Assembly (NCBI GenBank): GCA_947331495.1
Contig: CAMZOI010000001.1
Location: 1,984,001-2,048,000 of the forward strand
Length of the DNA: 64,000 nucleotides
Direction of reading: 5' to 3'
From: Erythrobacteraceae bacterium Alg239-R51
GTDB taxonomy: Bacteria; Pseudomonadota; Alphaproteobacteria; Sphingomonadales; Sphingomonadaceae
Shown piece after piece: positions 1 to 64,000 of the stretch (the stretch's first letter is position 1; every line of letters begins with the position of its first letter). The position numbers were made by a program, and so were the translations under genes. The notes under the pieces were generated by a model. It saw only the letters and a list, made by a program, of their open reading frames with translations. It was not told the origin of the DNA and searched no databases.

Positions 1-188
1 CAGTCTTGGACGATCGTGACCAGGTGCGGGATCTTGGCGATTGCACCACGCACTTCAGGCGTATCCTGACGAGTGACGACCTTGTGCATCTTGTTGAGAC
101 CCAGTCCTACCAGGATTTTTCTCTGGCTTTCCGGTCGACGGATCGGCGAACCGATCTGCTTTATCGTGATGGTGTTGTTCTTGGCCAT
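1..188 (-). CDS. rpmD: 50S ribosomal protein L30 (partial, runs off left edge)
   Basis: The first 62 codons of bacterial L30, a small one-domain protein of the large subunit. The frame starts at an ATG on the minus strand with [18 protein letters not shown], the usual L30 opening, followed by a GLGLNKMHK segment. No stop occurs before the window edge. L30 is about 60 residues, so only the last few codons should be missing. It starts five bases after the rpsE stop, the normal spc-operon order (rpsE then rpmD). Confidence 0.9.
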
Positions 189-193
189 CGATA

Positions 194-1057
194 TCACTCC
201 GCGATAGCGGCGGCATCGGCTTTCGCCTCTGCCTCCGACGCACCGCCGCGACCAAGCAGGTCGGCGACTTTCTTGCCGCGACGCTGGGCCACCGACTTCG
301 GCGAAGTCTGGTCGGTCAGCGCGTCGAACGTGGCGCGAATCATGTTATAGGGATTGGATGTGCCGACCGACTTGGTCACCACATCCGCAACGCCGAGACT
401 CTCGAAGACGGCACGCATCGGACCACCGGCGATAATTCCGGTACCGGGAGGCGCGGTCCGCACCGTGACCTTGCCGGCACCAAAACGACCGTTCCCGTCA
501 TGGTGAAGGGTACGACCCTCTTTCAATGACACGCGGATCATCTTCTTGCGGGCGGCAGCTGTCGCCTTGTTGATCGCTTCCGGCACTTCGCGGGCCTTGC
601 CCTTGCCGAAGCCGACCCGACCGGCACCATCGCCGACCACGACCAGTGCGGCGAAGCCGAAACGCTTACCGCCCTTGACGGTCTTCGACACGCGATTGAT
701 GTGGACGAGCTTCTCGATGATGCCATCGTCTTCTTCTTCGCGGCGACCGCCACGACGATTATCACGACCGCCACCACGGCCACGGCCACCGCCGCGATTA
801 TTGTCGCGACCGCCCCGGCCCTGGCGTTCACGCGGCTTGCCTTCGTCGCCCTGTGCGGGCGACTGGTTTTCCGCCGCTTCGGAAGGGGTGTCGGCAATGG
901 CCGGCTCTTCCTGCTTGACGCCATGATCGGTTTCGGCCTCGACCACGCCGGATTCGGCCTTCGCCTTCGCCACTTCGGGCGTATCGACGATGGCCGGAGC
1001 CTCGGTGGCCTTGTTTTCCTGGGCCGTTTCGTTTTCGGTTTTCTTGTCGTCAGCCAT
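194..1057 (-). CDS. rpsE: 30S ribosomal protein S5 with long disordered N-terminal extension
   Basis: S5 of the small subunit, involved in decoding accuracy. The canonical part starts near residue 113 ([16 protein letters not shown]) and holds the N-terminal dsRNA-binding-like fold ([18 protein letters not shown]) and the C-terminal S5 domain ([15 protein letters not shown]). The first ~110 residues are not found in E. coli S5 (about 166 aa): an acidic Ala/Glu/Thr stretch, then an RGG-type tract ([18 protein letters not shown]). Extended S5 proteins occur in sphingomonads. The start is the ATG two bases after the rplR stop. At 287 aa it is unusually long. Confidence 0.95.
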
Positions 1058-1059
1058 GA

Positions 1060-1404
1060 TCAGAACTCCAGCCCGCCTTCACGGGCGGCGTCGGCCAGCG
1101 CCTTGACGCGGCCGTGGAAAAGGAAACCGCCGCGATCGAACACGACATTGGTCACACCCGCTTTCTTCGCGGCGGCAGCGATGTCGCTGCCGACCTGCTT
1201 GGCGGCATCGACATTGGCGCCCGAATTCTTCGCACCCAGCGTCGAGGCAGCGGCAAGCGTCTTGCCCTGTGCATCATCGATGACCTGTGCGTAGATGTGC
1301 TTGCCGGTCCGGTGGACCGAAAGGCGCGGTTTGCCACCTGAGACATTGCGCAATGCGGTGCGCACGCGGCGGCGGCGGCGTTCAAAAAGGGAGAGCTTTG
1401 CCAT
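1060..1404 (-). CDS. rplR: 50S ribosomal protein L18
   Basis: L18 binds 5S rRNA in the central protuberance with L5. The 114-aa product begins [19 protein letters not shown] and shows the family segments [18 protein letters not shown] and the C-terminal [23 protein letters not shown]. The open frame extends further upstream, but that extension lies inside rplF and does not look like L18. The ATG at 1404, one base after the rplF stop, matches the family start. Part of the spc operon. Confidence 0.95.
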
Positions 1405-1405
1405 C

Positions 1406-1939
1406 TTACTTCTTCTTCCCTTCCTTGCGGAAGACGTATTCGCCCTGGTACTTGATCCCCTTGCCCTTGTAAGGCTCGGGTTTGCGCCAGCTGCGAACAT
1501 TGGCGGCGAACTGACCGACGGCCTGCTTGTCGATCCCCGAAATGATAACGGTCGTCTGATCGGGCGTCTTCACGTCCAGACCTTCGGGTACGTCCAAGTC
1601 GACATCGTGCGAATAGCCAAGCTGGAGCTTGAGCTTGTTGCCCTGCGCCTGAGCCCGGTAACCGACCCCCGAAATCTCGAGCGTCTTGGTAAACCCTTCG
1701 GTCACACCTTCTACCAGGTTCGCAACCAGCGTGCGCTGCATGCCCCAGTGATCACGCGCGGCGCGCGTATCGTTCGCCGGCTTGACCGAAATCTCACCGT
1801 CTTCGAGCTTGTAGTCGATCAGATCGGACATGCCCATTGACAGGGTGCCCTTCGGCCCCTTGACGGCCAGCTTATCGCCCTCGATCTTTGCCTCGACCCC
1901 GTTGGGAATCGCGACAGGTTTCTTGCCGATGCGGCTCAT
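1406..1939 (-). CDS. rplF: 50S ribosomal protein L6
   Basis: A 177-aa L6 of normal length with two related alpha/beta domains. It opens [19 protein letters not shown] and ends in the hallmark [16 protein letters not shown] region near the sarcin-ricin loop contact. Its ATG overlaps the rpsH stop by one base (TAATG), consistent with translational coupling in the spc operon. Confidence 0.97.
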
Positions 1940-2334
1940 TAGAACACCTCCGCCAAGACTTCGCCGCCGACGTTTTCCGTACGCGCTTCGTTGTCCGAAA
2001 GCACGCCCTTGGGCGTCGAAACAATGGTGATGCCGAGACCGTTGCGAATCGTCGGAAGTTCCTTCGAACCCGAATAAACCCGGCGGCCAGGCTTGGAAAC
2101 GCGGGCGACATGCTTGATCGCCGGCTCGCCCTCGAAATATTTCAGTTCGATCCGCAGCGCGGGGTGCTTGCCCGTACCATCTTCGCTGTAGCCACGGATA
2201 TAGCCTTCGCGTTGAAGCACTTCGAGCACATTAGCACGCAGTTTGCTGGCGGGAGAAAGGACGCTGTCCTTCTTCGCACGCTGGCCGTTGCGGATGCGGG
2301 TGAGCATGTCACCCAGTGGATCGGTCATAGCCAT
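1939..2334 (-). CDS. rpsH: 30S ribosomal protein S8
   Basis: A 131-aa S8, a primary 16S rRNA binder and, in E. coli, the repressor of the spc operon. It opens [20 protein letters not shown] and carries the C-terminal [16 protein letters not shown] signature. It lies 11 bases downstream of rpsN and overlaps rplF by one base. Autoregulation here is inferred from E. coli; no target structure was mapped. Confidence 0.97.
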
Positions 2335-2345
2335 CTATCGATTCC

Positions 2346-2651
2346 TCACCAGCTCGACTTGGTCAGGCCCGGTATCAGGCCCTTGTTGCCGAGGTCGCGC
2401 AGTTCGATACGATTGAGACCGAACTTGCGGTAATAGCCGCGCGGGCGGCCGGTGGTGGAGCAGCGGTTGCGCACGCGGGTCGGATTTGCGTTGCGCGGAA
2501 TTTCTGCCATCTTCAAACGTGCGATCAGACGCTCGCCATCGTCGAGACTCTTGTCATTGGCAATCGCCTTGAGCTTCTCGTACTTGGCAGCGTACTGCTT
2601 GACGAGCTGCTTGCGGCGCTCGTTCTTGTTGATCGAACTCAGTTTCGCCAT
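2346..2651 (-). CDS. rpsN: 30S ribosomal protein S14 (zinc-independent type)
   Basis: A 101-aa S14 of the long form that lacks the CxxC-type zinc ligands of short S14. It opens [20 protein letters not shown] and has the [19 protein letters not shown] motif that contacts 16S rRNA in the small-subunit head. It sits 27 bases after rplE and before rpsH, as in the standard spc operon. Confidence 0.97.
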
Positions 2652-2678
2652 TGGACTTAAGTTCCTTTCCTGGGCGGC

Positions 2679-3269
2679 TTACGCCGCTTCCTTCTCTTCC
2701 GACTTTTCAGCCGGGAACGGGAACCCGAACAGACGCAGCAGCTCGCGCGCCTCGTCGTCGGTCTTCGCCGTGGTTGTTACAATGATATCCATGCCCCGGA
2801 CCTTTTCGATCCTGTCGTAGGAGATCTCGGGGAAAACGATCTGTTCCTTCAGCCCCATCGCGTAATTGCCGCGGCCGTCGAACGACCTCGGGTTCAGTCC
2901 GCGAAAGTCGCGGATGCGGGGCATCGCGATCGTCACCAGACGATCGACGAATTCATACATGCGTTCGCGCCGCAGCGTTACCTTGGCGCCGATTGGCATA
3001 CCTTCGCGCAGCTTGAACTGGGCAATGGATTTCTTGGCCTTCGTGATGACCGGCTTCTGGCCGGCGATCAGAGCCATTTCCTCGGCAGCCGTCTGGACCT
3101 TCTTCTTGTCCTGGCTTGCTTCGCCAACGCCCATGTTGAGCGTTATCTTCTCGATGCGCGGGACTTCAAGACGGTTCGAATAGCCGAACTTCTCGGTCAT
3201 TGCCTTGACGATGTCATCGTCATAGCGCTGCTTCATGCGTGGGGCCGAAGCGTTGGTCTTGTCAGCCAT
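2679..3269 (-). CDS. rplE: 50S ribosomal protein L5
   Basis: A 196-aa L5, a 5S rRNA binder in the central protuberance. Core motifs include [32 protein letters not shown] and [17 protein letters not shown]. It is slightly longer than the usual ~180 aa because of a short N-terminal leader ([12 protein letters not shown]) and a charged, Ala/Glu-rich C-terminus. Its start overlaps the end of rplX by 8 bases, suggesting coupling. Confidence 0.96.
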
Positions 3270-3582
3270 CGATGGTCTCCCCGGACTTCACGGCAACCCG
3301 TACCTTTTTTCCGTCCTTCTCTTCGAAGCGGACGCGGGTTGGCTTGCCGTCTTTCGGATCTGCCAGCGCAACCTTGCCGATATGCATCGGCGCTTCAAAA
3401 CGGTCGATGCCGCCTTGCGGGTTGGTCTGGCTCGGCTTGCGGTGACGTGCCGCGATGTTGACGCCCTCTACGACGACCTTGCCTTCCTTTGGCATGACCT
3501 TCGCGACGGTGCCTGTCTTGCCCTTGTCCTTGCCGGACAGGACGACAACGCTGTCACCCTTCTTGATCTTCGCGGACGCCAT
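3262..3582 (-). CDS. rplX: 50S ribosomal protein L24
   Basis: A 106-aa L24, an assembly initiator with an N-terminal KOW motif ([19 protein letters not shown]). The C-terminal half has the conserved [20 protein letters not shown] segment. The reading frame is open far upstream through rplN, so the start was set at the ATG that overlaps the rplN stop by one base (TGATG) and matches L24 proteins. Confidence 0.95.
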
Positions 3583-3950
3583 CACAGCACCTCCGGAGCA
3601 AGCGATACGATCTTCATGAAGCCGCGCCCGCGCAATTCGCGCACGACCGGCCCGAAGATGCGGGTGCCGATCGGCTCTTCGCTCTTGTTCACGAGTACCG
3701 CGGCATTGCTGTCGAAGCGAATCACGCTGCCATCGGGGCGGCGTACGTCCTTCTTCGTACGCACGATGACGGCGCGATGGACATCGCCCTTCTTCACCTT
3801 CGTACGCGGCTGGGCTTCCTTGACGGAAACCACGATCACGTCGCCAACGGAAGCAGTCCGGCGCTTCGAGCCGCCCAGCACCTTGATGCACTGGACGCGC
3901 TTGGCGCCGCTGTTGTCCGCGACGTCGAGATTGGATTGCATCTGGATCAT
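3582..3950 (-). CDS. rplN: 50S ribosomal protein L14
   Basis: A 122-aa L14 of normal length, part of the subunit interface (bridges B5 and B8). It opens [20 protein letters not shown] and contains [21 protein letters not shown] and the closing [12 protein letters not shown], all typical. It is 69 bases downstream of rpsQ, one of the wider gaps of the operon; no promoter is obvious there. Confidence 0.97.
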
Positions 3951-4019
3951 CGATCCGGTTCCTTCTCTTGGCTTGCCGGGACGCGCTCAACGCGAGCCGC
4001 CCGGCAGTTCCCTAAAACG

Positions 4020-4310
4020 TCAGTTGCTTGCGGCTTCGACTTCGAGGTCAGCCTCGACAGCCTGGGTTCCGCCCGCCGTTACCCGATCCTTGACCATCCA
4101 GGTCTTGGTTTTCGAGATCGGCTTGGTTTCTTCGATGCGCACGACATCGCCGAGTGTGAACTCGTTGTTCTCGTCATGGGCATGGTACTTCTTCGAACGA
4201 CGGATAATCTTTCCGTAAAGCGGGTGCTTCACCTTTCGTTCGACAAGCACGGTAACGGTCTTGTCGGTCTTGTCGGAGGTGACGGTCCCGATCAGAATAC
4301 GTTTGGGCAT
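4020..4310 (-). CDS. rpsQ: 30S ribosomal protein S17
   Basis: A 96-aa S17, an OB-fold primary 16S binder. Signature: [20 protein letters not shown] followed by [24 protein letters not shown] and [16 protein letters not shown]. The C-terminus has an acidic extra stretch ([10 protein letters not shown]). It follows rpmC by 10 bases. Confidence 0.96.
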
Positions 4311-4320
4311 GGTCTACTCC

Positions 4321-4554
4321 TTAAGCCTTGGCTTCGGCCGTACCGGCCGACTGCTTCTGGCGCTCGTTCTGAAGCGTCTTGATCTTGGCAATAGTCCGCC
4401 GAACTTCGCGGACCCGCGCGGGCGCCTCGAGCTGGTTCGTCGCCGATTGGAAACGCAGGTTGAACTGCTCGCGCTTGAGCGTGGTCAATTGCTCCGAAAG
4501 CTGGTCGTCCGACTGCTGACGCAGATCTTCGGTCTTGGTCGTATTCTGGGCCAT
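4321..4554 (-). CDS. rpmC: 50S ribosomal protein L29
   Basis: A 77-aa L29 with an alpha-helical hairpin near the exit tunnel; key segment REQFNLRFQSATNQLEAPAR. Two adjacent ATGs occur at the end of rplP. The second (4554) is preferred because GGAGG lies six bases upstream and it gives a one-base overlap with the rplP TGA; the first would add one Met (start 4557). The C-terminus (NERQKQSAGTAEAKA) is longer than in E. coli. Confidence 0.94.
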   Translation of the reverse strand: MAQNTTKTEDLRQQSDDQLSEQLTTLKREQFNLRFQSATNQLEAPARVREVRRTIAKIKTLQNERQKQSAGTAEAKA

Positions 4555-4988
4555 CATTCGCCTCCCAGGTGACTTTCGTCGCCGAAGCGGGCGACGACTT
4601 TGGTTTTCACCGGCAGCTTCATGGCCGCACGGCTGAACGCTTCAGCGGCCAGCGGACCGGCGACACCGTCGAGCTCGAACAGGATCCGGCCAGGTTTCAC
4701 GCGGGCGGCCCAGTATTCGACCGAACCCTTGCCCTTACCCTGACGGACTTCGGCAGGTTTCTTGGATACCGGCACATCCGGGAATACGCGGATCCACAAG
4801 CGCCCCTGACGCTTGATATGACGTGTGATCGCCCGGCGTGCGGCCTCGATCTGGCGAGCGGTAATCCGCTCCGGCTCGAGCGCCTTCAGACCGTACGAGC
4901 CGAAATTCAGCGTCGTGCCGCCCTTCGCAGCGCCATGGATCTTGCCCTTGAACGCCTTGCGATACTTAGTTTTCTTCGGTTGCAGCAT
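4554..4988 (-). CDS. rplP: 50S ribosomal protein L16
   Basis: A 144-aa L16 near the peptidyl-transferase centre and A-site tRNA elbow. It opens [19 protein letters not shown] and carries the family motifs [20 protein letters not shown] and [20 protein letters not shown]. Between rpsC (21 bases upstream) and rpmC (one-base overlap), as in the S10 operon. Confidence 0.97.
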
Positions 4989-5009
4989 GGTTCTTTCCTA
5001 AATCTGCAA

Positions 5010-5705
5010 TCAGCGGGCCGGGCGAACGCCGGAAGTTTGCGCTTCCATCATCAGGCGATCCTGCGCGGTCGGATCATGACCAAGGATTTCGCCCTTGAAG
5101 ATCCAGCACTTGATTCCGATGATTCCGTACGCGGTCAGCGCTTCAGCTTCGGCGTAATCGACATTTGCACGCAGCGTGTGGAGCGGAACGCGTCCTTCAC
5201 GATACCATTCGACACGGGCAATTTCAGCCCCACCGAGGCGGCCACCGCAAACGATCTTGATACCCTCGGCCCCGAGACGAAGGGCCGACTGAACAGCGCG
5301 CTTCATCGCGCGACGGAAGGCCACGCGGCGGATCAACTGATCGGCGATGCCCTGGGCCACCAGCTTCGCGTCGATTTCCGGCTTGCGGATCTCGACGATG
5401 TTCAGCTTCACCTCGCTCGCAGTCATCGTGGCAAGCTTGGTACGCAGTTTCTCGATATCCGCGCCCTTCTTGCCGATGATGACACCGGGGCGTGCGGCGA
5501 AGATCGAGATGCGGCACAGCTTCGCTGGCCGTTCGATCACGACCTTGGAAATCGCCGCCTGCGGCAGCGAATTCACGATGTGCTTGCGGATCTCGATATC
5601 TTCCTTGAGCAGCGAGGCATAGTCACGCCCTTCGGCGTACCAGCGGCTGTCCCAGGTGCGGTTGATCTGCAGACGCAGACCGATCGGATTGCTCTTCTGA
5701 CCCAT
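5010..5705 (-). CDS. rpsC: 30S ribosomal protein S3
   Basis: A 231-aa S3 with an N-terminal type II KH domain ([20 protein letters not shown], about residues 68-90) and the C-terminal S3 domain (GVRPAR end; [20 protein letters not shown]). It lies at the mRNA entry channel with S4 and S5. Start ATG gives [18 protein letters not shown], three bases after rplV. Confidence 0.97.
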
Positions 5706-5708
5706 CTC

Positions 5709-6086
5709 TTACGCCTCTTCCTGCTCGCGCACGACGATGCGCAGCTTGCTGAACGGCTTCAGGATGCGCGTGCTCTTGCCCCGACCGCGCGTATGAAACC
5801 GCTTCATCGTGATCGATTTGCCGACCGATGCTTCGGCCACGACCAGCGCGTCGACATCCAGTTCATGATTGTTTTCCGCATTGGCGATCGCCGAAGCGAG
5901 CACCTTGCTGGCGTCCCTTGCCATTGCTTTCTTGGAGAAAGCAAGGATGTTCAACGCCTCTTCGGCCCGCTTGCCACGGATTAGCTCGGCAACGAGGTTC
6001 AACTTCTGGGCCGAACCACGGATCGTGGTGCCGACAGCCAGAGCTTCGTTATCCGCAACGCGGCGGGGTGCTTTTGCCTTGCCCAT
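5709..6086 (-). CDS. rplV: 50S ribosomal protein L22
   Basis: A 125-aa L22 whose beta-hairpin lines the exit tunnel and forms part of the macrolide pocket. Visible signatures are [22 protein letters not shown] and the C-terminal hairpin and RNA-contact region [20 protein letters not shown]. Its start overlaps the rpsS stop by one base (TAATG). Confidence 0.97.
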
Positions 6087-6361
6087 TAGCGTTTGCCCTT
6101 CTTGTCGGAGGCGTGGCCCGGGAACGTGCGCGTCGGCGCGAATTCGCCAAGCTTGTGTCCGACCATTTCTTCCGAAACCGAAACCGGGATGAATTTGTGC
6201 CCATTGTAAACGTTGAACGTCAGGCCAACGAAATCAGGAAGAATGGTGCTGCGACGCGACCAGGTCCTGATCGGCTTGTTGCTGCTCGCTTCCTGTGCGT
6301 CCTGGGCCTTCTTCAGAAGGCTGAGTTCGACGAACGGACCTTTCCAGACGGAACGTGCCAT
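6086..6361 (-). CDS. rpsS: 30S ribosomal protein S19
   Basis: A 91-aa S19 of the 30S head, which binds with S13. It opens [20 protein letters not shown] and has the signature [23 protein letters not shown]. The start is the ATG six bases downstream of the rplB stop. Normal length and position. Confidence 0.97.
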
Positions 6362-6367
6362 GTCCGA

Positions 6368-7204
6368 TTACCTCTTCTTCTTCGCGTGCCGCGAACGGAT
6401 AATGTACTTGTCCGTCTGCTTGTTCTTGCGGGTACGGGCGCCCTTGGTCGGCTTGCCCCATGGAGTGACAGGATGACGCCCGCCGCTGGTCCGGCCTTCA
6501 CCACCACCGTGCGGGTGATCGACCGGGTTCTTGGCGACACCGCGCGTGAGCGGCTTGATGCCCATCCAGCGCCGGCGACCGGCCTTGCCCAGGTTTTGGT
6601 TCTGGTTGTCGGGGTTCGACACCGCACCGACCGTGCCCATGCAGTCCGAACGCAGGTAGCGTTGCTCGCCGCTATTGAGACGGACGATGACCATGCCACG
6701 ATCGCGACCGACCAGCTGCACGTAGGAGCCAGCAGCGCGAGCGATCTGACCGCCCTTGCCCGGCTTCATCTCGACATTGTGGCAGATCGTTCCGACCGGC
6801 ATCTGTCCCAGCAGCATCGCATTGCCCGGCTTGGTGTCGCACTTCTCAGCAGCAATCACCTTGTCACCGACGCCGAGGCGTTGCGGCGCGAGAATATAGG
6901 CCAGTTCACCGTCGTCATACTTGATCAGCGCGATGAACGCGGTGCGGTTGGGATCGTATTCGATCCGCTCGACCGTGCCATCCACGTCCCATTTGCGACG
7001 CTTGAAGTCGACGAAACGGTACTTCTGCTTGTGACCGCCCGCGATACCGCGCGAAGTGACATGGCCCTTGTTGTTGCGGCCGCCGGTCTTGCGCTTGCCT
7101 TCTGTCAGCGACTTGACCGGCTTGCCCTTGTGCAAACCGGACTTGTCGACGAGGATCAGGCCGCGACGGCCGGGGCTCGTAGGTTTGTAATTCTTGAGTG
7201 CCAT
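6368..7204 (-). CDS. rplB: 50S ribosomal protein L2
   Basis: A 278-aa L2, required for subunit association and peptidyl transferase. The N-terminal OB-like and central SH3-like RNA-binding domains are followed by the C-terminal signature [14 protein letters not shown], whose second His is the residue classically linked to peptidyl transfer. Length is normal and the C-terminal tail is strongly basic (RSRHAKKKR). Confidence 0.98.
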
Positions 7205-7218
7205 TATTCTCTAGCCCC

Positions 7219-7527
7219 TCAGATGCCGCTTGTGACGTCGATGGAATCGCCGTCCTTCAGGGAAACCACGGCCTTTTTCAGGTCGTTGCGCTTGTAGGGC
7301 TTGCCCTTCCAGCGCTTGGTCTTGCCCTTCACGTTGATGGTGTTGACGCCGGTAACGCTGACTTCGAAAATCGCCTCGATCGCTTCCTTGATCTGAGGCT
7401 TGGTCGCGTCATTCGCCACCTTGAAAACGACGGCGTTATGCTCGGAAGCAAGCGTCGCTTTCTCGGTGATGTGCGGTGCCAGTACGACATCGTAATGCCG
7501 TGCGTCCACTGTCTGCTTCTTAGCCAT
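7219..7527 (-). CDS. rplW: 50S ribosomal protein L23
   Basis: A 102-aa L23 at the tunnel exit, docking site for trigger factor and SRP. It contains [20 protein letters not shown] and the C-terminal [20 protein letters not shown] segment. Its start overlaps the end of rplD by 8 bases, suggesting coupled translation. Confidence 0.96.
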
Positions 7528-8143
7528 TGAACCGGCCCTCCAGCTTCTCGATCGCGTCCTTCGTCAGGACCAGCGTGTCGTGCTTCAGGATGTCGTAAAC
7601 GTTGGCACCCATTGCCGGGAGAACGTTCACGCCAGGCAGATTGCCCGCAGCTTTCTTGAAACCGTCATTCACGCTTTCGCCATCGATGACGAGAACCTTG
7701 CCGCTCCAGCCATTCTTCTCGAAGTGACCTTTCAGCGCCTTGGTCTTGACGTCCGCCAGTTCGAGACTGTCGACTACGACCAGACCGTCCTTCGCCTTGC
7801 TGGAAAGCGCCATCTTCAAGCCGAGTGCGCGGATCTTCTTGTTGAGCGACTGCTCGAATTCACGCTTGCGAGCCCCATGCGCCTTGCCGCCGCCGATAAA
7901 GATCGGAGCGCCACGGTCGCCATGACGGGCATTGCCCGAGCCCTTCTGACGACCGAATTTCGCACCGGTGCGAGCCACATCCGAACGCTCACGCGTCGGG
8001 CGAGCGGTGCCGCGGCGATTTTCAAGCTGCCAAGTGACGACGCGGTGGAGGATGTCCGCCCGCGGCTCAACGCCGAATACACCGTCGTTAAGTTCGATAT
8101 CACCCGACGCCTTGCCGTCGATTTTCTGGACCTTCACCTTCAC
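7520..8143 (-). CDS. rplD: 50S ribosomal protein L4
   Basis: A 207-aa L4 with the extended tunnel loop ([17 protein letters not shown]-like region around residues 60-85) and a globular domain ending in [16 protein letters not shown]. In E. coli L4 represses its own operon by transcription attenuation and translation in the S10 leader; whether that holds here is unknown. It starts three bases after rplC. Confidence 0.96.
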
Positions 8144-8146
8144 GGA

Positions 8147-9028
8147 TCAGCCCTCCTTGTTCTCACCGGCGTCCTTGTCGACGCTCGGCGTGGTGCTGTT
8201 GTCGTCGGCAGCGCCTGGTTCGGCATCGGCACCAGCATCCTGCTGCTGCATCAGCTTTTCCTGCTGCTCGGCGGAAATTTCGGTGCCGACCTCGTGTTCG
8301 GCGGCGGATTCGACCAGACCGGCTTCGGCCTCCTGATGATCGAACTCCTCGCGATTGCGGTACATGACACCGGGGAACGGCAGATCGGCGTGATCGACCT
8401 TCACCGCGTCCTTCACCAGCAACCAGCCATTCTTCGCACCAGGGACCGAGCCCTTGACGAAAAGAAGCCCTCGATCAGCGTCAGTACGCACGATCTCGAG
8501 ATTCTGCTGGGTACGCTGACGGTCGCCCATGTGGCCGGCCATCTTCTTGCCCTTGAACACCTTGCCCGGGTCCTGCCGCTGACCGGTCGAGCCGTGCGAG
8601 CGGTGCGAGATCGAGACACCGTGCGTCGCACGCAGGCCGCCGAAACCCCAGCGCTTCATGGCGCCGGCAAAGCCTTTACCCTGCGTGTGGCCAGTAATGT
8701 CGACCTTCTGCCCAGCAATGAAATGCTCGGCCGAAATCCGGGCACCGACCGGAAGCAAAGCCTCCTCGCTATCGACACGGAATTCAGCGACTTTCATCTT
8801 CAACGGAACCTCGGCCTTCGCGAAAGCTTCGCGCTGTGGCTTGTTCACGTTCTTCTGCTTGGCCTCACCGGCACCGAGCTGGAGAGCAATATAGCCATCC
8901 CGACCTTCGGTACGGTGAGCGGTCACCTGACAATCTTCCAGAGCCAGAACGGTAACCGGCACGTGCCGACCGTCCTCCTGGAAGAGGCGGGTCATCCCGA
9001 CTTTCTTTGCGATAACGCCTGTGCGCAT
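8147..9028 (-). CDS. rplC: 50S ribosomal protein L3 with acidic C-terminal extension
   Basis: L3, an early assembly protein reaching the peptidyl-transferase centre. The first ~220 residues are canonical ([61 protein letters not shown]). After [15 protein letters not shown] a tail of about 65 residues follows, rich in Glu, Ala, Gln and Asp ([20 protein letters not shown]) and absent from E. coli L3 (209 aa). SD AGGAG lies upstream of the ATG. Confidence 0.96.
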
Positions 9029-9298
9029 CGTAAACTCCTAACACAGAGGCACCACGGCCCATCCGCGGTGCTTGCCAGCCCGTTTATTGATGCGTCGCCC
9101 CGTCCGGGCTGAGTGCCTTCCGTGGCAGCATGCCATGGAAAGCGAGACGGGGGACGCAGGCCCGGGCACGCCCGGCGGTATCCCTAAATGGTGCCAATCT
9201 CGCGATCGACGGGACTTTAGAGCGCCCCTGTAACCTTCCGGTCGATTTAACGTCCCACCGGATGGACGGAACCCCAAGGTCCGAAGAACCAAGCCTGC
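9029..9298 (-). promoter_or_regulatory. rpsJ-rplC intercistronic leader with hairpin before the rplC SD
   Basis: A 270-base gap inside the S10 operon where related operons have only a few bases. The clearest structure is an inverted repeat, GCACCACGG (9049-9057) against CCGCGGTGC (9063-9071), 8 of 9 pairs with a 5-base loop. It lies just upstream of the rplC Shine-Dalgarno AGGAG. It could modulate rplC translation. No gene or clear promoter was found in the gap. Confidence 0.35.
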
Positions 9299-9610
9299 TT
9301 ACGCCAGCTTGATTTCCACGTTAACCCCCGCAGCAAGGTCGAGCTTCATCAGCGCATCGACCGTCTGGGCGTTAGGCTGCACGATATCGAGCAACCGCTT
9401 GAACGTGCGAACCTCGAACTGCTCCCGCGACTTCTTGTCGATATGCGGGCCGCGGTTCACGGTGAATTTCTCGATACGCGTCGGCATGGGAATGGGGCCG
9501 CGAATAAGCGCTCCGGTACGACGTGCAGTTTCCGCGATTTCGCCAGTAGCCTGGTCGAGAACGCGGTGGTCGAACGCCTTGAGGCGAATGCGGATATTCT
9601 GAGCTTCCAT
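9299..9610 (-). CDS. rpsJ: 30S ribosomal protein S10
   Basis: A 103-aa S10 (also NusE, a transcription antitermination factor). It opens [20 protein letters not shown] and carries [20 protein letters not shown] and the closing [15 protein letters not shown]. It is the first gene of the S10 operon here and follows its own promoter (9755-9783) with a leader of about 140 bases. Confidence 0.97.
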
Positions 9611-9754
9611 TACCTACACCGATGCGAAAGAGCCAAACGAGCCTATACGGCTCGCAAAAAAGAAAGGCTCAACCCACTTGAACCCGGTTTCCCGGAACGG
9701 GCGACCTTTCGTAAATTCATTGTGCCTGGGGACGAATCCCCTGCTGTGGTCGCG

Positions 9755-9783
9755 CATATACGGGGCAGGTCCGTGTCTGACAA
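9755..9783 (-). promoter_or_regulatory. Predicted sigma70-type promoter of the S10 operon
   Basis: On the minus strand: -35 TTGTCA (9778-9783), a 17-base spacer, and -10 TATATG (9755-9760). The transcript would start near 9748, about 140 bases before rpsJ. It lies just downstream of the tuf terminator, which supports independent transcription of the S10-spc block. Confidence 0.6.
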
Positions 9784-9859
9784 CCCCCGAATTTCAGCCT
9801 TTTCCACTATTGCCCGATGGCTCCAAGCGATCTTGGAAAAGTTCGACCCGGCGAACAAG

Positions 9860-9892
9860 AAAAAGGCCCGCACCTTCCATCAGGTGCGGGCC
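9860..9892 (-). terminator. Rho-independent terminator after tuf
   Basis: A perfect 11-bp stem, GGCCCGCACCT (9865-9875) and AGGTGCGGGCC (9882-9892), with a 6-base loop. On the minus strand it is followed by a T run (plus-strand A's at 9860-9864). It lies about 30 bases past the tuf stop and ends the str operon. Confidence 0.85.
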
Positions 9893-9922
9893 CCAAACTT
9901 TCAGGTCAAAGACCTTCGAAGC

Positions 9923-11098
9923 TTACTTCGAGATCTTGCTGACCACGCCCGAACCAACGGTACGACCGCCTTCGCGGATCGCGAAGCGCAGGCCTTCGTC
10001 CATGGCGATCGGTGCGATGAGCTTGACGTCGATCGTCACATTGTCGCCCGGCATCACCATTTCGGTACCTTCGGGAAGGATCACTTCGCCGGTCACGTCC
10101 GTCGTACGGAAGTAGAACTGCGGACGATAGTTCGCGAAGAACGGCGTGTGACGGCCCCCTTCGTCCTTCGAAAGGACATAGACTTCCGCCGAGAACTCGG
10201 TGTGCGGGTTCACGGTGCCGGGCTTGGCCAGGACCTGGCCACGCTCGACGTCTTCACGAGCCACGCCGCGGATAAGGGCACCGATATTGTCGCCGGCTTC
10301 ACCGCGATCAAGCAGCTTGCGGAACATTTCGACGCCGGTCACGGTCGTCTTCGTAGTGTCCTTGATGCCAACGATTTCGCATTCGTCGCCAACATTCACG
10401 ATGCCGGTTTCAACACGACCGGTGACAACCGTACCGCGACCCGAGATCGAGAAAACGTCTTCGATCGGCATCAGGAAGGGCTGGTCTACAGGGCGTTCCG
10501 GAGTCGGGATGTAGGTATCGACGGCTTCCATCAATTCCTTGATCGAATTTTCGCCGATTTCCGGATCGCGACCTTCCAGCGCGGCAAGAGCCGAACCCTT
10601 GATGATCGGAATATCGTCACCGTCAAAACCGTATTCGCTGAGCAGTTCGCGGACTTCCAGCTCGACGAGTTCGAGGATTTCCTCGTCATCGACCTGGTCG
10701 ACCTTGTTCATGTAGACGACCAGTTTCGGAACACCGACCTGACGCGAGAGCAGGATGTGCTCACGAGTCTGCGGCATCGGACCATCGGCAGCGTTCACGA
10801 CCAGGATCGCGCCGTCCATCTGGGCGGCACCGGTGATCATGTTCTTCACGTAGTCGGCGTGACCCGGGCAGTCGACGTGCGCATAGTGGCGATTGTCGGT
10901 TTCGTATTCGACGTGTGCAGTCGAAATGGTGATGCCGCGCTCACGCTCTTCGGGAGCCTTGTCGATATTTGCAAAATCGACTGCCGAACCCTGGACCTTG
11001 GTGATCGCCGCGGTCAGCGTGGTCTTGCCGTGGTCCACGTGGCCAATCGTGCCAACGTTGACGTGCGGCTTGTTGCGCTCGAATTTTTCCTTCGCCAT
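9923..11098 (-). CDS. tuf: Elongation factor Tu
   Basis: A 391-aa GTPase that delivers aminoacyl-tRNA to the ribosome. The G domain shows G1 GHVDHGKTT (residues 18-26), G3 DCPGHADY and G4 NKVD, then domains II and III ([28 protein letters not shown] end). Length is normal. It is the last gene of the str operon, 91 bases after fusA, with a strong terminator downstream. Many alphaproteobacteria have a second tuf elsewhere; only one is in this window. Confidence 0.98.
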
Positions 11099-11189
11099 TT
11101 TCCAATAACCTCTAGTCTTGAATTAGGGATTTCTGCGGGGAAAACAGCGCCCGCTAAATCAGGCGCCGCCCCTAGACCGTGAAACTCGC

Positions 11190-13283
<2,094 letters not shown>

Positions 13284-13396
13284 GTGGAATTCCTCGTGGG
13301 TTCGGGGCGGGCGTTACGCGTGCCCCATATGGGTAAGAATGTGACCGCGTGGAGACCGTTCCGACACTGCGCCGGACCGGCCTCCTTGCGCGATGC

Positions 13397-13867
13397 CTAC
13401 CAGCGGTAGTGCGAGAAGGCGCGGTTCGCGTCCGCCATGCGGTGCGTGTCCTCGCGCTTCTTCACGGCATTGCCGCGGTTGTTGGAGGCATCCATCAGCT
13501 CGCCCGAAAGGCGTGCGGCCATGGTGGTTTCCGGACGCCCGCGCGCCGCGGTGATCAGCCAGCGGATCGCCAGCGCCTGGGCCCGCTCGGGACGGACCTC
13601 GACCGGGACCTGGTAGGTCGCACCGCCGACGCGGCGGCTGCGGACTTCGACCTGCGGCTTGATGTTCTCGAGCGCGGCGTGGAAGGTCTCGACCGGATTG
13701 GTCTTGGCCTTGGCTTCCACCGTGTCGAGCGCGGTGTAGACGATACCTTCCGCAACGGCTTTCTTGCCGTCATACATCAGGTTGTTCATGAATTTCGACA
13801 GCACCTGATCGTTGAACTTCGGATCAGGCAAGATTTCCCGTTTCTCGGGACGACGACGACGTGACAT
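13397..13867 (-). CDS. rpsG: 30S ribosomal protein S7
   Basis: A 156-aa S7, the primary binder of the 16S 3' major domain and, in E. coli, repressor of the str operon through the rpsL-rpsG gap. It opens [20 protein letters not shown] and ends [15 protein letters not shown]. The frame is open upstream, but the ATG at 13867 follows an AAGGAG Shine-Dalgarno and matches the family start. That SD lies inside a small hairpin (see 13875-13911). Confidence 0.97.
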
Positions 13868-13874
13868 ATTTCCA

Positions 13875-13911
13875 ACTCCTTCGGAGTGGACTTTCACATC
13901 CGTGAAAGTCC
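13875..13911 (-). promoter_or_regulatory. Twin hairpins covering the rpsG Shine-Dalgarno
   Basis: In the minus-strand RNA a perfect 10-bp hairpin, GGACTTTCAC with GTGAAAGTCC and a 4-base loop (13888-13911), is followed without a gap by ACTCC-GAA-GGAGT (13875-13887). The second stem contains the GGAG of the rpsG Shine-Dalgarno, seven bases before the ATG. S7 autoregulation in E. coli acts in this gap, so a translational operator is plausible. Confidence 0.5.
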
Positions 13912-13923
13912 TGCGGCTCCAGC

Positions 13924-13982
13924 CCGCTCCCCCACCCGACCACCCATAGGATACCCTTGGCAGGGTGACCGGGTGGAGGAGC
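13924..13982. repeat. Palindromic repeat, copy 1 (rpsL-rpsG gap)
   Basis: GCTCCCCCACCCG (13926-13938) pairs with CGGGTGGAGGAGC (13970-13982) with one mismatch. Inside is a second hairpin, ACCCT/AGGGT (13953-13966). The left arm shares about 22 bases with the arms of the palindrome at 14023-14082, so the gap holds related nested repeats. Confidence 0.6.
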
Positions 13983-14022
13983 GAGCTGGCTCCGCGTGTG
14001 AAACCTCGGGCCCGGTGCCGGT

Positions 14023-14082
14023 CCGCTACCCCTCCCGACCGCCCGTACGGACAATGCCTCGGGTGGTCGGGAGGGGGAGCGG
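14023..14082. repeat. Palindromic repeat, copy 2 (rpsL-rpsG gap)
   Basis: A 23-base arm at 14023-14045 (CCGCTACCCCTCCCGACC...) pairs with 14060-14082 (...GGTCGGGAGGGGGAGCGG) with two mismatches around a 14-base loop. Both arms resemble the left arm of the element at 13924. In the rpsL-rpsG transcript it would form a very stable stem. Confidence 0.65.
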
Positions 14083-14132
14083 GCCGGTGCCGCAAGGTCA
14101 GCACGGATGTGCTGACCGCACCCACAAAAACC

Positions 14133-14504
14133 TTACTTCGGACGCTTGGCGCCGTATTTCGAACGGCTCTGCTTGCGGTCCTTGACACCCTGCGTATCGA
14201 GCACGCCGCGCAGGACGTGGTAACGCACGCCGGGAAGGTCGCGCACACGCCCGCCACGGATCAGCACGACGCTGTGTTCCTGGAGGTTGTGGCCCTCGCC
14301 GGGGATGTAGGTGATGACCTCGCGCTGGTTGGTCAGGCGAACCTTGGCCACCTTGCGCAGAGCCGAGTTCGGCTTCTTCGGGGTCGTCGTGTAGACGCGG
14401 GTGCAAACGCCGCGTTTCTGCGGATTTGCTTCCATCGCAGGGACCTTGGACTTGGCCTTCTGCGGGACGCGGCCCTTGCGGACCAGCTGGTTGATCGTCG
14501 GCAT
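14133..14504 (-). CDS. rpsL: 30S ribosomal protein S12 (Arg at position 88)
   Basis: A 123-aa S12 of the decoding centre. The ATG at 14504 gives [18 protein letters not shown]; the open frame extends six codons further but the family start is here. The [10 protein letters not shown] loop is intact (Lys43). In the second conserved loop the residue that is Lys88 in E. coli numbering with Met1 is Arg ([13 protein letters not shown]; codon at 14241-14243 reads CGC on the coding strand). Lys-to-Arg at this position is a known streptomycin-resistance change. First gene of the str operon. Confidence 0.97.
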
Positions 14505-14606
14505 AGATATCTTTCTCTTCACCGTGTGGCCCGACCCGGATGGGTCAGAACGTCAAGGCGGCGACTAGCGGCTCGGGGTGGTGTCTCGGTTCGGGCGAGA
14601 TGAAAG

Positions 14607-14636
14607 CCGTTCGTCCGGGGCCTGTCGAAGGGCGAA
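14607..14636. repeat. Dispersed repeat copy, rpsL leader (degenerate)
   Basis: CCGTTCGTCCGGGGCCTGTC followed by GAAGGGCGAAC resembles the element at 52724-52751, whose core is CTGAGCTTGTCGAAGG. It lies in the untranslated leader upstream of rpsL. Confidence 0.5.
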
Positions 14637-14868
14637 CCCCTCGGCCTGGACCGGCTGCACTCGCACGAGCCTGAAACGCTCCACCCAAAAGCCACACGGC
14701 CACCGGGTTACTCTGACGGCTGCCCCGAGCGAGACTTCGCCACAGGGGGCGAAGTGTGCTGCAATAGAAAAGAGCCTCGTCGCAAAAGCGACAGGCCCCC
14801 GGGACATGACCGGCAATGTTCAGCTCTATCTGACCGGATCGGGACGAATCCTGCACCGGATGGGGGCG

Positions 14869-14897
14869 CATTTAGTTGGATTTGGGGTTCCGGTCAA
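14869..14897 (-). promoter_or_regulatory. Predicted promoter of the str operon (rpsL)
   Basis: On the minus strand: -35 TTGACC (14892-14897), 17-base spacer, -10 TAAATG (14869-14874). It lies between the SRAP gene and rpsL and is the best sigma70-like match upstream of rpsL. Confidence 0.55.
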
Positions 14898-14903
14898 GGG
14901 TTC

Positions 14904-15524
14904 CTACAGCAGCGATGCCTGCCTGCCGCCCGCCCATGGTTCGCGCGTACGATCGAGCACGAGATCGCCCGTCCACGGGCGGCACAGGGCGCGCGCTGCG
15001 TCGGGCGCGCCGGCGGTCCATTGCTCGTAATCGTCGGGTGCCAGGATGACCGGCATCCGGTCATGGCACTCGGCAGCCACGCCGCAGGCATCGGTCATGA
15101 CCATCGAATAGCAGCGACCCCATTCGTCGCTGTCGCGCCAGACCGCCGCGCAGGCGAACAGGTCGGCATCGGGCAGCGAGAGCCAGCTGCGGGTCTTGCC
15201 GCCCTTCGGCCCCTCCGCCTCGGCCCAGGCGGTCAGCGGGATGAGGCAGCGTCGTTCCTCGAAACTGTTGCGCCAGAAGAAGCTGTCCAATTTGTCGGCG
15301 CGGGTGTTGTTGACCGGCTTCGGCTTCAATGCCTGCCCCTTCGCGCCCTTGCGCTGGAGCGGGAAGCCCCACGTCATCGAGACCACCGCGCCATCGGCTA
15401 CCACCGCACCGGGATAGGCCGGAAAAACCTCCGCCCCGAAATTCGCGCCGCCCAGATCGTTGGTCGCACGAAACCAGTTGGCCACTTCGGCATGGGACTT
15501 CGTCATGCGGTAGAGGTTGCACAT
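14904..15524 (-). CDS. SOS response-associated peptidase (HMCES/YedK family)
   Basis: A 206-aa SRAP-domain protein. The family crosslinks its N-terminal Cys to abasic sites in single-stranded DNA, shielding them. Cys2 follows the initiator Met (MCNLYRMTKSHAEVANWF). The expected central Asn (VNNTRADKLDSFFW) and the C-terminal His of the active site (AAECHDRMPVIL) are also visible. It is monocistronic and lies upstream of the str operon on the same strand. The assignment is firm; the substrate role rests on studied relatives. Confidence 0.92.
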   Translation of the reverse strand: MCNLYRMTKSHAEVANWFRATNDLGGANFGAEVFPAYPGAVVADGAVVSMTWGFPLQRKGAKGQALKPKPVNNTRADKLDSFFWRNSFEERRCLIPLTAWAEAEGPKGGKTRSWLSLPDADLFACAAVWRDSDEWGRCYSMVMTDACGVAAECHDRMPVILAPDDYEQWTAGAPDAARALCRPWTGDLVLDRTREPWAGGRQASLL

Positions 15525-15688
15525 GGGTAGGGGTTAGGAGGTTTGACTATCACCTCTCAAGAGGAAAGGGGCTCATTCCGATCCTTCAAATACCAGTTAG
15601 GACGCGAAACAATGCCAGAGTGGTCGTCAATCTTCATTTAGGGAACCGCCCCCCGCCCCTCACCCGTTGGTTCGGCAAGGAGAACGCC

Positions 15689-15850
15689 ATGCCCACACAA
15701 CAGGACCGAAACGACGAACCCATCCACATCGATGCCGAAAAGGCGCGCGGGGCGGAGATTATCCTGACCAAGCGCCGTAAACGGGTGATCTTCATCGCCG
15801 GGCTGGTCGGCTTCGTACTGCTCGCGCTGGTGTTCGGTTTGCTTGCCTAG
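15689..15850 (+). CDS. Small single-pass membrane protein (53 aa)
   Basis: A 53-aa product: a polar, charged N-terminal half (about 32 residues, ending LTKRRKR) followed by one hydrophobic helix (VIFIAGLVGFVLLALVFGLL). AAGGAGA lies five bases before the ATG, which fixes the start. The charge pattern suggests an N-in, C-out tail-anchored topology. Function unknown. It stands alone between the divergent SRAP gene and another small membrane protein gene. Confidence 0.6.
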   Translation: MPTQQDRNDEPIHIDAEKARGAEIILTKRRKRVIFIAGLVGFVLLALVFGLLA

Positions 15851-16088
15851 CGCTGCCGCTTCGTGTCTCGCATGGGTTGGAATTAGAGCTATCTTGACGT
15901 ACGTTTTACACGGACGCGATTTGCCTAACATGCGGCCCACGTTTCGGGAAAGTCTCGCCCGATCCGACCTTCCCTAAGTCGAATCGTAAACAGACATAGT
16001 TAACGCGCGACGAGCCGGTTGCGGCGCGTGACGAATGTCGCGTGGGCAACGAGTAATTCAGCATTGGGCGTCTAATATATGTTGCAAC

Positions 16089-16104
16089 CGCGGCGATCGC
16101 CGCG
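16089..16104. other. Perfect 16-bp palindrome upstream of the 84-aa protein gene
   Basis: CGCGGCGATCGCCGCG is a perfect palindrome about 20 bases before the TTG start at 16126. It could be an operator or chance in GC-rich DNA. The rest of the 275-base gap upstream (15851-16125) shows no gene. Confidence 0.3.
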
Positions 16105-16125
16105 AGATCAACACGGGGAAGCACA

Positions 16126-16380
16126 TTGCGGAACGATACCGATACCGGCGGCGATTACGACTACCGGCGGATAAGCTCTCGCAGCGTATTCGGACTGGCG
16201 CTGCTTGCGGCGGTGGGCGCTGTCGCGCTGCTTGGTGGCGCTTGGCACACGTTGGAGACAGCGACCGAACAGGAGAAGATTGCCGAGCCGCCCAACCTCA
16301 AACAGGCCGTCGAAAAAATCGAAGAGAAGGGTAAGGAGCTGACCCGGCGCGCGAACCAACGCGGCATGAAGGAAGGCTAG
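16126..16380 (+). CDS. Small membrane protein with charged C-terminal helix (84 aa)
   Basis: An 84-aa product starting at TTG with a GGGGAAG Shine-Dalgarno just upstream. One membrane helix (VFGLALLAAVGAVALLGGAW, about residues 21-40) is followed by a charged stretch that looks helical (LKQAVEKIEEKGKELTRRAN). No family recognised. Coding status rests on the membrane-plus-helix pattern and the SD; the non-ATG start lowers confidence. Confidence 0.5.
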   Translation: MRNDTDTGGDYDYRRISSRSVFGLALLAAVGAVALLGGAWHTLETATEQEKIAEPPNLKQAVEKIEEKGKELTRRANQRGMKEG

Positions 16381-16389
16381 TCGGACTTC

Positions 16390-16482
16390 TCAGATGCCGA
16401 CGAAGGCGATCGCTGCTTTGCCGGCAAAGATGGCAATCACCAAGATGCCATCGCCCAACCGTTCCACCAAGGTATCGAACAT
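16390..16482 (-). CDS. Putative 30-aa membrane microprotein
   Basis: A minus-strand frame that encodes MFDTLVERLGDGILVIAIFA plus ten more residues. A hydrophobic helix covers most of the second half. An AAGGGGGAA Shine-Dalgarno sits a few bases upstream of the ATG. It is convergent with the 84-aa gene, whose stop lies 10 bases away. Its size resembles known stress-related membrane microproteins, but no family is recognised. Confidence 0.35.
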   Translation of the reverse strand: MFDTLVERLGDGILVIAIFAGKAAIAFVGI

Positions 16483-16521
16483 TGCGTTCCCCCTTTCCGG
16501 TACCGGTATAGGGAACGGGCT

Positions 16522-16550
16522 TTGACAAAGGGTTCGGTGATACCGTTACC
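16522..16550 (+). promoter_or_regulatory. Predicted promoter of the glycosyltransferase/barrel pair
   Basis: A consensus -35 TTGACA (16522-16527), 17-base spacer and a weak -10 GTTACC (16545-16550), about 80 bases upstream of the GTG start at 16632. Confidence 0.4.
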
Positions 16551-16631
16551 GCGACGTTAACCATAAAACAATGATTTGGGTGGATATTTTCGTCTCAGCC
16601 AGCGTGGATACAGGGTGAAAGGACGAATAGT

Positions 16632-18026
16632 GTGGAACAACGCTTAATGTCCGGAAGCCAAGCTTCGAAACTGCTGACCCGGAATGCTGCGGGCGACCGC
16701 GCCGCATGGGATCGGCGGGACCGGCATGCGCAACGGCGTTTTGCGACATCTGTGTTTTTTGCGCTGGCCTGGGTCCTCGTGAGTATCTGGCTGTCGCTTC
16801 CCTGGTTGAGCGATCTGGCCAACCTGTCGCACCCGTTGGTAGCGCTCTTTGTGCTGGCCTTCGTCGCCTACGTCCCAGGCTTCATGAACGCCTTCCTTCT
16901 CGCCAGTCTCGTGCTGCGCCCCGATCCCTTGCGACAGACGCCGCAAACTTGGCCTTCCGTATCGATCCTGATTGCTGCCTACAATGAAGAGAAGCTGATC
17001 GGCGAAACGCTGCGCAGCATCAGTGAATTGAACTATCCCGGCGTCCTGGAAATTCTGGTGATGGACGACGGATCGCGCGATCGCACCGCAGAGGAAGTGC
17101 GCGCATACGAGCCTGTTTTCGCAGAGCTTCCGGACAAGACCCTACGACTTGTCCGAGAGAAGCGTAACCGCGGGAAGGCCCGCGTGCTCAACCACGGCCT
17201 GGAGTTGTCAACGCACGAACTGGTGGTGACTATCGATGCCGATACCCTGCTGGAAAAGGGCTGTCTGATTTCTCTGGTGGAACATCTTGCGGCCAGCCCG
17301 CCCGAGACGAAAGCGATCGCCGGCGCTGTTTTTGTCGGCAATCAAGATGAAAGCTGGATCACCCGGGTGCAGCAGTGGGATTATTTCCACGGGATCGCCG
17401 CGGTGAAGCGCATGCAGGGCATGTATAACGGCACACTTGTCGCACAGGGCGCTTTTTCGATCTATCGCAAATCGGCGCTGCTCGAAGCCGGCGGTTGGCC
17501 GGATACGGTCGGCGAGGACATCGTGCTGACCTGGTCATTGCTCCGTAGGGATTACAAGGTTGGGCACGCCGAAGACGCGATTGCGTGGACCCATGCCCCG
17601 AGTACGTTCGGCGAACTCGCCAACCAGCGCAAGCGATGGGCGCGTGGAATGATCGAGGCACTGGCGATCCACAAGGGGTTGCTCAAGATGCCGCGGCTGC
17701 GAACCATGTTCATCTGGTGGAACCTCCTGTTCGTCAGCATCGATTTCACTTTTACCTTCGCATTTCTTCCCGGACTTATACTGGCCTTTCTTGGAATATT
17801 CTGGCTTGCAGGGCCCATAACGCTGCTGGTCCTGCCATTGGCGGCGCTGTGGAACATAGTCATATATCGCATCCAGACGCGGATGCTCAAACGCAACGAC
17901 ATTGAAATGGAAAAAAGCCTTTCCGGCTTCCTTCTCTATGCTTTCATTTATCCGCTGCTGATGCAGCCGGTATCGGTATGGGGCTATTTCGCAGAGCTTA
18001 CCGGAGGACGAAAGCAATGGAACTGA
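16632..18026 (+). CDS. Family 2 glycosyltransferase, poly-beta-GlcNAc synthase-like
   Basis: A 464-aa inner-membrane glycosyltransferase. Two N-terminal membrane helices (about residues 38-95) precede a cytoplasmic GT2 domain (SILIAAYNEEKLIGETLRSI; DDGSRDRT; IDADT; GED; QRKRW, the Q-x-x-R-W signature of processive synthases), then C-terminal helices. The layout matches PgaC/IcaA, hyaluronan and cellulose synthases. GTG start with AAAGGA upstream; an ATG five codons on is possible. The last 10 bases overlap the next gene, an outer-membrane barrel. No PgaB-type deacetylase is nearby, so the polymer is unknown. Confidence 0.85.
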   Translation: MEQRLMSGSQASKLLTRNAAGDRAAWDRRDRHAQRRFATSVFFALAWVLVSIWLSLPWLSDLANLSHPLVALFVLAFVAYVPGFMNAFLLASLVLRPDPLRQTPQTWPSVSILIAAYNEEKLIGETLRSISELNYPGVLEILVMDDGSRDRTAEEVRAYEPVFAELPDKTLRLVREKRNRGKARVLNHGLELSTHELVVTIDADTLLEKGCLISLVEHLAASPPETKAIAGAVFVGNQDESWITRVQQWDYFHGIAAVKRMQGMYNGTLVAQGAFSIYRKSALLEAGGWPDTVGEDIVLTWSLLRRDYKVGHAEDAIAWTHAPSTFGELANQRKRWARGMIEALAIHKGLLKMPRLRTMFIWWNLLFVSIDFTFTFAFLPGLILAFLGIFWLAGPITLLVLPLAALWNIVIYRIQTRMLKRNDIEMEKSLSGFLLYAFIYPLLMQPVSVWGYFAELTGGRKQWN

Positions 18027-18949
18027 CCAATCGAGTGCTTTCCGCATTGGTCGTAATGAGCGTTATCGCGATACCATCCTCAATCCTTGCGCAAGAACTC
18101 GAACCTGTACCGGCCATTGGAGGACAGGTCTTTGTATCAAGCGATAGCGATGACACCGATATCGTTCGTGCGGCAATCGACTTCGATCTGCGCAATCGGG
18201 GCGATGATCACCGCGTCGGCGTGCGGGTTGAGAAGGCCTGGTACGATCCGTCGGGAAGCGGAACGCGCGAGCGCGAGCGTGTCTTCGCCAGGTACGCCGA
18301 CACTTCTGACGGCTGGACCTGGTCGGCCTTGATCGGAACCGACGGTAATTCGGTTATCGGCTCGGCTTCAATCAATGACGACAGCCGGTTTCGCAAGGAA
18401 GCGTTCGTGGAACGTGACGTGGTCGAGACTGCGCGCGGCCTTGACGAAGGTATTTACTCGACCTTCGTCGGAGCAGCAATCGATCTGCCGGTGGACGATA
18501 GCAATATCGTCACCCTTCTCGGTGGTGTACAGGAGTTTACCGGCGAAAATGTTCGGCTCCACGCGCGAGCAAACTATGTCCATGTGGTCGACACAGATCT
18601 GGGTTTGAGTGCACAATTGCGCGGCCGGTATTTCCGCGATAGCGAACCGCGCGAGTTCGACTATTACTCGCCTCGGTGGTACGCGCAGGTTCTGCCTGTC
18701 GTACAGTTGCGCCGCTTTGTTGAAGGCTGGGAACTCGTCGGTGCGGGCGGGGTTGGTATCCAGCGCGATGCTGAGACGGACTGGCGTCAGTCCAACTTCG
18801 CGCATGCCCGTTTTCGCAGTCCGCGAAATGCGCAGGACTGGTCTTTTTTCGGGGATGCGACCTACACCGAAACTCCTTCGAACAGCGCAACGATCACGGA
18901 CAACTATAGTTATCTGCAGGCCCGGGTGGGAGTCATGCGACGCTTCTAG
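18017..18949 (+). CDS. Outer-membrane beta-barrel protein (PgaA-porin-like partner)
   Basis: A 310-aa exported protein. A Sec signal peptide (MELTNRVLSALVVMSVIAIP...ILAQE) is cut near residue 26. The mature part has alternating hydrophobic/polar strands and aromatic residues (WYAQVLPVVQLRRF; YLQARVGVMRRF) and ends in Phe, as outer-membrane barrels do. Overlap with the synthase gene implies joint expression and a role in export of its polymer, like the PgaA barrel, but without TPR repeats. Homology to PgaA is inferred from context and not shown by motif. Confidence 0.65.
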   Translation: MELTNRVLSALVVMSVIAIPSSILAQELEPVPAIGGQVFVSSDSDDTDIVRAAIDFDLRNRGDDHRVGVRVEKAWYDPSGSGTRERERVFARYADTSDGWTWSALIGTDGNSVIGSASINDDSRFRKEAFVERDVVETARGLDEGIYSTFVGAAIDLPVDDSNIVTLLGGVQEFTGENVRLHARANYVHVVDTDLGLSAQLRGRYFRDSEPREFDYYSPRWYAQVLPVVQLRRFVEGWELVGAGGVGIQRDAETDWRQSNFAHARFRSPRNAQDWSFFGDATYTETPSNSATITDNYSYLQARVGVMRRF

Positions 18950-19021
18950 CCGACATGCGGGCAGACGCTGCGGCAAAAACCATTTTCCTACACCCGCTTA
19001 ATCTGCATTTTAGGGGCGGTC

Positions 19022-19717
19022 ATGTCCGAATCAGACCAGCCCGCCCCCACCCGAAAGATCGCCCGCCAGGCCACCTCCGCCGTCGCGCATGTCGCTCCGC
19101 CGCCGGAGGAAGACGATCCGCTGCTCGGCTTCGCGCCCTACGTCCACACCGCGCCGCGGCGCAATTCGATCACGCCCGATCTGCAGCGCAAGTTCATCGC
19201 CACGCTGGCGGCCACCGGCATCGTCAGCCAGGCTGCGCTTTCCATCGGCAAGAGCATGGAGGCGATCTACAAGCTGCGCGCGAAATCCGGGGCGGAAGGG
19301 TTCGCCGCGGCTTGGGATGCGGCGGTCGATCGCGGGGTGTCGCGGCTGGAGGACAGTGCGCTCGCCCGCGCGATCGAGGGGACGCCCGAATGGCGCGTCG
19401 CGTCCGATGACAGCGTGATGACCTATGGCAGGAAGCACAATGAGAGCCTCGTCATGTTCTTCCTGCGCAATCGCCGGCCGGAGAAATACAGCGAGCATAT
19501 CCGCCCCGGCCACCCGGTCTACGAACGTATCCGCCGCGAAGTGCTGGCCAGCCTGGCGCCCGAAACCGGCGCGGCGGGCGAGGCGGGTGGGGATGACCGC
19601 GAATGCGCGCTGTCGCGCCATTTCGCCGACCGGCTGGCGAAGACGGGCAGCACGGGCGAGAGCGGCGGCACGGTGCCCGCGGTGGAGCATCGCGTCGATG
19701 ACGACACTAGGCGGTAA
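19022..19717 (+). CDS. Helix-turn-helix protein, terminase-small-subunit-like
   Basis: A 231-aa protein of unknown function. A Pro/Ala-rich leader precedes a DNA-binding-like region (about residues 53-115: LQRKFIATLAATGIVSQAAL, then SIGKSMEAIYKLRAKSG and FAAAWDAAVDRGVSRLEDSA). This matches the layout of the 51305-52615 product, so the two are paralogues. The helix-turn-helix plus FAAAW block resembles phage terminase small subunits, but no phage genes are near. It ends in an 11-base convergent overlap with the LysR gene. Confidence 0.6.
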   Translation: MSESDQPAPTRKIARQATSAVAHVAPPPEEDDPLLGFAPYVHTAPRRNSITPDLQRKFIATLAATGIVSQAALSIGKSMEAIYKLRAKSGAEGFAAAWDAAVDRGVSRLEDSALARAIEGTPEWRVASDDSVMTYGRKHNESLVMFFLRNRRPEKYSEHIRPGHPVYERIRREVLASLAPETGAAGEAGGDDRECALSRHFADRLAKTGSTGESGGTVPAVEHRVDDDTRR

Positions 19718-20504
19718 GAAAGTCCACCAGCTTGCGCACCTTGGCAGTGCGCCATTGCGGCGTGGGGGCGACCAGCCAGTAGGCGCGCGTGCCGGGGCTC
19801 GGCCCCTCCAGCGGATCGAGGCGGCCGTCATCGATCGCATCGCGGACCAGCAGTTCGGGCAGGATCGCCCTGCCCAGTCCCGCGAGCGCGCTCGACAGGG
19901 CCTGGCCGGCATTGCTGACCGTGACGTGGGCGACCTGGCCATCCTGAAGCGGCAGGCCCCAGTCGATCCAGCTGTCGGGCGCACCGCCATGCTGCTTTGC
20001 CCGGGCCACGGTCACGCGGCGCGCCTCGTCGAGCTCGACACCCTGCAATTCGCCCGGCCCGTCGACCAGCCGGATAGCGCAATCGAGATTGGCCTCGGTG
20101 AAATCGGCGTTCTCGTCGGCGACGAAGGTGAAGCGGATATCGGGATTGGTCTCGGCGAACTTCGCCAGCCGGGGGGCCAGCCATTGCGCGTAGAATTCGC
20201 GCGGGACTGCGATGGTGTAGCTGTCCGATGCCTGCCCGGCCTGCATGGCCGCGACGCTTTCCTCGAATTTCAGGAACCCTTCGCGCAAGGAGTCGAGACC
20301 GGCGCATCCTTCCTGCGTCAGTTCGAGCCCCTTGCTCGTGCGGCGGAACAAGACCGTGCCGAGGTGATCTTCCAGCGCGCGTATCTGCTGTCCGACGGCG
20401 GCGGGCGTCACTGCCAGCTCGTCCGCGGCGCGGGTAAAGGACAGATGCCGCGCGGCGGCATCGTATACGCGCAGGGCGTTCAGGGGCAAGTGCGTACGCT
20501 TCAT
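19707..20504 (-). CDS. LysR-family transcriptional regulator, GcvA-like
   Basis: A 265-aa LysR protein: N-terminal winged HTH (LNALRVYDAAARHLSFTRAA, LAVTPAAVGQQIRALEDHLG), then a substrate-binding domain from about residue 95 (YTIAVPREFYAQWLAPRLAK). The LPPLNALRAFEAAARH-type opening points to the GcvA/AmpR subgroup. ATG at 20504 chosen over longer forms because it matches the family start. The usual divergent target gene is missing; apaG upstream is on the same strand, so the target is unknown. Confidence 0.85.
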   Translation of the reverse strand: MKRTHLPLNALRVYDAAARHLSFTRAADELAVTPAAVGQQIRALEDHLGTVLFRRTSKGLELTQEGCAGLDSLREGFLKFEESVAAMQAGQASDSYTIAVPREFYAQWLAPRLAKFAETNPDIRFTFVADENADFTEANLDCAIRLVDGPGELQGVELDEARRVTVARAKQHGGAPDSWIDWGLPLQDGQVAHVTVSNAGQALSSALAGLGRAILPELLVRDAIDDGRLDPLEGPSPGTRAYWLVAPTPQWRTAKVRKLVDFLTA

Positions 20505-20637
20505 GACGCGATGCGCCTTAAATGCCGCGCGCGGTGGAAACAAGTCACCCGATCGACAGCTTTTCTTTCATCGCGCGAGAGACCGGCCCGCAGGCGGTCG
20601 GGGAGAGGAGGAAATGCGCCCCTCAACCGCTATCGTT

Positions 20638-21048
20638 TCAGCCCGCAGTGGCCGGCGCGGCGAGCGGAAAATACGGTATCCGAACTTCGATGGGCGAACC
20701 GTCTTCGGCGTGGAAAGTGTAGAACCCCTCCATCGAGCCGTGCGGCGTATCGAGCGGACAGCCGCTGACATAATCATGGCTTTCGCCGGGACGCAGGACC
20801 GGCTGTTCGCCCACCACCCCTTCCCCGTCGACATGGGCGACCAGTCCCGACCCGTCGGTAATCCGCCAGTGACGCGTGAGCAGCTGGACGCGCTCGTGCG
20901 AACCGTTCTCGATGCGGATGTGATAGACCCAGAACCACTTGCCCGCATCGGGCTGCGATTGTTCGGGCAGGAAATTCACCGCGACCCGAACGGTGATACC
21001 CTCGGTCGTGGCGGCATGCTGGAAAAGCTCTTTGATCACAGAGAACAA
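20638..21048 (-). CDS. apaG: ApaG protein (Co2+/Mg2+ efflux-associated)
   Basis: A 136-aa ApaG, one fibronectin-III-like beta sandwich. Hallmarks: FLPEQSQPDAGKWFWVYHIR, RHWRITDGSGLVAHVDGEGV and GCPLDTPHGSMEGFYTFHAE. The family is linked genetically to Co2+ resistance and to ApaH, and the fold is shared with F-box proteins; no activity is certain. It is not next to apaH here. MFSVIKELF start; a Met four or five residues later is absent, so this ATG is the best choice. Confidence 0.9.
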   Translation of the reverse strand: MFSVIKELFQHAATTEGITVRVAVNFLPEQSQPDAGKWFWVYHIRIENGSHERVQLLTRHWRITDGSGLVAHVDGEGVVGEQPVLRPGESHDYVSGCPLDTPHGSMEGFYTFHAEDGSPIEVRIPYFPLAAPATAG

Positions 21049-21338
21049 ACTAGGCGAATTGGTGACGATCGCAAGGGCGGGTGAGGCACTTTTGCGCCGA
21101 CGCGATGACCGGAACTGCGCAAGGCAAAGGTTAATTTCGGTTTACCGCGACTGCTCAGCCGTCGCTAACTTCCGCGGTCCACAAATGGCACGACGGGAAA
21201 AAAGGGAGGTCCGGATGGTCGTCGCATTCATTCACCGGCTCGTTAGCGAACAAAGCGGGGCGAGCCGCTTCAAATTCGCCTTTGCCGCACAGTTCGTGGC
21301 ACTGGGATTGTGGTTCTAGGGATCGCCGCTCGGGCGAT

Positions 21339-21950
21339 CTAGGGCTTGCCGCCGGAGAGATAGTCTTCGAGCTGGGCCAGCCGTTCCTTGCCGAACCACA
21401 TCTCTTCGCCGACGAAGAAGGTCGGAATACCGAATGCCCCCCGCTCGACCGCGCTCGCCGTGTTGTCGGCAAGCTTCTGCTTGACCGACGGGTCCTGCGC
21501 CGCCGCGAGCAAGGCCTGCGCATCGAAGCCCGCCCCCGACAATTCGGCGCCGACGATTTCGGCATCGCTGCAGTCGATATTGCGTTCCCACACGGCAGGC
21601 AGAAGCGTCTCGACCAATCGCTGCATCTCGGCCTGATCCGAAGCCGCGGCCAGGATGCGTTGCAACAGGATGGAATTGAAGGGCAGGTCGGGGTGCATGC
21701 TGAACCGGCCCATCGCGTGCCGGTCGAGAAACCGGTGAAACTCCAACGCCGCGTAAGGCACCTTCCCCTTCACACCGGCATCGCGCATCATGGGCGGCGC
21801 GTTCCCGGTCAGCTTGTGCATTCCCCCGAGAAACACGGGTACGACAACCAATTGCGCACCAGTCCGACTGACAATGTCCTTCAGCGGGTACCACGCCAGA
21901 TACCCGTTCGGCGCTGCTAGATCAAAGACATACTCGACGGTTTGGGACAT
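21339..21950 (-). CDS. DsbA-family protein, 2-hydroxychromene-2-carboxylate isomerase type
   Basis: A 203-aa protein of the kappa-GST/HCCA isomerase group (thioredoxin fold with a helical insert). It opens VEYVFDLAAPNGYLAWYPL, with a Pro/Asn motif replacing the CxxC of DsbA. Family segments FNSILLQRILAAASDQ, ALLAAAQDPSVKQKLADNT and GIPTFFVGEEMWFGKERL are visible. NahD acts in naphthalene breakdown, but no aromatic-degradation genes are near, so a general glutathione-dependent role is as likely. Confidence 0.8.
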   Translation of the reverse strand: MSQTVEYVFDLAAPNGYLAWYPLKDIVSRTGAQLVVVPVFLGGMHKLTGNAPPMMRDAGVKGKVPYAALEFHRFLDRHAMGRFSMHPDLPFNSILLQRILAAASDQAEMQRLVETLLPAVWERNIDCSDAEIVGAELSGAGFDAQALLAAAQDPSVKQKLADNTASAVERGAFGIPTFFVGEEMWFGKERLAQLEDYLSGGKP

Positions 21951-22012
21951 ACGGTCTCCTGAAGCGCCTTCACATTGCGGGAAACCCGCCTGCGTTGCAA
22001 CGTTGGCTGAAT

Positions 22013-22540
22013 ATGACAGATTTGTTACGCCCGAACACGTTGAGCTGGATAGAAGTCGCCATCCGGATCGGAGCAGCGGTGCTGTTTCCCCTGGTCATCG
22101 GGTTGGAGCGGTTCTTTCACAAGAAACCGATCGATTTTCGTCCGTTCGTCATAATTTCGGTCGCGGCCTGCGCGCTGCTGATCGGATCGATCGAGCTGCT
22201 CCAGGCGGAACGCGACGCTCAGGCCCAGATCGATCCGACAAGGGTAATCGAGGGCGTGATCACCGGCATCGGCTTCATCGGCGCAGGCGCAATGTTCCGC
22301 GACGGCAATTTCGTGCAAGGGGCCGGATCGGCAGCGTCGATCTGGTGCGCCGGCGCCATCGGGCTCGTATGCGGCATGGGCGAGATCTGGCTGGCCGCGA
22401 TCGTGTCGCTCATCGTGCTGATCATTCTGCTGGTCAGCCGGCCGTTTACCGAAAAATGGGACCCTGGATCGGACACCGAAGCCGCAGATGAAGGACCGAA
22501 AGAAGACTCAACAACCAAGCTCGATCCATCCGGCAATTAA
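22013..22540 (+). CDS. MgtC/SapB-family membrane protein
   Basis: A 175-aa inner-membrane protein with four or five helices. The MgtC core is clear: IRIGAAVLFPLVIGLERFFH, the RVIEGVITGIGFIGAGAMFR motif and GAGSAASIWCAGAIGLVCGM. MgtC proteins affect Mg2+ homeostasis and inhibit the F-type ATPase in Salmonella; others in the family are uncharacterised. The polar C-terminus (DTEAADEGPKEDSTTK) is disordered-looking. ATG at 22013 chosen; a TTG six codons upstream also fits. Confidence 0.85.
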   Translation: MTDLLRPNTLSWIEVAIRIGAAVLFPLVIGLERFFHKKPIDFRPFVIISVAACALLIGSIELLQAERDAQAQIDPTRVIEGVITGIGFIGAGAMFRDGNFVQGAGSAASIWCAGAIGLVCGMGEIWLAAIVSLIVLIILLVSRPFTEKWDPGSDTEAADEGPKEDSTTKLDPSGN

Positions 22541-22603
22541 GGCGAGGACATTAATGCTTGCGAATGCTTCGCAATAGCATACGATGCTGGCGAAGGAGAT
22601 CGC

Positions 22604-23017
22604 ATGGCCCATCCACACGAATCGACCGTTCTCGAACTGCCCTTGCCCGCACGACGCCACCAGACCCTCGGCCTCGTCCTGATCAGGAGGCTGGCGGGAT
22701 ACGGCCTCCATGATGCGCGCGCGACGATGCTGGCGCTCGACGCCGCGGGTGGCGAGTTTCGCAAACTGCTCGTCCTGACACGGGCGCTCGTGGTCGATCT
22801 TGCCCGCACGTCGAAACGCCGGATCAAGCTCGCGCCGTGCTGCGCCACCGGGATGACGCGCGACGAGGGCTTGGTCATGGCCATGATCGACGGCGCCGGG
22901 CTGGACGTGCACGGCGTGCTGACCGATGACGGCGATTGCCCCGCCGCCATGACCACCGCGCACGCGCTGGGCCGTGAACTGACGCGGATCGCGACGCGCA
23001 ATGGGTGGCGGCACTAA
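22604..23017 (+). CDS. Conserved hypothetical protein (137 aa)
   Basis: A 137-aa soluble protein, possibly restricted to sphingomonad-like genomes. It is mostly helical with a mid-region of two cysteines (KLAPCCATGMTRDEGLVMAM) and a third Cys (DDGDCPAAM). No catalytic motif is recognised; the paired Cys could bind metal or cofactor, which is speculation. The Lys/Arg-rich STSKRRIK segment precedes the Cys pair. It ends in a 4-base convergent overlap with metZ. Function unknown. Confidence 0.6.
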   Translation: MAHPHESTVLELPLPARRHQTLGLVLIRRLAGYGLHDARATMLALDAAGGEFRKLLVLTRALVVDLARTSKRRIKLAPCCATGMTRDEGLVMAMIDGAGLDVHGVLTDDGDCPAAMTTAHALGRELTRIATRNGWRH

Positions 23018-24219
23018 AGCCCGGCGGCTGCCAACGCCCGGTCGAGGTCTTCCTTCACGTCCTCGACATCTTCCAGACCGACATTGATGCGCAGCAGGCC
23101 CTCGGTCACGCCCATCGCGTCGCGCGCTTCCTGGGTCATGCCGGCATGCGTGGTGCTCGCCGGGTGGCACATCAGGCTGCGCGCATCGCCGATATTGTTC
23201 GAGATATCGACCAGTTCGAGCGCGTCGAGAACGGCAAAAGCCGTCGCCCGGTCGCCCACATCCAGAGCGAAGATCGGTCCGGTCGCCGCCATCTGCTTCA
23301 GCGCCAGCGCATGACGCGGATGGCTCAGCAGTCCGGGATGAAGAATCCGGGGAACGCGCGGCTCCACCATCTTGCCGAGCTCGACCGCGTTCTCGCTCTG
23401 TCGTCGTGCCCGAAGGTCGAGCGTCTCGAGCCCTTTCAGCACCACCCAGGCATTGAAAGGCGCGATGTTCGGGCCGGTGTTTCGCTGAAACGGCAGCAGC
23501 ACCTCGTCGATCCAGTCCTGGCGACCGCAGACCGCACCGGCCAGCACCCGCCCCTGCCCGTCCATCAGCTTGGTCGCCGAATAGGCTACCACGTCGGCGC
23601 CGAATTCGAGGGGCTTCTGCAAGGCACTGGTCGCAAAGGCATTGTCGACAACACTGGTAATCCCATGCGCCCGGGCCACCTGGCAAACATGGGCAAGATC
23701 GACAACATCGAGCGTTGGATTGGCCGGGGTTTCGAAAAAGAAGACCTTCGTGTTCGGCCGGATCGCTGCTTCCCAGGCATCGTTGTCAGCGCTGTCGACG
23801 ACGGTCGTCTCGATGCCAAATCGGGGCAGCAGGTGATCGAGCAGCCAGCGGCACGAACCGAAGGCCGCCCGTGCGCCCACCGCATGATCGCCCGCCGATA
23901 GCTGGCAGAGCAGCGCCGTTGTCATCGCGGCCATGCCGCTGGCCTGCGCGCGGCAGGCCTCCGCCCCTTCCATCAGCGCGATGCGTTCTTCGAGCATGGC
24001 GACGGTGGGATTCTGGAGACGGGAATAGGTCATCCCCTCGCCCTCGCCCGCGAAGCGGTCGGCGGGGGTTTGGGCATCGTCATAGGTATAGCCCGACGTC
24101 AGGAACAGCGCTTCACTGGTTTCCCCGTGCTCGCTGCGCCAGGTACCCCCGCGCACGGCCTGGGTCGCGGGCCGCCAGTTCGCGGTAATCGAACGATCGG
24201 TGCCGGTTGTCTTCTTCAT
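23014..24219 (-). CDS. metZ: O-succinylhomoserine sulfhydrylase
   Basis: A 401-aa fold-type I PLP enzyme of the Cys/Met metabolism family that converts O-succinylhomoserine and sulfide to homocysteine. The PLP lysine lies in VAYSATKLMDGQGRVLAGAV. Other family motifs are GMTYSRLQNPTVAMLEERIA and GLLRINVGLEDVEDVKEDLD. The WKRWRPATQAVRGG-type start (here NWRPATQAVRGGTWRSEHGE) favours MetZ over MetC or MetB. Divergent from the mannosyltransferase gene, with an 86-base gap. A SAM riboswitch was sought there and not found. Confidence 0.9.
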   Translation of the reverse strand: MKKTTGTDRSITANWRPATQAVRGGTWRSEHGETSEALFLTSGYTYDDAQTPADRFAGEGEGMTYSRLQNPTVAMLEERIALMEGAEACRAQASGMAAMTTALLCQLSAGDHAVGARAAFGSCRWLLDHLLPRFGIETTVVDSADNDAWEAAIRPNTKVFFFETPANPTLDVVDLAHVCQVARAHGITSVVDNAFATSALQKPLEFGADVVAYSATKLMDGQGRVLAGAVCGRQDWIDEVLLPFQRNTGPNIAPFNAWVVLKGLETLDLRARRQSENAVELGKMVEPRVPRILHPGLLSHPRHALALKQMAATGPIFALDVGDRATAFAVLDALELVDISNNIGDARSLMCHPASTTHAGMTQEARDAMGVTEGLLRINVGLEDVEDVKEDLDRALAAAGL

Positions 24220-24305
24220 CGCGCACGGACTTACGAGGGCAGACTCGCCGCTGCAAGCAAACCCTGTTGTCTGATTGCAATCGCTCGCTTACTCGCAAGC
24301 GCACG

Positions 24306-25577
24306 ATGATCCGTGCGCCCCAGCAACCTCGCGATCCCCTTGGCTGGTGCGCCGTTCTGGCTCTAGGTTTCTGGCTGCTTTGCCTGCCGTTTCTGACAGT
24401 CGTCGGCGAACCTTATTTCGACGAGGTGCATTACGTGCCCGCCGCGCGCGAAATGCTGGCGCTGGGTGAATTCGTCAATCGCGAGCACCCGCTGTTCGGC
24501 AAGGAGATGATCGCATTCGGCATCTGGCTGTTCGGCGACAATCCTGTTGGTTGGCGGCTCATACCGACGCTATTCGGCGCATTTGTGCTGTTCGCATGCA
24601 TGCGCACCATCTGGTTCGGTACGCTGAGCCGTTTCGCGACTCTTGCCTATGGCATATTGGTGGCGACCGGATTCCATCTGTTCGTTCAGTCGCGGATCGC
24701 GATGCTCGACATCTACTACCTGGCTTTCCTGTGCCTTGCCGCCTGGCAGTTCGCCGCTGCAATCCGGCAACCCGAACAGGGGCGGTGGCGGCTGGCACTG
24801 ACCGGCATCGCGCTGGGTCTGGCAATGGCTTCCAAGTGGAATGCCCTCATCGTCGCCATGCTGCCCGGCCTTGTATTTCTCGTGGCGCGCTGGCTTGCCG
24901 GTCGCAGACGCTTGCTGTGGAGCCGCCGCGGTGCCCCGGTTCCGGGGATGACGCTGGTGGAGGCCGCCGGATGGCTCGGCATCGTTCCGCTGGCGGTCTA
25001 TGCCGCGACCTTCGCACCAGCTATCTGGTTCGAGATCAATCCGCTGGAACGCGGGCTGGTGTTCCACCACCGCTACATGCTCGAACTGCAGCAGCAGGTC
25101 CTGGCGGCGCACCCTTATCAGTCACGCTGGCCCGATTGGATACTCAACGTCCGCGCGATCTGGTATTTGTACGAACCGGTCGCGGGGGCCCAGCGCGGCA
25201 TCATGCTGATCGGCAATCCCCTGACCATGCTGATCGGGCTGCCTGCGCTGCTGTGGTCTGCTTGGGCCGGGCTGCTGCGCCGCAACTGGACCGCGCTGGG
25301 CATCGCGATACTGTACATCGTTGGCGTTGGTTTCTGGACGGTTTCGGGAAAATCGACACAGTTCTATTACCATTACCTGTTGCCGAGCATGGCGCTTCTC
25401 GCTGCGCTGGCGATCGTCTGCGACGCCCTGTGGCAGAAAGGCTGGCGCAAGACCGCGTTGGTGCCACTCGTCGGCAGTGTGCTGATGTTCGCGTGGTTCT
25501 ATCCCGTTCTCAGCGCTGCCCCGCTGGAAGGCGAATACAGCTTTACCCGATGGATGTGGCTGGATAGCTGGCGCTGA
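24306..25577 (+). CDS. Protein O-mannosyltransferase (PMT/GT39 family)
   Basis: A 423-aa multi-spanning membrane enzyme that moves mannose from a polyprenyl-phosphate donor to proteins on the periplasmic side. The first loop carries the PMT acidic motif (GEPYFDEVHYVPAAREML) and the REHPLFGKEMIAFGIWLFGD segment; TGFHLFVQSRIAMLDIYYLA and the late GKSTQFYYHYLLPSMA are also typical. Start ATG 24306 gives MIRAPQQPRDPLGW. It is convergent, three bases apart, with a Dol-P-Man-type synthase that could supply its donor. Confidence 0.85.
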   Translation: MIRAPQQPRDPLGWCAVLALGFWLLCLPFLTVVGEPYFDEVHYVPAAREMLALGEFVNREHPLFGKEMIAFGIWLFGDNPVGWRLIPTLFGAFVLFACMRTIWFGTLSRFATLAYGILVATGFHLFVQSRIAMLDIYYLAFLCLAAWQFAAAIRQPEQGRWRLALTGIALGLAMASKWNALIVAMLPGLVFLVARWLAGRRRLLWSRRGAPVPGMTLVEAAGWLGIVPLAVYAATFAPAIWFEINPLERGLVFHHRYMLELQQQVLAAHPYQSRWPDWILNVRAIWYLYEPVAGAQRGIMLIGNPLTMLIGLPALLWSAWAGLLRRNWTALGIAILYIVGVGFWTVSGKSTQFYYHYLLPSMALLAALAIVCDALWQKGWRKTALVPLVGSVLMFAWFYPVLSAAPLEGEYSFTRWMWLDSWR

Positions 25578-25580
25578 TTG

Positions 25581-26717
25581 TCAGAACCGCCCCCAGACGA
25601 AACGGCTCGACAAGGCGTAGTTCCATACCGATCCGATCACGATACCAACCAGCGCAGCGAGGACTTCGTGCAATCCGCGGTCGTGCAAGGTGGTCGCCAC
25701 GGCGACATTGGCAAAGGCCCCGATCGAACAGGCAGCGATAAAGCTGAGCCAGCCCCAGAACACCTTGTCCGCGCTTTTCAGACGACGGTCGCGATAGGTG
25801 AGAAAGTTGTTGAGCCAGAAATTGAAAGTCATCGAGCCGAAGGTCGCGATCGCCTGGCTCCAGCTGAAACTGGTTTCGGCTGTCAGCAGGAGTGCATAGA
25901 GGATCGCCATGTGCACCAGCACGCCAAGCGCGCCGACCGTGCCGAACATGGCAAACCGGGTGGGAATGATACGGCCGAAACTCTTGTCGTAAAGGCCAGC
26001 GAGAAAATCGAAGGCGATGGCGCGATCAAGCTTGGATTCGCCGGAGCGACGGGCAGAGAAGTTCATCGGGAAATCCTTCACCGTCAGCGGTTCGGGCGAG
26101 GTTGCGAGGAGGTCGAGCAGGATCTTGAAACCGATCGCGGAAAGGTTCGGGACAAGTCGGCGCGCTGTTTCGGTGCGCAAGAGGAAGAACCCGCTCATGG
26201 GATCGGACAGGTTCACCCCGGTCAGTTTGCGAGCAAGCGCGTTGGCGACGCCGGAAAGCTTTTCCCGGTCCGGACGGCCCCATTCCTTCGTGCTTGAACC
26301 TTCTGCGAAACGGCTGGCAACCGCCACGTCGACCTCGCCCGAGCGCACGGCGGCAAGCATGTCTACGAGCAATGCGGGATCGTGCTGATGATCGGCATCC
26401 ATCACGGCACTGAACGGTGCGGCAGTGGCGCAGAAACCCTCGATAGCTGCGCTGGAGAGGCCGCGCCGTCCGATCCGCTGGATCACGCGAACACGCGGGT
26501 CGCACAGGGCCAGGCGGCGTGCTTCATCGGCGGTGCCGTCGGCCGAGTTGTCGTCCACGACCAGAACTTCCCATCCGTGAATGCCGAGCGCGCTCTCTAT
26601 GCGCTCGACCAAAGGCGCGAGATTATCGCGCTCGTTCAGCGTCGGCAGGATGATCGCAAGACTTAGCGAGCGGGAGAGATCGGCCAGGTGCGGCTGGGTC
26701 GAGGGCGTCATGTCCAT
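25581..26717 (-). CDS. Polyprenyl-phosphate mannose synthase fused to GtrA membrane domain
   Basis: A 378-aa fusion. Residues about 15-240 form a GT2 domain of DPM1 type (LAIILPTLNERDNLAPLVER; VVDDNSADGTADEA; MDADHQHDP; RIGRRGLSSAAIEGF). Residues about 250-378 form a four-helix GtrA-like domain (RFAMFGTVGALGVLVHMAIL; FNFWLNNFLTYRDRRL; GSVWNYALSSRFVWGRF). DPM-GtrA fusions make polyprenyl-phosphate mannose and may help flip it. Faces the PMT gene end to end. Confidence 0.88.
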   Translation of the reverse strand: MDMTPSTQPHLADLSRSLSLAIILPTLNERDNLAPLVERIESALGIHGWEVLVVDDNSADGTADEARRLALCDPRVRVIQRIGRRGLSSAAIEGFCATAAPFSAVMDADHQHDPALLVDMLAAVRSGEVDVAVASRFAEGSSTKEWGRPDREKLSGVANALARKLTGVNLSDPMSGFFLLRTETARRLVPNLSAIGFKILLDLLATSPEPLTVKDFPMNFSARRSGESKLDRAIAFDFLAGLYDKSFGRIIPTRFAMFGTVGALGVLVHMAILYALLLTAETSFSWSQAIATFGSMTFNFWLNNFLTYRDRRLKSADKVFWGWLSFIAACSIGAFANVAVATTLHDRGLHEVLAALVGIVIGSVWNYALSSRFVWGRF

Positions 26718-26743
26718 TGCCCATCACGATTAGCCCGGAAAAT

Positions 26744-27811
26744 TCAAGATATGGTTACCAGCGCGCTAATGACGGCATCGCCGATTTCGCGGGTTGTCGC
26801 ACTGCCGCCGAGATCCGCGCCCAGCACTCCATCGGACAAGGTTTGCGATACGGCCCGCTCGACCCGGCCCGCATCCGCGTCGCGTCCCAGCGAATGGCGC
26901 AGCAGCATGGCCAGGCTGAGGATCGCCGCGACCGGATTGGCCTTGTTTCGACCCGCAATGTCCGGCGCACTGCCGTGGATCGGCTCGTACAGGCCGAACG
27001 TGCCGAATGCGGTTTGCCGCTCGCCCAGGCTGGCGCTCGCCAGAAGGCCGATCGAGCCGACGCAGGCACTGGCCTGGTCCGACAGGATATCGCCGAACAG
27101 ATTGCCCGTCAGGATCGTGTCGAACTGTCCCGGGCTGCGCACCATCTGCATGGCGGCATTGTCGACATACATGTGTTCGAGCGCGACATCGGGGTAGTCG
27201 CGTGCCACCTCGATCACCGTGTCGCGCCAGATCCGGCTGGTTTCCAGCACATTGGCCTTGTCGACGCTGGTTACCTTTCTGCGTCGCTTTTGCGCGGCGG
27301 CGAAGGCCGTGTGCGCGATACGGCGGACCTCGCTCTGGCTATAGGACATCATGTCCCACCCCTCGCGGCCGCCCTCGCCGTCGCGCTCGCCCTTGTTGCC
27401 GAAATAGACATCGCCGTTGAGTTCCCGCACGACCAGCAGGTCTATCCCGCGGGCAAGTTCGGGCTTGAGCGGGCTGAAATCTTCCAGGCCGGGAAAGCCT
27501 GCCGCCGGGCGCAGATTTGCAAACAGGCCCAACTCGCTGCGCAGGCCGAGAATGGCCTGTTCGGGCCGATATTCGCGTGGCAGGTCGTCGCAATCAGGGT
27601 CGCCCACCGCGCCGAACAGGACGCCATCGGCGGCGCGCGCCATCTGCAAGGTTTCGGCGGGCAGCGGGTGGCCATGCCGCTTGTAAGCAGTGCCGCCAAC
27701 ATCGCCTTCGAACATGGTGAGACCGGGTAGAGCCAGCGTCTCGATCACGCGCAACGCCTCCGCGATCACCTCGGGCCCGATCCCGTCGCCTGCCAAGACC
27801 GCAATCTTCAT
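26744..27811 (-). CDS. leuB: 3-isopropylmalate dehydrogenase
   Basis: A 355-aa NAD-dependent decarboxylating dehydrogenase of leucine synthesis. It has the [20 protein letters not shown] start, substrate-binding Arg residues ([27 protein letters not shown]), [20 protein letters not shown] metal-site Asp and the NAD motif [20 protein letters not shown]. Normal length. Its start overlaps the recO stop by four bases (ATGA), an unusual pairing. leuC and leuD are not in the window. Confidence 0.96.
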
Positions 27812-28407
27812 TCGACCATCCGTGCCAGTTTCTGTCTCAGGAGCGTGCGCGCAGCTAGAACGTCGGCCTGCCTGTCGGCAAGCAGGTAGCGTGCGATTTG
27901 CGGCTCGAGCTGGTCGAGAATTTCCAGCGCTTGCTCAAGCCCACCTATCTCGTGCTGCTGCCCGCCATAGCCCAGTTCTCGCAGCAGCAGCGTTTCGTAA
28001 TTGGCCAGCGCCGCCACCCATTCGCGTGCCGCCCCGCAGACGCAGATCGCATCCAGCAGACCGCCAAGGGCAGTATGGATATTGGGATAGGCATTGCGCT
28101 CCGGCAGGGTGCTGGCAGTCAAGGCGCAGACCCAATTGATCGCCGCCGCGGGAAGCGGCTCACCCAGCCAGGGCCCGCGACTGGTCACGAGTTCGAGCCG
28201 TGCAAATGGTAACTGGCTGTCGGATTTCGCGCGAATGTCCGCCGCGACGATATTGCCCGGAATGACCACGGGACGCAGCTGCCTTCCTCGGCCGCCCGCG
28301 ACATAGGCTGCGACCACGCCGTTCTGTTCGGTCAGCATGCGCGCGATTACCCCCGTCTCGCCGTGCGAGCGCGCGGCAAGCAGTATGGCAGAAGCGGCAA
28401 GATGCAT
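27808..28407 (-). CDS. recO: DNA repair protein RecO
   Basis: A 199-aa RecO of the RecFOR pathway, which loads RecA on SSB-coated DNA. The N-terminal OB fold is visible ([39 protein letters not shown]). The helical C-terminal region includes [20 protein letters not shown] and [12 protein letters not shown]. It is shorter than E. coli RecO (242 aa) but typical of sphingomonads. A CxxC-like zinc site is not evident apart from ICVCGAARE. Overlaps leuB by four bases. Confidence 0.88.
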
Positions 28408-28513
28408 TGGCGCGGCCCGATATGGTTATGACAGTCCGACCACCAGGCCGGTTTCCTGTCTTTTCAGCCTGTCTGCATACCTGATCCCGGACCGATCCGG
28501 AAACGAGCAAGGG

Positions 28514-28762
28514 TCAAGGCTTGGACTTGGCTTCCAGCGCAAGCACCCGGGCCTTGAGGTCTTCCGCTTCTTCGCGGGCCTTGGCTGCCATGGCCTTGAC
28601 CGTATCGAATTCCTCGCGCGTGACGAAATCCATTCCGCCGAATGCTTCCTTGGCGCGTTCGCGCGCAGCTTCGCGCGCTTCGCGGGTCATGCCGGCGAAA
28701 GTACCGGCCGCCGAATTGGCGAGTTTCACGAAATCGGCGATGAGCGGGTTCTGAGATTGCAT
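28514..28762 (-). CDS. ubiK: Ubiquinone biosynthesis accessory factor UbiK
   Basis: An 82-aa protein of the BMFP (YqiC) family, an accessory factor for ubiquinone synthesis that forms trimeric coiled coils. An amphipathic N-terminal half (NPLIADFVKLANSAAGTFAG) leads to VTREEFDTVKAMAAKAREEA and a Leu-zipper-like end (LKARVLALEAKSKP). All fit the family. The start is ATG with no ambiguity. It lies between tspO and recO on the same strand. Confidence 0.88.
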   Translation of the reverse strand: MQSQNPLIADFVKLANSAAGTFAGMTREAREAARERAKEAFGGMDFVTREEFDTVKAMAAKAREEAEDLKARVLALEAKSKP

Positions 28763-28793
28763 CGGATCTATCTAGGTGCGCTTGTCGCGCGCT

Positions 28794-29342
28794 TCAATCG
28801 CCTATCCGCACGCGTTCGACAGCACCATTCTGCGTGCCGCCATCCGCATCCGGATTGAGCTGGAGGAACTGCCAGTTGAGGACAGTCGCGAACAGCACCC
28901 AGGCGAGATAAGGCAATAGCAACAGCGCAGCCAAGCGCCGAACCTTCCAGAACAGCGCGATGACCACCACAAGAGTGATATCGACCAGTGCCAGGACAAC
29001 CAGCGCCGCAGTTATTTGCTGGGCGCCGAAGAACACCGGGGTCCATGCCAGGTTAAACGCGAAATGGACCGCGAAAGCGATCAGAGCCGCCATGCGGCCG
29101 CGGGCGCCCCAGGCCGCACAGACCAGCGCCAGTGCGAGGCCGATCATGACGTAGAGGATCGTCCATACGATCCCGAATGTCGTTGCCGGAGGATAGATTT
29201 CGGGTTTTTGCAGGCTTTCGAACCATGGCGTATCGGAAACACCCAGTTGGCCGGAAAGGAAACCCAGAAGCACGCAGAGCGGCACGGTGAACAGTGCCCA
29301 CCGGATAAAACTTGCGCGCAGTTGTCCGCGCGATGCCAGCAT
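28794..29342 (-). CDS. tspO: TspO/MBR family tryptophan-rich sensory protein
   Basis: A 182-aa five-helix membrane protein related to the mitochondrial translocator TspO, which binds porphyrins and cholesterol-like ligands. Signature: WFESLQKPEIYPPATTFGIV then WTILYVMIGLALALV and AFNLAWTPVFFGAQ. In Rhodobacter TspO modulates pigment gene expression. The ATG at 29342 is used, 14 bases after a GGGGAG; a TTG at 29375 would add 11 residues. Downstream gene: ubiK. Confidence 0.9.
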   Translation of the reverse strand: MLASRGQLRASFIRWALFTVPLCVLLGFLSGQLGVSDTPWFESLQKPEIYPPATTFGIVWTILYVMIGLALALVCAAWGARGRMAALIAFAVHFAFNLAWTPVFFGAQQITAALVVLALVDITLVVVIALFWKVRRLAALLLLPYLAWVLFATVLNWQFLQLNPDADGGTQNGAVERVRIGD

Positions 29343-29497
29343 GTTCAAACCGCATACTCCCCGATTCGTATTCAAGCGCTAATTGGCGAGCGCGGCAGGA
29401 AGGTGCAATCGCGGGGACTGTTTTCGTCCCGCAGCGGGCCGGCTCCAACATGGTCATTCGTCGTTCCTTCCGTTAGTTCCTGTGGCGAAAGGGCAAG

Positions 29498-30601
29498 ATG
29501 AAGACCGTCGATTTCCTGATAGTCGGTGCCGGTGTGGCGGGACTTTCCTCTGGAGCGAGACTTGCCAGGCATGGCTCGGTGATCGTCTGCGAAGCCGAGG
29601 AAGCGCCTGGTATGCACGCTTCGGGTCGCAGCGCGGCTTTCGCGCATTTCGACATGGCCGATCCCGTCGTGTGTGCCCTGACCGCCGCAAGCATACCGAT
29701 GTTCGAAGAACCGGCTGCGCGAATGCATCCGGCATTGTTCGTTGCCCTCGAAGGGCAGGAAAAGACCCTTGAACGGCTTGCGAGGAATTACCGCCATTGG
29801 GTTCCGGGCGTGCGGAGCCTCGATCCCAAAGACGCCGTACAGATCATGCCGGCCCTGCGTCCTGAGGCCATCCGAGGAGCGCTGTTCCATGACGAAGGGC
29901 GCAAGCTCGATGCGCATGCCATGCTCGAAGGTCATCGCAAGGCCTTGCATGAAGCCGGAGGGCTGGTTCTGACCAAGGCCCCGGTAACTGCGATGTGTCA
30001 TCATGGCGGGTTCTGGACGGTCGACACGCCGCAGGGATCCTATCGCGCGAAAATCGTGGTCAACGCGGCAGGGGCGTGGGTCGATCGCGTTGCGCGGCTC
30101 GCCAGTGTCGGACCGATCGGCATCCGCCCCTTGCGGCGCACCGTCATCACCTTCGATGCGCCCGAGGGCCGGGACGTTGCCGCCTGGCCGTTCACCAAGA
30201 CGGTCGGCCCTGGTGTGTATATCGAACCGGAGGGCCAAGGCCGTCTCCTCGCCTGCCCGATGGATGAACATCCGAGTGACCCTTGCGACGCGTATCCTGA
30301 AGAAGAGGACGTGGCCCTTGCAGCATGGCGAGTAGAGCAAACGACCACGCTTACAGTCCGGCGTATCGCGGCGAAATGGGCCGGGCTGAGGAGTTTCGCC
30401 CCTGACAATCGGCCCGTGGCAGGCTTCGATGCTCAAGCGCCCAATTTCTTCTGGCTGGCCGGCCAAGGCGGGTTTGGACTGCAGACCTCGCCAGCGATGG
30501 CGCTTGCGGTCGAAGCGCTTGCCACGCATGCCGACTGGCCGGAGGAGTTGCGCGCGGTGGGCGTTGGCCCTTCGGATCTTTCCGCCGCGCGTTTTGGCTA
30601 G
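29498..30601 (+). CDS. FAD-dependent oxidoreductase (DAO/glycine-oxidase-like)
   Basis: A 367-aa flavoprotein with an N-terminal Rossmann dinucleotide motif (VDFLIVGAGVAGLSSGARLA) and a second FAD contact (KIVVNAAGAWVDRVARLA). The C-terminal LAGQGGFGLQTSPAMALAVE is typical of the DAO superfamily. Closest functional types are D-amino-acid or D-arginine dehydrogenases, which deaminate amino or imino acids; substrate not defined. Its last bases overlap the convergent gor stop by four bases. Confidence 0.82.
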   Translation: MKTVDFLIVGAGVAGLSSGARLARHGSVIVCEAEEAPGMHASGRSAAFAHFDMADPVVCALTAASIPMFEEPAARMHPALFVALEGQEKTLERLARNYRHWVPGVRSLDPKDAVQIMPALRPEAIRGALFHDEGRKLDAHAMLEGHRKALHEAGGLVLTKAPVTAMCHHGGFWTVDTPQGSYRAKIVVNAAGAWVDRVARLASVGPIGIRPLRRTVITFDAPEGRDVAAWPFTKTVGPGVYIEPEGQGRLLACPMDEHPSDPCDAYPEEEDVALAAWRVEQTTTLTVRRIAAKWAGLRSFAPDNRPVAGFDAQAPNFFWLAGQGGFGLQTSPAMALAVEALATHADWPEELRAVGVGPSDLSAARFG

Positions 30602-31953
30602 CGCATCAGGACCAGTTCTTCCGCCATGGTCGGGTGGATCGCACAGGTTGCATCGAAATCAGCCTTGGTCAGACCAGCCTTCACCGCGATAGCGGCCGCC
30701 TGCATCATTTCCGGCGCGTCGGGGGCAATCATGTGAATGCCCACGATCTTCCCACTGTCGCCGTCGCAAACCATCTTGATCAGGCTGCGTTCGTTGCGAC
30801 CGGCGAGCACGTTCTTCATCGGGCGGAAATCCGACAGATAGACCTTTACCGACCCGAGCTTGTTCTTGGCCTCGCCTTCAGTCATTCCGACCGCCGCGAT
30901 CGGGGGATGGCTGAATACGGCGCTCGGAATGCAGCCGTGATCGACCGCCACGGGATCGCCTTCACCGAACACCGTATCGGCGAAAGCCTGCCCCTCGCGG
31001 ATGGCGACCGGGGTCAATTGCACGCGATCGGTAACATCGCCCACGGCATAGATGTGATCGATGTTGGTCTTGCTGAAGCGATCGACCTTGATTTCCCCGT
31101 TCTCGCCGAGCTCGACGCCCGCAGCATCCAGACCCAGACCCTTGGTGTTGGGGATGCGGCCGACAGCGAACATGACAAGGTCAGCCTTCTCTTCCTCGCA
31201 ATCGGACAATTTGACGAAATACCCGCCCTCGTCACACGGCTTGATGTATTCGAAATGCGTGTTGAAGCGAAACTGGATACCTTTCATCGTGGAGATCTGC
31301 AGCAACCGGTCGCGCACTGCCTCATCATAACTGCGCAGCAACCGATCGCCGCGATTCACGATCTGAACGTCGCAACCGAACTCGTTGAAAATGCCGGCAA
31401 ACTCGTTGGCAATGTAGCCACCGCCAGCGATTATGATCTTCTTCGGCAGCTCGTCGAGATGGAACGCCTCGTTGGAACTGATCGCGTGTTCTGCCCCTTG
31501 GCACTCGGGCATGCGCGGGTGTGCACCGGTGGCGATGAGGATATATCTCGCCGTCAGCTTCTCGCCATCCGCCAGGGTGACCTCGTGCTCCCCGGTGATC
31601 TGGACGCGTTGTTTGAAGATCGTGACATCGTGGTTTTCCAGCGTGTCGGTATAGGCCCCTTCCAGCCTGTCCACATCGGCCAGCACATTGTCCCGCAGGG
31701 TTGCCCAGTCGAAGCTCTTGCTCTCGATCTCCCATCCGAAGCGTTTGCAGTCCTCCAGATCCTCGGCGAAATGCGCACCATAGACGAGCATCTTCTTCGG
31801 CACGCAGCCACGGATCACGCAGGTTCCGCCGACCCGGTGTTCTTCGGCGATCGCGACTTTCGCCCCATGCGCGGCAGCCACGCGGGATGCGCGCACGCCG
31901 CCCGAGCCCGCGCCGATGGTGAAGAGGTCGTAATCGTACTGGGTATCGGACAT
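30598..31953 (-). CDS. gor: Glutathione reductase
   Basis: A 451-aa NADPH-dependent flavoenzyme that keeps glutathione reduced. The redox disulfide is in GGTCVIRGCVPKKMLVYGAH (Cys-x4-Cys). FAD motif: LFTIGAGSGGVRASRVAA. NADPH motif: IIIAGGGYIANEFAGIFNE, and the active-site His-Glu pair is in CAIHPTMAEELV. Length and motifs favour Gor over dihydrolipoyl dehydrogenase or mercuric reductase. The gene ends facing the FAD oxidase; the antiporter is 9 bases upstream. Confidence 0.95.
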   Translation of the reverse strand: MSDTQYDYDLFTIGAGSGGVRASRVAAAHGAKVAIAEEHRVGGTCVIRGCVPKKMLVYGAHFAEDLEDCKRFGWEIESKSFDWATLRDNVLADVDRLEGAYTDTLENHDVTIFKQRVQITGEHEVTLADGEKLTARYILIATGAHPRMPECQGAEHAISSNEAFHLDELPKKIIIAGGGYIANEFAGIFNEFGCDVQIVNRGDRLLRSYDEAVRDRLLQISTMKGIQFRFNTHFEYIKPCDEGGYFVKLSDCEEEKADLVMFAVGRIPNTKGLGLDAAGVELGENGEIKVDRFSKTNIDHIYAVGDVTDRVQLTPVAIREGQAFADTVFGEGDPVAVDHGCIPSAVFSHPPIAAVGMTEGEAKNKLGSVKVYLSDFRPMKNVLAGRNERSLIKMVCDGDSGKIVGIHMIAPDAPEMMQAAAIAVKAGLTKADFDATCAIHPTMAEELVLMR

Positions 31954-31962
31954 AAACGTTTC

Positions 31963-32949
31963 CTAGAACCGGATCAGATCGGCGGTGAACACGATGAAAA
32001 GAACATAAGACGCCAGCAGCGCGGCGCCCTCGCGTCGTCCGAGCCGGCCGCCGGTATAGGCGAACAGAATGGCGGCCAGCGACGCGGCGAGCAGGACCCA
32101 CAGGTCGAAACCAACGATCGACGCAGGAATCGGACCGGGCGCGACGATGCCGGTAACCCCGCCGATGAAGAAGATATTGTAGATGTTGGAGCCGAGCACA
32201 TTGCCCAGGGCCAGATCGCTCTGCTTGCGGATCGCCGCGATCACCGTGGTAACGAGTTCGGGAAAGGAGGTGCCGGCCGCCACGATGGTCAGTCCGATCA
32301 CCGTATCGGACACGCCAAGCTGGCTGGCGATATCCACCGCTGCGTCGATGAGGACCGTTCCGCCCGCGACGATCAATGCCATGCCGGCAAGGAACAGCAG
32401 GATCGCGGTCCATAACGTCCCGCTGGGTTGCTCGTGCGGAAGCAGCGCCGGATCGGCACCTTCCACCGCCAGCGCGCGGTCCGCCGCAGCACCATGCACG
32501 CCGGTCTTTTCCTGCCGGAACGCGAGCCAGATATAGACGGCCAGCACCCCGATAAAGGCAATGCCCGTAAAGGTTACGAGACCGAAGGTCCGCCCGGCTA
32601 CCATCAGCAGCAGCACGCCGCCCAGCCCGACCAGCCCGTCGCGCCACAGCACGCTGCGCTTCACCATGACCGGCGCGATGAGCGCCGCGGTACCGAGGAT
32701 GAGCAGGATATTGGCGAGATTGGAGCCCACGATATTGCCGAGCGCAATGCCCGGCGATCCGGCCAGTGCCGCCTGAACGCTGGCCGCCAGCTCGGGCATG
32801 GAGGTTCCCATGCCCACGATAGTCAGACCGATAAGCATGGGCGAGAGGCCCAGCCGTTCGGCAAGACGCACCGCACCGCGAACCAGCAGTTCACCCCCTC
32901 CAACCAGCAACACGAAGCCTAGCAGGAGGAGCAGGATCGTGCCGGTCAT
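31963..32949 (-). CDS. Calcium/sodium antiporter (CaCA family, YrbG-like)
   Basis: A 328-aa membrane exchanger with two homologous halves. Each has the alpha-repeat signature: LTIVGMGTSMPELAASVQAA near residue 42 and LTIVAAGTSFPELVTTVIAA in the second half. Both are followed by a GNIVGSN or GNVLGSN block that forms the ion-binding core. A short cytoplasmic loop between halves carries ALLPHEQPSG. It is 9 bases upstream of gor on the same strand, so cotranscription is likely. Confidence 0.93.
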   Translation of the reverse strand: MTGTILLLLLGFVLLVGGGELLVRGAVRLAERLGLSPMLIGLTIVGMGTSMPELAASVQAALAGSPGIALGNIVGSNLANILLILGTAALIAPVMVKRSVLWRDGLVGLGGVLLLMVAGRTFGLVTFTGIAFIGVLAVYIWLAFRQEKTGVHGAAADRALAVEGADPALLPHEQPSGTLWTAILLFLAGMALIVAGGTVLIDAAVDIASQLGVSDTVIGLTIVAAGTSFPELVTTVIAAIRKQSDLALGNVLGSNIYNIFFIGGVTGIVAPGPIPASIVGFDLWVLLAASLAAILFAYTGGRLGRREGAALLASYVLFIVFTADLIRF

Positions 32950-33025
32950 GTCGTGAAAAATCTCCGCGTCGAGGGGTGGTTAGCGCCTGACAATCTAGAC
33001 GGTGCCGGTCAAGACCTGTTCCCGC

Positions 33026-34390
33026 TCAGCCAGCTGCGCTGCCCCCGCGCCTCTGGTTGCGATTGCGGTTGCGGTTGCGGTTCCCATCGGCACCGGGTCG
33101 CGATCCGCCTGCCGGCTTGCCCTTGCGCGCCGGATGCTTCTGCTTGCGCTTGGCCGCATCGCCCGTGGGCGTGACCCTGGGCTTCTTCATGCGCTGGCCG
33201 GGCGCGGCCCGCTTGGTGGGTCCGACACCTTCGACGACCGCACGGAAATTTTCCGGTAGTGGCAGGCGTTCGAACTCGGCATCGGTGTTCTTGCGGATGT
33301 CTTTCAGGTAATCACGCTCGTCCTCGGCACAAAAGGCGATGGCGATACCGTCCTTGCCGGCGCGCGCCGTCCGCCCGATGCGGTGAACATATTGTTCGGG
33401 CACGTTGGGCAGTTCGTAGTTGATGACATGGCTGACGCCGGGAATGTCGATCCCACGCGCGGCGACATCCGTTGCCACCAGCACCGGGGTCTTGGCCCGC
33501 TTGAACTCGTCGAGCGCGCGCTGGCGCTGCGGCTGGCTCTTGTTGCCGTGAATGGCATTGGCGGGGATACCCGCCTGGGCGAGCTTCTTCACCACGCGAT
33601 CGCAGCCATGCTTTGTCCGCGCGAAGATCAGCACGCGTTCGAACTTGCCCGGAACTTCGTGACGCTCCTTGAGCATCATTTCGAGCAAGGTCTGTTTCTC
33701 GTCCTGCTGAACCATGAACAGGTACTGGTCGATCCGTTCCGCCGTGGTCGCGGCAGGGGTGACGCTGACGGTGACCGGGTTGCGGCAATATTTGCCGACC
33801 AGATCCTTGATCTGCTTGGGCATCGTCGCGGAAAAGAACAGCGTCTGCCGGTCTTCCGGAACCAGCTGGCTTATGCGGCGCAGCGCGTGAATGAAGCCAA
33901 GATCGAGCATCTGGTCCGCTTCGTCCAGCACCAGCACCTCGACCTTGTCGAGAGTAAAGGCCTTCTGGTCGATCAGGTCGAGCAGGCGCCCCGGCGTGGC
34001 GACGAGAATGTCGGTACCGCGATGCAGCTTGTTGCGATCCTTGTTGACCGAGGTTCCGCCGACGATCGAATGAACCTTGAGACCGGCGAGCGCGCCGTAA
34101 TCCTTGGCGCTCTGGGCGATCTGACCGGCCAGTTCGCGCGTCGGGGCGAGAACCAGCATGCGGCACGACTTGAACGGGGTCTGGTTATCGGCCGCGCGCA
34201 GACGATCTATGCTGGGTAGCATGAAAGCGGCGGTCTTGCCGGTTCCGGTCTGTGCAATTCCCAGGAGGTCGCGGCCTTCGAGCACAGGCGGAATGGCCTG
34301 GGCCTGGATCGGGGTAGGAGTGGAATATCCCTTCATGTCGAGAGCCTGAAGCACAGGCTGGGACAGTCCGAGATCGGTAAAATGTGTCAT
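33026..34390 (-). CDS. rhlE: DEAD-box RNA helicase, RhlE type
   Basis: A 454-aa ATP-dependent RNA helicase. RecA-like domain 1: Q motif (GYSTPTPIQAQAIP), Walker A AQTGTGKT, PTRELA, TPGRLL, DEAD (VLDEADQML) and SAT. Domain 2: FARTKHGCD, VATDVAARGIDIPG and HRIGRTARAG. The basic tail (RMKKPRVTPTGDAAKRKQKH) ends in an Asn-Arg repeat encoded by a slippage-prone hexanucleotide. ATG at 34390 gives MTHFTDLGLSQP, the usual RhlE start; an upstream extension lacks similarity. Confidence 0.94.
   Translation of the reverse strand: MTHFTDLGLSQPVLQALDMKGYSTPTPIQAQAIPPVLEGRDLLGIAQTGTGKTAAFMLPSIDRLRAADNQTPFKSCRMLVLAPTRELAGQIAQSAKDYGALAGLKVHSIVGGTSVNKDRNKLHRGTDILVATPGRLLDLIDQKAFTLDKVEVLVLDEADQMLDLGFIHALRRISQLVPEDRQTLFFSATMPKQIKDLVGKYCRNPVTVSVTPAATTAERIDQYLFMVQQDEKQTLLEMMLKERHEVPGKFERVLIFARTKHGCDRVVKKLAQAGIPANAIHGNKSQPQRQRALDEFKRAKTPVLVATDVAARGIDIPGVSHVINYELPNVPEQYVHRIGRTARAGKDGIAIAFCAEDERDYLKDIRKNTDAEFERLPLPENFRAVVEGVGPTKRAAPGQRMKKPRVTPTGDAAKRKQKHPARKGKPAGGSRPGADGNRNRNRNRNQRRGGSAAG
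33055..33084. repeat. Hexanucleotide tandem repeat in the rhlE 3' end
   Basis: Plus-strand GGTTGC-type units (about five, two with one change) give the NRNRNRNRN stretch of the RhlE tail. Being 6 bp, length change by slippage keeps the reading frame. Confidence 0.6.
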
Positions 34391-34719
34391 GAAAACTCGC
34401 AATATATGCGGCGCGCAGACGCAATTGTCGCGCGGCGCGGGGGTTGTAACCACCCGCGTGAATAGGGAAGTCTGAAAGAAGAACCGAAATGCGGCCGGGG
34501 CGATTAATGTAATCCAATCGCCACTTCACGCTGGCTAGCGCGTTTCGATGGCAGTCATGTGGGCCATGCCGGTTCCAAAGTCAATGAAGCGTTTTGCATC
34601 GCACAATATGATTGACGATCAAGCGCTTTTTCGTTACCCAAAAGCGTATTGCGGGCCCAAGTTTTGCGATCCTGCGACTGAGAGACCGATCGTGCTTTCC
34701 GCAGCAGGAAAGCCGGGCC
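34391..34719. other. rhlE upstream region (329 bases without a gene)
   Basis: Divergent control region between rhlE and the 59-aa gene. It contains a weak sigma70-like pair for the plus strand (TTGACG at 34612-34617, 17-base spacer, TACCCA at 34635-34640). No clear promoter for rhlE, repeat or reading frame with a good SD was found. Confidence 0.3.
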
Positions 34720-34899
34720 ATGGATCTCAATCGACTTCTCTTCAATCAGCAGCTCTCGCTCATGGCGCGCGACGGGCAAATGACCGACACATCGGGGAGA
34801 ACCGCGATACTCTCGCGGTATTCGGACGTCATCTCGGATTTCCGTGACCGCGCGAAATTCGTCGACGGACATGAGCTTCAACGACAGGAACAACGATGA
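34720..34899 (+). CDS. Conserved small hypothetical protein (59 aa)
   Basis: A 59-aa soluble protein that opens MDLNRLLFNQQLSLMARDGQ and ends in a charged stretch (RDRAKFVDGHELQRQEQR). AGGAA lies nine bases before the ATG. No domain is recognised, but the amphipathic opening looks like a real helix. The ATG was chosen over an upstream open extension with no Shine-Dalgarno. It may share a transcript with the DUF2384-like gene 118 bases downstream. Function unknown. Confidence 0.5.
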   Translation: MDLNRLLFNQQLSLMARDGQMTDTSGRTAILSRYSDVISDFRDRAKFVDGHELQRQEQR

Positions 34900-35017
34900 C
34901 CGCGCGGTCGGGGGTACGTCCGCGTGTGACCGGAGCAGCGCAATGCTGCACGTTTACTGCCCGACTTTGGGCCAGCAAGCGTCTGGTCGCGCATCCGCAA
35001 ATGGAGGCAGCCCGCCG

Positions 35018-35278
35018 ATGACCGACGACAGCGATCAATCAGCTCCGCAGAAAAGGCGGTTCCCCAAGACCAAGGTGCGGATGCCCAATGACCAGGCCCG
35101 GCGCCAGGGTGAGATCGTGACCCTTGCGTTCACGACGCTCGGCAGCCGCGATGCAGCGCTGGATTTCCTGAATAGCCACCATATCACGTTGGATGCCCGT
35201 CCGCTGGACGTGGCGAGCGAAAGCGCGGAAGGGTTCGCGCAAGTACGCGAAATGATCGCAGCTGGCAGCACGGCCTGA
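35018..35278 (+). CDS. Orphan MbcA/ParS/Xre-type (DUF2384-like) domain protein
   Basis: An 86-aa protein. The last 50 residues (FTTLGSRDAALDFLNSHHIT, LDARPLDVASESAEGFAQV) follow the pattern of the MbcA/ParS toxin-binding domain, usually the C-terminal part of Xre antitoxins of RES-domain toxins. The N-terminal region is short and basic (QKRRFPKTKVRMPNDQARR) and lacks an obvious HTH. No RES toxin is next to it. ATG at 35018 with GGAGG about 10 bases upstream; a longer in-frame form starts at 34871 or further upstream. Moderate assignment. Confidence 0.6.
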   Translation: MTDDSDQSAPQKRRFPKTKVRMPNDQARRQGEIVTLAFTTLGSRDAALDFLNSHHITLDARPLDVASESAEGFAQVREMIAAGSTA

Positions 35279-35407
35279 CGGCAGGAAACGGTCGCGATCG
35301 GGAACCGTGGCTCCGCGGGAATGTGTCCCGAGGCCCGTTAGCGCAGTGATTTTTGTCATTTCAATGACTTCGCGCGCCCCGCAAGCGACAAATATCCGTG
35401 TCCTTTG

Positions 35408-35436
35408 TTAGACTTTGACCCGCATCAGTGTATAGT
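35408..35436 (+). promoter_or_regulatory. Predicted promoter of the Crp/Fnr-type regulator
   Basis: A -10 TATAGT (35431-35436) with TTAGAC 17 bases upstream (35408-35413). The start would lie about 70 bases before the TTG start codon at 35514. A moderate match to consensus. Confidence 0.35.
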
Positions 35437-35513
35437 ACCGACATCATCGGGCACTGTTACAGGGAACCGGTGGCTGAGAGACTTGCTTGCGCTCCCCCCG
35501 AGAGGAGCCAAGT

Positions 35514-36329
35514 TTGTCCGACAATTCATCTACCAATACGGAAGCCTTGCAGAAGTATCTCGACAAGATCGAGGAGCGTGGACCGCTTTCCCAGTCCGCG
35601 CGCGATGCGTTTCTCGCACTTCCGGCGCATTACGAAGAATACGACATTTATCGTCAGATTATAGAAGAGGACGAGCCCACCCGAAGGTGTTGCCTGATCG
35701 TGTCCGGCTGCGTCAGCCGGTTCAAGACGCTGCCGAATGGGGACCGGCAGATCAATTCGTTCCACTTCGATGGCGATATGGTCGATCTGCAATCGGCGCT
35801 TCTGCTGATCTCCGACCATGGTATCCGGACCCACTCGCATACGGCGACCTTGCGAATAGACTGCAATGAAATCTTGCGCTTGTCGATGAATTATCCCGAA
35901 CTGGCGCATGCCTTCTGGTTCGATACGCTGGTGGACGCTTCGATCTTTCGCGAATGGATGCTGAATGTCGGCCGCCGGGCCGCAGTCGGCCGGGTCGCGC
36001 ATCTGCTGCTCGAGATTGCCTACAAGCTGAAAAGGATCGGTCGCAGCGACGGCTCACGATTTATCATGCCGATAACCCAGAACGATCTTGCCGACGCGGT
36101 GGGGCTAAGCGCGGTTCATACGAACCGTTCCTTGCAGCAGCTCCGCCAGGAAGGGATCATCAGTTCGATCGGGCGAACCTTCGTTATCGAGGATGCTCAA
36201 GCCATGAAAAGGATTGCCACTTTCGATCCAGCATACCTCCACCCCGAAGGTCCGCGGGAATATCCACCGGTAGATTCACATCTCGAGCGGCAACATTCGC
36301 ATGCAGAGCGTCAGGATTCTCGCCTCTAA
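35514..36329 (+). CDS. Crp/Fnr-family transcriptional regulator
   Basis: A 271-aa regulator. A cyclic-nucleotide-binding-type beta barrel (about residues 30-120: YDIYRQIIEEDEPTRRCCLI, RQINSFHFDGDMVDLQSALL) precedes a dimer helix and a winged HTH (MPITQNDLADAVGLSAVHTN, RSLQQLRQEGIISSIG). The four-Cys cluster of FNR is absent. The TTG at 35514 is chosen because AGGAG lies six bases upstream; a TTG nine codons earlier has no SD. The tail (HLERQHSHAERQDSRL) is His/Arg-rich. Confidence 0.88.
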   Translation: MSDNSSTNTEALQKYLDKIEERGPLSQSARDAFLALPAHYEEYDIYRQIIEEDEPTRRCCLIVSGCVSRFKTLPNGDRQINSFHFDGDMVDLQSALLLISDHGIRTHSHTATLRIDCNEILRLSMNYPELAHAFWFDTLVDASIFREWMLNVGRRAAVGRVAHLLLEIAYKLKRIGRSDGSRFIMPITQNDLADAVGLSAVHTNRSLQQLRQEGIISSIGRTFVIEDAQAMKRIATFDPAYLHPEGPREYPPVDSHLERQHSHAERQDSRL

Positions 36330-36331
36330 CG

Positions 36332-36541
36332 TCAGGCCGACAGAACCCAGAAATTGCCGGTTCGGGAATAGGACGCCTGTCCAATCCGAATTCCGTTTTC
36401 GATGATTTCGAAAGTTCCGGCGATACGATAATGGTCGGAGAAAATCCCCGATCTGTCGAACGCATCGAAAATGATCGTGCGGTTCATGCCTTCGGCATCG
36501 AAAACCAATTCGTAGCAATGCTTTCCAAGCTGCGCGCTCAT
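36332..36541 (-). CDS. Small beta-rich hypothetical protein (69 aa)
   Basis: A 69-aa soluble protein, MSAQLGKHCYELVFDAEGMN onward, that alternates short strands (RTIIFDAFDRSGIF; YRIAGTFEIIENGIRIG; ASYSRTGNFWVLSA). GGGAGG sits exactly six bases before the ATG at 36541. A longer form to 36622 lacks a Shine-Dalgarno. Convergent with the Crp-type regulator, two bases apart. No family recognised; the compact strand pattern and strong SD make coding likely. Confidence 0.6.
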   Translation of the reverse strand: MSAQLGKHCYELVFDAEGMNRTIIFDAFDRSGIFSDHYRIAGTFEIIENGIRIGQASYSRTGNFWVLSA

Positions 36542-36637
36542 GGTCCACCTCCCTTGCACGACACGGTGGATTAGGCTCACAAAGGATGATTCGTTTCGCT
36601 TCGCAAAGTTAGAGTCCAACATAGGATAGCGAGAAAA

Positions 36638-38200
36638 TTACTCCCGGCCCGCCAAACCCGCCCGTTCCAGCAACGCTTCCGTGCTCGCATCGAAGGGATC
36701 GCCGCCAGTCTCGATCGCCTGGGCCATCGCCTTGCCCAGTTCGACTCCGAACTGGTCGAAGGGATTGATCCCCATCAGCACCGCACTGGCGAACACGCGA
36801 TGTTCATGGAAGGCGATCAGAGCGCCGAGCGCGGCAGCGTCGAGATCGTCGCACAGGATCGTCGCGCTCGGGCGGTCGCCGGGATAGTTGCGCGCCGGAT
36901 CCTCTCCCGCCTTGCCGGCCATCAATGCCGCGCCCTGCGCGAAGCAGTTCATCAGCAGGATGCGATGGTGCGCCGGGTCGAGTTCGTCACCCGGCGCGAT
37001 GCTGGCGATGAAATCGACCGGCACGAGGTGCGTGCCCTGATGGAGCAGCTGGAACACCGCATGCTGGGCATCGGTGCCCACCCCGCCCCAGGTGATCGGC
37101 GCGGTCGGCCCCTCGACGGGCTCCATGTCGGCAGTCACCCGCTTCCCGTTGCTTTCCATCTCCAGCTGCTGGAGGTAATCGGGAAACAGGCCCAGCCGCT
37201 CGTCATAGGCGAAGACCGCACGGGTCTGGCAACCGCGCACGCGGGTGTAATAGAGATCCGCAAAGGCCGCGCGAAGGATCAGATTGGCCGCGCCGTCAGT
37301 GTTGCGGAAATGCGTGTCTACCGCCCTTGCGCCGTCCAGCATGGCGCGAAAGTCGTCCATGCCCACTGCCATGGCGATCGGAAAGCCGATGCTGGACCAG
37401 ATTGAATAGCGCCCGCCGACACTTTCCTGAAACGGCAGGATGCGCGTTTCATCGACGCCCCACTCGACCGCCTTTTCGGGGTTCGCCGTAAGCGCCACCA
37501 CCCGTCCATGCGCGTCCGCCACGCCGTTCTCGCGCAGCCATTTCAGCGCGCTTTCGGCATTGGTCATCGTTTCGATCGTGGTGAAGGTCTTGCTCGCCAC
37601 CGCGATCAGCGTCCTGGCCGGATCGCATTTTGCGAAGGCTGCCTCCAGCGCGACGCCGTCGATGTTCGAGACGACATGCACGTCGCAATAGGACAGGTCC
37701 CGGCCCAATGCGTCAACGCCGAGCGCCGGGCCGAGGGCGCTGCCGCCGATGCCGATGTGGATCAGGTGTTCGATCTCGCCCAGCGCGCCCTGGTGGATCG
37801 CCTCGACCAGCATGCCCATGCGGTCGATCAGGGCCATCGCTTCCTCGACCTTCGCCGGATCGCCGGTACCGCGCAAGGTCGCGTGATCGGCCGCGCGCCC
37901 TTCTGTTGGGTTGACCACCGCCCCGTCGAAAAGTTTTGCGCGCATCGCGGCAAAATCCATCGCCTCGGCCAGGTCCTCGAACACCGCCAGCACGGAGCGA
38001 TCGAGATGCGTCTTCGACCAGTCGAACAGAATACCGCCTTCATCCAGTTCGATCCGACCGGAAAGCATCTCCACACGCTCGTCGCCGCCCGGTTCGTCCG
38101 CCCCCTCGCCGCCATCGCGCTCGGTGCTGAAAAGTTCGCGCAGGGTCGGCTGTGGCAGCTCGGAAAGCTTTTTCCATAGAACTGCGGCGTTGTTGTTCAT
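36638..38200 (-). CDS. pgi: Glucose-6-phosphate isomerase
   Basis: A 520-aa phosphoglucose isomerase, glycolysis/gluconeogenesis. Hallmarks: HIGIGGSALGPALGVDALG, VASKTFTTIETMTNAESALK (phosphate site), GGRYSIWSSIGFPIAMAVGM (active-site loop), and GGVGTDAQHAVFQLLHQGTH with catalytic His. ATG at 38200 with AAGGA upstream, MNNNAAVLWKKL. It is about 30 residues shorter than E. coli Pgi. Monocistronic between the small gene and the divergent lepB. Confidence 0.96.
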   Translation of the reverse strand: MNNNAAVLWKKLSELPQPTLRELFSTERDGGEGADEPGGDERVEMLSGRIELDEGGILFDWSKTHLDRSVLAVFEDLAEAMDFAAMRAKLFDGAVVNPTEGRAADHATLRGTGDPAKVEEAMALIDRMGMLVEAIHQGALGEIEHLIHIGIGGSALGPALGVDALGRDLSYCDVHVVSNIDGVALEAAFAKCDPARTLIAVASKTFTTIETMTNAESALKWLRENGVADAHGRVVALTANPEKAVEWGVDETRILPFQESVGGRYSIWSSIGFPIAMAVGMDDFRAMLDGARAVDTHFRNTDGAANLILRAAFADLYYTRVRGCQTRAVFAYDERLGLFPDYLQQLEMESNGKRVTADMEPVEGPTAPITWGGVGTDAQHAVFQLLHQGTHLVPVDFIASIAPGDELDPAHHRILLMNCFAQGAALMAGKAGEDPARNYPGDRPSATILCDDLDAAALGALIAFHEHRVFASAVLMGINPFDQFGVELGKAMAQAIETGGDPFDASTEALLERAGLAGRE

Positions 38201-38264
38201 GCAAAAATCCTTTCGTGTGCCGGTATCGCCGACTAGGGACACTCGCCATGATTGGAAACCCTAC

Positions 38265-39086
38265 ATGAAGGCCAAACCTGCGCTCAGGGCAAGCGACCTG
38301 GCCAAGCCGGAGACCGAAAAGGAAAGCTGGGGTAGTTTCGCCTGGTTCCTGGTGAAGCTGGTGCTGGCCGTGTTGATCTTTCGCAGCTTTTTCTTCTCGC
38401 CCTTCACCATCCCGAGCGAGAGCATGTTGCCGGTCTTGCGCAATGGTGACTATCTGGTCGCGGCGAAATGGCCTTACGGTTATTCCAAGCAGTCTCTTCC
38501 CGGCCAGGTGCCCCTGATACCCGGGCGTATCTTTTCCGACCTTCCCGAGCGCGGGGACGTCGCGATCTTCAAACATCCGGTCGATGGCGTGGATTACGTG
38601 AAGCGGGTCATCGGCTTGCCGGGCGATACGGTGGCGGTGCGCAACGGCGTCGTGATCCTCAATGGCGAACCGATCCCGAAAGAACCGATCGACGACGTGC
38701 GGATTCCGCTTGGACCGAACACGGCCTGTCACGTGCGCGGGACGCCTGACGAGGATGGCGCGGTCTGCCGCTACACCGCCTTTCGCGAAACGCTGCCCTC
38801 TGGAGACAGTTACACCGTCCTCGATTTCGGCAGTGGCCCGGCCGACAATTACGGACCGATCGAAGTTCCCGAAGGCAGCCTGTTCATGATGGGCGACAAT
38901 CGCGACAATTCCCTCGACAGCCGATTTCCGGCGACGTCGGGTGGCGGCGTGGGAATGGTGGATAGCGACCTGTTGGTGGGGCGAGCAAGCGTGGTCCTGT
39001 GGTCGACCGATGGCAGCGCGGAATGGCTATTGCCCTGGACTTGGTTCACGGCGGCGCGCTGGGATCGCATCGGGGAAGGCCTGTGA
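38265..39086 (+). CDS. lepB: Signal peptidase I
   Basis: A 273-aa leader peptidase that removes Sec/Tat signal peptides at the periplasmic face. One membrane helix (WFLVKLVLAVLIFRSFFFSP, about residues 27-46) precedes box B with catalytic Ser53 (TIPSESMLPVL). Lys113 is in YVKRVIGLPGD (box D), and box E is MGDNRDNSLDSR. ATG at 38265. Its stop overlaps the GTG of rnc, so lepB-rnc-era form one operon. Confidence 0.96.
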   Translation: MKAKPALRASDLAKPETEKESWGSFAWFLVKLVLAVLIFRSFFFSPFTIPSESMLPVLRNGDYLVAAKWPYGYSKQSLPGQVPLIPGRIFSDLPERGDVAIFKHPVDGVDYVKRVIGLPGDTVAVRNGVVILNGEPIPKEPIDDVRIPLGPNTACHVRGTPDEDGAVCRYTAFRETLPSGDSYTVLDFGSGPADNYGPIEVPEGSLFMMGDNRDNSLDSRFPATSGGGVGMVDSDLLVGRASVVLWSTDGSAEWLLPWTWFTAARWDRIGEGL

Positions 39087-39754
39087 ACGGCCTATCGCCC
39101 GATACCCGCGAATGGCTGGAAAGAACCGGGTTCGCGGTGCAGAACGAAGCATTGTGGCTCGCCGCGCTCACCCATGGCAGCACGGGCGAGGAACGCGATT
39201 ACGAACGGCTCGAATTCCTCGGCGATCGTGTGCTCGGCCTGTCCATCGCCGACTGGCTCTACGCGCAGAGCGAGGCCCCCGAAGGCCGGTTGGCGCAACG
39301 CCTCAACGCCCTTGTCAGCCGCGAGATGTGCGCGACCATCGCGCGCGGCATCGGCCTTGCTCCGCATATCCGCATTTCGAAGCAGGCCAGCAGCGATGGC
39401 GGTCGCGACAGCGACAATATTCTCGGCGATGTGGTGGAGGCGCTGCTGGGCGCGCAGTTTCTCGACAACGGATTTGAACTCGCGCGCGATCTCGTGCAGC
39501 AGCTGTTCCGACCGGCGCTGGAAAGTGGGGCCGGCAAGGTCAAGCATCCCAAGAGCGCGTTGCAGGAATGGGCCGCAGGCAATCGCCGCAAGCCGCCCGA
39601 ATACGAAGTGATCGACCGAAGCGGACCGGACCACGCGGCAAGTTTCACCGTGGAGGTCAAGGTCCACAAGGTCGGCGAAGCGCAGGCCACAGCCAGCAGC
39701 AAGGGCGAGGCCGAGCGCGAGGCAGCGCGTCTTTTCATGGAGCGATACGGATGA
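39083..39754 (+). CDS. rnc: Ribonuclease III
   Basis: A 223-aa double-strand-specific RNase that processes rRNA and mRNA. The RIIID signature RLEFLGDRVLGLSIADWLYA and the metal-site region NILGDVVEALLGAQFLDNGF are intact; the C-terminal dsRBD is SALQEWAAGNRRKPPEYEVI to ASSKGEAEREAARLF. A GTG start at 39083 overlaps the lepB stop and follows GGGGAAGG. era overlaps its end by four bases. Confidence 0.95.
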   Translation: MNGLSPDTREWLERTGFAVQNEALWLAALTHGSTGEERDYERLEFLGDRVLGLSIADWLYAQSEAPEGRLAQRLNALVSREMCATIARGIGLAPHIRISKQASSDGGRDSDNILGDVVEALLGAQFLDNGFELARDLVQQLFRPALESGAGKVKHPKSALQEWAAGNRRKPPEYEVIDRSGPDHAASFTVEVKVHKVGEAQATASSKGEAEREAARLFMERYG

Positions 39755-40653
39755 GCCAGACCGAGACGAAATGCGGCGTGGTGGCCGTTCTGGGTGCGCC
39801 CAATTCCGGCAAGAGCACACTGGTCAACCAGCTCGTCGGCCAGAAGGTCGCCATCACCAGCGCCAAGGCGCAGACGACGCGCGCGCGGATGATGGGCATC
39901 GCGCTGCATGACGAAACGCAGATGATCCTGGTCGACACGCCGGGCATCTTCGCGCCCCGGCGCCGTCTCGACCGCGCGATGGTGAGTGCGGCGTGGGAAG
40001 GTGCGGAAAGCGCCGATGCCATCTTGTTGCTGGTCGATCCGGTCAAGCAGCGAAGGCACGAGCTGGAGCCGCTGATCGAACAGATCGCGGGCCGGCCCGA
40101 ATGCAAGATCCTGGTCCTGAACAAGGTCGACGTGGCGAAGAAAGAACCCTTGCTCGCATTGGCACAGGAGCTGGGCCAGAAGGTCGATTTCGAGACCATC
40201 TATTTCGTTTCCGCGCTTACCGGAGACGGAGTGCCCGAAATGAAGGATGCCCTCGCTGCGATGATGCCCGAGGGTCCGTGGATGTATCCCGAGGACCAGG
40301 TGAGCGATGCCAGCGAACGCCTGCTCGCCACCGAGATTACCCGCGAGCAGCTCTATCAGCAATTGCACGAGGAACTGCCCTACGACAGTGCCGTACGCCC
40401 GGAGAAGTATATCGAGCGCAAGGACGGCAGCGTCGAAATCCATCAACAGATCGTCGTCATGCGCGACAATCAGCGAATGATCGTGCTCGGCAAGGGTGGC
40501 AGCCGGATCAAGGCAATAGGGCAGGCTGCGCGCGAGGAACTGAGCGAGCTTCTCGGCCGGAAAGTCCACCTGTTCCTGCACGTCAAGACCGACGAGCGCT
40601 GGAGCGAAGACAAGGAAATGTTCGAGGAAATGGGGTTGGACTGGGTGCGGTAG
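39751..40653 (+). CDS. era: GTPase Era
   Basis: A 300-aa essential GTPase that binds the 3' end of 16S rRNA during 30S assembly. G1 GAPNSGKST, G2 (TTRARMMGI), G3 DTPGI and G4 NKVD are present in the first ~130 residues. The C-terminal KH domain has VVMRDNQRMIVLGKGGSRIK. ATG overlaps the rnc stop (ATGA), and RNase III and Era act on the same rRNA region, as in E. coli. Confidence 0.97.
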   Translation: MSQTETKCGVVAVLGAPNSGKSTLVNQLVGQKVAITSAKAQTTRARMMGIALHDETQMILVDTPGIFAPRRRLDRAMVSAAWEGAESADAILLLVDPVKQRRHELEPLIEQIAGRPECKILVLNKVDVAKKEPLLALAQELGQKVDFETIYFVSALTGDGVPEMKDALAAMMPEGPWMYPEDQVSDASERLLATEITREQLYQQLHEELPYDSAVRPEKYIERKDGSVEIHQQIVVMRDNQRMIVLGKGGSRIKAIGQAAREELSELLGRKVHLFLHVKTDERWSEDKEMFEEMGLDWVR

Positions 40654-40695
40654 TCACCCTTTCGCGTTCATCCCATGATTATCAGTGGAAGTCAC

Positions 40696-41595
40696 ATGCC
40701 GGGCGTCGATCCGGCCAAGTTCGGATTGCCCCCGTTCGCTGCGCTCCGGTTCGAACAGCCGGCGGTCGGGCTCGAGGGGCTCGTGGCCGATTACTTCGTC
40801 TTCGATTCCCAAGGTCCGCAGGTTCAGAACGTCACCAACTGGATGTTGCCGACCGCCCCGGTCGTCCGGCTGACTCTGGCGCAGGCGCCGATACTGGTGG
40901 AAGTCGCCAGAGGGAAATGGCTCCGTCGTCCGACGGCCGCGTTTTACGGACCGACGAGCAGGGCCTGCCGGGTCACGACGAACGGCGGGGTGACCATAGG
41001 AGCAACGCTGACGCCGTCCGGTGCTGCGCGTCTGACCGATCTTGACATGTCACGCCATCTCGACGGCGTGATCGACCTGGACATGATCGTCGGAGCCAGT
41101 GCGTCCGAAGACCTTGTTGAGCAGTTGCGAAATTCCGATCAGGGGGCGGCCGTCAAGGCCATTCTCGATGGCTTCTTCGTGCAGGCGATGTCGCAGCCGC
41201 ACCGCCGCGAGCCAGAGATACGCAGCCTCGCCCAGGCACTTCAGGACGAAGAATTGGATTCGGTTGCCGAACTCGGCGCTCGCCTGGAGCTGCCGACTTA
41301 TACGGTCCGAAGGTTGGCCAAACGCTATTTCGGTTTCCTGCCCATGACATTGATCGCCAGAACGCGCTTTATGCGTTCATTAATGGCGATGACCGAAGTA
41401 GGGGCAGTGCGCGGCTACGAAGCGATCGACCCCGCCTATTTCGACGCCTCGCATTTCCTGCGCGACTGCAAGCGGTTTCTCGGCATGACCGCGCGCCAGT
41501 TTCTGGCGATGGACACGGCCTACCTCGATATCACGCTCCGCGCGCGCCGGGCCGTGCTGGGGTCGAGCCATCCCATTCTCGACAAACTCGTCTGA
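40696..41595 (+). CDS. AraC-family-like transcriptional regulator
   Basis: A 299-aa protein. The N-terminal part is a cupin-like effector domain of unknown ligand (FAALRFEQPAVGLEGLVADY). The C-terminal ~90 residues form an AraC-type double HTH (ELGARLELPTYTVRRLAKRY, FGFLPMTLIARTRFMRSLMA, ...YFDASHFLRDCKRFLGMTAR). SD GGAAG sits just before the ATG at 40696; an ATG seven codons upstream is also possible. It follows era with no shared function evident. Confidence 0.8.
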   Translation: MPGVDPAKFGLPPFAALRFEQPAVGLEGLVADYFVFDSQGPQVQNVTNWMLPTAPVVRLTLAQAPILVEVARGKWLRRPTAAFYGPTSRACRVTTNGGVTIGATLTPSGAARLTDLDMSRHLDGVIDLDMIVGASASEDLVEQLRNSDQGAAVKAILDGFFVQAMSQPHRREPEIRSLAQALQDEELDSVAELGARLELPTYTVRRLAKRYFGFLPMTLIARTRFMRSLMAMTEVGAVRGYEAIDPAYFDASHFLRDCKRFLGMTARQFLAMDTAYLDITLRARRAVLGSSHPILDKLV

Positions 41596-41598
41596 CCG

Positions 41599-41781
41599 CT
41601 ACCGTTTCTTCGCGATCTTGATCTTGTTCTGCTTGGCGAAGCTCTTGGTCGATTCCTCGCTGCGGTTCAGAGCCTTCGCGATCTGTTTGAGCCCCTGCCC
41701 TTTTGAGGCGAGAGTGCGAAGCTGGCCGGCTTCCTCGCCGGTCCAGGGTTGCTTGTGTCGTTCGAAATGGTCTTTTGCCAT
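41599..41781 (-). CDS. Small HTH-like protein downstream of topA (60 aa)
   Basis: A 60-aa basic protein: MAKDHFERHKQPWTGEEAGQ, then LRTLASKGQGLKQIAKALNR and SEESTKSFAKQNKIKIAKKR. The pattern W-T-x-E-E and the three short helices resemble a SANT/Myb-like or homeodomain-like HTH fold, common as an alphaproteobacterial orphan. Start ATG overlaps the topA stop (TGATG), so it is cotranslated with topA. Function unknown; DNA binding inferred. Confidence 0.65.
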   Translation of the reverse strand: MAKDHFERHKQPWTGEEAGQLRTLASKGQGLKQIAKALNRSEESTKSFAKQNKIKIAKKR

Positions 41782-44372
41782 CAGCCGGCCTTCGCTTTCT
41801 TGGCCGTCGGTTTTTTCGCAACTGCTTTTTTCTTCGCCGCAGTCTTCTTGGGTGCCGCCTTCTTCTTGGCCGGGGCTTTCTTCTTCGTAGCTTTCTTCTT
41901 CTTTGCCGGCCCCTTCGCCGCGCGAGCATCGATCAATTCGATAGCCTGCGCCTCGGTCACGTCTTCGGGCTTCATGTCCTTGGGAATTGTGGCGTTGGTG
42001 GTTCCATCGGTGACATAGGGACCGTAGCGTCCCGGCATCACTTTCATCTCGCCGCCCGACGTCGGATGTTCGCCCAATGTCTTGATCGGCTCGGCCTTGC
42101 CGCGCCCTCCACCCTTGCGGTTGGCGGCTTCGGCAAGGAGAGTGACTGCCGCATTCATGCCGGTGTCGAACACATCGCGTGTGCTGGCGAGCTTGGCGTA
42201 TTTGCCATCGTGTCGCAGATAAGGGCCATAACGCCCGATAGCCGCTTCGATTTCCTTGCCCGTTTCGGGGTGCGTGCCAACGATGCGCGGCAAAGCCAAG
42301 AGCTTCAGCGCCCATTCGAGGTCGAAATCGTCGAGATCCTTGGGAATGCTGGCGCGCTTGGCTTCCTTGCCCTCGCCCAGTTGCACGTAAGGGCCGAACC
42401 GTCCGGTCTTGCGCTCGACCGGCAATCCTGTGTCGGGATCCTCGCCCATCACACCGTCATCCGCACCGTCATCGCCCTCGCCACCGGGCTTGGCAAACTG
42501 GCGCGTGAAGGTGCACTCGGGATAGTTGGCGCAGGCGACGAAGGCGCCATATCGGCCTCCGCGCAGCGCCAGCCGGCCGCCCTCGCGCCCCTCGGTCTCG
42601 CATAGCGGGCAATGACGCGGGTCCTTGCCGTCGGCGCGTTCGGGGAAGAGGTAATCGGAGAGGAACTCGTCGAGCACCTCGGTAACTTCCGAAGGCTTCT
42701 TATCCATCACCTCTTCGGTCTTGGGCTTGAAGTCGCGCCAGAAGGCCTCGAGCAATTTCTTCCAGTCCTCGCGTCCGTCGCTGACAGTGTCGAGTTCGTC
42801 CTCCAGCCCGGCAGTATAGTCGAACGCAACATATTGTTCGAAGAAGCGTTCGAGGAAGGCGGTCAGCAGACGGCCTGATTCTTCGGCGAAGAAACGGTTC
42901 TTTTCCATCCGCACGTAGTTGCGGTCGCGCAGCGTCTGGATGGTACTGGCATAGGTCGAGGGGCGGCCGATGCCGAGTTCCTCCAGCCGCTTTACCAGGC
43001 TGGCTTCCGAGAAACGCGGCGGCGGCTGGGTAAAGTGTTGGTTCGCCTGGACGGCTTTCTTCAGCGGACTGTCGCCTTTCGAGATGGTCGGCAACAGGCC
43101 ATCCTCGTCATCGTCGGAGGCATCGTCGCGGCCTTCCTGATAGACGGCGAAGAAGCCGGGATATTTCACCACCTGCCCGGTCGCGCGCAATTCGTGCTGC
43201 CCGGTCGCATCGCGCAGAGTAACAGTGGTTCGTTCCAGCTGCGCAGCGGCCATCTGGCTGGCCATCGCGCGTTTGAAGACCAGGTCGTAGAGCTTGGCCT
43301 CGTCGCCCGAACCGGCGCGGTCCTGATTGAAATTCGTCGGCCTGATCGCCTCGTGCGCTTCCTGCGCGTTCTTGGCCTTGGTCTTGTACATGCGCGGAGA
43401 ATCGGGGAGCGCATGGCCTCCGTAGCGATCGGCAACCGCCTTGCGGCAGGCTGAGATCGCGCTGCCATCCATGCTCACCCCGTCGGTCCGCATGTAAGTG
43501 ATCGCGCCCGCTTCATAGAGTGACTGCGCCAGCCGCATGGTGTGGCTGGCGGAAAAGCCGAGCTTGCGCGCGGCCTCCTGTTGAAGGGTCGAGGTGGTAA
43601 ACGGGGGCGCGGGATTGCGCTTGAACGGCTTGGTCTCGACCTCCTCGACGGTGAAGCGACCCTCCTCGACAGCTTTCCGGGCCGCCGTAGCGGTGGCCTC
43701 GTCGCCCAGCGTCAGCTTGTCCAGCTTCTTGCCGTCATGCCGTACCAGCCGCGCATCGAACTCGGTACCGTCCTGCTCAAGCGTGGCGACGACGGACCAG
43801 TACTCGTCTGCTCGGAAATGCTCGATCTCGGTTTCCCGGTCGACGATCAGCCGCAGCGCCACAGACTGCACGCGCCCCGCGCTCTTGGCCCCTGGCAGCC
43901 GCCGCCACAGGACGGGGCTGAGGGTGAAGCCGTAAAGATAGTCGAGCGCCCGGCGGGCGAGGTACGCATCGATCAATGGCTGGTCGAGCTCGCGTGGAGC
44001 CTTCATGGCGTCCGTGACTGCCTGCTTGGTGATCGCGTTGAAGGTTACCCGGTCGACCTTCTTTGGCAGCGTCTTGCGCTTGGCCAGCAATTCGCGGACA
44101 TGCCACGAAATCGCCTCGCCCTCGCGGTCGGGGTCGGTTGCGAGGACCAGTCTTTCGGCGCCCTTCGCCGCATCGCTGATTTCCTTGAACCGCTTCTGCT
44201 TGTCGCGATACAGTTCCCAGTCCATTTCGAAGCCTTCGTCCGGGCGCACGCTGCCATCCTTGGGCGGCAGGTCGCGGACGTGGCCGTAGCTGGCGAGAAC
44301 CTTGAAATCCTTACCGAGGTATTTTTCGATGGTTTTCGCCTTGGCCGGCGACTCTACTATGACGAGTTGCAT
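41781..44372 (-). CDS. topA: DNA topoisomerase I
   Basis: An 863-aa type IA topoisomerase that relaxes negative supercoils. N-terminal Toprim (VIVESPAKAKTIEKYLGKDF; TDPDREGEAISWH). The active-site Tyr is in AITYMRTDGVSMDGSA. Zinc ribbons (CPLCETEGREGG; CANYPECTF) and repeated C-terminal TopA_C motifs (GRYGPYLRHDGKYAKL, GRYGPYVTDGT) follow. The last ~60 residues are Lys/Ala-rich (KKKATKKKAPAKKKAAPKKT), a histone-H1-like tail common in this lineage. Confidence 0.97.
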   Translation of the reverse strand: MQLVIVESPAKAKTIEKYLGKDFKVLASYGHVRDLPPKDGSVRPDEGFEMDWELYRDKQKRFKEISDAAKGAERLVLATDPDREGEAISWHVRELLAKRKTLPKKVDRVTFNAITKQAVTDAMKAPRELDQPLIDAYLARRALDYLYGFTLSPVLWRRLPGAKSAGRVQSVALRLIVDRETEIEHFRADEYWSVVATLEQDGTEFDARLVRHDGKKLDKLTLGDEATATAARKAVEEGRFTVEEVETKPFKRNPAPPFTTSTLQQEAARKLGFSASHTMRLAQSLYEAGAITYMRTDGVSMDGSAISACRKAVADRYGGHALPDSPRMYKTKAKNAQEAHEAIRPTNFNQDRAGSGDEAKLYDLVFKRAMASQMAAAQLERTTVTLRDATGQHELRATGQVVKYPGFFAVYQEGRDDASDDDEDGLLPTISKGDSPLKKAVQANQHFTQPPPRFSEASLVKRLEELGIGRPSTYASTIQTLRDRNYVRMEKNRFFAEESGRLLTAFLERFFEQYVAFDYTAGLEDELDTVSDGREDWKKLLEAFWRDFKPKTEEVMDKKPSEVTEVLDEFLSDYLFPERADGKDPRHCPLCETEGREGGRLALRGGRYGAFVACANYPECTFTRQFAKPGGEGDDGADDGVMGEDPDTGLPVERKTGRFGPYVQLGEGKEAKRASIPKDLDDFDLEWALKLLALPRIVGTHPETGKEIEAAIGRYGPYLRHDGKYAKLASTRDVFDTGMNAAVTLLAEAANRKGGGRGKAEPIKTLGEHPTSGGEMKVMPGRYGPYVTDGTTNATIPKDMKPEDVTEAQAIELIDARAAKGPAKKKKATKKKAPAKKKAAPKKTAAKKKAVAKKPTAKKAKAG

Positions 44373-44391
44373 AAGTGTTTGGAACGTCCCT

Positions 44392-44417
44392 TACGTGTGT
44401 ACGTGCGTATACGCGCG
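44392..44417. other. 26-bp alternating pyrimidine-purine tract at topA
   Basis: Every base from 44392 to 44417 alternates pyrimidine-purine (TACGTGTGTACGTGCGTATA then CGCGCG). Such tracts adopt Z-DNA under negative supercoiling. It ends 20 bases before the topA start on the minus strand. Confidence 0.6.
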
Positions 44418-44418
44418 A

Positions 44419-44447
44419 AAATGGGGTTCGGGTGAGAGCGCCGTCAA
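44419..44447 (-). promoter_or_regulatory. Possible topA promoter
   Basis: On the minus strand TTGACG (44442-44447) with a poor -10 (CCATTT or CATTTT) 17-18 bases further. It lies just before the alternating tract. Confidence 0.3.
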
Positions 44448-44542
44448 GAGAGATCGTCCATGTCTTGACTGACGGTCCATCGGTTAGCGCCGAACTTAGC
44501 TGGACCCCAGATTAAGTCCGGGGTGACGTGGAAGGGAGAGGA

Positions 44543-45649
44543 TCATTTTAGCGATACCCTACCCGCTGCATGTCGCTCCAGCCGCCCGGCTATCTCTAGT
44601 TCCAGCAGCGCCAATTGCACCGCAGCAGCGCTTTCGCCCGACTGGCGAATGAGTTCGTCGACCGCCACCGGCGCGGTGGTGAGCAGGGTTTTAACGTCCG
44701 CCGGTTCGGCCTCCGCCAGTTCTTCCGGCGCGTAGTCGAAGCCGTTTGCCGGTTCGCGGAAGGTGCTGCGCGGATTGCCGTCGAAATCGGAGAGCAGTTC
44801 GACCACGTCCTCGGGCGAATTGACCAGCACCGCGCCTTCGCGGATCAGGTGATTGCAGCCGTGGCTGCGCGGTTCGAGGGGACTGCCGGGGATTGCCATC
44901 ACCTCGCGCCCCGCTTCGCCCGCGAGCCGGGCAGTGATGAGGCTGCCGGATTTGACCGCTGCCTCCACCACCAGCGTGCCGCCCGCAAGGCCGGCGATAA
45001 TGCGGTTGCGGCTGGGGAAGTGGCTGCCGCGCGGCTCGGTACCCGGCGGCTGTTCGGCAATCAGCAGGCCTTCGCTCGCGATCCGCTCCTGCAAATCGGC
45101 ATGCTGCGGCGGATAGGCGATATCGATCCCGCTAGCGATCACGCCGATGGTTGCGGGCATCGCCCCCTCGTGCGCCGCTCCGTCGATCCCGCGTGCGAGG
45201 CCCGAGACGACGGTAAACCCCGCTTCGGCCAACCCTTGCGCAAAGTCGCGCGCCAGCTTAACCGCCGCCGCGCTGGCATTGCGCGCGCCGACCATGGCGA
45301 CGCAGGGCTTGCTTGCGTGGCCGAGATCACCGCGCCAGGTCAGGATCGGCGGCGCGCTCTCGATTTCGGCCAGTAGTACCGGGTAGCCCGGCTGGTCGTG
45401 GAACAGATATTTCGCGCCAGCCTTGCGCACCGCCTCGACCTCACGCTCGATCCGTTCGACCGGTGCGGCGCGATATCGCCGACCGCCCCGCTTCCCGAGA
45501 TCGGGCAAGGCCCCCAGTGCCGCCCCCGCGCTGCCGAAGCGCCCGAGAAGCTGCGCATAGCTGACCGGCCCGATATTGGGCGAGCGGAGCAGGCGGATGC
45601 GCGCGAACGCCTCCTCCTGTGAAAGCGATGCGTTTGCAGGTGCGTTCAC
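44543..45649 (-). CDS. dprA: DNA processing protein DprA
   Basis: A 368-aa DprA/Smf protein that loads RecA on incoming single-stranded DNA in transformation. A SAM-like N-terminus (ARIRLLRSPNIGPVSYAQLL) precedes the Rossmann domain: VAMVGARNASAAAVKLARDF, SGLARGIDGAAHEGAM, SEGLLIAEQPPGTEPRGSHF and FPSRNRIIAGLAGGTLVVEA. A winged-helix-like C-terminus (VAVDELIRQSGESAAAVQLA) ends it. Overlaps plsY by four bases. Confidence 0.94.
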   Translation of the reverse strand: MNAPANASLSQEEAFARIRLLRSPNIGPVSYAQLLGRFGSAGAALGALPDLGKRGGRRYRAAPVERIEREVEAVRKAGAKYLFHDQPGYPVLLAEIESAPPILTWRGDLGHASKPCVAMVGARNASAAAVKLARDFAQGLAEAGFTVVSGLARGIDGAAHEGAMPATIGVIASGIDIAYPPQHADLQERIASEGLLIAEQPPGTEPRGSHFPSRNRIIAGLAGGTLVVEAAVKSGSLITARLAGEAGREVMAIPGSPLEPRSHGCNHLIREGAVLVNSPEDVVELLSDFDGNPRSTFREPANGFDYAPEELAEAEPADVKTLLTTAPVAVDELIRQSGESAAAVQLALLELEIAGRLERHAAGRVSLK

Positions 45650-46233
45650 TCCTTGCCGCCCACCTTCGGCTCATCGCCCCTCATCAAGCGTGCGATGTTC
45701 GCGCGGTGAAGATAGATGATGAGCAAGGCTATCGCCCCAAGCACGGGAAAGAATTCGGGATAGCCGAACAGCGGTGCGGCGGCCGCGGCGGCCACCACCG
45801 CCGCCATTCCGGCAAGCGAAGAAATGCGGAAGATCGCCAGCACGCTTAACCAGATCAACGCATAGACAAGTCCCAAGGGCCAGGCGAGACCGAAGGCCAC
45901 GCCGGCGTTCGTGGCCACGCCCTTGCCCCCTTTGAATCCCAGCCAGACCGGAAAGCAGTGGCCGAGCACGGCCGCGCCTGCGGCGAAGGCCATGGCCACT
46001 TCGCCCCATAGTTGACCGGCAATCGCCACCGGGGCGAACCCCTTGGCCAGATCGAGCAGCAAGGTAGCCGCGGCCAGACCCTTGTTTCCAGTTCGCAGCA
46101 CGTTGGTCGCACCGATATTGCCACTGCCGATCCGGCGCACGTCGCCCATTCCGGCGGCCTTCGTCAGCAAAAGACCGAACGGGATCGATCCGATCAGATA
46201 ACCAAGCAGTGCTGCGTAGAGTACCTGCACCAA
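45646..46233 (-). CDS. plsY: Acyl-phosphate glycerol-3-phosphate acyltransferase
   Basis: A 195-aa membrane acyltransferase that makes lysophosphatidate from acyl-phosphate. Typical motifs: LLGYLIGSIPFGLLLTKAAG, GSGNIGATNVLRTGNKGLA and GHCFPVWLGFKGGKGVATNA, with the active-site loops between helices. Start ATG at 46233; its stop overlaps the dprA start region, a pairing common in Gram-negatives. Confidence 0.95.
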   Translation of the reverse strand: MVQVLYAALLGYLIGSIPFGLLLTKAAGMGDVRRIGSGNIGATNVLRTGNKGLAAATLLLDLAKGFAPVAIAGQLWGEVAMAFAAGAAVLGHCFPVWLGFKGGKGVATNAGVAFGLAWPLGLVYALIWLSVLAIFRISSLAGMAAVVAAAAAAPLFGYPEFFPVLGAIALLIIYLHRANIARLMRGDEPKVGGKE

Positions 46234-46245
46234 ACCTCCATCCAG

Positions 46246-46329
46246 ACTGGGCTTGTCGAAGCCCCGTTTCTTCTTCTAGCTCTGCTTCTAAAGTGAAGAA
46301 CGTCCCTGCGACAAGCTCAGGGCGAACGG
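46246..46329. repeat. Dispersed repeat pair between plsY and murI
   Basis: A half copy (CTGGGCTTGTCGAAGCCCCG, 46246-46265) and an inverted copy (46301-46329, CGTCCCTGCGACAAGCTCAG then GGCGAACGG) share GCTTGTCG/CGACAAGC and could pair. The second ends in GGAAGG used as the murI Shine-Dalgarno. Same family as 52724-52751. Confidence 0.65.
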
Positions 46330-46339
46330 AAGGTCCGAT

Positions 46340-47134
46340 TTGAACGCTTCGTCCCCCGTCCTGCTGTTCGATTCCGGCGTCGGCGGGCTCACCGTTCTGG
46401 CCGAATTACGACGGCAATTGCCGCAAGCGCCGGTGATCTACGCCGCCGACATAGCCGGCCTGCCTTATGGAACCAAGACCGAAGCCGAAGTGGCCGCGCG
46501 GGTTGCCGGTCTGCTTGGACGGATGGCGGAGCGCTATCATCCGCGGCTCATCTGTATCGCGTGCAACACTGCCTCCACCATTGCGCTCGGCATGGCGCGC
46601 GACGTGCTGGAAATTCCGATTGTCGGAACGGTACCTGCGATCAAACCCGCTGCCGCGCGGACCGAAACGGATGTTATCGGTCTGCTCGGGACCGAGGGAA
46701 CGGTAAGACAGGTCTATGTCGACGATCTCGAAAGCAAATTCGCCAAGGGAAAACGATTGTTGCGGCATGGCGCCAATGGGCTGGTTCTGCTTGCAGAAGC
46801 AAAACTACGCGGGGAAAGCGTCAGTGTCGACGACGTGGCGGAAGAAGCGAAAGGCCTCGTTCTTCAGGCCCATGGCAGCGAGATCGATACCATCGTTCTG
46901 GCCTGTACGCATTTTCCGCTGTTGGAAGATGAACTGCGCGAAGCGTTCGGGCAGGACATGCAATTTGTCCACGGCGCGCGCGGTATTGCACGGCGTATCG
47001 TCAATCTTACAGAAGGTCAGGAATTCCGCCGGAGCGAACCTGACTTCGCCGTGACCACCGGCGATCCCGACGATTTCGAGAAACTATCGGATGCTTTCAC
47101 CCGTCACGACATCCGGGACCTGCGCGCCTTCTGA
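46340..47134 (+). CDS. murI: Glutamate racemase
   Basis: A 264-aa racemase that makes D-glutamate for peptidoglycan. It opens [20 protein letters not shown], with the two catalytic Cys in [14 protein letters not shown] and [16 protein letters not shown] start at 46340 with GGAAGG six bases upstream, provided by the repeat. hemA follows 112 bases downstream in the same direction. Confidence 0.94.
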
Positions 47135-47246
47135 CCCTTGCGAATCGTTCGCAAAGATCGCGGTGGAGAATTCAGGCAAAGCTGCCTATGTGACACAGCA
47201 TTCGAGGCCGCGGACGGGCGGCGCAGAAAACGAGCGACAGGACGCC

Positions 47247-48467
47247 GTGAATTACGACCAGATCTTCGACGAAGCGATCGACCGGCTTCATTCGGAAGGC
47301 CGCTACCGCGTCTTCATCGATATCTTGCGCAACAAGGGCGCCTATCCCAATGCGCGCTGCTTTGCCGGGCATAACGGCCCCAAGCCGGTAACCGTATGGT
47401 GTTCCAACGATTACCTCGCGATGGGCCAGCATCCCAAGGTCATCGCCGCCATGGAAGAGGCCTTGCATGATGTCGGCGCGGGGTCCGGGGGCACGCGCAA
47501 CATCGGCGGCAACACGCATTACCACGTCCAGCTCGAAGGCGAACTGGCCGACCTTCACGGCAAGCAAGGCGCGCTGCTGTTCACCAGCGGCTATGTCTCC
47601 AACGATGCGACGCTCTCGACATTGGCGAGGTTGCTGCCCGGCTGTGTAATCTTCTCCGACGAGTTGAACCACGCCAGCATGATTGCCGGGATCCGCAATT
47701 CCGGCTGCGAGAAGCGCGTCTTCCGCCACAACGACCTTGCCCATCTCGAAGAATTGCTGGCGGCGGAAGATCCTGAAACGCCCAAGCTGATCGCGTTTGA
47801 AAGCGTCTATTCGATGGACGGCGACGTTGCCCCGATCCACGCGATATGCGATCTTGCCGATGAATATAATGCGCTGACCTATATCGACGAGGTGCACGCG
47901 GTTGGCATGTATGGACCGCGTGGCGGGGGCATTACCGAACGGGACGAGGCCGCCCACCGGATCGACATCATCGAAGGCACGCTGGGCAAGGCGTTCGGCG
48001 TGATGGGCGGTTATGTCGCGGCGGACAGCAAGATCATCGACTGCATCCGGTCCTATGCGCCCGGGTTCATCTTTACCACTTCGCTCAGCCCCGCGCTGGT
48101 CGCTGGGGTACTGGCAGCGGTGCGGCACCTGAAGAGTTCGAACGCGGAACGCGAGGGTCAACAGGCCGCGGCCGAACTTCTCAAGACCAGGATGCGCGAG
48201 GCGGGCCTTCCGGTTATGGACAGCGTCACCCATATCGTGCCGCTGATGGTCGGCGATCCGGTTCGTGCGAAGAAGATCAGCGACATCCTGCTCGCCGAAT
48301 ACGGCGTCTATGTGCAGCCGATTAATTTCCCCACCGTCCCGCGCGGGACCGAGCGGCTGCGCTTCACCCCCGGCCCGGCGCATACGCCCGCGATGATGGA
48401 AGATCTCGTCGGCGCGTTGGTGGAAATCTGGGACCGGCTTGAACTGGACCTGCGCAAGGCCGCCTGA
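47247..48467 (+). CDS. hemA: 5-aminolevulinate synthase
   Basis: A 406-aa PLP enzyme that condenses glycine and succinyl-CoA, the first heme step in alphaproteobacteria (Shemin route). Motifs: [40 protein letters not shown] and the PLP Lys in [22 protein letters not shown] start at 47247 ([20 protein letters not shown]) with AGGA upstream; the open frame extends further back without family similarity. Length is normal. Confidence 0.95.
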
Positions 48468-48520
48468 AACCGGGTGCACTGACTGTTCGTTTGTGGCATG
48501 TTCCGCTCGAGGAGATGGAC

Positions 48521-49378
48521 ATGGCAACGGCCTTCGACCGGACAGAACTGGACACGGGAACGCTCGACATCCGACCGATGACGCCCGCGATAGGCGCGGA
48601 GATTTTCGGCGTCGATCTGGGCGCGAATAATATCGAGACCCGTATTGCCGAAATGCGTGCCGCGCTGTTGAAATACGGGGTCATCTTCTTCCGCGAGCAG
48701 GATATTACCACCGCCCAGCACATCGCCTTCGCGCGTCATTTCGGCGAACTCGAGATCCATCCCGCCACGCCGACCGACCAGCCCGACCCGGAAGTCCTGC
48801 GGATCGAGCATGGACCGAAAAGCCGCGGGCAGGAAAATGCCTGGCATTCGGACGTGACCTGGCGCGAGCGACCCTCGCTTGGCTCGATCCTCTTGGCGCG
48901 CCATGTGCCCGAAGTCGGTGGCGATACGCTGTTCGCTAATATGCATCTCGCCTATGAGCGACTGTCCGAACAGATGCAGCGCTGGTGCGAAGGACTGACC
49001 GCCGTGCACGACATTGCCCGTGTCTTCGCGCGCCGGCTGGGCAAGCGGCCAGAGGACCTACACGAACAGTATCCGCCAATGCGCCACCCGGTCATCCGGA
49101 CGCATCCCGAAACGGGCGAGCGGGCGATCTATGTCAACACGGCCTTCACCAGTCATGTCGAGGGACTGAGCGAGAGCGAGAGCCGCTGGCTGCTCGATCA
49201 TCTGTTCGCCACTGCCCGCGATGCGGAAATCCAGTGCCGGTTCCGCTGGCGCGAAGGGTCGATGGCATTCTGGGACAACCGCGTCTGTCAGCATTTTGCC
49301 GCGAGCGACTATTTCCCGGCCCGCCGCGTGATGGAACGGGTGACGATCGCGGGCGACAGGCCGTTCTACACGCCTTGA
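48521..49378 (+). CDS. TauD/TfdA-family Fe(II)/2-oxoglutarate dioxygenase
   Basis: A 285-aa dioxygenase of the taurine dioxygenase family. Iron ligands: HSDVTW gives His-x-Asp, and the second His lies near the C-terminus (DNRVCQHFAASDYF). The 2-oxoglutarate Arg is the usual Arg in the RRVMERVTIAGDRPF segment. ATG at 48521 with GAGGAG six bases upstream; an earlier Met has no SD. Substrate unknown: taurine and aryl-oxyacetate are the classic ones, with no transport genes nearby. Confidence 0.88.
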   Translation: MATAFDRTELDTGTLDIRPMTPAIGAEIFGVDLGANNIETRIAEMRAALLKYGVIFFREQDITTAQHIAFARHFGELEIHPATPTDQPDPEVLRIEHGPKSRGQENAWHSDVTWRERPSLGSILLARHVPEVGGDTLFANMHLAYERLSEQMQRWCEGLTAVHDIARVFARRLGKRPEDLHEQYPPMRHPVIRTHPETGERAIYVNTAFTSHVEGLSESESRWLLDHLFATARDAEIQCRFRWREGSMAFWDNRVCQHFAASDYFPARRVMERVTIAGDRPFYTP

Positions 49379-49431
49379 AGGGTTGGCGCATCGCAACTGG
49401 ACTGCGTCGGAATTCGGCCTAGATAGCCGCA

Positions 49432-50661
49432 ATGAACGGCAGTCGGGACAATCCGCGGGACAGCCGCGAACGAGCGCCCATGGCGGCGTTTGCCGCACTG
49501 GTGCTGGCGCCGTTCCTGCTTCTTGCAATGTTCGGACAATCGGGCGGCTCGGTCAGCGCTCCGTCGCCCGATCCGGTGCGCGCGCCGATGCCGCCCGAAG
49601 CTATTGCCGATCTGCCCGCAACGGCGGAAGAAACCGTCGTGCTGTCAGGCCTCGCGCCTGACGATGCCCGCGCGCGCAACGCGCTGGTCGAGCTGGCGGC
49701 GGCGGGGCCGGGCACGCCGCGTCCCTTCGAACCGGGCGGCAATAGGACCGATCGCATGCGCGCCCGCGAGTGTCTGGCACTTGCCGGTATGGCCGAGGCG
49801 GGCGGTGGCGGCGGGGACCAGCGCGCGGTGATGCAGGTCATCCTCAACCGCGTGCGTCATCCGGCCTTTGCGAACACCGTGTGCGGCGTTGTTTTCGAAG
49901 GGTCGCAGCGCCCGACAGGTTGCCAGTTCAGCTTCACCTGCGACGGGTCGCTGGCGCGGCGCTATTCGGGCGCTGCGTGGGATGCGTCGCGACGCAGGGC
50001 GGACGAAATGCTCGGCGGCGCGACCTACGCGCCGGTCGGCAATGCGACCCATTTCCACGCCGATTACGTCTATCCTTGGTGGAGCGACCGGCTCGACAAG
50101 GTGGCGAAGGTGGGACCGCATATCTTTTTTCGCTGGCGGGGTTTCTGGGGTCGCGAGCAAGCGCTGTCCGCCCGGTATTCGGGCGGCGAGCCGAACCCCC
50201 TGGCACTGCGCGAAACTGCCGTGGCCGTGGCGCAAGCCAATCCGCTTCCCACGCTGCTGCAGAGCGGCGAGGCAGTGCGCAGCATCGTGGCGCCACCCGC
50301 TCCGGCGCAGCTATCGTCTGCCGGCCCGGGAGCCGCATCGCGCACGCCCGCCGCACGCCGTCCGGCACCCGGCTCCCCCGTTCCCGGCGTGCATTTCGTC
50401 CGCGTCTCGGCCGCCGACGCCCCGGAGGCGCTCGTCGAACGGGCGCGCGCCCTGTGCCCCGGCGATCGCTATTGCCAGGTCTATGGCTGGACGCAAGAGG
50501 CGGCAATTCCTACCCAATTGCCGCTGTCGGGCGAAGCGCGCCATGCCCTGCGCTTCAGCTTCCTGCCCTCCCGCCAGGGCAATGCCGAAACGGTCTATTT
50601 CGACTGCCGGCTGTTCCCTTCGCCTGGCAGCGGACGCTGTCTTCCGCGCGCGAGGCCGTAG
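49432..50661 (+). CDS. SleB-type cell-wall hydrolase (exported)
   Basis: A 409-aa protein with an N-terminal membrane helix (AAFAALVLAPFLLLAMFGQS). The Hydrolase_2/SleB domain lies at about residues 105-230: RECLALAGMAEAG, DQRAVMQVILNRVRHPAFAN, GCQFSFTCDGSLARRYSGAA and NATHFHADYVYPWW. SleB-type enzymes cleave peptidoglycan glycan strands; in Gram-negatives they act in wall remodelling. The C-terminal third is Ala/Pro-rich and divergent. It stands alone, 53 bases after the dioxygenase. Confidence 0.85.
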   Translation: MNGSRDNPRDSRERAPMAAFAALVLAPFLLLAMFGQSGGSVSAPSPDPVRAPMPPEAIADLPATAEETVVLSGLAPDDARARNALVELAAAGPGTPRPFEPGGNRTDRMRARECLALAGMAEAGGGGGDQRAVMQVILNRVRHPAFANTVCGVVFEGSQRPTGCQFSFTCDGSLARRYSGAAWDASRRRADEMLGGATYAPVGNATHFHADYVYPWWSDRLDKVAKVGPHIFFRWRGFWGREQALSARYSGGEPNPLALRETAVAVAQANPLPTLLQSGEAVRSIVAPPAPAQLSSAGPGAASRTPAARRPAPGSPVPGVHFVRVSAADAPEALVERARALCPGDRYCQVYGWTQEAAIPTQLPLSGEARHALRFSFLPSRQGNAETVYFDCRLFPSPGSGRCLPRARP

Positions 50662-50721
50662 CGGATTTTGCAGCCACGCCCTGGCACGCTAAGCCGGGCG
50701 AGGACTGGCAGGAGAACACGG

Positions 50722-51417
50722 ATGAGCGGCGATACGGACATGACGTATGACGAAGTGGTGCGCGGACGACGCAGCATACGCGGCTATCTCGACAAGCCGG
50801 TGCCACGCGACGTGATCGAGGAGGTGCTCGCGCTCGCCATGCGCTCCCCATCCTCGATGAACACGCAGCCCTGGCATTTCCATGTCATTACCGGCGAGCC
50901 GCTCGACCGGATCAGGCGCGGGAACACCGAACGCATCCTGGCCGGAGAACCCGACAGCCGCGAGTTCCGCCGCGGCCAGCCCTTCGCGGGCGTCCACCGC
51001 GAACGGCAGATCGGCGTCGCCAAGCAATTGTTCGGCGCCATGGGCATCGAGCGCGACGACAAGGATAGGCGCCAGGACTGGGTCCTGCGCGGCTTCCGCC
51101 AGTTCGATGCGCCGGTCTGCGTGATCGTCGCCTATGACCGCGAACTGGCAGACAGCGACGATACCGCCTTCGATTGCGGGGCGGTCACCACCTGCCTCGT
51201 CAACGCCGCGTGGAGCCGGGGGCTTGGCTGCGTGATCAACTCGCAAGGCATCATGCAGAGCCCGGTGGTCCGCGAACATGCCGGCATTCCCGACGACCAG
51301 ATCATCATGAAGGCCGTCGCGATGGGCTGGCCCGACGAGACTTTCCCCGCAAACGCCGTCGTTTCCGAACGGAAAGAGGTTTCGCAGGCGGCGCGCTTCG
51401 TGGGGTTTTCGGAGTAA
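50722..51417 (+). CDS. Nitroreductase-family protein
   Basis: A 231-aa FMN-dependent nitroreductase. Family signs: VRGRRSIRGYLDKPVPRDVI, the flavin-contact AMRSPSSMNTQPWHFHVITG, CGAVTTCLVNAAWSRGLGCV and AVAMGWPDETFPANAVVSER. SD AGGAG upstream of the ATG at 50722. The substrate is not set by sequence. Its 3' 113 bases overlap the end of the convergent HTH-protein gene. Confidence 0.9.
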   Translation: MSGDTDMTYDEVVRGRRSIRGYLDKPVPRDVIEEVLALAMRSPSSMNTQPWHFHVITGEPLDRIRRGNTERILAGEPDSREFRRGQPFAGVHRERQIGVAKQLFGAMGIERDDKDRRQDWVLRGFRQFDAPVCVIVAYDRELADSDDTAFDCGAVTTCLVNAAWSRGLGCVINSQGIMQSPVVREHAGIPDDQIIMKAVAMGWPDETFPANAVVSERKEVSQAARFVGFSE

Positions 51418-52615
51418 ATCCTATCTCGGGGCTCCGCCGGAAAGAAGCTCCGGTTTCGTCATTCGACGGGTGTTTTCCGGGCGCTGCGAAGTCTGCCTTT
51501 CCTCCATGCGGCGGATGGTTGGCCTTCCCGGTCGCGTCAGGGGAGGACGGGGTGTTGACACTTGTGACACAGTCCCGAGCCGGTTTTTCCAGTCCAGCCT
51601 GGGCCCCGCGACCTTCCCCCGCATCGCCTTCCGCCAGCACCCGGTCGAGCAGCGCCGCCCCTTCTTCGTGCCACCGGTCCCAGGCAGCTTCGGCGTCCGC
51701 CTCGGCTACGGCGACGACGGCGTTCTCGGCGTCCGCGGTCAAGTGCTCGCCGGCGTCCTCCCGTTCGTCCGCAAGCTTGTCGAGTGCATTTCCCATCATG
51801 TGGGCCGCGTAGCCGTTCCGCGTCGGCAGGGCTGCGCCTTCGGGAGCGGCAGGGTCCGATTCGGGCATCTGGCGAGCAGCTTCGGCCATGTCCTCCGGTA
51901 TCGTGTGCCCCAGCATGGCCGACAGCATGTGTTCGAATTCACCGGCCCGCGCCACGGCCTGCGGATTTTCCTCCGCCCGCCGGTCGAGCCGCGCCAGATG
52001 GGCGAACAGATAGCGCGCATCGTGCTTGCGCCAGGAGGCGACATGCTCGCCGCGCACCAGCACCGGTACTTCCACCCCATCTATCGCGCGCGTCGCCAGT
52101 TCCGCCTCGCCCCGCGCGCGGGCATGGACCATCGCAACCTCCCATGCGGCAGCAAAATCGGCATGCCGACGCCGCGCGCGATAGACCGTCTCGTGGCTCA
52201 CGCCGACCCGCGCCGCCGCCGCGCGGACATTGCCGTTCCCGGCGAGGCAATCGAGGAAGCGCACCCGCTGCTCCGGCCCGAACGCCCGGACACGGGCAAA
52301 AGGATCGCTGTCGCGCCCGCACTCATATCGCATCGGCTCGTCACCCGGCCGCCAGCCGGCAGGCCAGTTTTCCTTGCCCGGCGGCGGGCGTAGGGACACG
52401 CCATGCTGGGCAAGGTTGGCGTTGATTTCGGTATCGGAGGCAGGCTCCCCATCCCATCCCCGCCCCGCGGGCGACTTCAACCCGCGTGAAAGCCAGTCCT
52501 GCGTCGGGACGCTGTCTTGAACGGAACGATCGACGGTGGAATCGCCGGGGCAATCCGATACGCCATGCGTGTCGAAATCGGTGCGGGTCTGAATGCGGGC
52601 GTCGGTGGTGGACAT
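51305..52615 (-). CDS. HTH protein, terminase-small-subunit-like paralogue
   Basis: A 436-aa protein. The core (about residues 115-185) has QRVRFLDCLAGNGNVRAAAA, RVGVSHETVYRARRRHADFA and AWEVAMVHARARGEAELATR, matching the 19022-19717 product. The N-terminus is acidic and Pro-rich, and the C-terminal tail is basic (RRRLRGKSRRASPSRRPS). The last 113 bases overlap the nitroreductase gene in convergent orientation, so the tail is antisense to it. Function unknown; a role in DNA packaging or binding is inferred. Confidence 0.6.
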   Translation of the reverse strand: MSTTDARIQTRTDFDTHGVSDCPGDSTVDRSVQDSVPTQDWLSRGLKSPAGRGWDGEPASDTEINANLAQHGVSLRPPPGKENWPAGWRPGDEPMRYECGRDSDPFARVRAFGPEQRVRFLDCLAGNGNVRAAAARVGVSHETVYRARRRHADFAAAWEVAMVHARARGEAELATRAIDGVEVPVLVRGEHVASWRKHDARYLFAHLARLDRRAEENPQAVARAGEFEHMLSAMLGHTIPEDMAEAARQMPESDPAAPEGAALPTRNGYAAHMMGNALDKLADEREDAGEHLTADAENAVVAVAEADAEAAWDRWHEEGAALLDRVLAEGDAGEGRGAQAGLEKPARDCVTSVNTPSSPDATGKANHPPHGGKADFAAPGKHPSNDETGASFRRSPEIGFTPKTPRSAPPAKPLSVRKRRRLRGKSRRASPSRRPS

Positions 52616-52723
52616 GATCCGGATCTCCTCAAGGACAAACGAATCGCACCATCTATGTCATGACGGGGGCTGTAGGACAGGGGTTTTGGTAGGCGGGCAT
52701 TCGCATGACCCTATTCCACCCAT

Positions 52724-52751
52724 CCGTTCGTCCTGAGCTTGTCGAAGGACG
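52724..52751. repeat. Dispersed repeat, left boundary of the GIY-YIG cassette
   Basis: CCGTTCGTCCTGAGCTTGTC then GAAGGACG. Internally CGTCCT (52729-52734) and AGGACG (52746-52751) can form a hairpin with an 11-base loop. Its reverse complement resembles 53078-53121. Confidence 0.75.
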
Positions 52752-52765
52752 CTGGCACCCTAGCG

Positions 52766-53053
52766 TCAATAACTCTGCCGATTTCGCGCAAGCACGGAAA
52801 TCCGCTGCCAGTCGCCGGTAATCAACGCCTCCTTCTTAGCCCTGCTCCACCCCTTGATCTGTCGCTCTGCCGCCAGAGCTTCGTCGCGCGAAGGGAATGT
52901 CTCCGACCATACCAGTTCGACTGGCCTGCGCCGCGCCGTGTAACCACCGAGCGAACCTGCCTGATGATACGCCATCCGCTGATCGAGGTCGTCGGTGTGA
53001 CCGGCGTAGTACGAGCCATCGGAACAGCGCAGGAGATAGGCGTAGAAATCCAT
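52766..53053 (-). CDS. GIY-YIG nuclease-family protein
   Basis: A 95-aa single-domain protein. The GIY-YIG core is clear: YAYLLRCSDGSYYAGHTDDL (the GIY and YIG strands), DQRMAYHQAG with catalytic Arg, and the AAERQIKGWSRAKKEALITG helix with the family Glu. It belongs to the small UvrC-N-like group (UPF0213). Activity has been shown for few members. It is flanked by inverted repeat copies, so it could be a selfish or repeat-processing nuclease; that is inference. Confidence 0.85.
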   Translation of the reverse strand: MDFYAYLLRCSDGSYYAGHTDDLDQRMAYHQAGSLGGYTARRRPVELVWSETFPSRDEALAAERQIKGWSRAKKEALITGDWQRISVLARNRQSY

Positions 53054-53077
53054 CGCTTCGTGGCTAGCGGACCGCCG

Positions 53078-53121
53078 CGTCCTTCGCCCTTCGACTAGCT
53101 CAGGAGGCTCAGGACGAACGG
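53078..53121. repeat. Dispersed repeat, right boundary of the GIY-YIG cassette
   Basis: CGTCCTTCGCCCTTCGACTA then GCTCAGGAGGCTCAGGACGA and ACGG. It is the reverse-complement form of the left copy with short internal duplications (CTTCG and GGCTCAGG). Confidence 0.7.
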
Positions 53122-53209
53122 AGATGGATGAAAGTTCAAGGCATGTCCGGTTAGGGGTGGTAAGCGGACATTAGCAAAAAGTTTGGCAGATGTCGGATAT
53201 CAGGACCGG

Positions 53210-53668
53210 ATGACAATCGAAGGCCAAAGAATCTACCCCGGCGAAATGGCCTCACCCGAGCAAATCGTTCAACTAGCCAACGAATATCGGCTTGCATCTG
53301 GTAAACTCGCTCAATGCGGGCGACGTGGCGAACCGCTTTCTCGCGCACCCCTTCGACTAGTCACCATTCATGCGATAGAACTTTACCTCAATGCATTTCT
53401 AATTGCTGCGGGTTACCCTTCAGCGGAAATCAGAGGTATGCAGCATAATCTCAACACTCGGACAGAGTTGGCGCTTGAAGCTAAATTACTTCTCAGAAAG
53501 CGAACAGTGCGACATTTGAAAACACTCTCCGAGAGGCGAGAATATTTACTCGCACGATATGATCCAACTGCATCGAAGACTTCGGAACTGAACCGATTGG
53601 AAGCGACATTGGCAGAGCTTGCAGAGAAAGTCCCGGGCTGGATCAAGTCTCGTCGTAGCAGAAGTTGA
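53210..53668 (+). CDS. HEPN-like protein, AT-richer than its neighbours
   Basis: A 152-aa helical protein. IHAIELYLNAFLIAAGYPSA followed by EIRGMQHNLNTR resembles the two-helix HEPN pattern (E-x-Y-L-x-A-F-L ... R-x3-H-x-L); the catalytic R-x4-6-H motif is not exact. Codon use and base composition are visibly more AT-rich than the flanks, suggesting transfer. ATG at 53210; a TTG nine codons earlier is possible. No partner MNT-type nucleotidyltransferase is nearby. Confidence 0.5.
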   Translation: MTIEGQRIYPGEMASPEQIVQLANEYRLASGKLAQCGRRGEPLSRAPLRLVTIHAIELYLNAFLIAAGYPSAEIRGMQHNLNTRTELALEAKLLLRKRTVRHLKTLSERREYLLARYDPTASKTSELNRLEATLAELAEKVPGWIKSRRSRS

Positions 53669-53722
53669 ACGTCCGCAACGGATCCCAGTCGGCCATCGCA
53701 TCTCCGGTCGGCCCGCCAACCT

Positions 53723-54940
53723 TTAGCGCAAGCTCACCACATTGTCCGCTGCCGGACGCACGCGGCTGCCGTCGTAGAGGCTGGCCATCGGCTCGTCGGA
53801 CACGGTGATGCGTTCCGCCGCGCCGAAGCCGTTGAAATCGGTCTTCATCGCCGCGCCGTATGCGCCGAGCATGCCGATCTCGATATAGTCGCCTGCCTGG
53901 ATATCCTCGGGCAGCGCGAAGGGACCGGGCATGTAATCGGCATCGTCGCAGGTCGGGCCGTAGAAGGAAAAGTCCATCTCCGGCTTGATGAGGTCGTCCT
54001 CCAGCGCGCGGACGGGGAATTTCCAGTCCACATGCGCGGCATCGAACAGCGCGCCGTATGCGCCGTCATTGATGTAGAGTTCATCGCCGCGGCGCTTTTC
54101 CACCTTCACGATCAGCGAGGAATATTCCGCACACAGCGCACGGCCCGGCTCGCACCACAATTCGGCATTGTAGGCGATCGGCAGATTGTAGAAATTCTGG
54201 TGAATGATCTGGAAGTAATCCTCCAGCGGGGGAGGTTCCATGCCCGGATAGACCGACGGGAACCCGCCGCCGACATCGACCATGTCGATCACCACGCTGG
54301 CCTCGCCGATCGCCACGCGCACCCGTTCGAGCGCCTGGACGTAGGCGAAGGGCGTCATCGCCTGGCTGCCGACATGGAAGCACACGCCGAGCCAGTCGGC
54401 ATATTGGCGGGCCTGCTGCAGCAATTGGGGCGCCTCGGTCAGGTCGCAGCCGAACTTGCTGGCGAGGCTGAGCGCGGCGTGCTCGCTCGACACGCGCAGG
54501 CGCACGCACAGGCGCAGATCCTGCGCCGGTTCGCCGTCCTCTCCGCGGCAGGCGGTGACGATCTTGGCAAGTTCCTCGGCGCTGTCGAGGCTGAAGGTCT
54601 TCACGCCGTGGGTGAAATAGGCCTCGCGGATCGCGCCCGGCGATTTGACCGGATGCATGAAGCACAGCGTGGCGTCCGGCAGGGTGGCGCGCACCAGCCG
54701 CACTTCGGCGATCGAGGCGACATCGTAATGCGTGACGCCGCTATCCCACAGGATCTGCAGCAGATCGGGCGAGGGATTGGCCTTCACCGCATAGAGCGAC
54801 TTGCCGGGAAACTTCTCGACGAAGAACCGGGCTGCGCGCGCCGCGGCATGCGGGCGGTTGAGAATGATCGGCTCGTCCGGTGCGAGAGCGCGGACTACGG
54901 CCTGCGCGTCGAGGAAACGAGCATCGGGAAAGGTGGGCAA
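53723..54940 (-). CDS. Type III PLP decarboxylase (ornithine/lysine/arginine type)
   Basis: A 405-aa alanine-racemase-fold decarboxylase. The PLP lysine is in KSLYAVKANPSPDLLQILWD, the glycine loop in MVDVGGGFPSVYPGMEPPPL, and the C-terminal active-site Cys in FYGPTCDDADYMPGPFALPE. These match the eukaryote-type ornithine decarboxylase group, here likely giving putrescine. The TTG at 54940 (MPTFPDARF) matches the family start; upstream extension has none. The enzyme supplies the diamine for the next two genes. Confidence 0.88.
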   Translation of the reverse strand: MPTFPDARFLDAQAVVRALAPDEPIILNRPHAAARAARFFVEKFPGKSLYAVKANPSPDLLQILWDSGVTHYDVASIAEVRLVRATLPDATLCFMHPVKSPGAIREAYFTHGVKTFSLDSAEELAKIVTACRGEDGEPAQDLRLCVRLRVSSEHAALSLASKFGCDLTEAPQLLQQARQYADWLGVCFHVGSQAMTPFAYVQALERVRVAIGEASVVIDMVDVGGGFPSVYPGMEPPPLEDYFQIIHQNFYNLPIAYNAELWCEPGRALCAEYSSLIVKVEKRRGDELYINDGAYGALFDAAHVDWKFPVRALEDDLIKPEMDFSFYGPTCDDADYMPGPFALPEDIQAGDYIEIGMLGAYGAAMKTDFNGFGAAERITVSDEPMASLYDGSRVRPAADNVVSLR

Positions 54941-55156
54941 TTCAAGGGACCCCCAAAACAGTTCAGTTTCAGACCACAACGATATCGGGGCTGCCTTGCG
55001 GTTCGAGTCCCGCCCTTTTTCAAGGGGCCTGGCAGCGGAGGCGCGCAAATAAGATACGCGCGCGAAAATGCAAGCGGTTTTGCCAGCTATCGTGTGGCCG
55101 CGTTCATTCAGATCAAAGCGCGAGCAGACCGCGCGTTCCGACCGCCGGTCCTGCCA

Positions 55157-56335
55157 TCAGCTCAACCGGTCGCGGAAGGCCGTGTAATCGAACTCCTTCA
55201 CCAGATCGAGCTGGTCGGTCTCGCTGTCCCACAACCAGATGCTTGGCAGCGGAACGCCGTTGAACGTGTTCGTCTTGACCATCGAATAATGCGCCTGGTC
55301 GAGAAAGGCGAAGCGCTTGCCGATCTCCGCCCCGCCGGGAATGCGGTAATCGCCGATCACGTCGCCCGCGAGACAGGACGGACCGCCAATGCGCACCGCC
55401 GGGGTCTCAGGATCGCCGCTTTCGCCGAGCATGGCCGGGCGATAGGGCGCCTCGATCACATCGGGCATGTGGCAGGTGGCCGATATGTCGGCGACGGCGA
55501 CGGGCACCTCGTTGAAACCGGTGTCGAGTATCGTGCCCACCAGAATGCCCGCATCGAGCGCCACCGCCTCGCCCGGCTCGAGATAGATTTCCGCCCCGGT
55601 GTCCTCTTTTGTATCGCGCAGGAATTCGATCAGTTCGTCGCGCTGGTAATCGGCGCGGGTGATGTGGTGCCCGCCGCCCATGTTGATCCATTTGAGCTGG
55701 CCGAACCACGGCTCGATCGCGTCGAACACCTTGTCCCAGGTCGCGTGCAGCGGCTCGAAGTCCTGTTCGCACAGATTGTGGAAATGGATGCCGTCGACCC
55801 CTGCCATGATCTCGGGCGTCAGCTGGTCGACCGGAAAGCCGAGCCGACTGCCGGGACTGGACGGGTCGTAGCGCGGCACTTCGCCCGTGGGGTGCATCGG
55901 ATTGATGCGCAGGCCGACGTCGAAATCCTGCCCCGCCGCACGCGCGCTTTCCAGGATCAGCGCCGCGCGCTCCATCTGGCCGGGCGAGTTGAAGATGACA
56001 TGGTCCGACAACCGGCAGACCTCGTCGAGTTCCTCCGGCTTGTAGGCGGCCGAGTAGGTCGCGATCTCGCCATCATAGAATTCGCTCGCCAGCCGGGCTT
56101 CCCACAGTCCCGAGGTGCAGACGCCGTCGAGATATTCGCCGATGATCGGCGCGACCGACCACATGGAGAATGCTTTCAGAGCGGCGAGCACCTTGATGTC
56201 GGCGGCGTCGCGAATCTCGGCGAGGACCTGCAGGTTCGCGCGCAACCTGGCCGCGTCGACCACGAAGGCAGGACTGTCGACGCGCTCAAGGTCGAATTGG
56301 GCGAAGGCGCCCGGGTCGCCGGCTCTGGTTTGCAT
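55157..56335 (-). CDS. nspC: Carboxynorspermidine/carboxyspermidine decarboxylase
   Basis: A 392-aa PLP enzyme that decarboxylates carboxyspermidine or carboxynorspermidine. Motifs: VDSPAFVVDAARLRANLQVL, the Lys site KVLAALKAFSMWSVAPIIGE, GHHITRADYQRDELIEFLRD and DQAHYSMVKTNTFNGVPLPS. Length is normal. It should work with the dehydrogenase upstream (56846-58057), but the GxxExxY cassette now separates them. Confidence 0.92.
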   Translation of the reverse strand: MQTRAGDPGAFAQFDLERVDSPAFVVDAARLRANLQVLAEIRDAADIKVLAALKAFSMWSVAPIIGEYLDGVCTSGLWEARLASEFYDGEIATYSAAYKPEELDEVCRLSDHVIFNSPGQMERAALILESARAAGQDFDVGLRINPMHPTGEVPRYDPSSPGSRLGFPVDQLTPEIMAGVDGIHFHNLCEQDFEPLHATWDKVFDAIEPWFGQLKWINMGGGHHITRADYQRDELIEFLRDTKEDTGAEIYLEPGEAVALDAGILVGTILDTGFNEVPVAVADISATCHMPDVIEAPYRPAMLGESGDPETPAVRIGGPSCLAGDVIGDYRIPGGAEIGKRFAFLDQAHYSMVKTNTFNGVPLPSIWLWDSETDQLDLVKEFDYTAFRDRLS

Positions 56336-56353
56336 TACCTAATGAACTCCAGA

Positions 56354-56396
56354 TTGTTTCGCGCAAAGGCGCGGAGAAAGCGGAGATCGCAGAGGG
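56354..56396. repeat. Left inverted repeat of the GxxExxY cassette
   Basis: TTGTTTCGCGCAAAGGCGCG then GAGAAAGCGGAGATCGCAGA and GGG. It ends one base before the stop codon of the GxxExxY gene and matches the reverse complement of 56797-56842 along almost its whole length. Confidence 0.85.
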
Positions 56397-56789
56397 TCAC
56401 GTGCCGGGCCTGTAGTTATTGACCATTCTGCGGATACCTTCCTTCATCGTCTCGCCCGAAAAATTAAGAAGCAGCCCTACGGGCTGGTCCATCAAGCGCA
56501 GGTAAGTAAGCAGTTGCTTGGCGTGCGCCTTGCTGAGCATCTCGGTCGCCTTGATTTCGAGGACGACCCCATCCTCAATAAGTATATCGATCTTGAAAGC
56601 CGCTTCGAAGCGGTGTTCCTCGAACACAATCGGCACAGGAAATTGGCGGGCGACCTGGAGGCCGCGTGCCTCCAACCGGCCTGCAAGGACGGTCTCATAC
56701 ACCGACTCGAATAACCCCGGCCCAAGCTTCCGATGAATATCGATAGCCTCGCCAACGACTACATCGGTAAGCTCGTCGATGGTTCTCAA
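56397..56789 (-). CDS. GxxExxY protein (PD-(D/E)XK-like nuclease fold)
   Basis: A 130-aa protein of the GxxExxY family. The signature GPGLFESVYE is at about residues 22-31. A D-x(n)-E-x-K core follows (FKIDILIEDGVVLEIKATE), as in PD-(D/E)XK nucleases, then LLTYLRLMDQPVGLLLNFSG. The TTG at 56789 gives MRTIDELTDVVVGEAI; an upstream extension falls within the right repeat. Function is unknown; a DNA-end or repeat-related nuclease is plausible from fold and setting. Confidence 0.8.
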   Translation of the reverse strand: MRTIDELTDVVVGEAIDIHRKLGPGLFESVYETVLAGRLEARGLQVARQFPVPIVFEEHRFEAAFKIDILIEDGVVLEIKATEMLSKAHAKQLLTYLRLMDQPVGLLLNFSGETMKEGIRRMVNNYRPGT

Positions 56790-56796
56790 CCCAACC

Positions 56797-56842
56797 CTCT
56801 CTGCGCTCTTTTGCTTCCTCCGCGCCTCTGCGCGAAACCAAA
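56797..56842. repeat. Right inverted repeat of the GxxExxY cassette
   Basis: CTCTCTGCGCTCTTTTGCTT then CCTCCGCGCCTCTGCGCGAA and ACCAA. It overlaps the upstream side of the TTG start by 8 bases distance and matches the left repeat in inverse orientation. Confidence 0.85.
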
Positions 56843-56845
56843 ACT

Positions 56846-58057
56846 CTAAAAGCCCACGGGCCCGTCCAGCTCCTTCACATCCCACGGCAGGCCGTGGTCA
56901 TTAAGCATCTCCATGAACGGATCGGGGTCCATTTCCTCCATGTTGAAGACACCGTCGCCTGTCCATTTGCCGGTGACCATCATGGCGCTGCCGATCATTG
57001 CGGGCACGCCGGTGGTATAGGAAACCGCCTGGTTGCCGGTTTCCTCGTAAGCCGCCTCGTGGCTGCAGATATTGTTGATGTAGAACGTCTTCTCACCGCT
57101 ACCGTCGAGCGCCTCGCCGGTGGCGATGACGCCGATATTGGTGTTGCCCTTGGTCGTTTCGCCCAGGCTTTCCGGCTTCGGCAGTACGGCGGCAAGGAAT
57201 TGCAGCGGTATGATATCTTTCCCCTGATAGCGGACCGGGTCGATCCGGGTCATGCCGACATTCTGCAACACGGTCAGGTGCTTGATGTATTCATCGCCAA
57301 AGGTCATCCAGAACCGCGCGCGTTCCAGTTCGGGATTGAATTTCGCGAGGCTTTCCAGCTCCTCGTGATACATCATGTACATGTTCTTGGGCCCGACTTC
57401 CTCGAAATCGAATTCGACCTTCTTGCCCATCGCCGGACTCTCGACGAATTCGCCATTTTCCCAATGGCGTGCGGGTGCGGTGACTTCGCGGATATTGATT
57501 TCCGGGTTGAAATTGGTGGCGAAGGCCTGCCCATGATCGCCGCCATTGCAATCGAGAATGTCGAGCTGGCGGATGGTTTTCAGCTTGTGCTTCTTGAGCC
57601 ACATGGTGAACACGCTGGTCACGCCGGGGTCGAAGCCCGAACCGAGCAGGGCCATCAACCCTGCATCCTTGAACCGGTCCTGATAGGCCCATTGCCACTT
57701 ATATTCGAACTTCGCCTCGTCCTTGGGTTCGTAATTGGCGGTGTCCAGATAATCGACCCCCGCTTCGAGACAGGCGTCCATGATCGGCAGGTCCTGATAG
57801 GGTAGCGCAAGGTTGACGACCAGTTCCGGCCCGATCTTGCGGATCAGATTGACCATCGCCGGGACTTCCTCGGCATCGATCTCGTAGGTCGAGATGCCGA
57901 CGCCGGTGCGCTCCTTCACGCTGGCAGCGATGCTGTCACACTTGCTCTTCGTGCGGCTGGCCAGATGGATATCGGTGAAGATATCGGGGTTCATCGCCAT
58001 CTTGTGCACGCACACGCTGCTGACGCCGCCTGCGCCGATGACCAGGACTTTCGACAT
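56846..58057 (-). CDS. Carboxynorspermidine/carboxyspermidine synthase (saccharopine dehydrogenase family)
   Basis: A 403-aa dehydrogenase that joins a diamine with aspartate semialdehyde. Rossmann start KVLVIGAGGVSSVCVHKMAM, then HLASRTKSKCDSIAASVKER, YLDTANYEPKDEAKFEYKWQ and LLGSGFDPGVTSVFTMWLKK. This matches the carboxynorspermidine dehydrogenase group more than lysine-pathway enzymes. ATG at 58057 with GAGG upstream, MSKVLVIG. It is the first gene of the polyamine set. Confidence 0.88.
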   Translation of the reverse strand: MSKVLVIGAGGVSSVCVHKMAMNPDIFTDIHLASRTKSKCDSIAASVKERTGVGISTYEIDAEEVPAMVNLIRKIGPELVVNLALPYQDLPIMDACLEAGVDYLDTANYEPKDEAKFEYKWQWAYQDRFKDAGLMALLGSGFDPGVTSVFTMWLKKHKLKTIRQLDILDCNGGDHGQAFATNFNPEINIREVTAPARHWENGEFVESPAMGKKVEFDFEEVGPKNMYMMYHEELESLAKFNPELERARFWMTFGDEYIKHLTVLQNVGMTRIDPVRYQGKDIIPLQFLAAVLPKPESLGETTKGNTNIGVIATGEALDGSGEKTFYINNICSHEAAYEETGNQAVSYTTGVPAMIGSAMMVTGKWTGDGVFNMEEMDPDPFMEMLNDHGLPWDVKELDGPVGF

Positions 58058-58104
58058 GAATAAACCTCTTTGATGCAATCGAATCTTGCGCGCCCTCTAA
58101 CGGA

Positions 58105-59082
58105 ATGCGCTATCTGCGCCAAATGATCCGAGACGATATGATCCTTCCCACCCGCAACGGGGTACAGGCGGCAGCCCGTTCCATCGCGGCAATCCTGCCG
58201 CCGACACCGCTCTTGCCGGTCGAAATCGACGGAATCCGGTGCCACGTGAAGGCGGAAAGCCTGCAACCGGTAGGGGCATTCAAGATCCGCGGCGGATGGT
58301 GGCGGCTATCGAACCTTACGGACGAAGAGAAAGCCCGCGGCGTGGTGGCCGTGTCGAGCGGAAACCACGCGCAAGGGGTGGCCTGGGCGGCGCGTCGACT
58401 GGGCGTCGCAGCGGCCATCGTGATGCCGCGCAACGCGCCCAGGGTCAAACTGGAAGCAACGCGGGCGCTGGGCGCAGAAATCGTGCTTTACGACCGGCCG
58501 GGCGAGGACCGCGACGAAGTCGCCGCGCGCGAAGTTGAGAAACGCGGGGCCACGCTGGTCCATGCCTTTGGCGATCCGTGGGTGATCGAGGGTCAGGGCA
58601 GCGCGGGTATCGAGATCACCGGACAGTTGGGACGCCAGCCTTCGCAGCTCATCGTGTGCTGCGGGGGCGGCGGGCTGGCGGCAGGGCTTGCGCTGGCATG
58701 TCCCGAAAGCGCGGTTCACGTGGTCGAGCCCGAGGGGTGGGACATGGTCGGCCGCGCGCTGGCGAGCGGCGACATCGTCCATGTCGGTGCACATCCGCCC
58801 GCCACGATCTGCGACGCGCTCCAGCCGGACGCCACCAAACCCATCAACCTTGCGGTGCTGAAAGCCCGCGCCGAACCGGGGGTGACGGTCACCGACGAGG
58901 AAGTACGCGCGGCGCAACGATTTGCCTTCGCGCATCTCAATCTCGTCCTCGAACCGGGCGGCGCTGCGGCGCTGGCGGCTGCCTTGGCGGGTAAGATACC
59001 GCTCGATACGGACACCGTGATCATGCTGACCGGCGGCAACACCGATGCCGAGAGTTTCACGCGGACGATAACCGGCGTTTGA
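58105..59082 (+). CDS. Threonine/serine dehydratase
   Basis: A 325-aa PLP enzyme of fold type II. The PLP lysine is in SLQPVGAFKIRGGWWRLSNL, and SSGNHAQGVAWAARRLG and the CCGGGGLAAGLALA glycine loop are canonical. It lacks the ACT domain of biosynthetic IlvA, so a catabolic or racemase-type role is likely. ATGs at 58105, 58123 and 58138 all give reasonable starts and none has a strong Shine-Dalgarno. Divergent from the dehydrogenase gene. Confidence 0.82.
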   Translation: MRYLRQMIRDDMILPTRNGVQAAARSIAAILPPTPLLPVEIDGIRCHVKAESLQPVGAFKIRGGWWRLSNLTDEEKARGVVAVSSGNHAQGVAWAARRLGVAAAIVMPRNAPRVKLEATRALGAEIVLYDRPGEDRDEVAAREVEKRGATLVHAFGDPWVIEGQGSAGIEITGQLGRQPSQLIVCCGGGGLAAGLALACPESAVHVVEPEGWDMVGRALASGDIVHVGAHPPATICDALQPDATKPINLAVLKARAEPGVTVTDEEVRAAQRFAFAHLNLVLEPGGAAALAAALAGKIPLDTDTVIMLTGGNTDAESFTRTITGV

Positions 59083-59132
59083 CAATCGGCCTGCTGCGCC
59101 GCAATCGTGCCATACAGAGGGAGGGAATTTTA

Positions 59133-59588
59133 ATGCAGGCACAAATGCTCGCACCGGCTGCGGTGCTGGTCGCATGGTCGATCGTCATGCTGTTCTGGAT
59201 GGCCGGAACGCGCCTGCCCGCGATGAAACGCGCCAGCGGCGGGGGCCTTGGCGGCGCGAAACCGGGTGGTCGCGGGCAGGACCTGGAAGGCGTGCTGGAC
59301 GACAAGGTCAACTGGAAAGCGCATAATTACATGCACCTGATGGAGCAGCCTACGCTGTTCTATGCCGCCAGCGTCATCATCGCGATCATGGGGGCCTCGT
59401 CTCTCGATATGGTGCTGGCCTGGGCGTACGTGGCCTTGCGGATCGTCCATTCGATCTGGCAGGCGACAATCAACGTCGTGTCGGTCCGGTTCGTGCTGTT
59501 CCTGCTCTCCTCGCTTGCGCTGGTCTATCTCGCGGTTCGCGCAATAGCCCTCACCCTGTTCAACGATCCGGGAGCGTTTCCGCAATGA
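59133..59588 (+). CDS. MAPEG-family membrane protein, copy 1
   Basis: A 151-aa protein with four membrane helices (AAVLVAWSIVMLFWMAG; YAASVIIAIMGASSLDMVLAWAY). The MAPEG motif is NWKAHNYMHLMEQPTLFYAA with the typical LRIVHSIWQ. A Gly/Arg-rich loop is inserted after the first helix. GGAGGGA upstream of the ATG at 59133. MAPEG members are glutathione-linked or eicosanoid enzymes in eukaryotes; bacterial roles are mostly unknown. The next gene overlaps by four bases. Confidence 0.85.
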   Translation: MQAQMLAPAAVLVAWSIVMLFWMAGTRLPAMKRASGGGLGGAKPGGRGQDLEGVLDDKVNWKAHNYMHLMEQPTLFYAASVIIAIMGASSLDMVLAWAYVALRIVHSIWQATINVVSVRFVLFLLSSLALVYLAVRAIALTLFNDPGAFPQ

Positions 59589-60010
59589 TCGATACAGAAA
59601 TTCTCCAGCCGGTCGTCGCGCTGCTGGCCTGGACCATGGTGATGTGGCTGTGGATGTACGCCACGCGCATTCCGGCGATGTCCAAGGCCAATATTGAGCC
59701 CAACGACGCCCGCAAGACCGATACGCTGGATGAACGCCTGCCTGCCCACGTCCAGTGGAAGGCGCACAATTACAATCATCTGCACGAACAGCCGACAGTG
59801 TTTTACGCGGCATGCCTGGTCCTCGCGCTAATTGGACTGGGCGATGGTATGACCGCGCTGCTCGCCTGGATCTATGCCGGGCTGCGGATCATCCATTCGC
59901 TCGTGCAGGCCACGGCGAATGTCGTTATGGTGCGCTTCGTCCTGTTCGCATTATCGAGCGTGGTGCTGATCGCGCTTGTCGTCACCGCGGCGCTGGCCGT
60001 GTTCGCGTAA
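59585..60010 (+). CDS. MAPEG-family membrane protein, copy 2
   Basis: A 141-aa paralogue of the preceding protein, with the same helix pattern and the motif VQWKAHNYNHLHEQPTVFYA followed by YAGLRIIHSLVQATANVVMV. ATG overlaps the first stop (ATGA). The Gly/Arg-rich loop of copy 1 is replaced by a short charged one. The tandem suggests gene duplication and perhaps a hetero-oligomer. Function unknown. Confidence 0.85.
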   Translation: MIDTEILQPVVALLAWTMVMWLWMYATRIPAMSKANIEPNDARKTDTLDERLPAHVQWKAHNYNHLHEQPTVFYAACLVLALIGLGDGMTALLAWIYAGLRIIHSLVQATANVVMVRFVLFALSSVVLIALVVTAALAVFA

Positions 60011-60013
60011 CGC

Positions 60014-61015
60014 TTACTCGGCAGCTTCGCGCTCCGGCGCTCCTTGCGCAGCATGCACGTGGCCGTCTTCGTCGATGGCGAGATCGGCCAGAAAACGCTC
60101 AGCATCGAGCGCGGCCATGCAGCCCATTCCTGCGGCGGTGACCGCCTGGCGATAGACGTGGTCGGTCACGTCGCCCGCCGCGAATACGCCGGGCACATCG
60201 GTCTTGGGCGAACCCGCTTCGGTCAGCAGATAGCCGCCATCGTCCATCGGCAGCTTACCCTTGAACAGTTCGGTCGACGGAGCATGGCCGATGGCGACGA
60301 ATGCGCCATCGCAGGCAAAGGTGCTGTCTTCATGCGTGACGGTATCGCGCAGCCTGAGTTCGGCCAGCGGTCCCTGCGGCCCGGCTTCGAAGCTTTCCAC
60401 GGTCTTGTTCCAGAGGACGGAAATCTTCGGATGGTTGAGCAATCGCTCCTGCAGGATCTTCTCGGCCCGCAACTCGTCGCGTCGATGGATCAGCGTGACG
60501 TCGTCGGAATGGTTGGTGAGGTAGAGCGCTTCCTCGACCGCGGTGTTGCCGCCGCCGATTACCGCGACCTTCTTGCCGCGATAGAAGAACCCGTCGCAGG
60601 TGGCGCAGGCCGACACGCCCTTGCCGCCAAGTTCCTGCTCGCCCGGAACGCCGAGCCATTTCGCCTGCGCCCCGGTGGCGATGACCAGCACGTCGGCGAC
60701 ATATTCGTCGCCGCTGTCGCCGGTGGCGGTGAACGGCGATCCGTTCGCGATATCGACGTCGGTAATCGTATCCCACATCATCCGCGTGCCGACATGTTCG
60801 GCCTGTTTCTGCATCTGTTCCATCAGCCAGGGGCCCTGGATGACATCGGCAAAGCCGGGGTAATTCTCGACATCGGTGGTGATGGTCAGCTGGCCACCGG
60901 GCTGCAGCCCCTGCACCACGATCGGCTCCATCATCGCGCGCGCAGCATAGATCGCGGCGGAATAGCCGGCCGGGCCGGAACCGATGATGAGCATCTTGGT
61001 GCGATGGGTAGCCAT
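60014..61015 (-). CDS. trxB: Thioredoxin reductase
   Basis: A 333-aa NADPH-dependent flavoenzyme that reduces thioredoxin. FAD motif KMLIIGSGPAGYSAAIYAA; redox Cys pair in SACATCDGFFYRGKKVAVIG; NADPH motif VAVIGGGNTAVEEALYLTN; second FAD site FAAGDVTDHVYRQAVTAAGM. ATG at 61015 gives MATHRTKMLIIG; the open frame extends further without similarity. Convergent with the MAPEG pair, with three bases between stops. Confidence 0.96.
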   Translation of the reverse strand: MATHRTKMLIIGSGPAGYSAAIYAARAMMEPIVVQGLQPGGQLTITTDVENYPGFADVIQGPWLMEQMQKQAEHVGTRMMWDTITDVDIANGSPFTATGDSGDEYVADVLVIATGAQAKWLGVPGEQELGGKGVSACATCDGFFYRGKKVAVIGGGNTAVEEALYLTNHSDDVTLIHRRDELRAEKILQERLLNHPKISVLWNKTVESFEAGPQGPLAELRLRDTVTHEDSTFACDGAFVAIGHAPSTELFKGKLPMDDGGYLLTEAGSPKTDVPGVFAAGDVTDHVYRQAVTAAGMGCMAALDAERFLADLAIDEDGHVHAAQGAPEREAAE

Positions 61016-61076
61016 GAGTCGTCTCTGATAAAGGGAGTGGGATAAGCGCGCTATATGGGAAGGCAGGTGCTCGAAG

Positions 61077-61856
61077 TCACGCCACGAACTTGCCGCGAAG
61101 GGCTTCGCGCAGCGGATCGTCCACACCTATCGCCTGTTCCAGATAATTATCGAACGATCCGTGACGTTCACGCGCGATGGCAAGGAACGTGTCGAGATAT
61201 TCCTCGCGCACACCGAGCAGGTCGCGAACCGCCCGTTCGTCCAGCTTGCGACCCAGCCGGTTTTCTATGCCGGGTACCGATTGCCGCGCGAGCACTTCGA
61301 ATGTCGGGCTGTCATTGGTGCGCAGGAATTCCTTGCGCTGATCCGCCTCGCTCACCCCGAGAATATGGAGCAGCATCGTCGCCGCAATACCGGTGCGGTC
61401 CTTGCCAGCATAACAATGGACAAGGCTCGCCCCGTCCCGTTCGGCGAGGATGCGCAGATAACGCCCGAACATGTCGATCATCGCCGGATTATCGGGCATG
61501 CGGGTATAGACTGCGATCATACGCTCGCGCGCGAAGTCCGATGCGCTGGTCCCCGGTTCGATGTCCATGTGCGGCGGGCTGCTGGTGGTCTCGCCGTCAT
61601 AGAACAACACCTCGCCAGCAAATCCCTCAACACGGCGGCAGGGGTTGGCCGCACGCTCGCTCTGTCCACGCAGATCGATGACGGTGTGGATGTTGAGATC
61701 GGCGATGGCAGCCAGATCCTCCTCGGTCGCTTCGACGTGATGGCCGGACCGGAACAGCAGGCCAGTCGCCACATGCCGGTCGCCATCGGTGGGCCAGCCG
61801 CCATAGTCGCGGAAATTGTGGATGCCAGCGGTCTTGAGGAATGCGTCACGAATCAT
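61077..61856 (-). CDS. Protein tyrosine/dual-specificity-type phosphatase
   Basis: A 259-aa phosphatase. The P-loop is HCYAGKDRTGIAATML (C-x5-R), and the general acid is probably the Asp upstream in the FYDGETTSS or DIEPG region. The opening GIHNFRDYGGWPTDGDRHVA and LFRSGH pattern match the tyrosine-phosphatase group of bacterial PTP-like enzymes that include inositol phosphatases. ATG at 61856. It is downstream of otsA, with 65 bases between, but the link is not established. Confidence 0.85.
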   Translation of the reverse strand: MIRDAFLKTAGIHNFRDYGGWPTDGDRHVATGLLFRSGHHVEATEEDLAAIADLNIHTVIDLRGQSERAANPCRRVEGFAGEVLFYDGETTSSPPHMDIEPGTSASDFARERMIAVYTRMPDNPAMIDMFGRYLRILAERDGASLVHCYAGKDRTGIAATMLLHILGVSEADQRKEFLRTNDSPTFEVLARQSVPGIENRLGRKLDERAVRDLLGVREEYLDTFLAIARERHGSFDNYLEQAIGVDDPLREALRGKFVA

Positions 61857-61921
61857 GGGCGCGACCGTGGCAGGGACCGGGGGTCGGCGCAATCACGCTC
61901 ACCCGTCGCGACCGCCGTGTT

Positions 61922-63325
61922 CTAGGTAGCGGCGAGATCCCGCAGGAAGTTCGCGGTCCACGCCTGCAGATTGTCGTCGCGCACGGTCTTCACCATTTTC
62001 TCGTAGCGGCGCTTGCGCTCGTCCAGCGGCATGTCGAGCGCCACCTGGATCGCATGGGCGATGTCGTCGGGACTGTGGGGATTGACCATGACGGCGTCGC
62101 AAAGCTGGATGGCGGCGCCCGCGAATTGCGACAGGATGAGAACGCCGGGATCTTCGGGATCCTGCGCAGCGATGTATTCCTTGGCGACGAGGTTCATGCC
62201 GTCGCGCAGCGGCGTGACCAGTCCGATTTTCGCCGCGCGGAAGAAGCCGAACAGTTCGGCATGGCTGTAACCGCGATTGACATAGCGTATCGGCACGATG
62301 TCCACCTCGCTGCGCGCGCCGTTGATCTCCCCGCATTTCTGTTCGAGCTGTTCGCGAATTTCCTGGTAGCTTTCGACATCTTCCCGGCTTGGCGGCGCGA
62401 TCTGAATAAAGACGAGATCGCGGGCGCGCTCGGGATGCCGGTCGAAAAAACGGCCGATGCCGTCGATGCGTTCGGGCAGGCCTTTCGAATAATCGAGGCG
62501 ATCGACGCCGATCATCGCGATGCGCCGGCGCGTGGAGGACAGCAGGCGCTGGGCAGCCTGGCGCGCTTCGCCGGTATTGCCAAGCGCGCTGAAGTGGTCC
62601 CAGTCGATACCGATCGGATAGGCACGCGCGATTGCCTCGCGTCCGTCCAGCCGGATCTTGCCCGTTTTCTTGTCGACCTCGGCACCCAGTTCGGTTTCGC
62701 AATAATGCACGAAGCTTTCGAGCCATTCCTCGGTCTGGAACCCGACTACGTCGTAGGACAGAAGAGTGCGTACCAGTCGTTCGTGATAAGGGAGCGATAC
62801 GTACAGCCGCGTCGGCGGCCAGGGAATGTGAAGAAAGAACCCGATCCGGTTGTCGATCCCGTGTGACCGCAAGCGTTCGCCCAGGGGCATGAGATGGTAA
62901 TCATGCACCCAGATATTATCGTCCGGCTCGATCATCGGGGCGACGGCTTCGGCGAAGCGTTCGTTCACTCTCTCGTAGCCCTTGGCCGTCTCGCGTTCAT
63001 ATTCCACGAGGTCCAGCCGGTAGTGGAACAACGGCCATAACGTGGAATTTGCGTAGCCATTGTAATATTCGTCGATATCGCGTTTCGACAGGTCCATGGT
63101 GGCGATGGTGACGCCCTCGGTGGTCTGGGTCTCGATTTCGCCGGTGTGCTCGGCCACCTCTTCCCCGGACCAGCCGAACCACAGGCCGGACCGCTCTTTC
63201 AGCGCTGCATTGAGCGCCCCCGCCAATCCCCCCTGCGCGCCCGCCGCGCCGCGTGCCTTGGGCACCGCAACGCGGTTGGAAATCACCACAAGGCGGGAGT
63301 TTTCGGTCAGCGCACTTCGCTCCAC
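61922..63325 (-). CDS. otsA: Trehalose-6-phosphate synthase
   Basis: A 467-aa GT20 enzyme that makes trehalose 6-phosphate from UDP-glucose and glucose 6-phosphate. Motifs: [67 protein letters not shown] and [17 protein letters not shown]. The GTG at 63325 ([16 protein letters not shown]) best fits the family, overlapping the GH15 gene by 19 bases. OtsB is not visible in the window. Confidence 0.93.
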
Positions 63326-64000
63326 GGTTTGCTGAGCAGGCCAGCACAGTTGATTATACCTACCAGCGAATAGGTTTGGGGGAAGTTCCCCCATAACTCG
63401 TTGGTTTCATAGTCGAGATCTTCGCTGAGAAGACCCGAACGCGTGGTGTGGCTCAACATCGACGTGAAGATCTCGCGCGCTTCGTCCCTGCGCCCAACCA
63501 AGGCAAGCGCTTCGATCAGCCAGAACGTGCACACGTTGAACGCCGTTTCGGGCGCGCCAAAATCGTCTTCGGCGGCATAGCGCAACATGTGGTCGCCGCG
63601 GCGCAGGTTGCGTTCTATTGCAGCAAAGGTTTTCAGGAAACGCTCGTCATCCGGCTTGAGATAGCGCAGTTCGACCATCTGCAACAGGCTGGCATCGAGA
63701 TAGTCGCTCTGGAAGCTGGCGCCGTAGTGCTCGCCTTCCTCGCGCCAGGCTTCGGATTCGATCTTGGCACGGATGTGTTCGGCGCGTTCCTTCCAGTAGC
63801 GGACCCGATCGCCTTTCCCCAATGTAGCGGCCACATTCGCAAGCCGATCGCACGCCGCCCAGCACATGACGACAGAATAAGTATGCACTTCCTGGCGGGT
63901 GCGGAATTCCCACAGCCCGGCATCGGGCCGGTCATGCTTGGCCCAGGCGGCCTCGCCCACCTCTTCCAGATGCGCGAAGTCCGTTTCGTCCGCCATGCGC
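63307..64000 (-). CDS. Glycoside hydrolase family 15 protein (C-terminal part)
   Basis: The C-terminal ~230 residues of a GH15 enzyme of the trehalase/glucoamylase type; the N-terminus lies beyond 64000. Segments RQEVHTYSVVMCWAACDRLA, GASFQSDYLDASLLQMVELR and SEDLDYETNELWGNFPQTYS match the (alpha/alpha)6 barrel and hold a typical catalytic Glu region. GH15 next to OtsA is common in actinobacteria and proteobacteria, where it hydrolyses trehalose. It overlaps otsA by 19 bases. Confidence 0.85.
   Translation of the reverse strand, partial: RMADETDFAHLEEVGEAAWAKHDRPDAGLWEFRTRQEVHTYSVVMCWAACDRLANVAATLGKGDRVRYWKERAEHIRAKIESEAWREEGEHYGASFQSDYLDASLLQMVELRYLKPDDERFLKTFAAIERNLRRGDHMLRYAAEDDFGAPETAFNVCTFWLIEALALVGRRDEAREIFTSMLSHTTRSGLLSEDLDYETNELWGNFPQTYSLVGIINCAGLLSKPWSEVR

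Follow-up and report, generated by a model that had tools for sequence, protein, structure and literature searches.

REPINs occur in their hundreds per genome. As set out in PMC3116915, the REPIN-RAYT system combines dispersed inverted pairs of short repeats, with pairs lying within or beside other pairs, and a nuclease-type gene that is flanked by the same type of repeat, such that repeat type and protein co-vary. MITEs and simple insertion sequences, the subject of the review PMC10969869, have inverted terminal repeats that are common to gene-bearing and gene-less forms. In invertible DNA elements, the DNA between inverted repeats is found both ways round. The Cas4/RecB-like nucleases are recognised by the residue order E, D, ExK and QxxxY.

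The locus analysed here shares features with each of these systems, and is best read, by analogy, as a REPIN/RAYT-like pair built around an unrelated nuclease. The protein is, however, a predicted PD-(D/E)XK nuclease of the Cas4/RecB-like type rather than a tyrosine (Y1, HUH) transposase, the arms are runs of octamers, the cores flip, and at most ~25 octamer matches are present per strand per genome. Unlike in MITEs and insertion sequences, there is no target duplication above chance and no known transposase within the unit and, unlike in MITEs, the interiors of the gene-less forms are not derived from the gene-bearing form; unlike invertible elements, the unit encodes neither a tyrosine nor a serine recombinase. 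A literature search covering few subscription journals returned no description of these repeats together with a GxxExxY gene, and the octamer sequences themselves matched solely papers that are, by title and abstract, on mammalian topics.

The GxxExxY gene and its flanking repeats

The following features lie in the window, by which we mean the whole stretch of 64,000 nucleotides that was analysed:

55157-56335, minus strand: carboxynorspermidine decarboxylase-like gene (nspC), the downstream neighbour (TIGR01047, 362 bits, below the cut-off of 409)
56356-56394, plus strand: 3' arm, an inverted copy of the 5' arm, 2 bases from the stop codon of the gene (local alignment)
56397-56789, minus strand: GxxExxY protein gene, 130 aa, TTG start (profile matches and alignment)
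56799-56838, minus strand: 5' arm, reading GTTTCGCGCAGAGGCGCGGAGGAAGC...GCGCAGAG in the direction of the gene (local alignment)
56846-58057, minus strand: carboxynorspermidine synthase-like dehydrogenase gene, the upstream neighbour (NF043000, 383 bits, below the cut-off of 800), with the start set by our choice at the ATG of MSKVL

The two arms, as placed by gapped local alignment, lie ~400 bases apart on either side of the GxxExxY gene and are 85% identical, with an alignment score of 48 compared with a maximum of 37 among 2000 dinucleotide shuffles of the flanks, which bears out the enclosure of the gene by inverted repeats that was proposed in an earlier note on this DNA. The repeats of 43 and 46 bp given there correspond to a real pair with limits drawn a few bases wider than ours, and the 18 and 3 bases reported at the edges of the unit follow from those limits; with the realigned arms, 20 bases separate the unit from the start of nspC and 7 bases separate the 5' arm from the stop codon of the dehydrogenase. 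Both neighbours match carboxynorspermidine enzymes, as expected for the polyamine operon named in the same note, but both matches score below the curated cut-offs and we therefore regard this assignment as probable rather than proven. Near the same operon, a 95-aa frame on the minus strand (52766-53053) may encode a small GIY-YIG-type protein, which it resembles in its motif. The genome contains a single GxxExxY gene, and the 16-base arm pattern is found without mismatch solely at the two arms of this locus. One further, gene-less pair (L004) is weaker, with arms of 22-23 bases and a score of 29 compared with a maximum of 20 among 500 shuffles.

A predicted Cas4/RecB-like nuclease

The window protein passes the curated cut-offs of both family profiles, namely TIGR04256 (E 1.5e-36, 125.3 bits, cut-off 35) and PF13366 (E 3.3e-37, 127.8 bits, cut-off 22), and conserves nuclease residues, in agreement with the PD-(D/E)XK-like core that the earlier note gave for the family. 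In the alignment, these residues are E27, D67, E77-x-K79 and Q91xxxY95 (numbered on the 129-aa translation without the start codon), of which E27, E77, K79 and Q91 are present in 79 of 79 sequences and D67 in 77 of 79. To the window protein, the protein alignment A1 adds 38 sequences from the 45 named-contig loci, omitting L057, L061, L064, L070, L078, L087 and L088. The fold predicted with 39 sequences has a pLDDT of 93, whereas the prediction without an alignment (pLDDT 39) was of no use. The nearest PDB folds identified by Foldseek, each with E > 0.001, are headed by 4ic1 (SSO0001), which we take to be Cas4, and include a Bax1 nuclease, splicing endonucleases and lambda exonuclease; a sequence search against solved structures gave no match. 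PADLOC Cas4 models also match weakly, the Cas4b model with E 1.7e-4 over residues 59-101 only.

The residue order of the protein is thus that of the Cas4/RecB-like family. In contrast to Cas4, the window protein contains no cysteine, so that the iron-sulphur cysteines are absent, and cysteine is found at none of the invariant or nearly invariant columns of A1. We read the GxxExxY protein as a compact Cas4/RecB-like PD-(D/E)XK nuclease, as predicted from profile and fold, without the iron-sulphur cysteines. GxxExxY proteins are present in several phyla, and in the literature searched no role was found described for them. GxxExxY is named in PMC8934634 and PMC12085832, the former of which reports a gene annotated as GxxExxY that adjoins a reverse transcriptase and was called cas4 by another program.

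Arm-bounded cassettes in other genomes

Loci were gathered from contigs of named genomes (45 loci which, as matches to the query, are biased to near relatives), from a genus sample with GxxExxY in 15 of 60 genomes and from an order sample with GxxExxY in 41 of 246 genomes, the latter yielding 53 matching places, of which 27 new loci were used. Rows L061, L062 and L065 were dropped as apparently representing the same genomes as other rows (two of them remain in the tree), and removal of duplicates reduced 90 rows to 86 distinct cassettes; the tree leaves out seven short rows.

A first scan, evaluated with dinucleotide shuffles, identified a matched arm pair in 47 of 56 loci. The second scan, in which the stop of the gene may fall inside the 3' arm and simple base shuffles are used as for the distant families, identified a pair scoring above all 200 base shuffles in 78 of the 86 distinct cassettes, leaving L203, L079, L082 and L086 as well as the partial or broken genes L165, L042, L087 and L088. 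The units span 436-625 bp, and the arms are runs of ~8-nt units that differ between loci but match within a locus. Pairs occur in Sphingomonadales and in cyanobacterial, Acidobacteriota, Verrucomicrobiota and Bacteroidota contigs; as for the two Spirochaetota loci, L076 failed the first scan and passed the second, whereas L086 failed both. Among distant families, 10 of the best 12 loci from the phylum sample have a pair (base shuffles), often with arms of other types such as ACCACGAAG or ACCGCAGAGTACGCAGAG.

Several cassettes depart from the common form. Those of distant families in L352-L363 have arms of 8- or 9-base units with other sequence, and the inverted arms around GxxExxY are far longer than usual in L074 (142 nt, Acidobacteriota) and L075 (~70 nt, Verrucomicrobiota). 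Broken copies of the gene, which are split, partial or contain an inner stop, are seen in G007, G076, G002 (C94) and G025 (C11), and in G007 the arms nonetheless form a perfect 24-base match. Carriage of the cassette by phages or plasmids was considered and rejected, with no match among 50,697 phage records and eight matches among 72,556 plasmid records, each with <60% identity. One scan of viral contigs with A1 confirmed no relative.

Cassettes recur at three operon junctions

The 86 cassettes are found predominantly at junctions between genes that we take, from their sequence, to be fabD, fabG and porB, and at the junction seen in the window: 34 lie between fabD and fabG (and a further one beside fabG alone), the dehydrogenase-nspC junction has 18, and 8 follow a porB-like gene. 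Together, 61 of 86 occupy these three junctions and all 61 are co-directional with the operon, while 25 matched no such marker; among the order-sample loci with an arm pair, 18 of 26 are also at these sites. Random insertion was rejected in view of this concentration. Vertical inheritance as the whole story was also rejected, since the tree divides the occupants of junction site A between two distant protein clades and requires no fewer than three label changes. At site C, where the upstream flanks are 92% alike, the cassettes are 96% (G020/G004) or 74% (G020/G077) identical.

In the first genus draw, nspC was located in 36 genomes, among which the interval between the dehydrogenase and nspC is unusually variable and ranges from 2 bp to 5.6 kb. 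Gene and arms are present or absent together at this junction: the gene is found in 6 of the 36 genomes, each time with arms, and the other 30 have neither the gene nor an octamer pair. At the G025 junction, one arm alone fits the octamer pattern, the pair having been seen in the first arm scan. In G025, G002 and G004, ~1 kb or more of extra sequence lies between the cassette and nspC.

The arms follow the protein

Arm similarity co-varies with protein identity across 64 order loci (Mantel r 0.595, reached in 0 of 5000 permutations). The relationship is retained when site is taken into account (partial Mantel r 0.526, 0 of 5000), whereas the effect of site given the protein is small (r 0.061, 328 of 5000). 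Indeed, L051, L053 and L060 reside at fabD-fabG and yet encode proteins of the nspC-site clade, together with arms of the kind found in that clade. Where a genome has two cassettes, as G025 and G004 do, it also has two types of arm. In 55 of 75 loci, the left arm is closer to the right arm of its own unit than to either arm belonging to the most closely related protein; in 17 it is less close, and in 3 the two are tied. The two arms of a unit thus evolve in concert, and the sequence comparisons support the reading that gene and repeats form one unit.

Gene-less repeat pairs

Inverted pairs with a score of at least 30 were present in 35 of 40 regions fetched from seven genomes that had been chosen for their octamer matches, such that dispersed inverted pairs of short repeats, as in the REPIN-RAYT system, are found here as well. 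Two of these pairs are cassettes and 33 are gene-less, compared with 12 intact GxxExxY genes among the matches listed for the same genomes. The gene-less pairs measure 87-267 nt, with cores of 35-127 nt in the 30 elements measured (80-95 nt in 19 of them). The cores are unrelated to the interior of the cassette and share with one another just short stretches, namely 47 core-to-core matches of 12-29 nt, of which 37 include a GCGGCGAAGCCGC-type mini-hairpin. Of 30 gene-less elements, 20 have a GC-rich mini-hairpin, compared with 27.5% of shuffles. Gene-less pairs lie one within another at L243, L245, L248, L252, L253 and L263, where an outer arm type can be told from an inner one. Seven of 30 elements sit inside a frame that is open 150 nt past both ends, and for this reason we do not describe all gene-less pairs as extragenic. 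The possibility that these pairs are decayed cassettes was rejected, as the 30 elements contain no significant GxxExxY remnant (best E 0.21, over 11 residues).

Within the order, a 15-base octamer pattern matches 58 of 246 genomes, comprising 34 of 41 with GxxExxY and 24 of 205 without (Fisher 2e-19), and 0 of 20000 within-genus permutations gave an association as high. These counts include the arms of the cassette itself, from which only high thresholds are safe; at a threshold of at least eight matches, the pattern is found within the own family in 12 of 40 genomes with GxxExxY and in 0 of 123 without. Three of the 24 octamer-positive order genomes without GxxExxY have 6-7 matches. Outside the own family, in the phylum sample of 398 genomes, at least one match is present in 10 of 58 genomes with GxxExxY and 34 of 321 without (p 0.18), and at least three matches in 4 of 58 and 1 of 321, respectively (p 0.002), counts that neither confirm nor deny the association, given that the pattern misses many arm types outside the order. 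A reversed control pattern gave 50 and 80 matches in G544 and G547, where another, similar repeat family may exist in that genus.

The gene-less arms also tend to resemble the cassette arms of their own genome (35 elements, seven genomes; 11 of 5040 permutations as high, the identity included), in a comparison that used one of several cassettes each for G196, G209 and G156. The match fails for the three elements of G025 (ranks 25, 41 and 52 of 66) and in part for G196, G209 and G089. A preponderance of gene-less repeats, which the earlier note had set against its own proposal, is therefore what the seven sampled genomes contain; yet these repeats are concentrated in genomes with GxxExxY and tend to its arm type, a pattern that favours a two-component system over unrelated repeats. 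Judged by these comparisons, the repeats belong to the unit of the gene, and the unit belongs to a wider population of repeats.

Inverted cores and the ends of the unit

Arm-bounded DNA was found in both orientations at one site in two cases. In G251 and G336, which are 95% identical over 5.7 kb, the 40-base core of a shared element is inverted (39 of 40 bases) between nearly identical flanks, whereas two other elements common to both genomes keep their orientation. At one junction in cyanobacteria, which is convergent, the orientation of the cassette is the same in L077, L078 and L081 and is reversed in L073 and L080. When ten G251 elements were compared with G336 (nine by searching flank pairs and one seen in L297), three were shared whole, including the flipped one, one retained its left arm with the rest deleted, and six gave no clean call, having been lost with their flank, replaced, diverged or recovered with one flank alone. 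Comparison of L230 (G251) with L319 (G336) shows a variant base that has changed places between the left and right arm, with the orientation of the core kept, as if by arm swapping or conversion.

The empty site and target duplication that the earlier note had proposed to look for in relatives did not emerge. A 5-nt match flanks 3 of 108 units, compared with 4.1 expected from mismatched pairs, with the same outcome at 3-9 nt, and no clean empty site was resolved, the gaps between G251 and G336 being partial deletions, replacements or poorly aligned flanks. An element of G025 is absent from syntenic G061, but the flanks differ by ~18%; in G003, G024, G026 and G009, junctions of 2-13 bp have neither gene nor arms, between flanks too diverged for exact ends to be placed. 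Some transposons make no target duplication. Of the minimal mobile cassette with the repeats as its ends that had been proposed, the part that stands is that gene and arms come and go together and that the arms follow the protein clade; the transposition it implies finds no support, in view of the lack of duplication above chance, the lack of a clean empty site and the concentration of 61 of 86 cassettes at three junctions.

A model for the element and its alternatives

We suggest, with a probability of roughly one half, that what is seen here is a two-component element in its gene-bearing form, in which a GxxExxY nuclease acts on inverted octamer arms. The first component would be the inverted arms of ~8-nt units (GCGCAGAG, GCGCAAAG and CACGAAGA types), which could pair as a hairpin or cruciform, and the second would be the GxxExxY protein, a predicted Cas4/RecB-like PD-(D/E)XK nuclease encoded between one such arm pair. 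The protein would most probably recognise its own arm type and cut at the paired arms, and cutting would let arm-bounded DNA be copied, moved or flipped, in which case the gene-less pairs would represent non-autonomous members served in trans. Gene-bearing units would persist in co-directional operon junctions (dehydrogenase-nspC, fabD-fabG and after porB), a setting in which their expression may come from read-through transcription. Mobility would be conferred by the GxxExxY protein, and the element may be selfish. A stronger form of this proposal, namely that these are a separate class of element in which a Cas4/RecB-like nuclease recognises self-pairing tandem-octamer arms and, both in cis and in trans, propagates and flips the DNA that they bound, with neither a transposase or recombinase of a known class nor target duplication, is put forward tentatively. 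The weak association across the phylum and the wider range of arm types pull in opposite directions and leave the odds of the two-component element unchanged.

The repeats could also be created, homogenised and flipped by host processes such as template switching and recombination at inverted repeats, with the GxxExxY protein a passenger or a housekeeping hairpin-trimming nuclease that makes the repeats tolerable. Both flipping and the homogenisation of arms can arise from replication at inverted repeats, without an enzyme of their own, and the octamer matches in 24 of 205 order genomes without GxxExxY, as well as gene-less cores unrelated to the interior of the cassette, are consistent with such an origin. 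However, host processes would not be expected to produce arms that follow the protein clade even across different sites, two arm types in two-cassette genomes such as G025 and G004, or gene-less arms that tend to match the cassette type of their own genome, and we consider this account rather unlikely. We give little weight to a free-standing homing nuclease that cuts the empty junction, with flanking homology copying the cassette in and the arms being secondary, for example ribosome-binding or protective: it leaves the matched arms in 78 of 86 cassettes, the co-variation of arms with clade and the gene-less pairs elsewhere unexplained, even though the small number of recurrent sites (three junctions account for 61 of 86 cassettes), the patchy distribution (15 of 60 genus genomes) and cassettes of very different identity between similar flanks would suit homing, as would the presence of I-Bth0305I, a homing endonuclease, in the list of weak fold matches (rank 22, E 0.11).

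A regulatory role, in which the gene is controlled by the arms as an operator or mRNA stem and the dispersed pairs are structured RNAs or make up a regulon, would accord with the position of the 5' arm just ahead of the start codon, with its GGAG-like stretches, and with the co-directionality of all 61 cassettes at the three sites. It appears improbable, given that the 30 junction intervals without the gene are also without octamer pairs, that no Rfam family matched the window stretch or the 20 loci submitted, and that a regulon would not normally be expected to have unique cores and nested pairs. Inverted repeats occur widely, and terminator-like stems directly precede some of the gene-less pairs; nevertheless, the distance between the arms, a score above 2000 shuffles and recurrence in 78 of 86 loci make chance or ordinary terminators a negligible explanation, and contradict the suggestion, allowed for in the earlier note, that the repeats are terminators.

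Implications

Under the two-component reading, gene and repeats resemble the two halves of a genomic parasite or DNA-shuffling system that has gone unrecognised. The tie to a specific repeat family provides the GxxExxY proteins with a concrete substrate hypothesis and, if true, would explain why GxxExxY genes are found inside operons between matched repeats. If true, these proteins would also represent a second class of enzyme, beside the RAYT transposases, by which short palindromic repeats are maintained in the genomes of bacteria.
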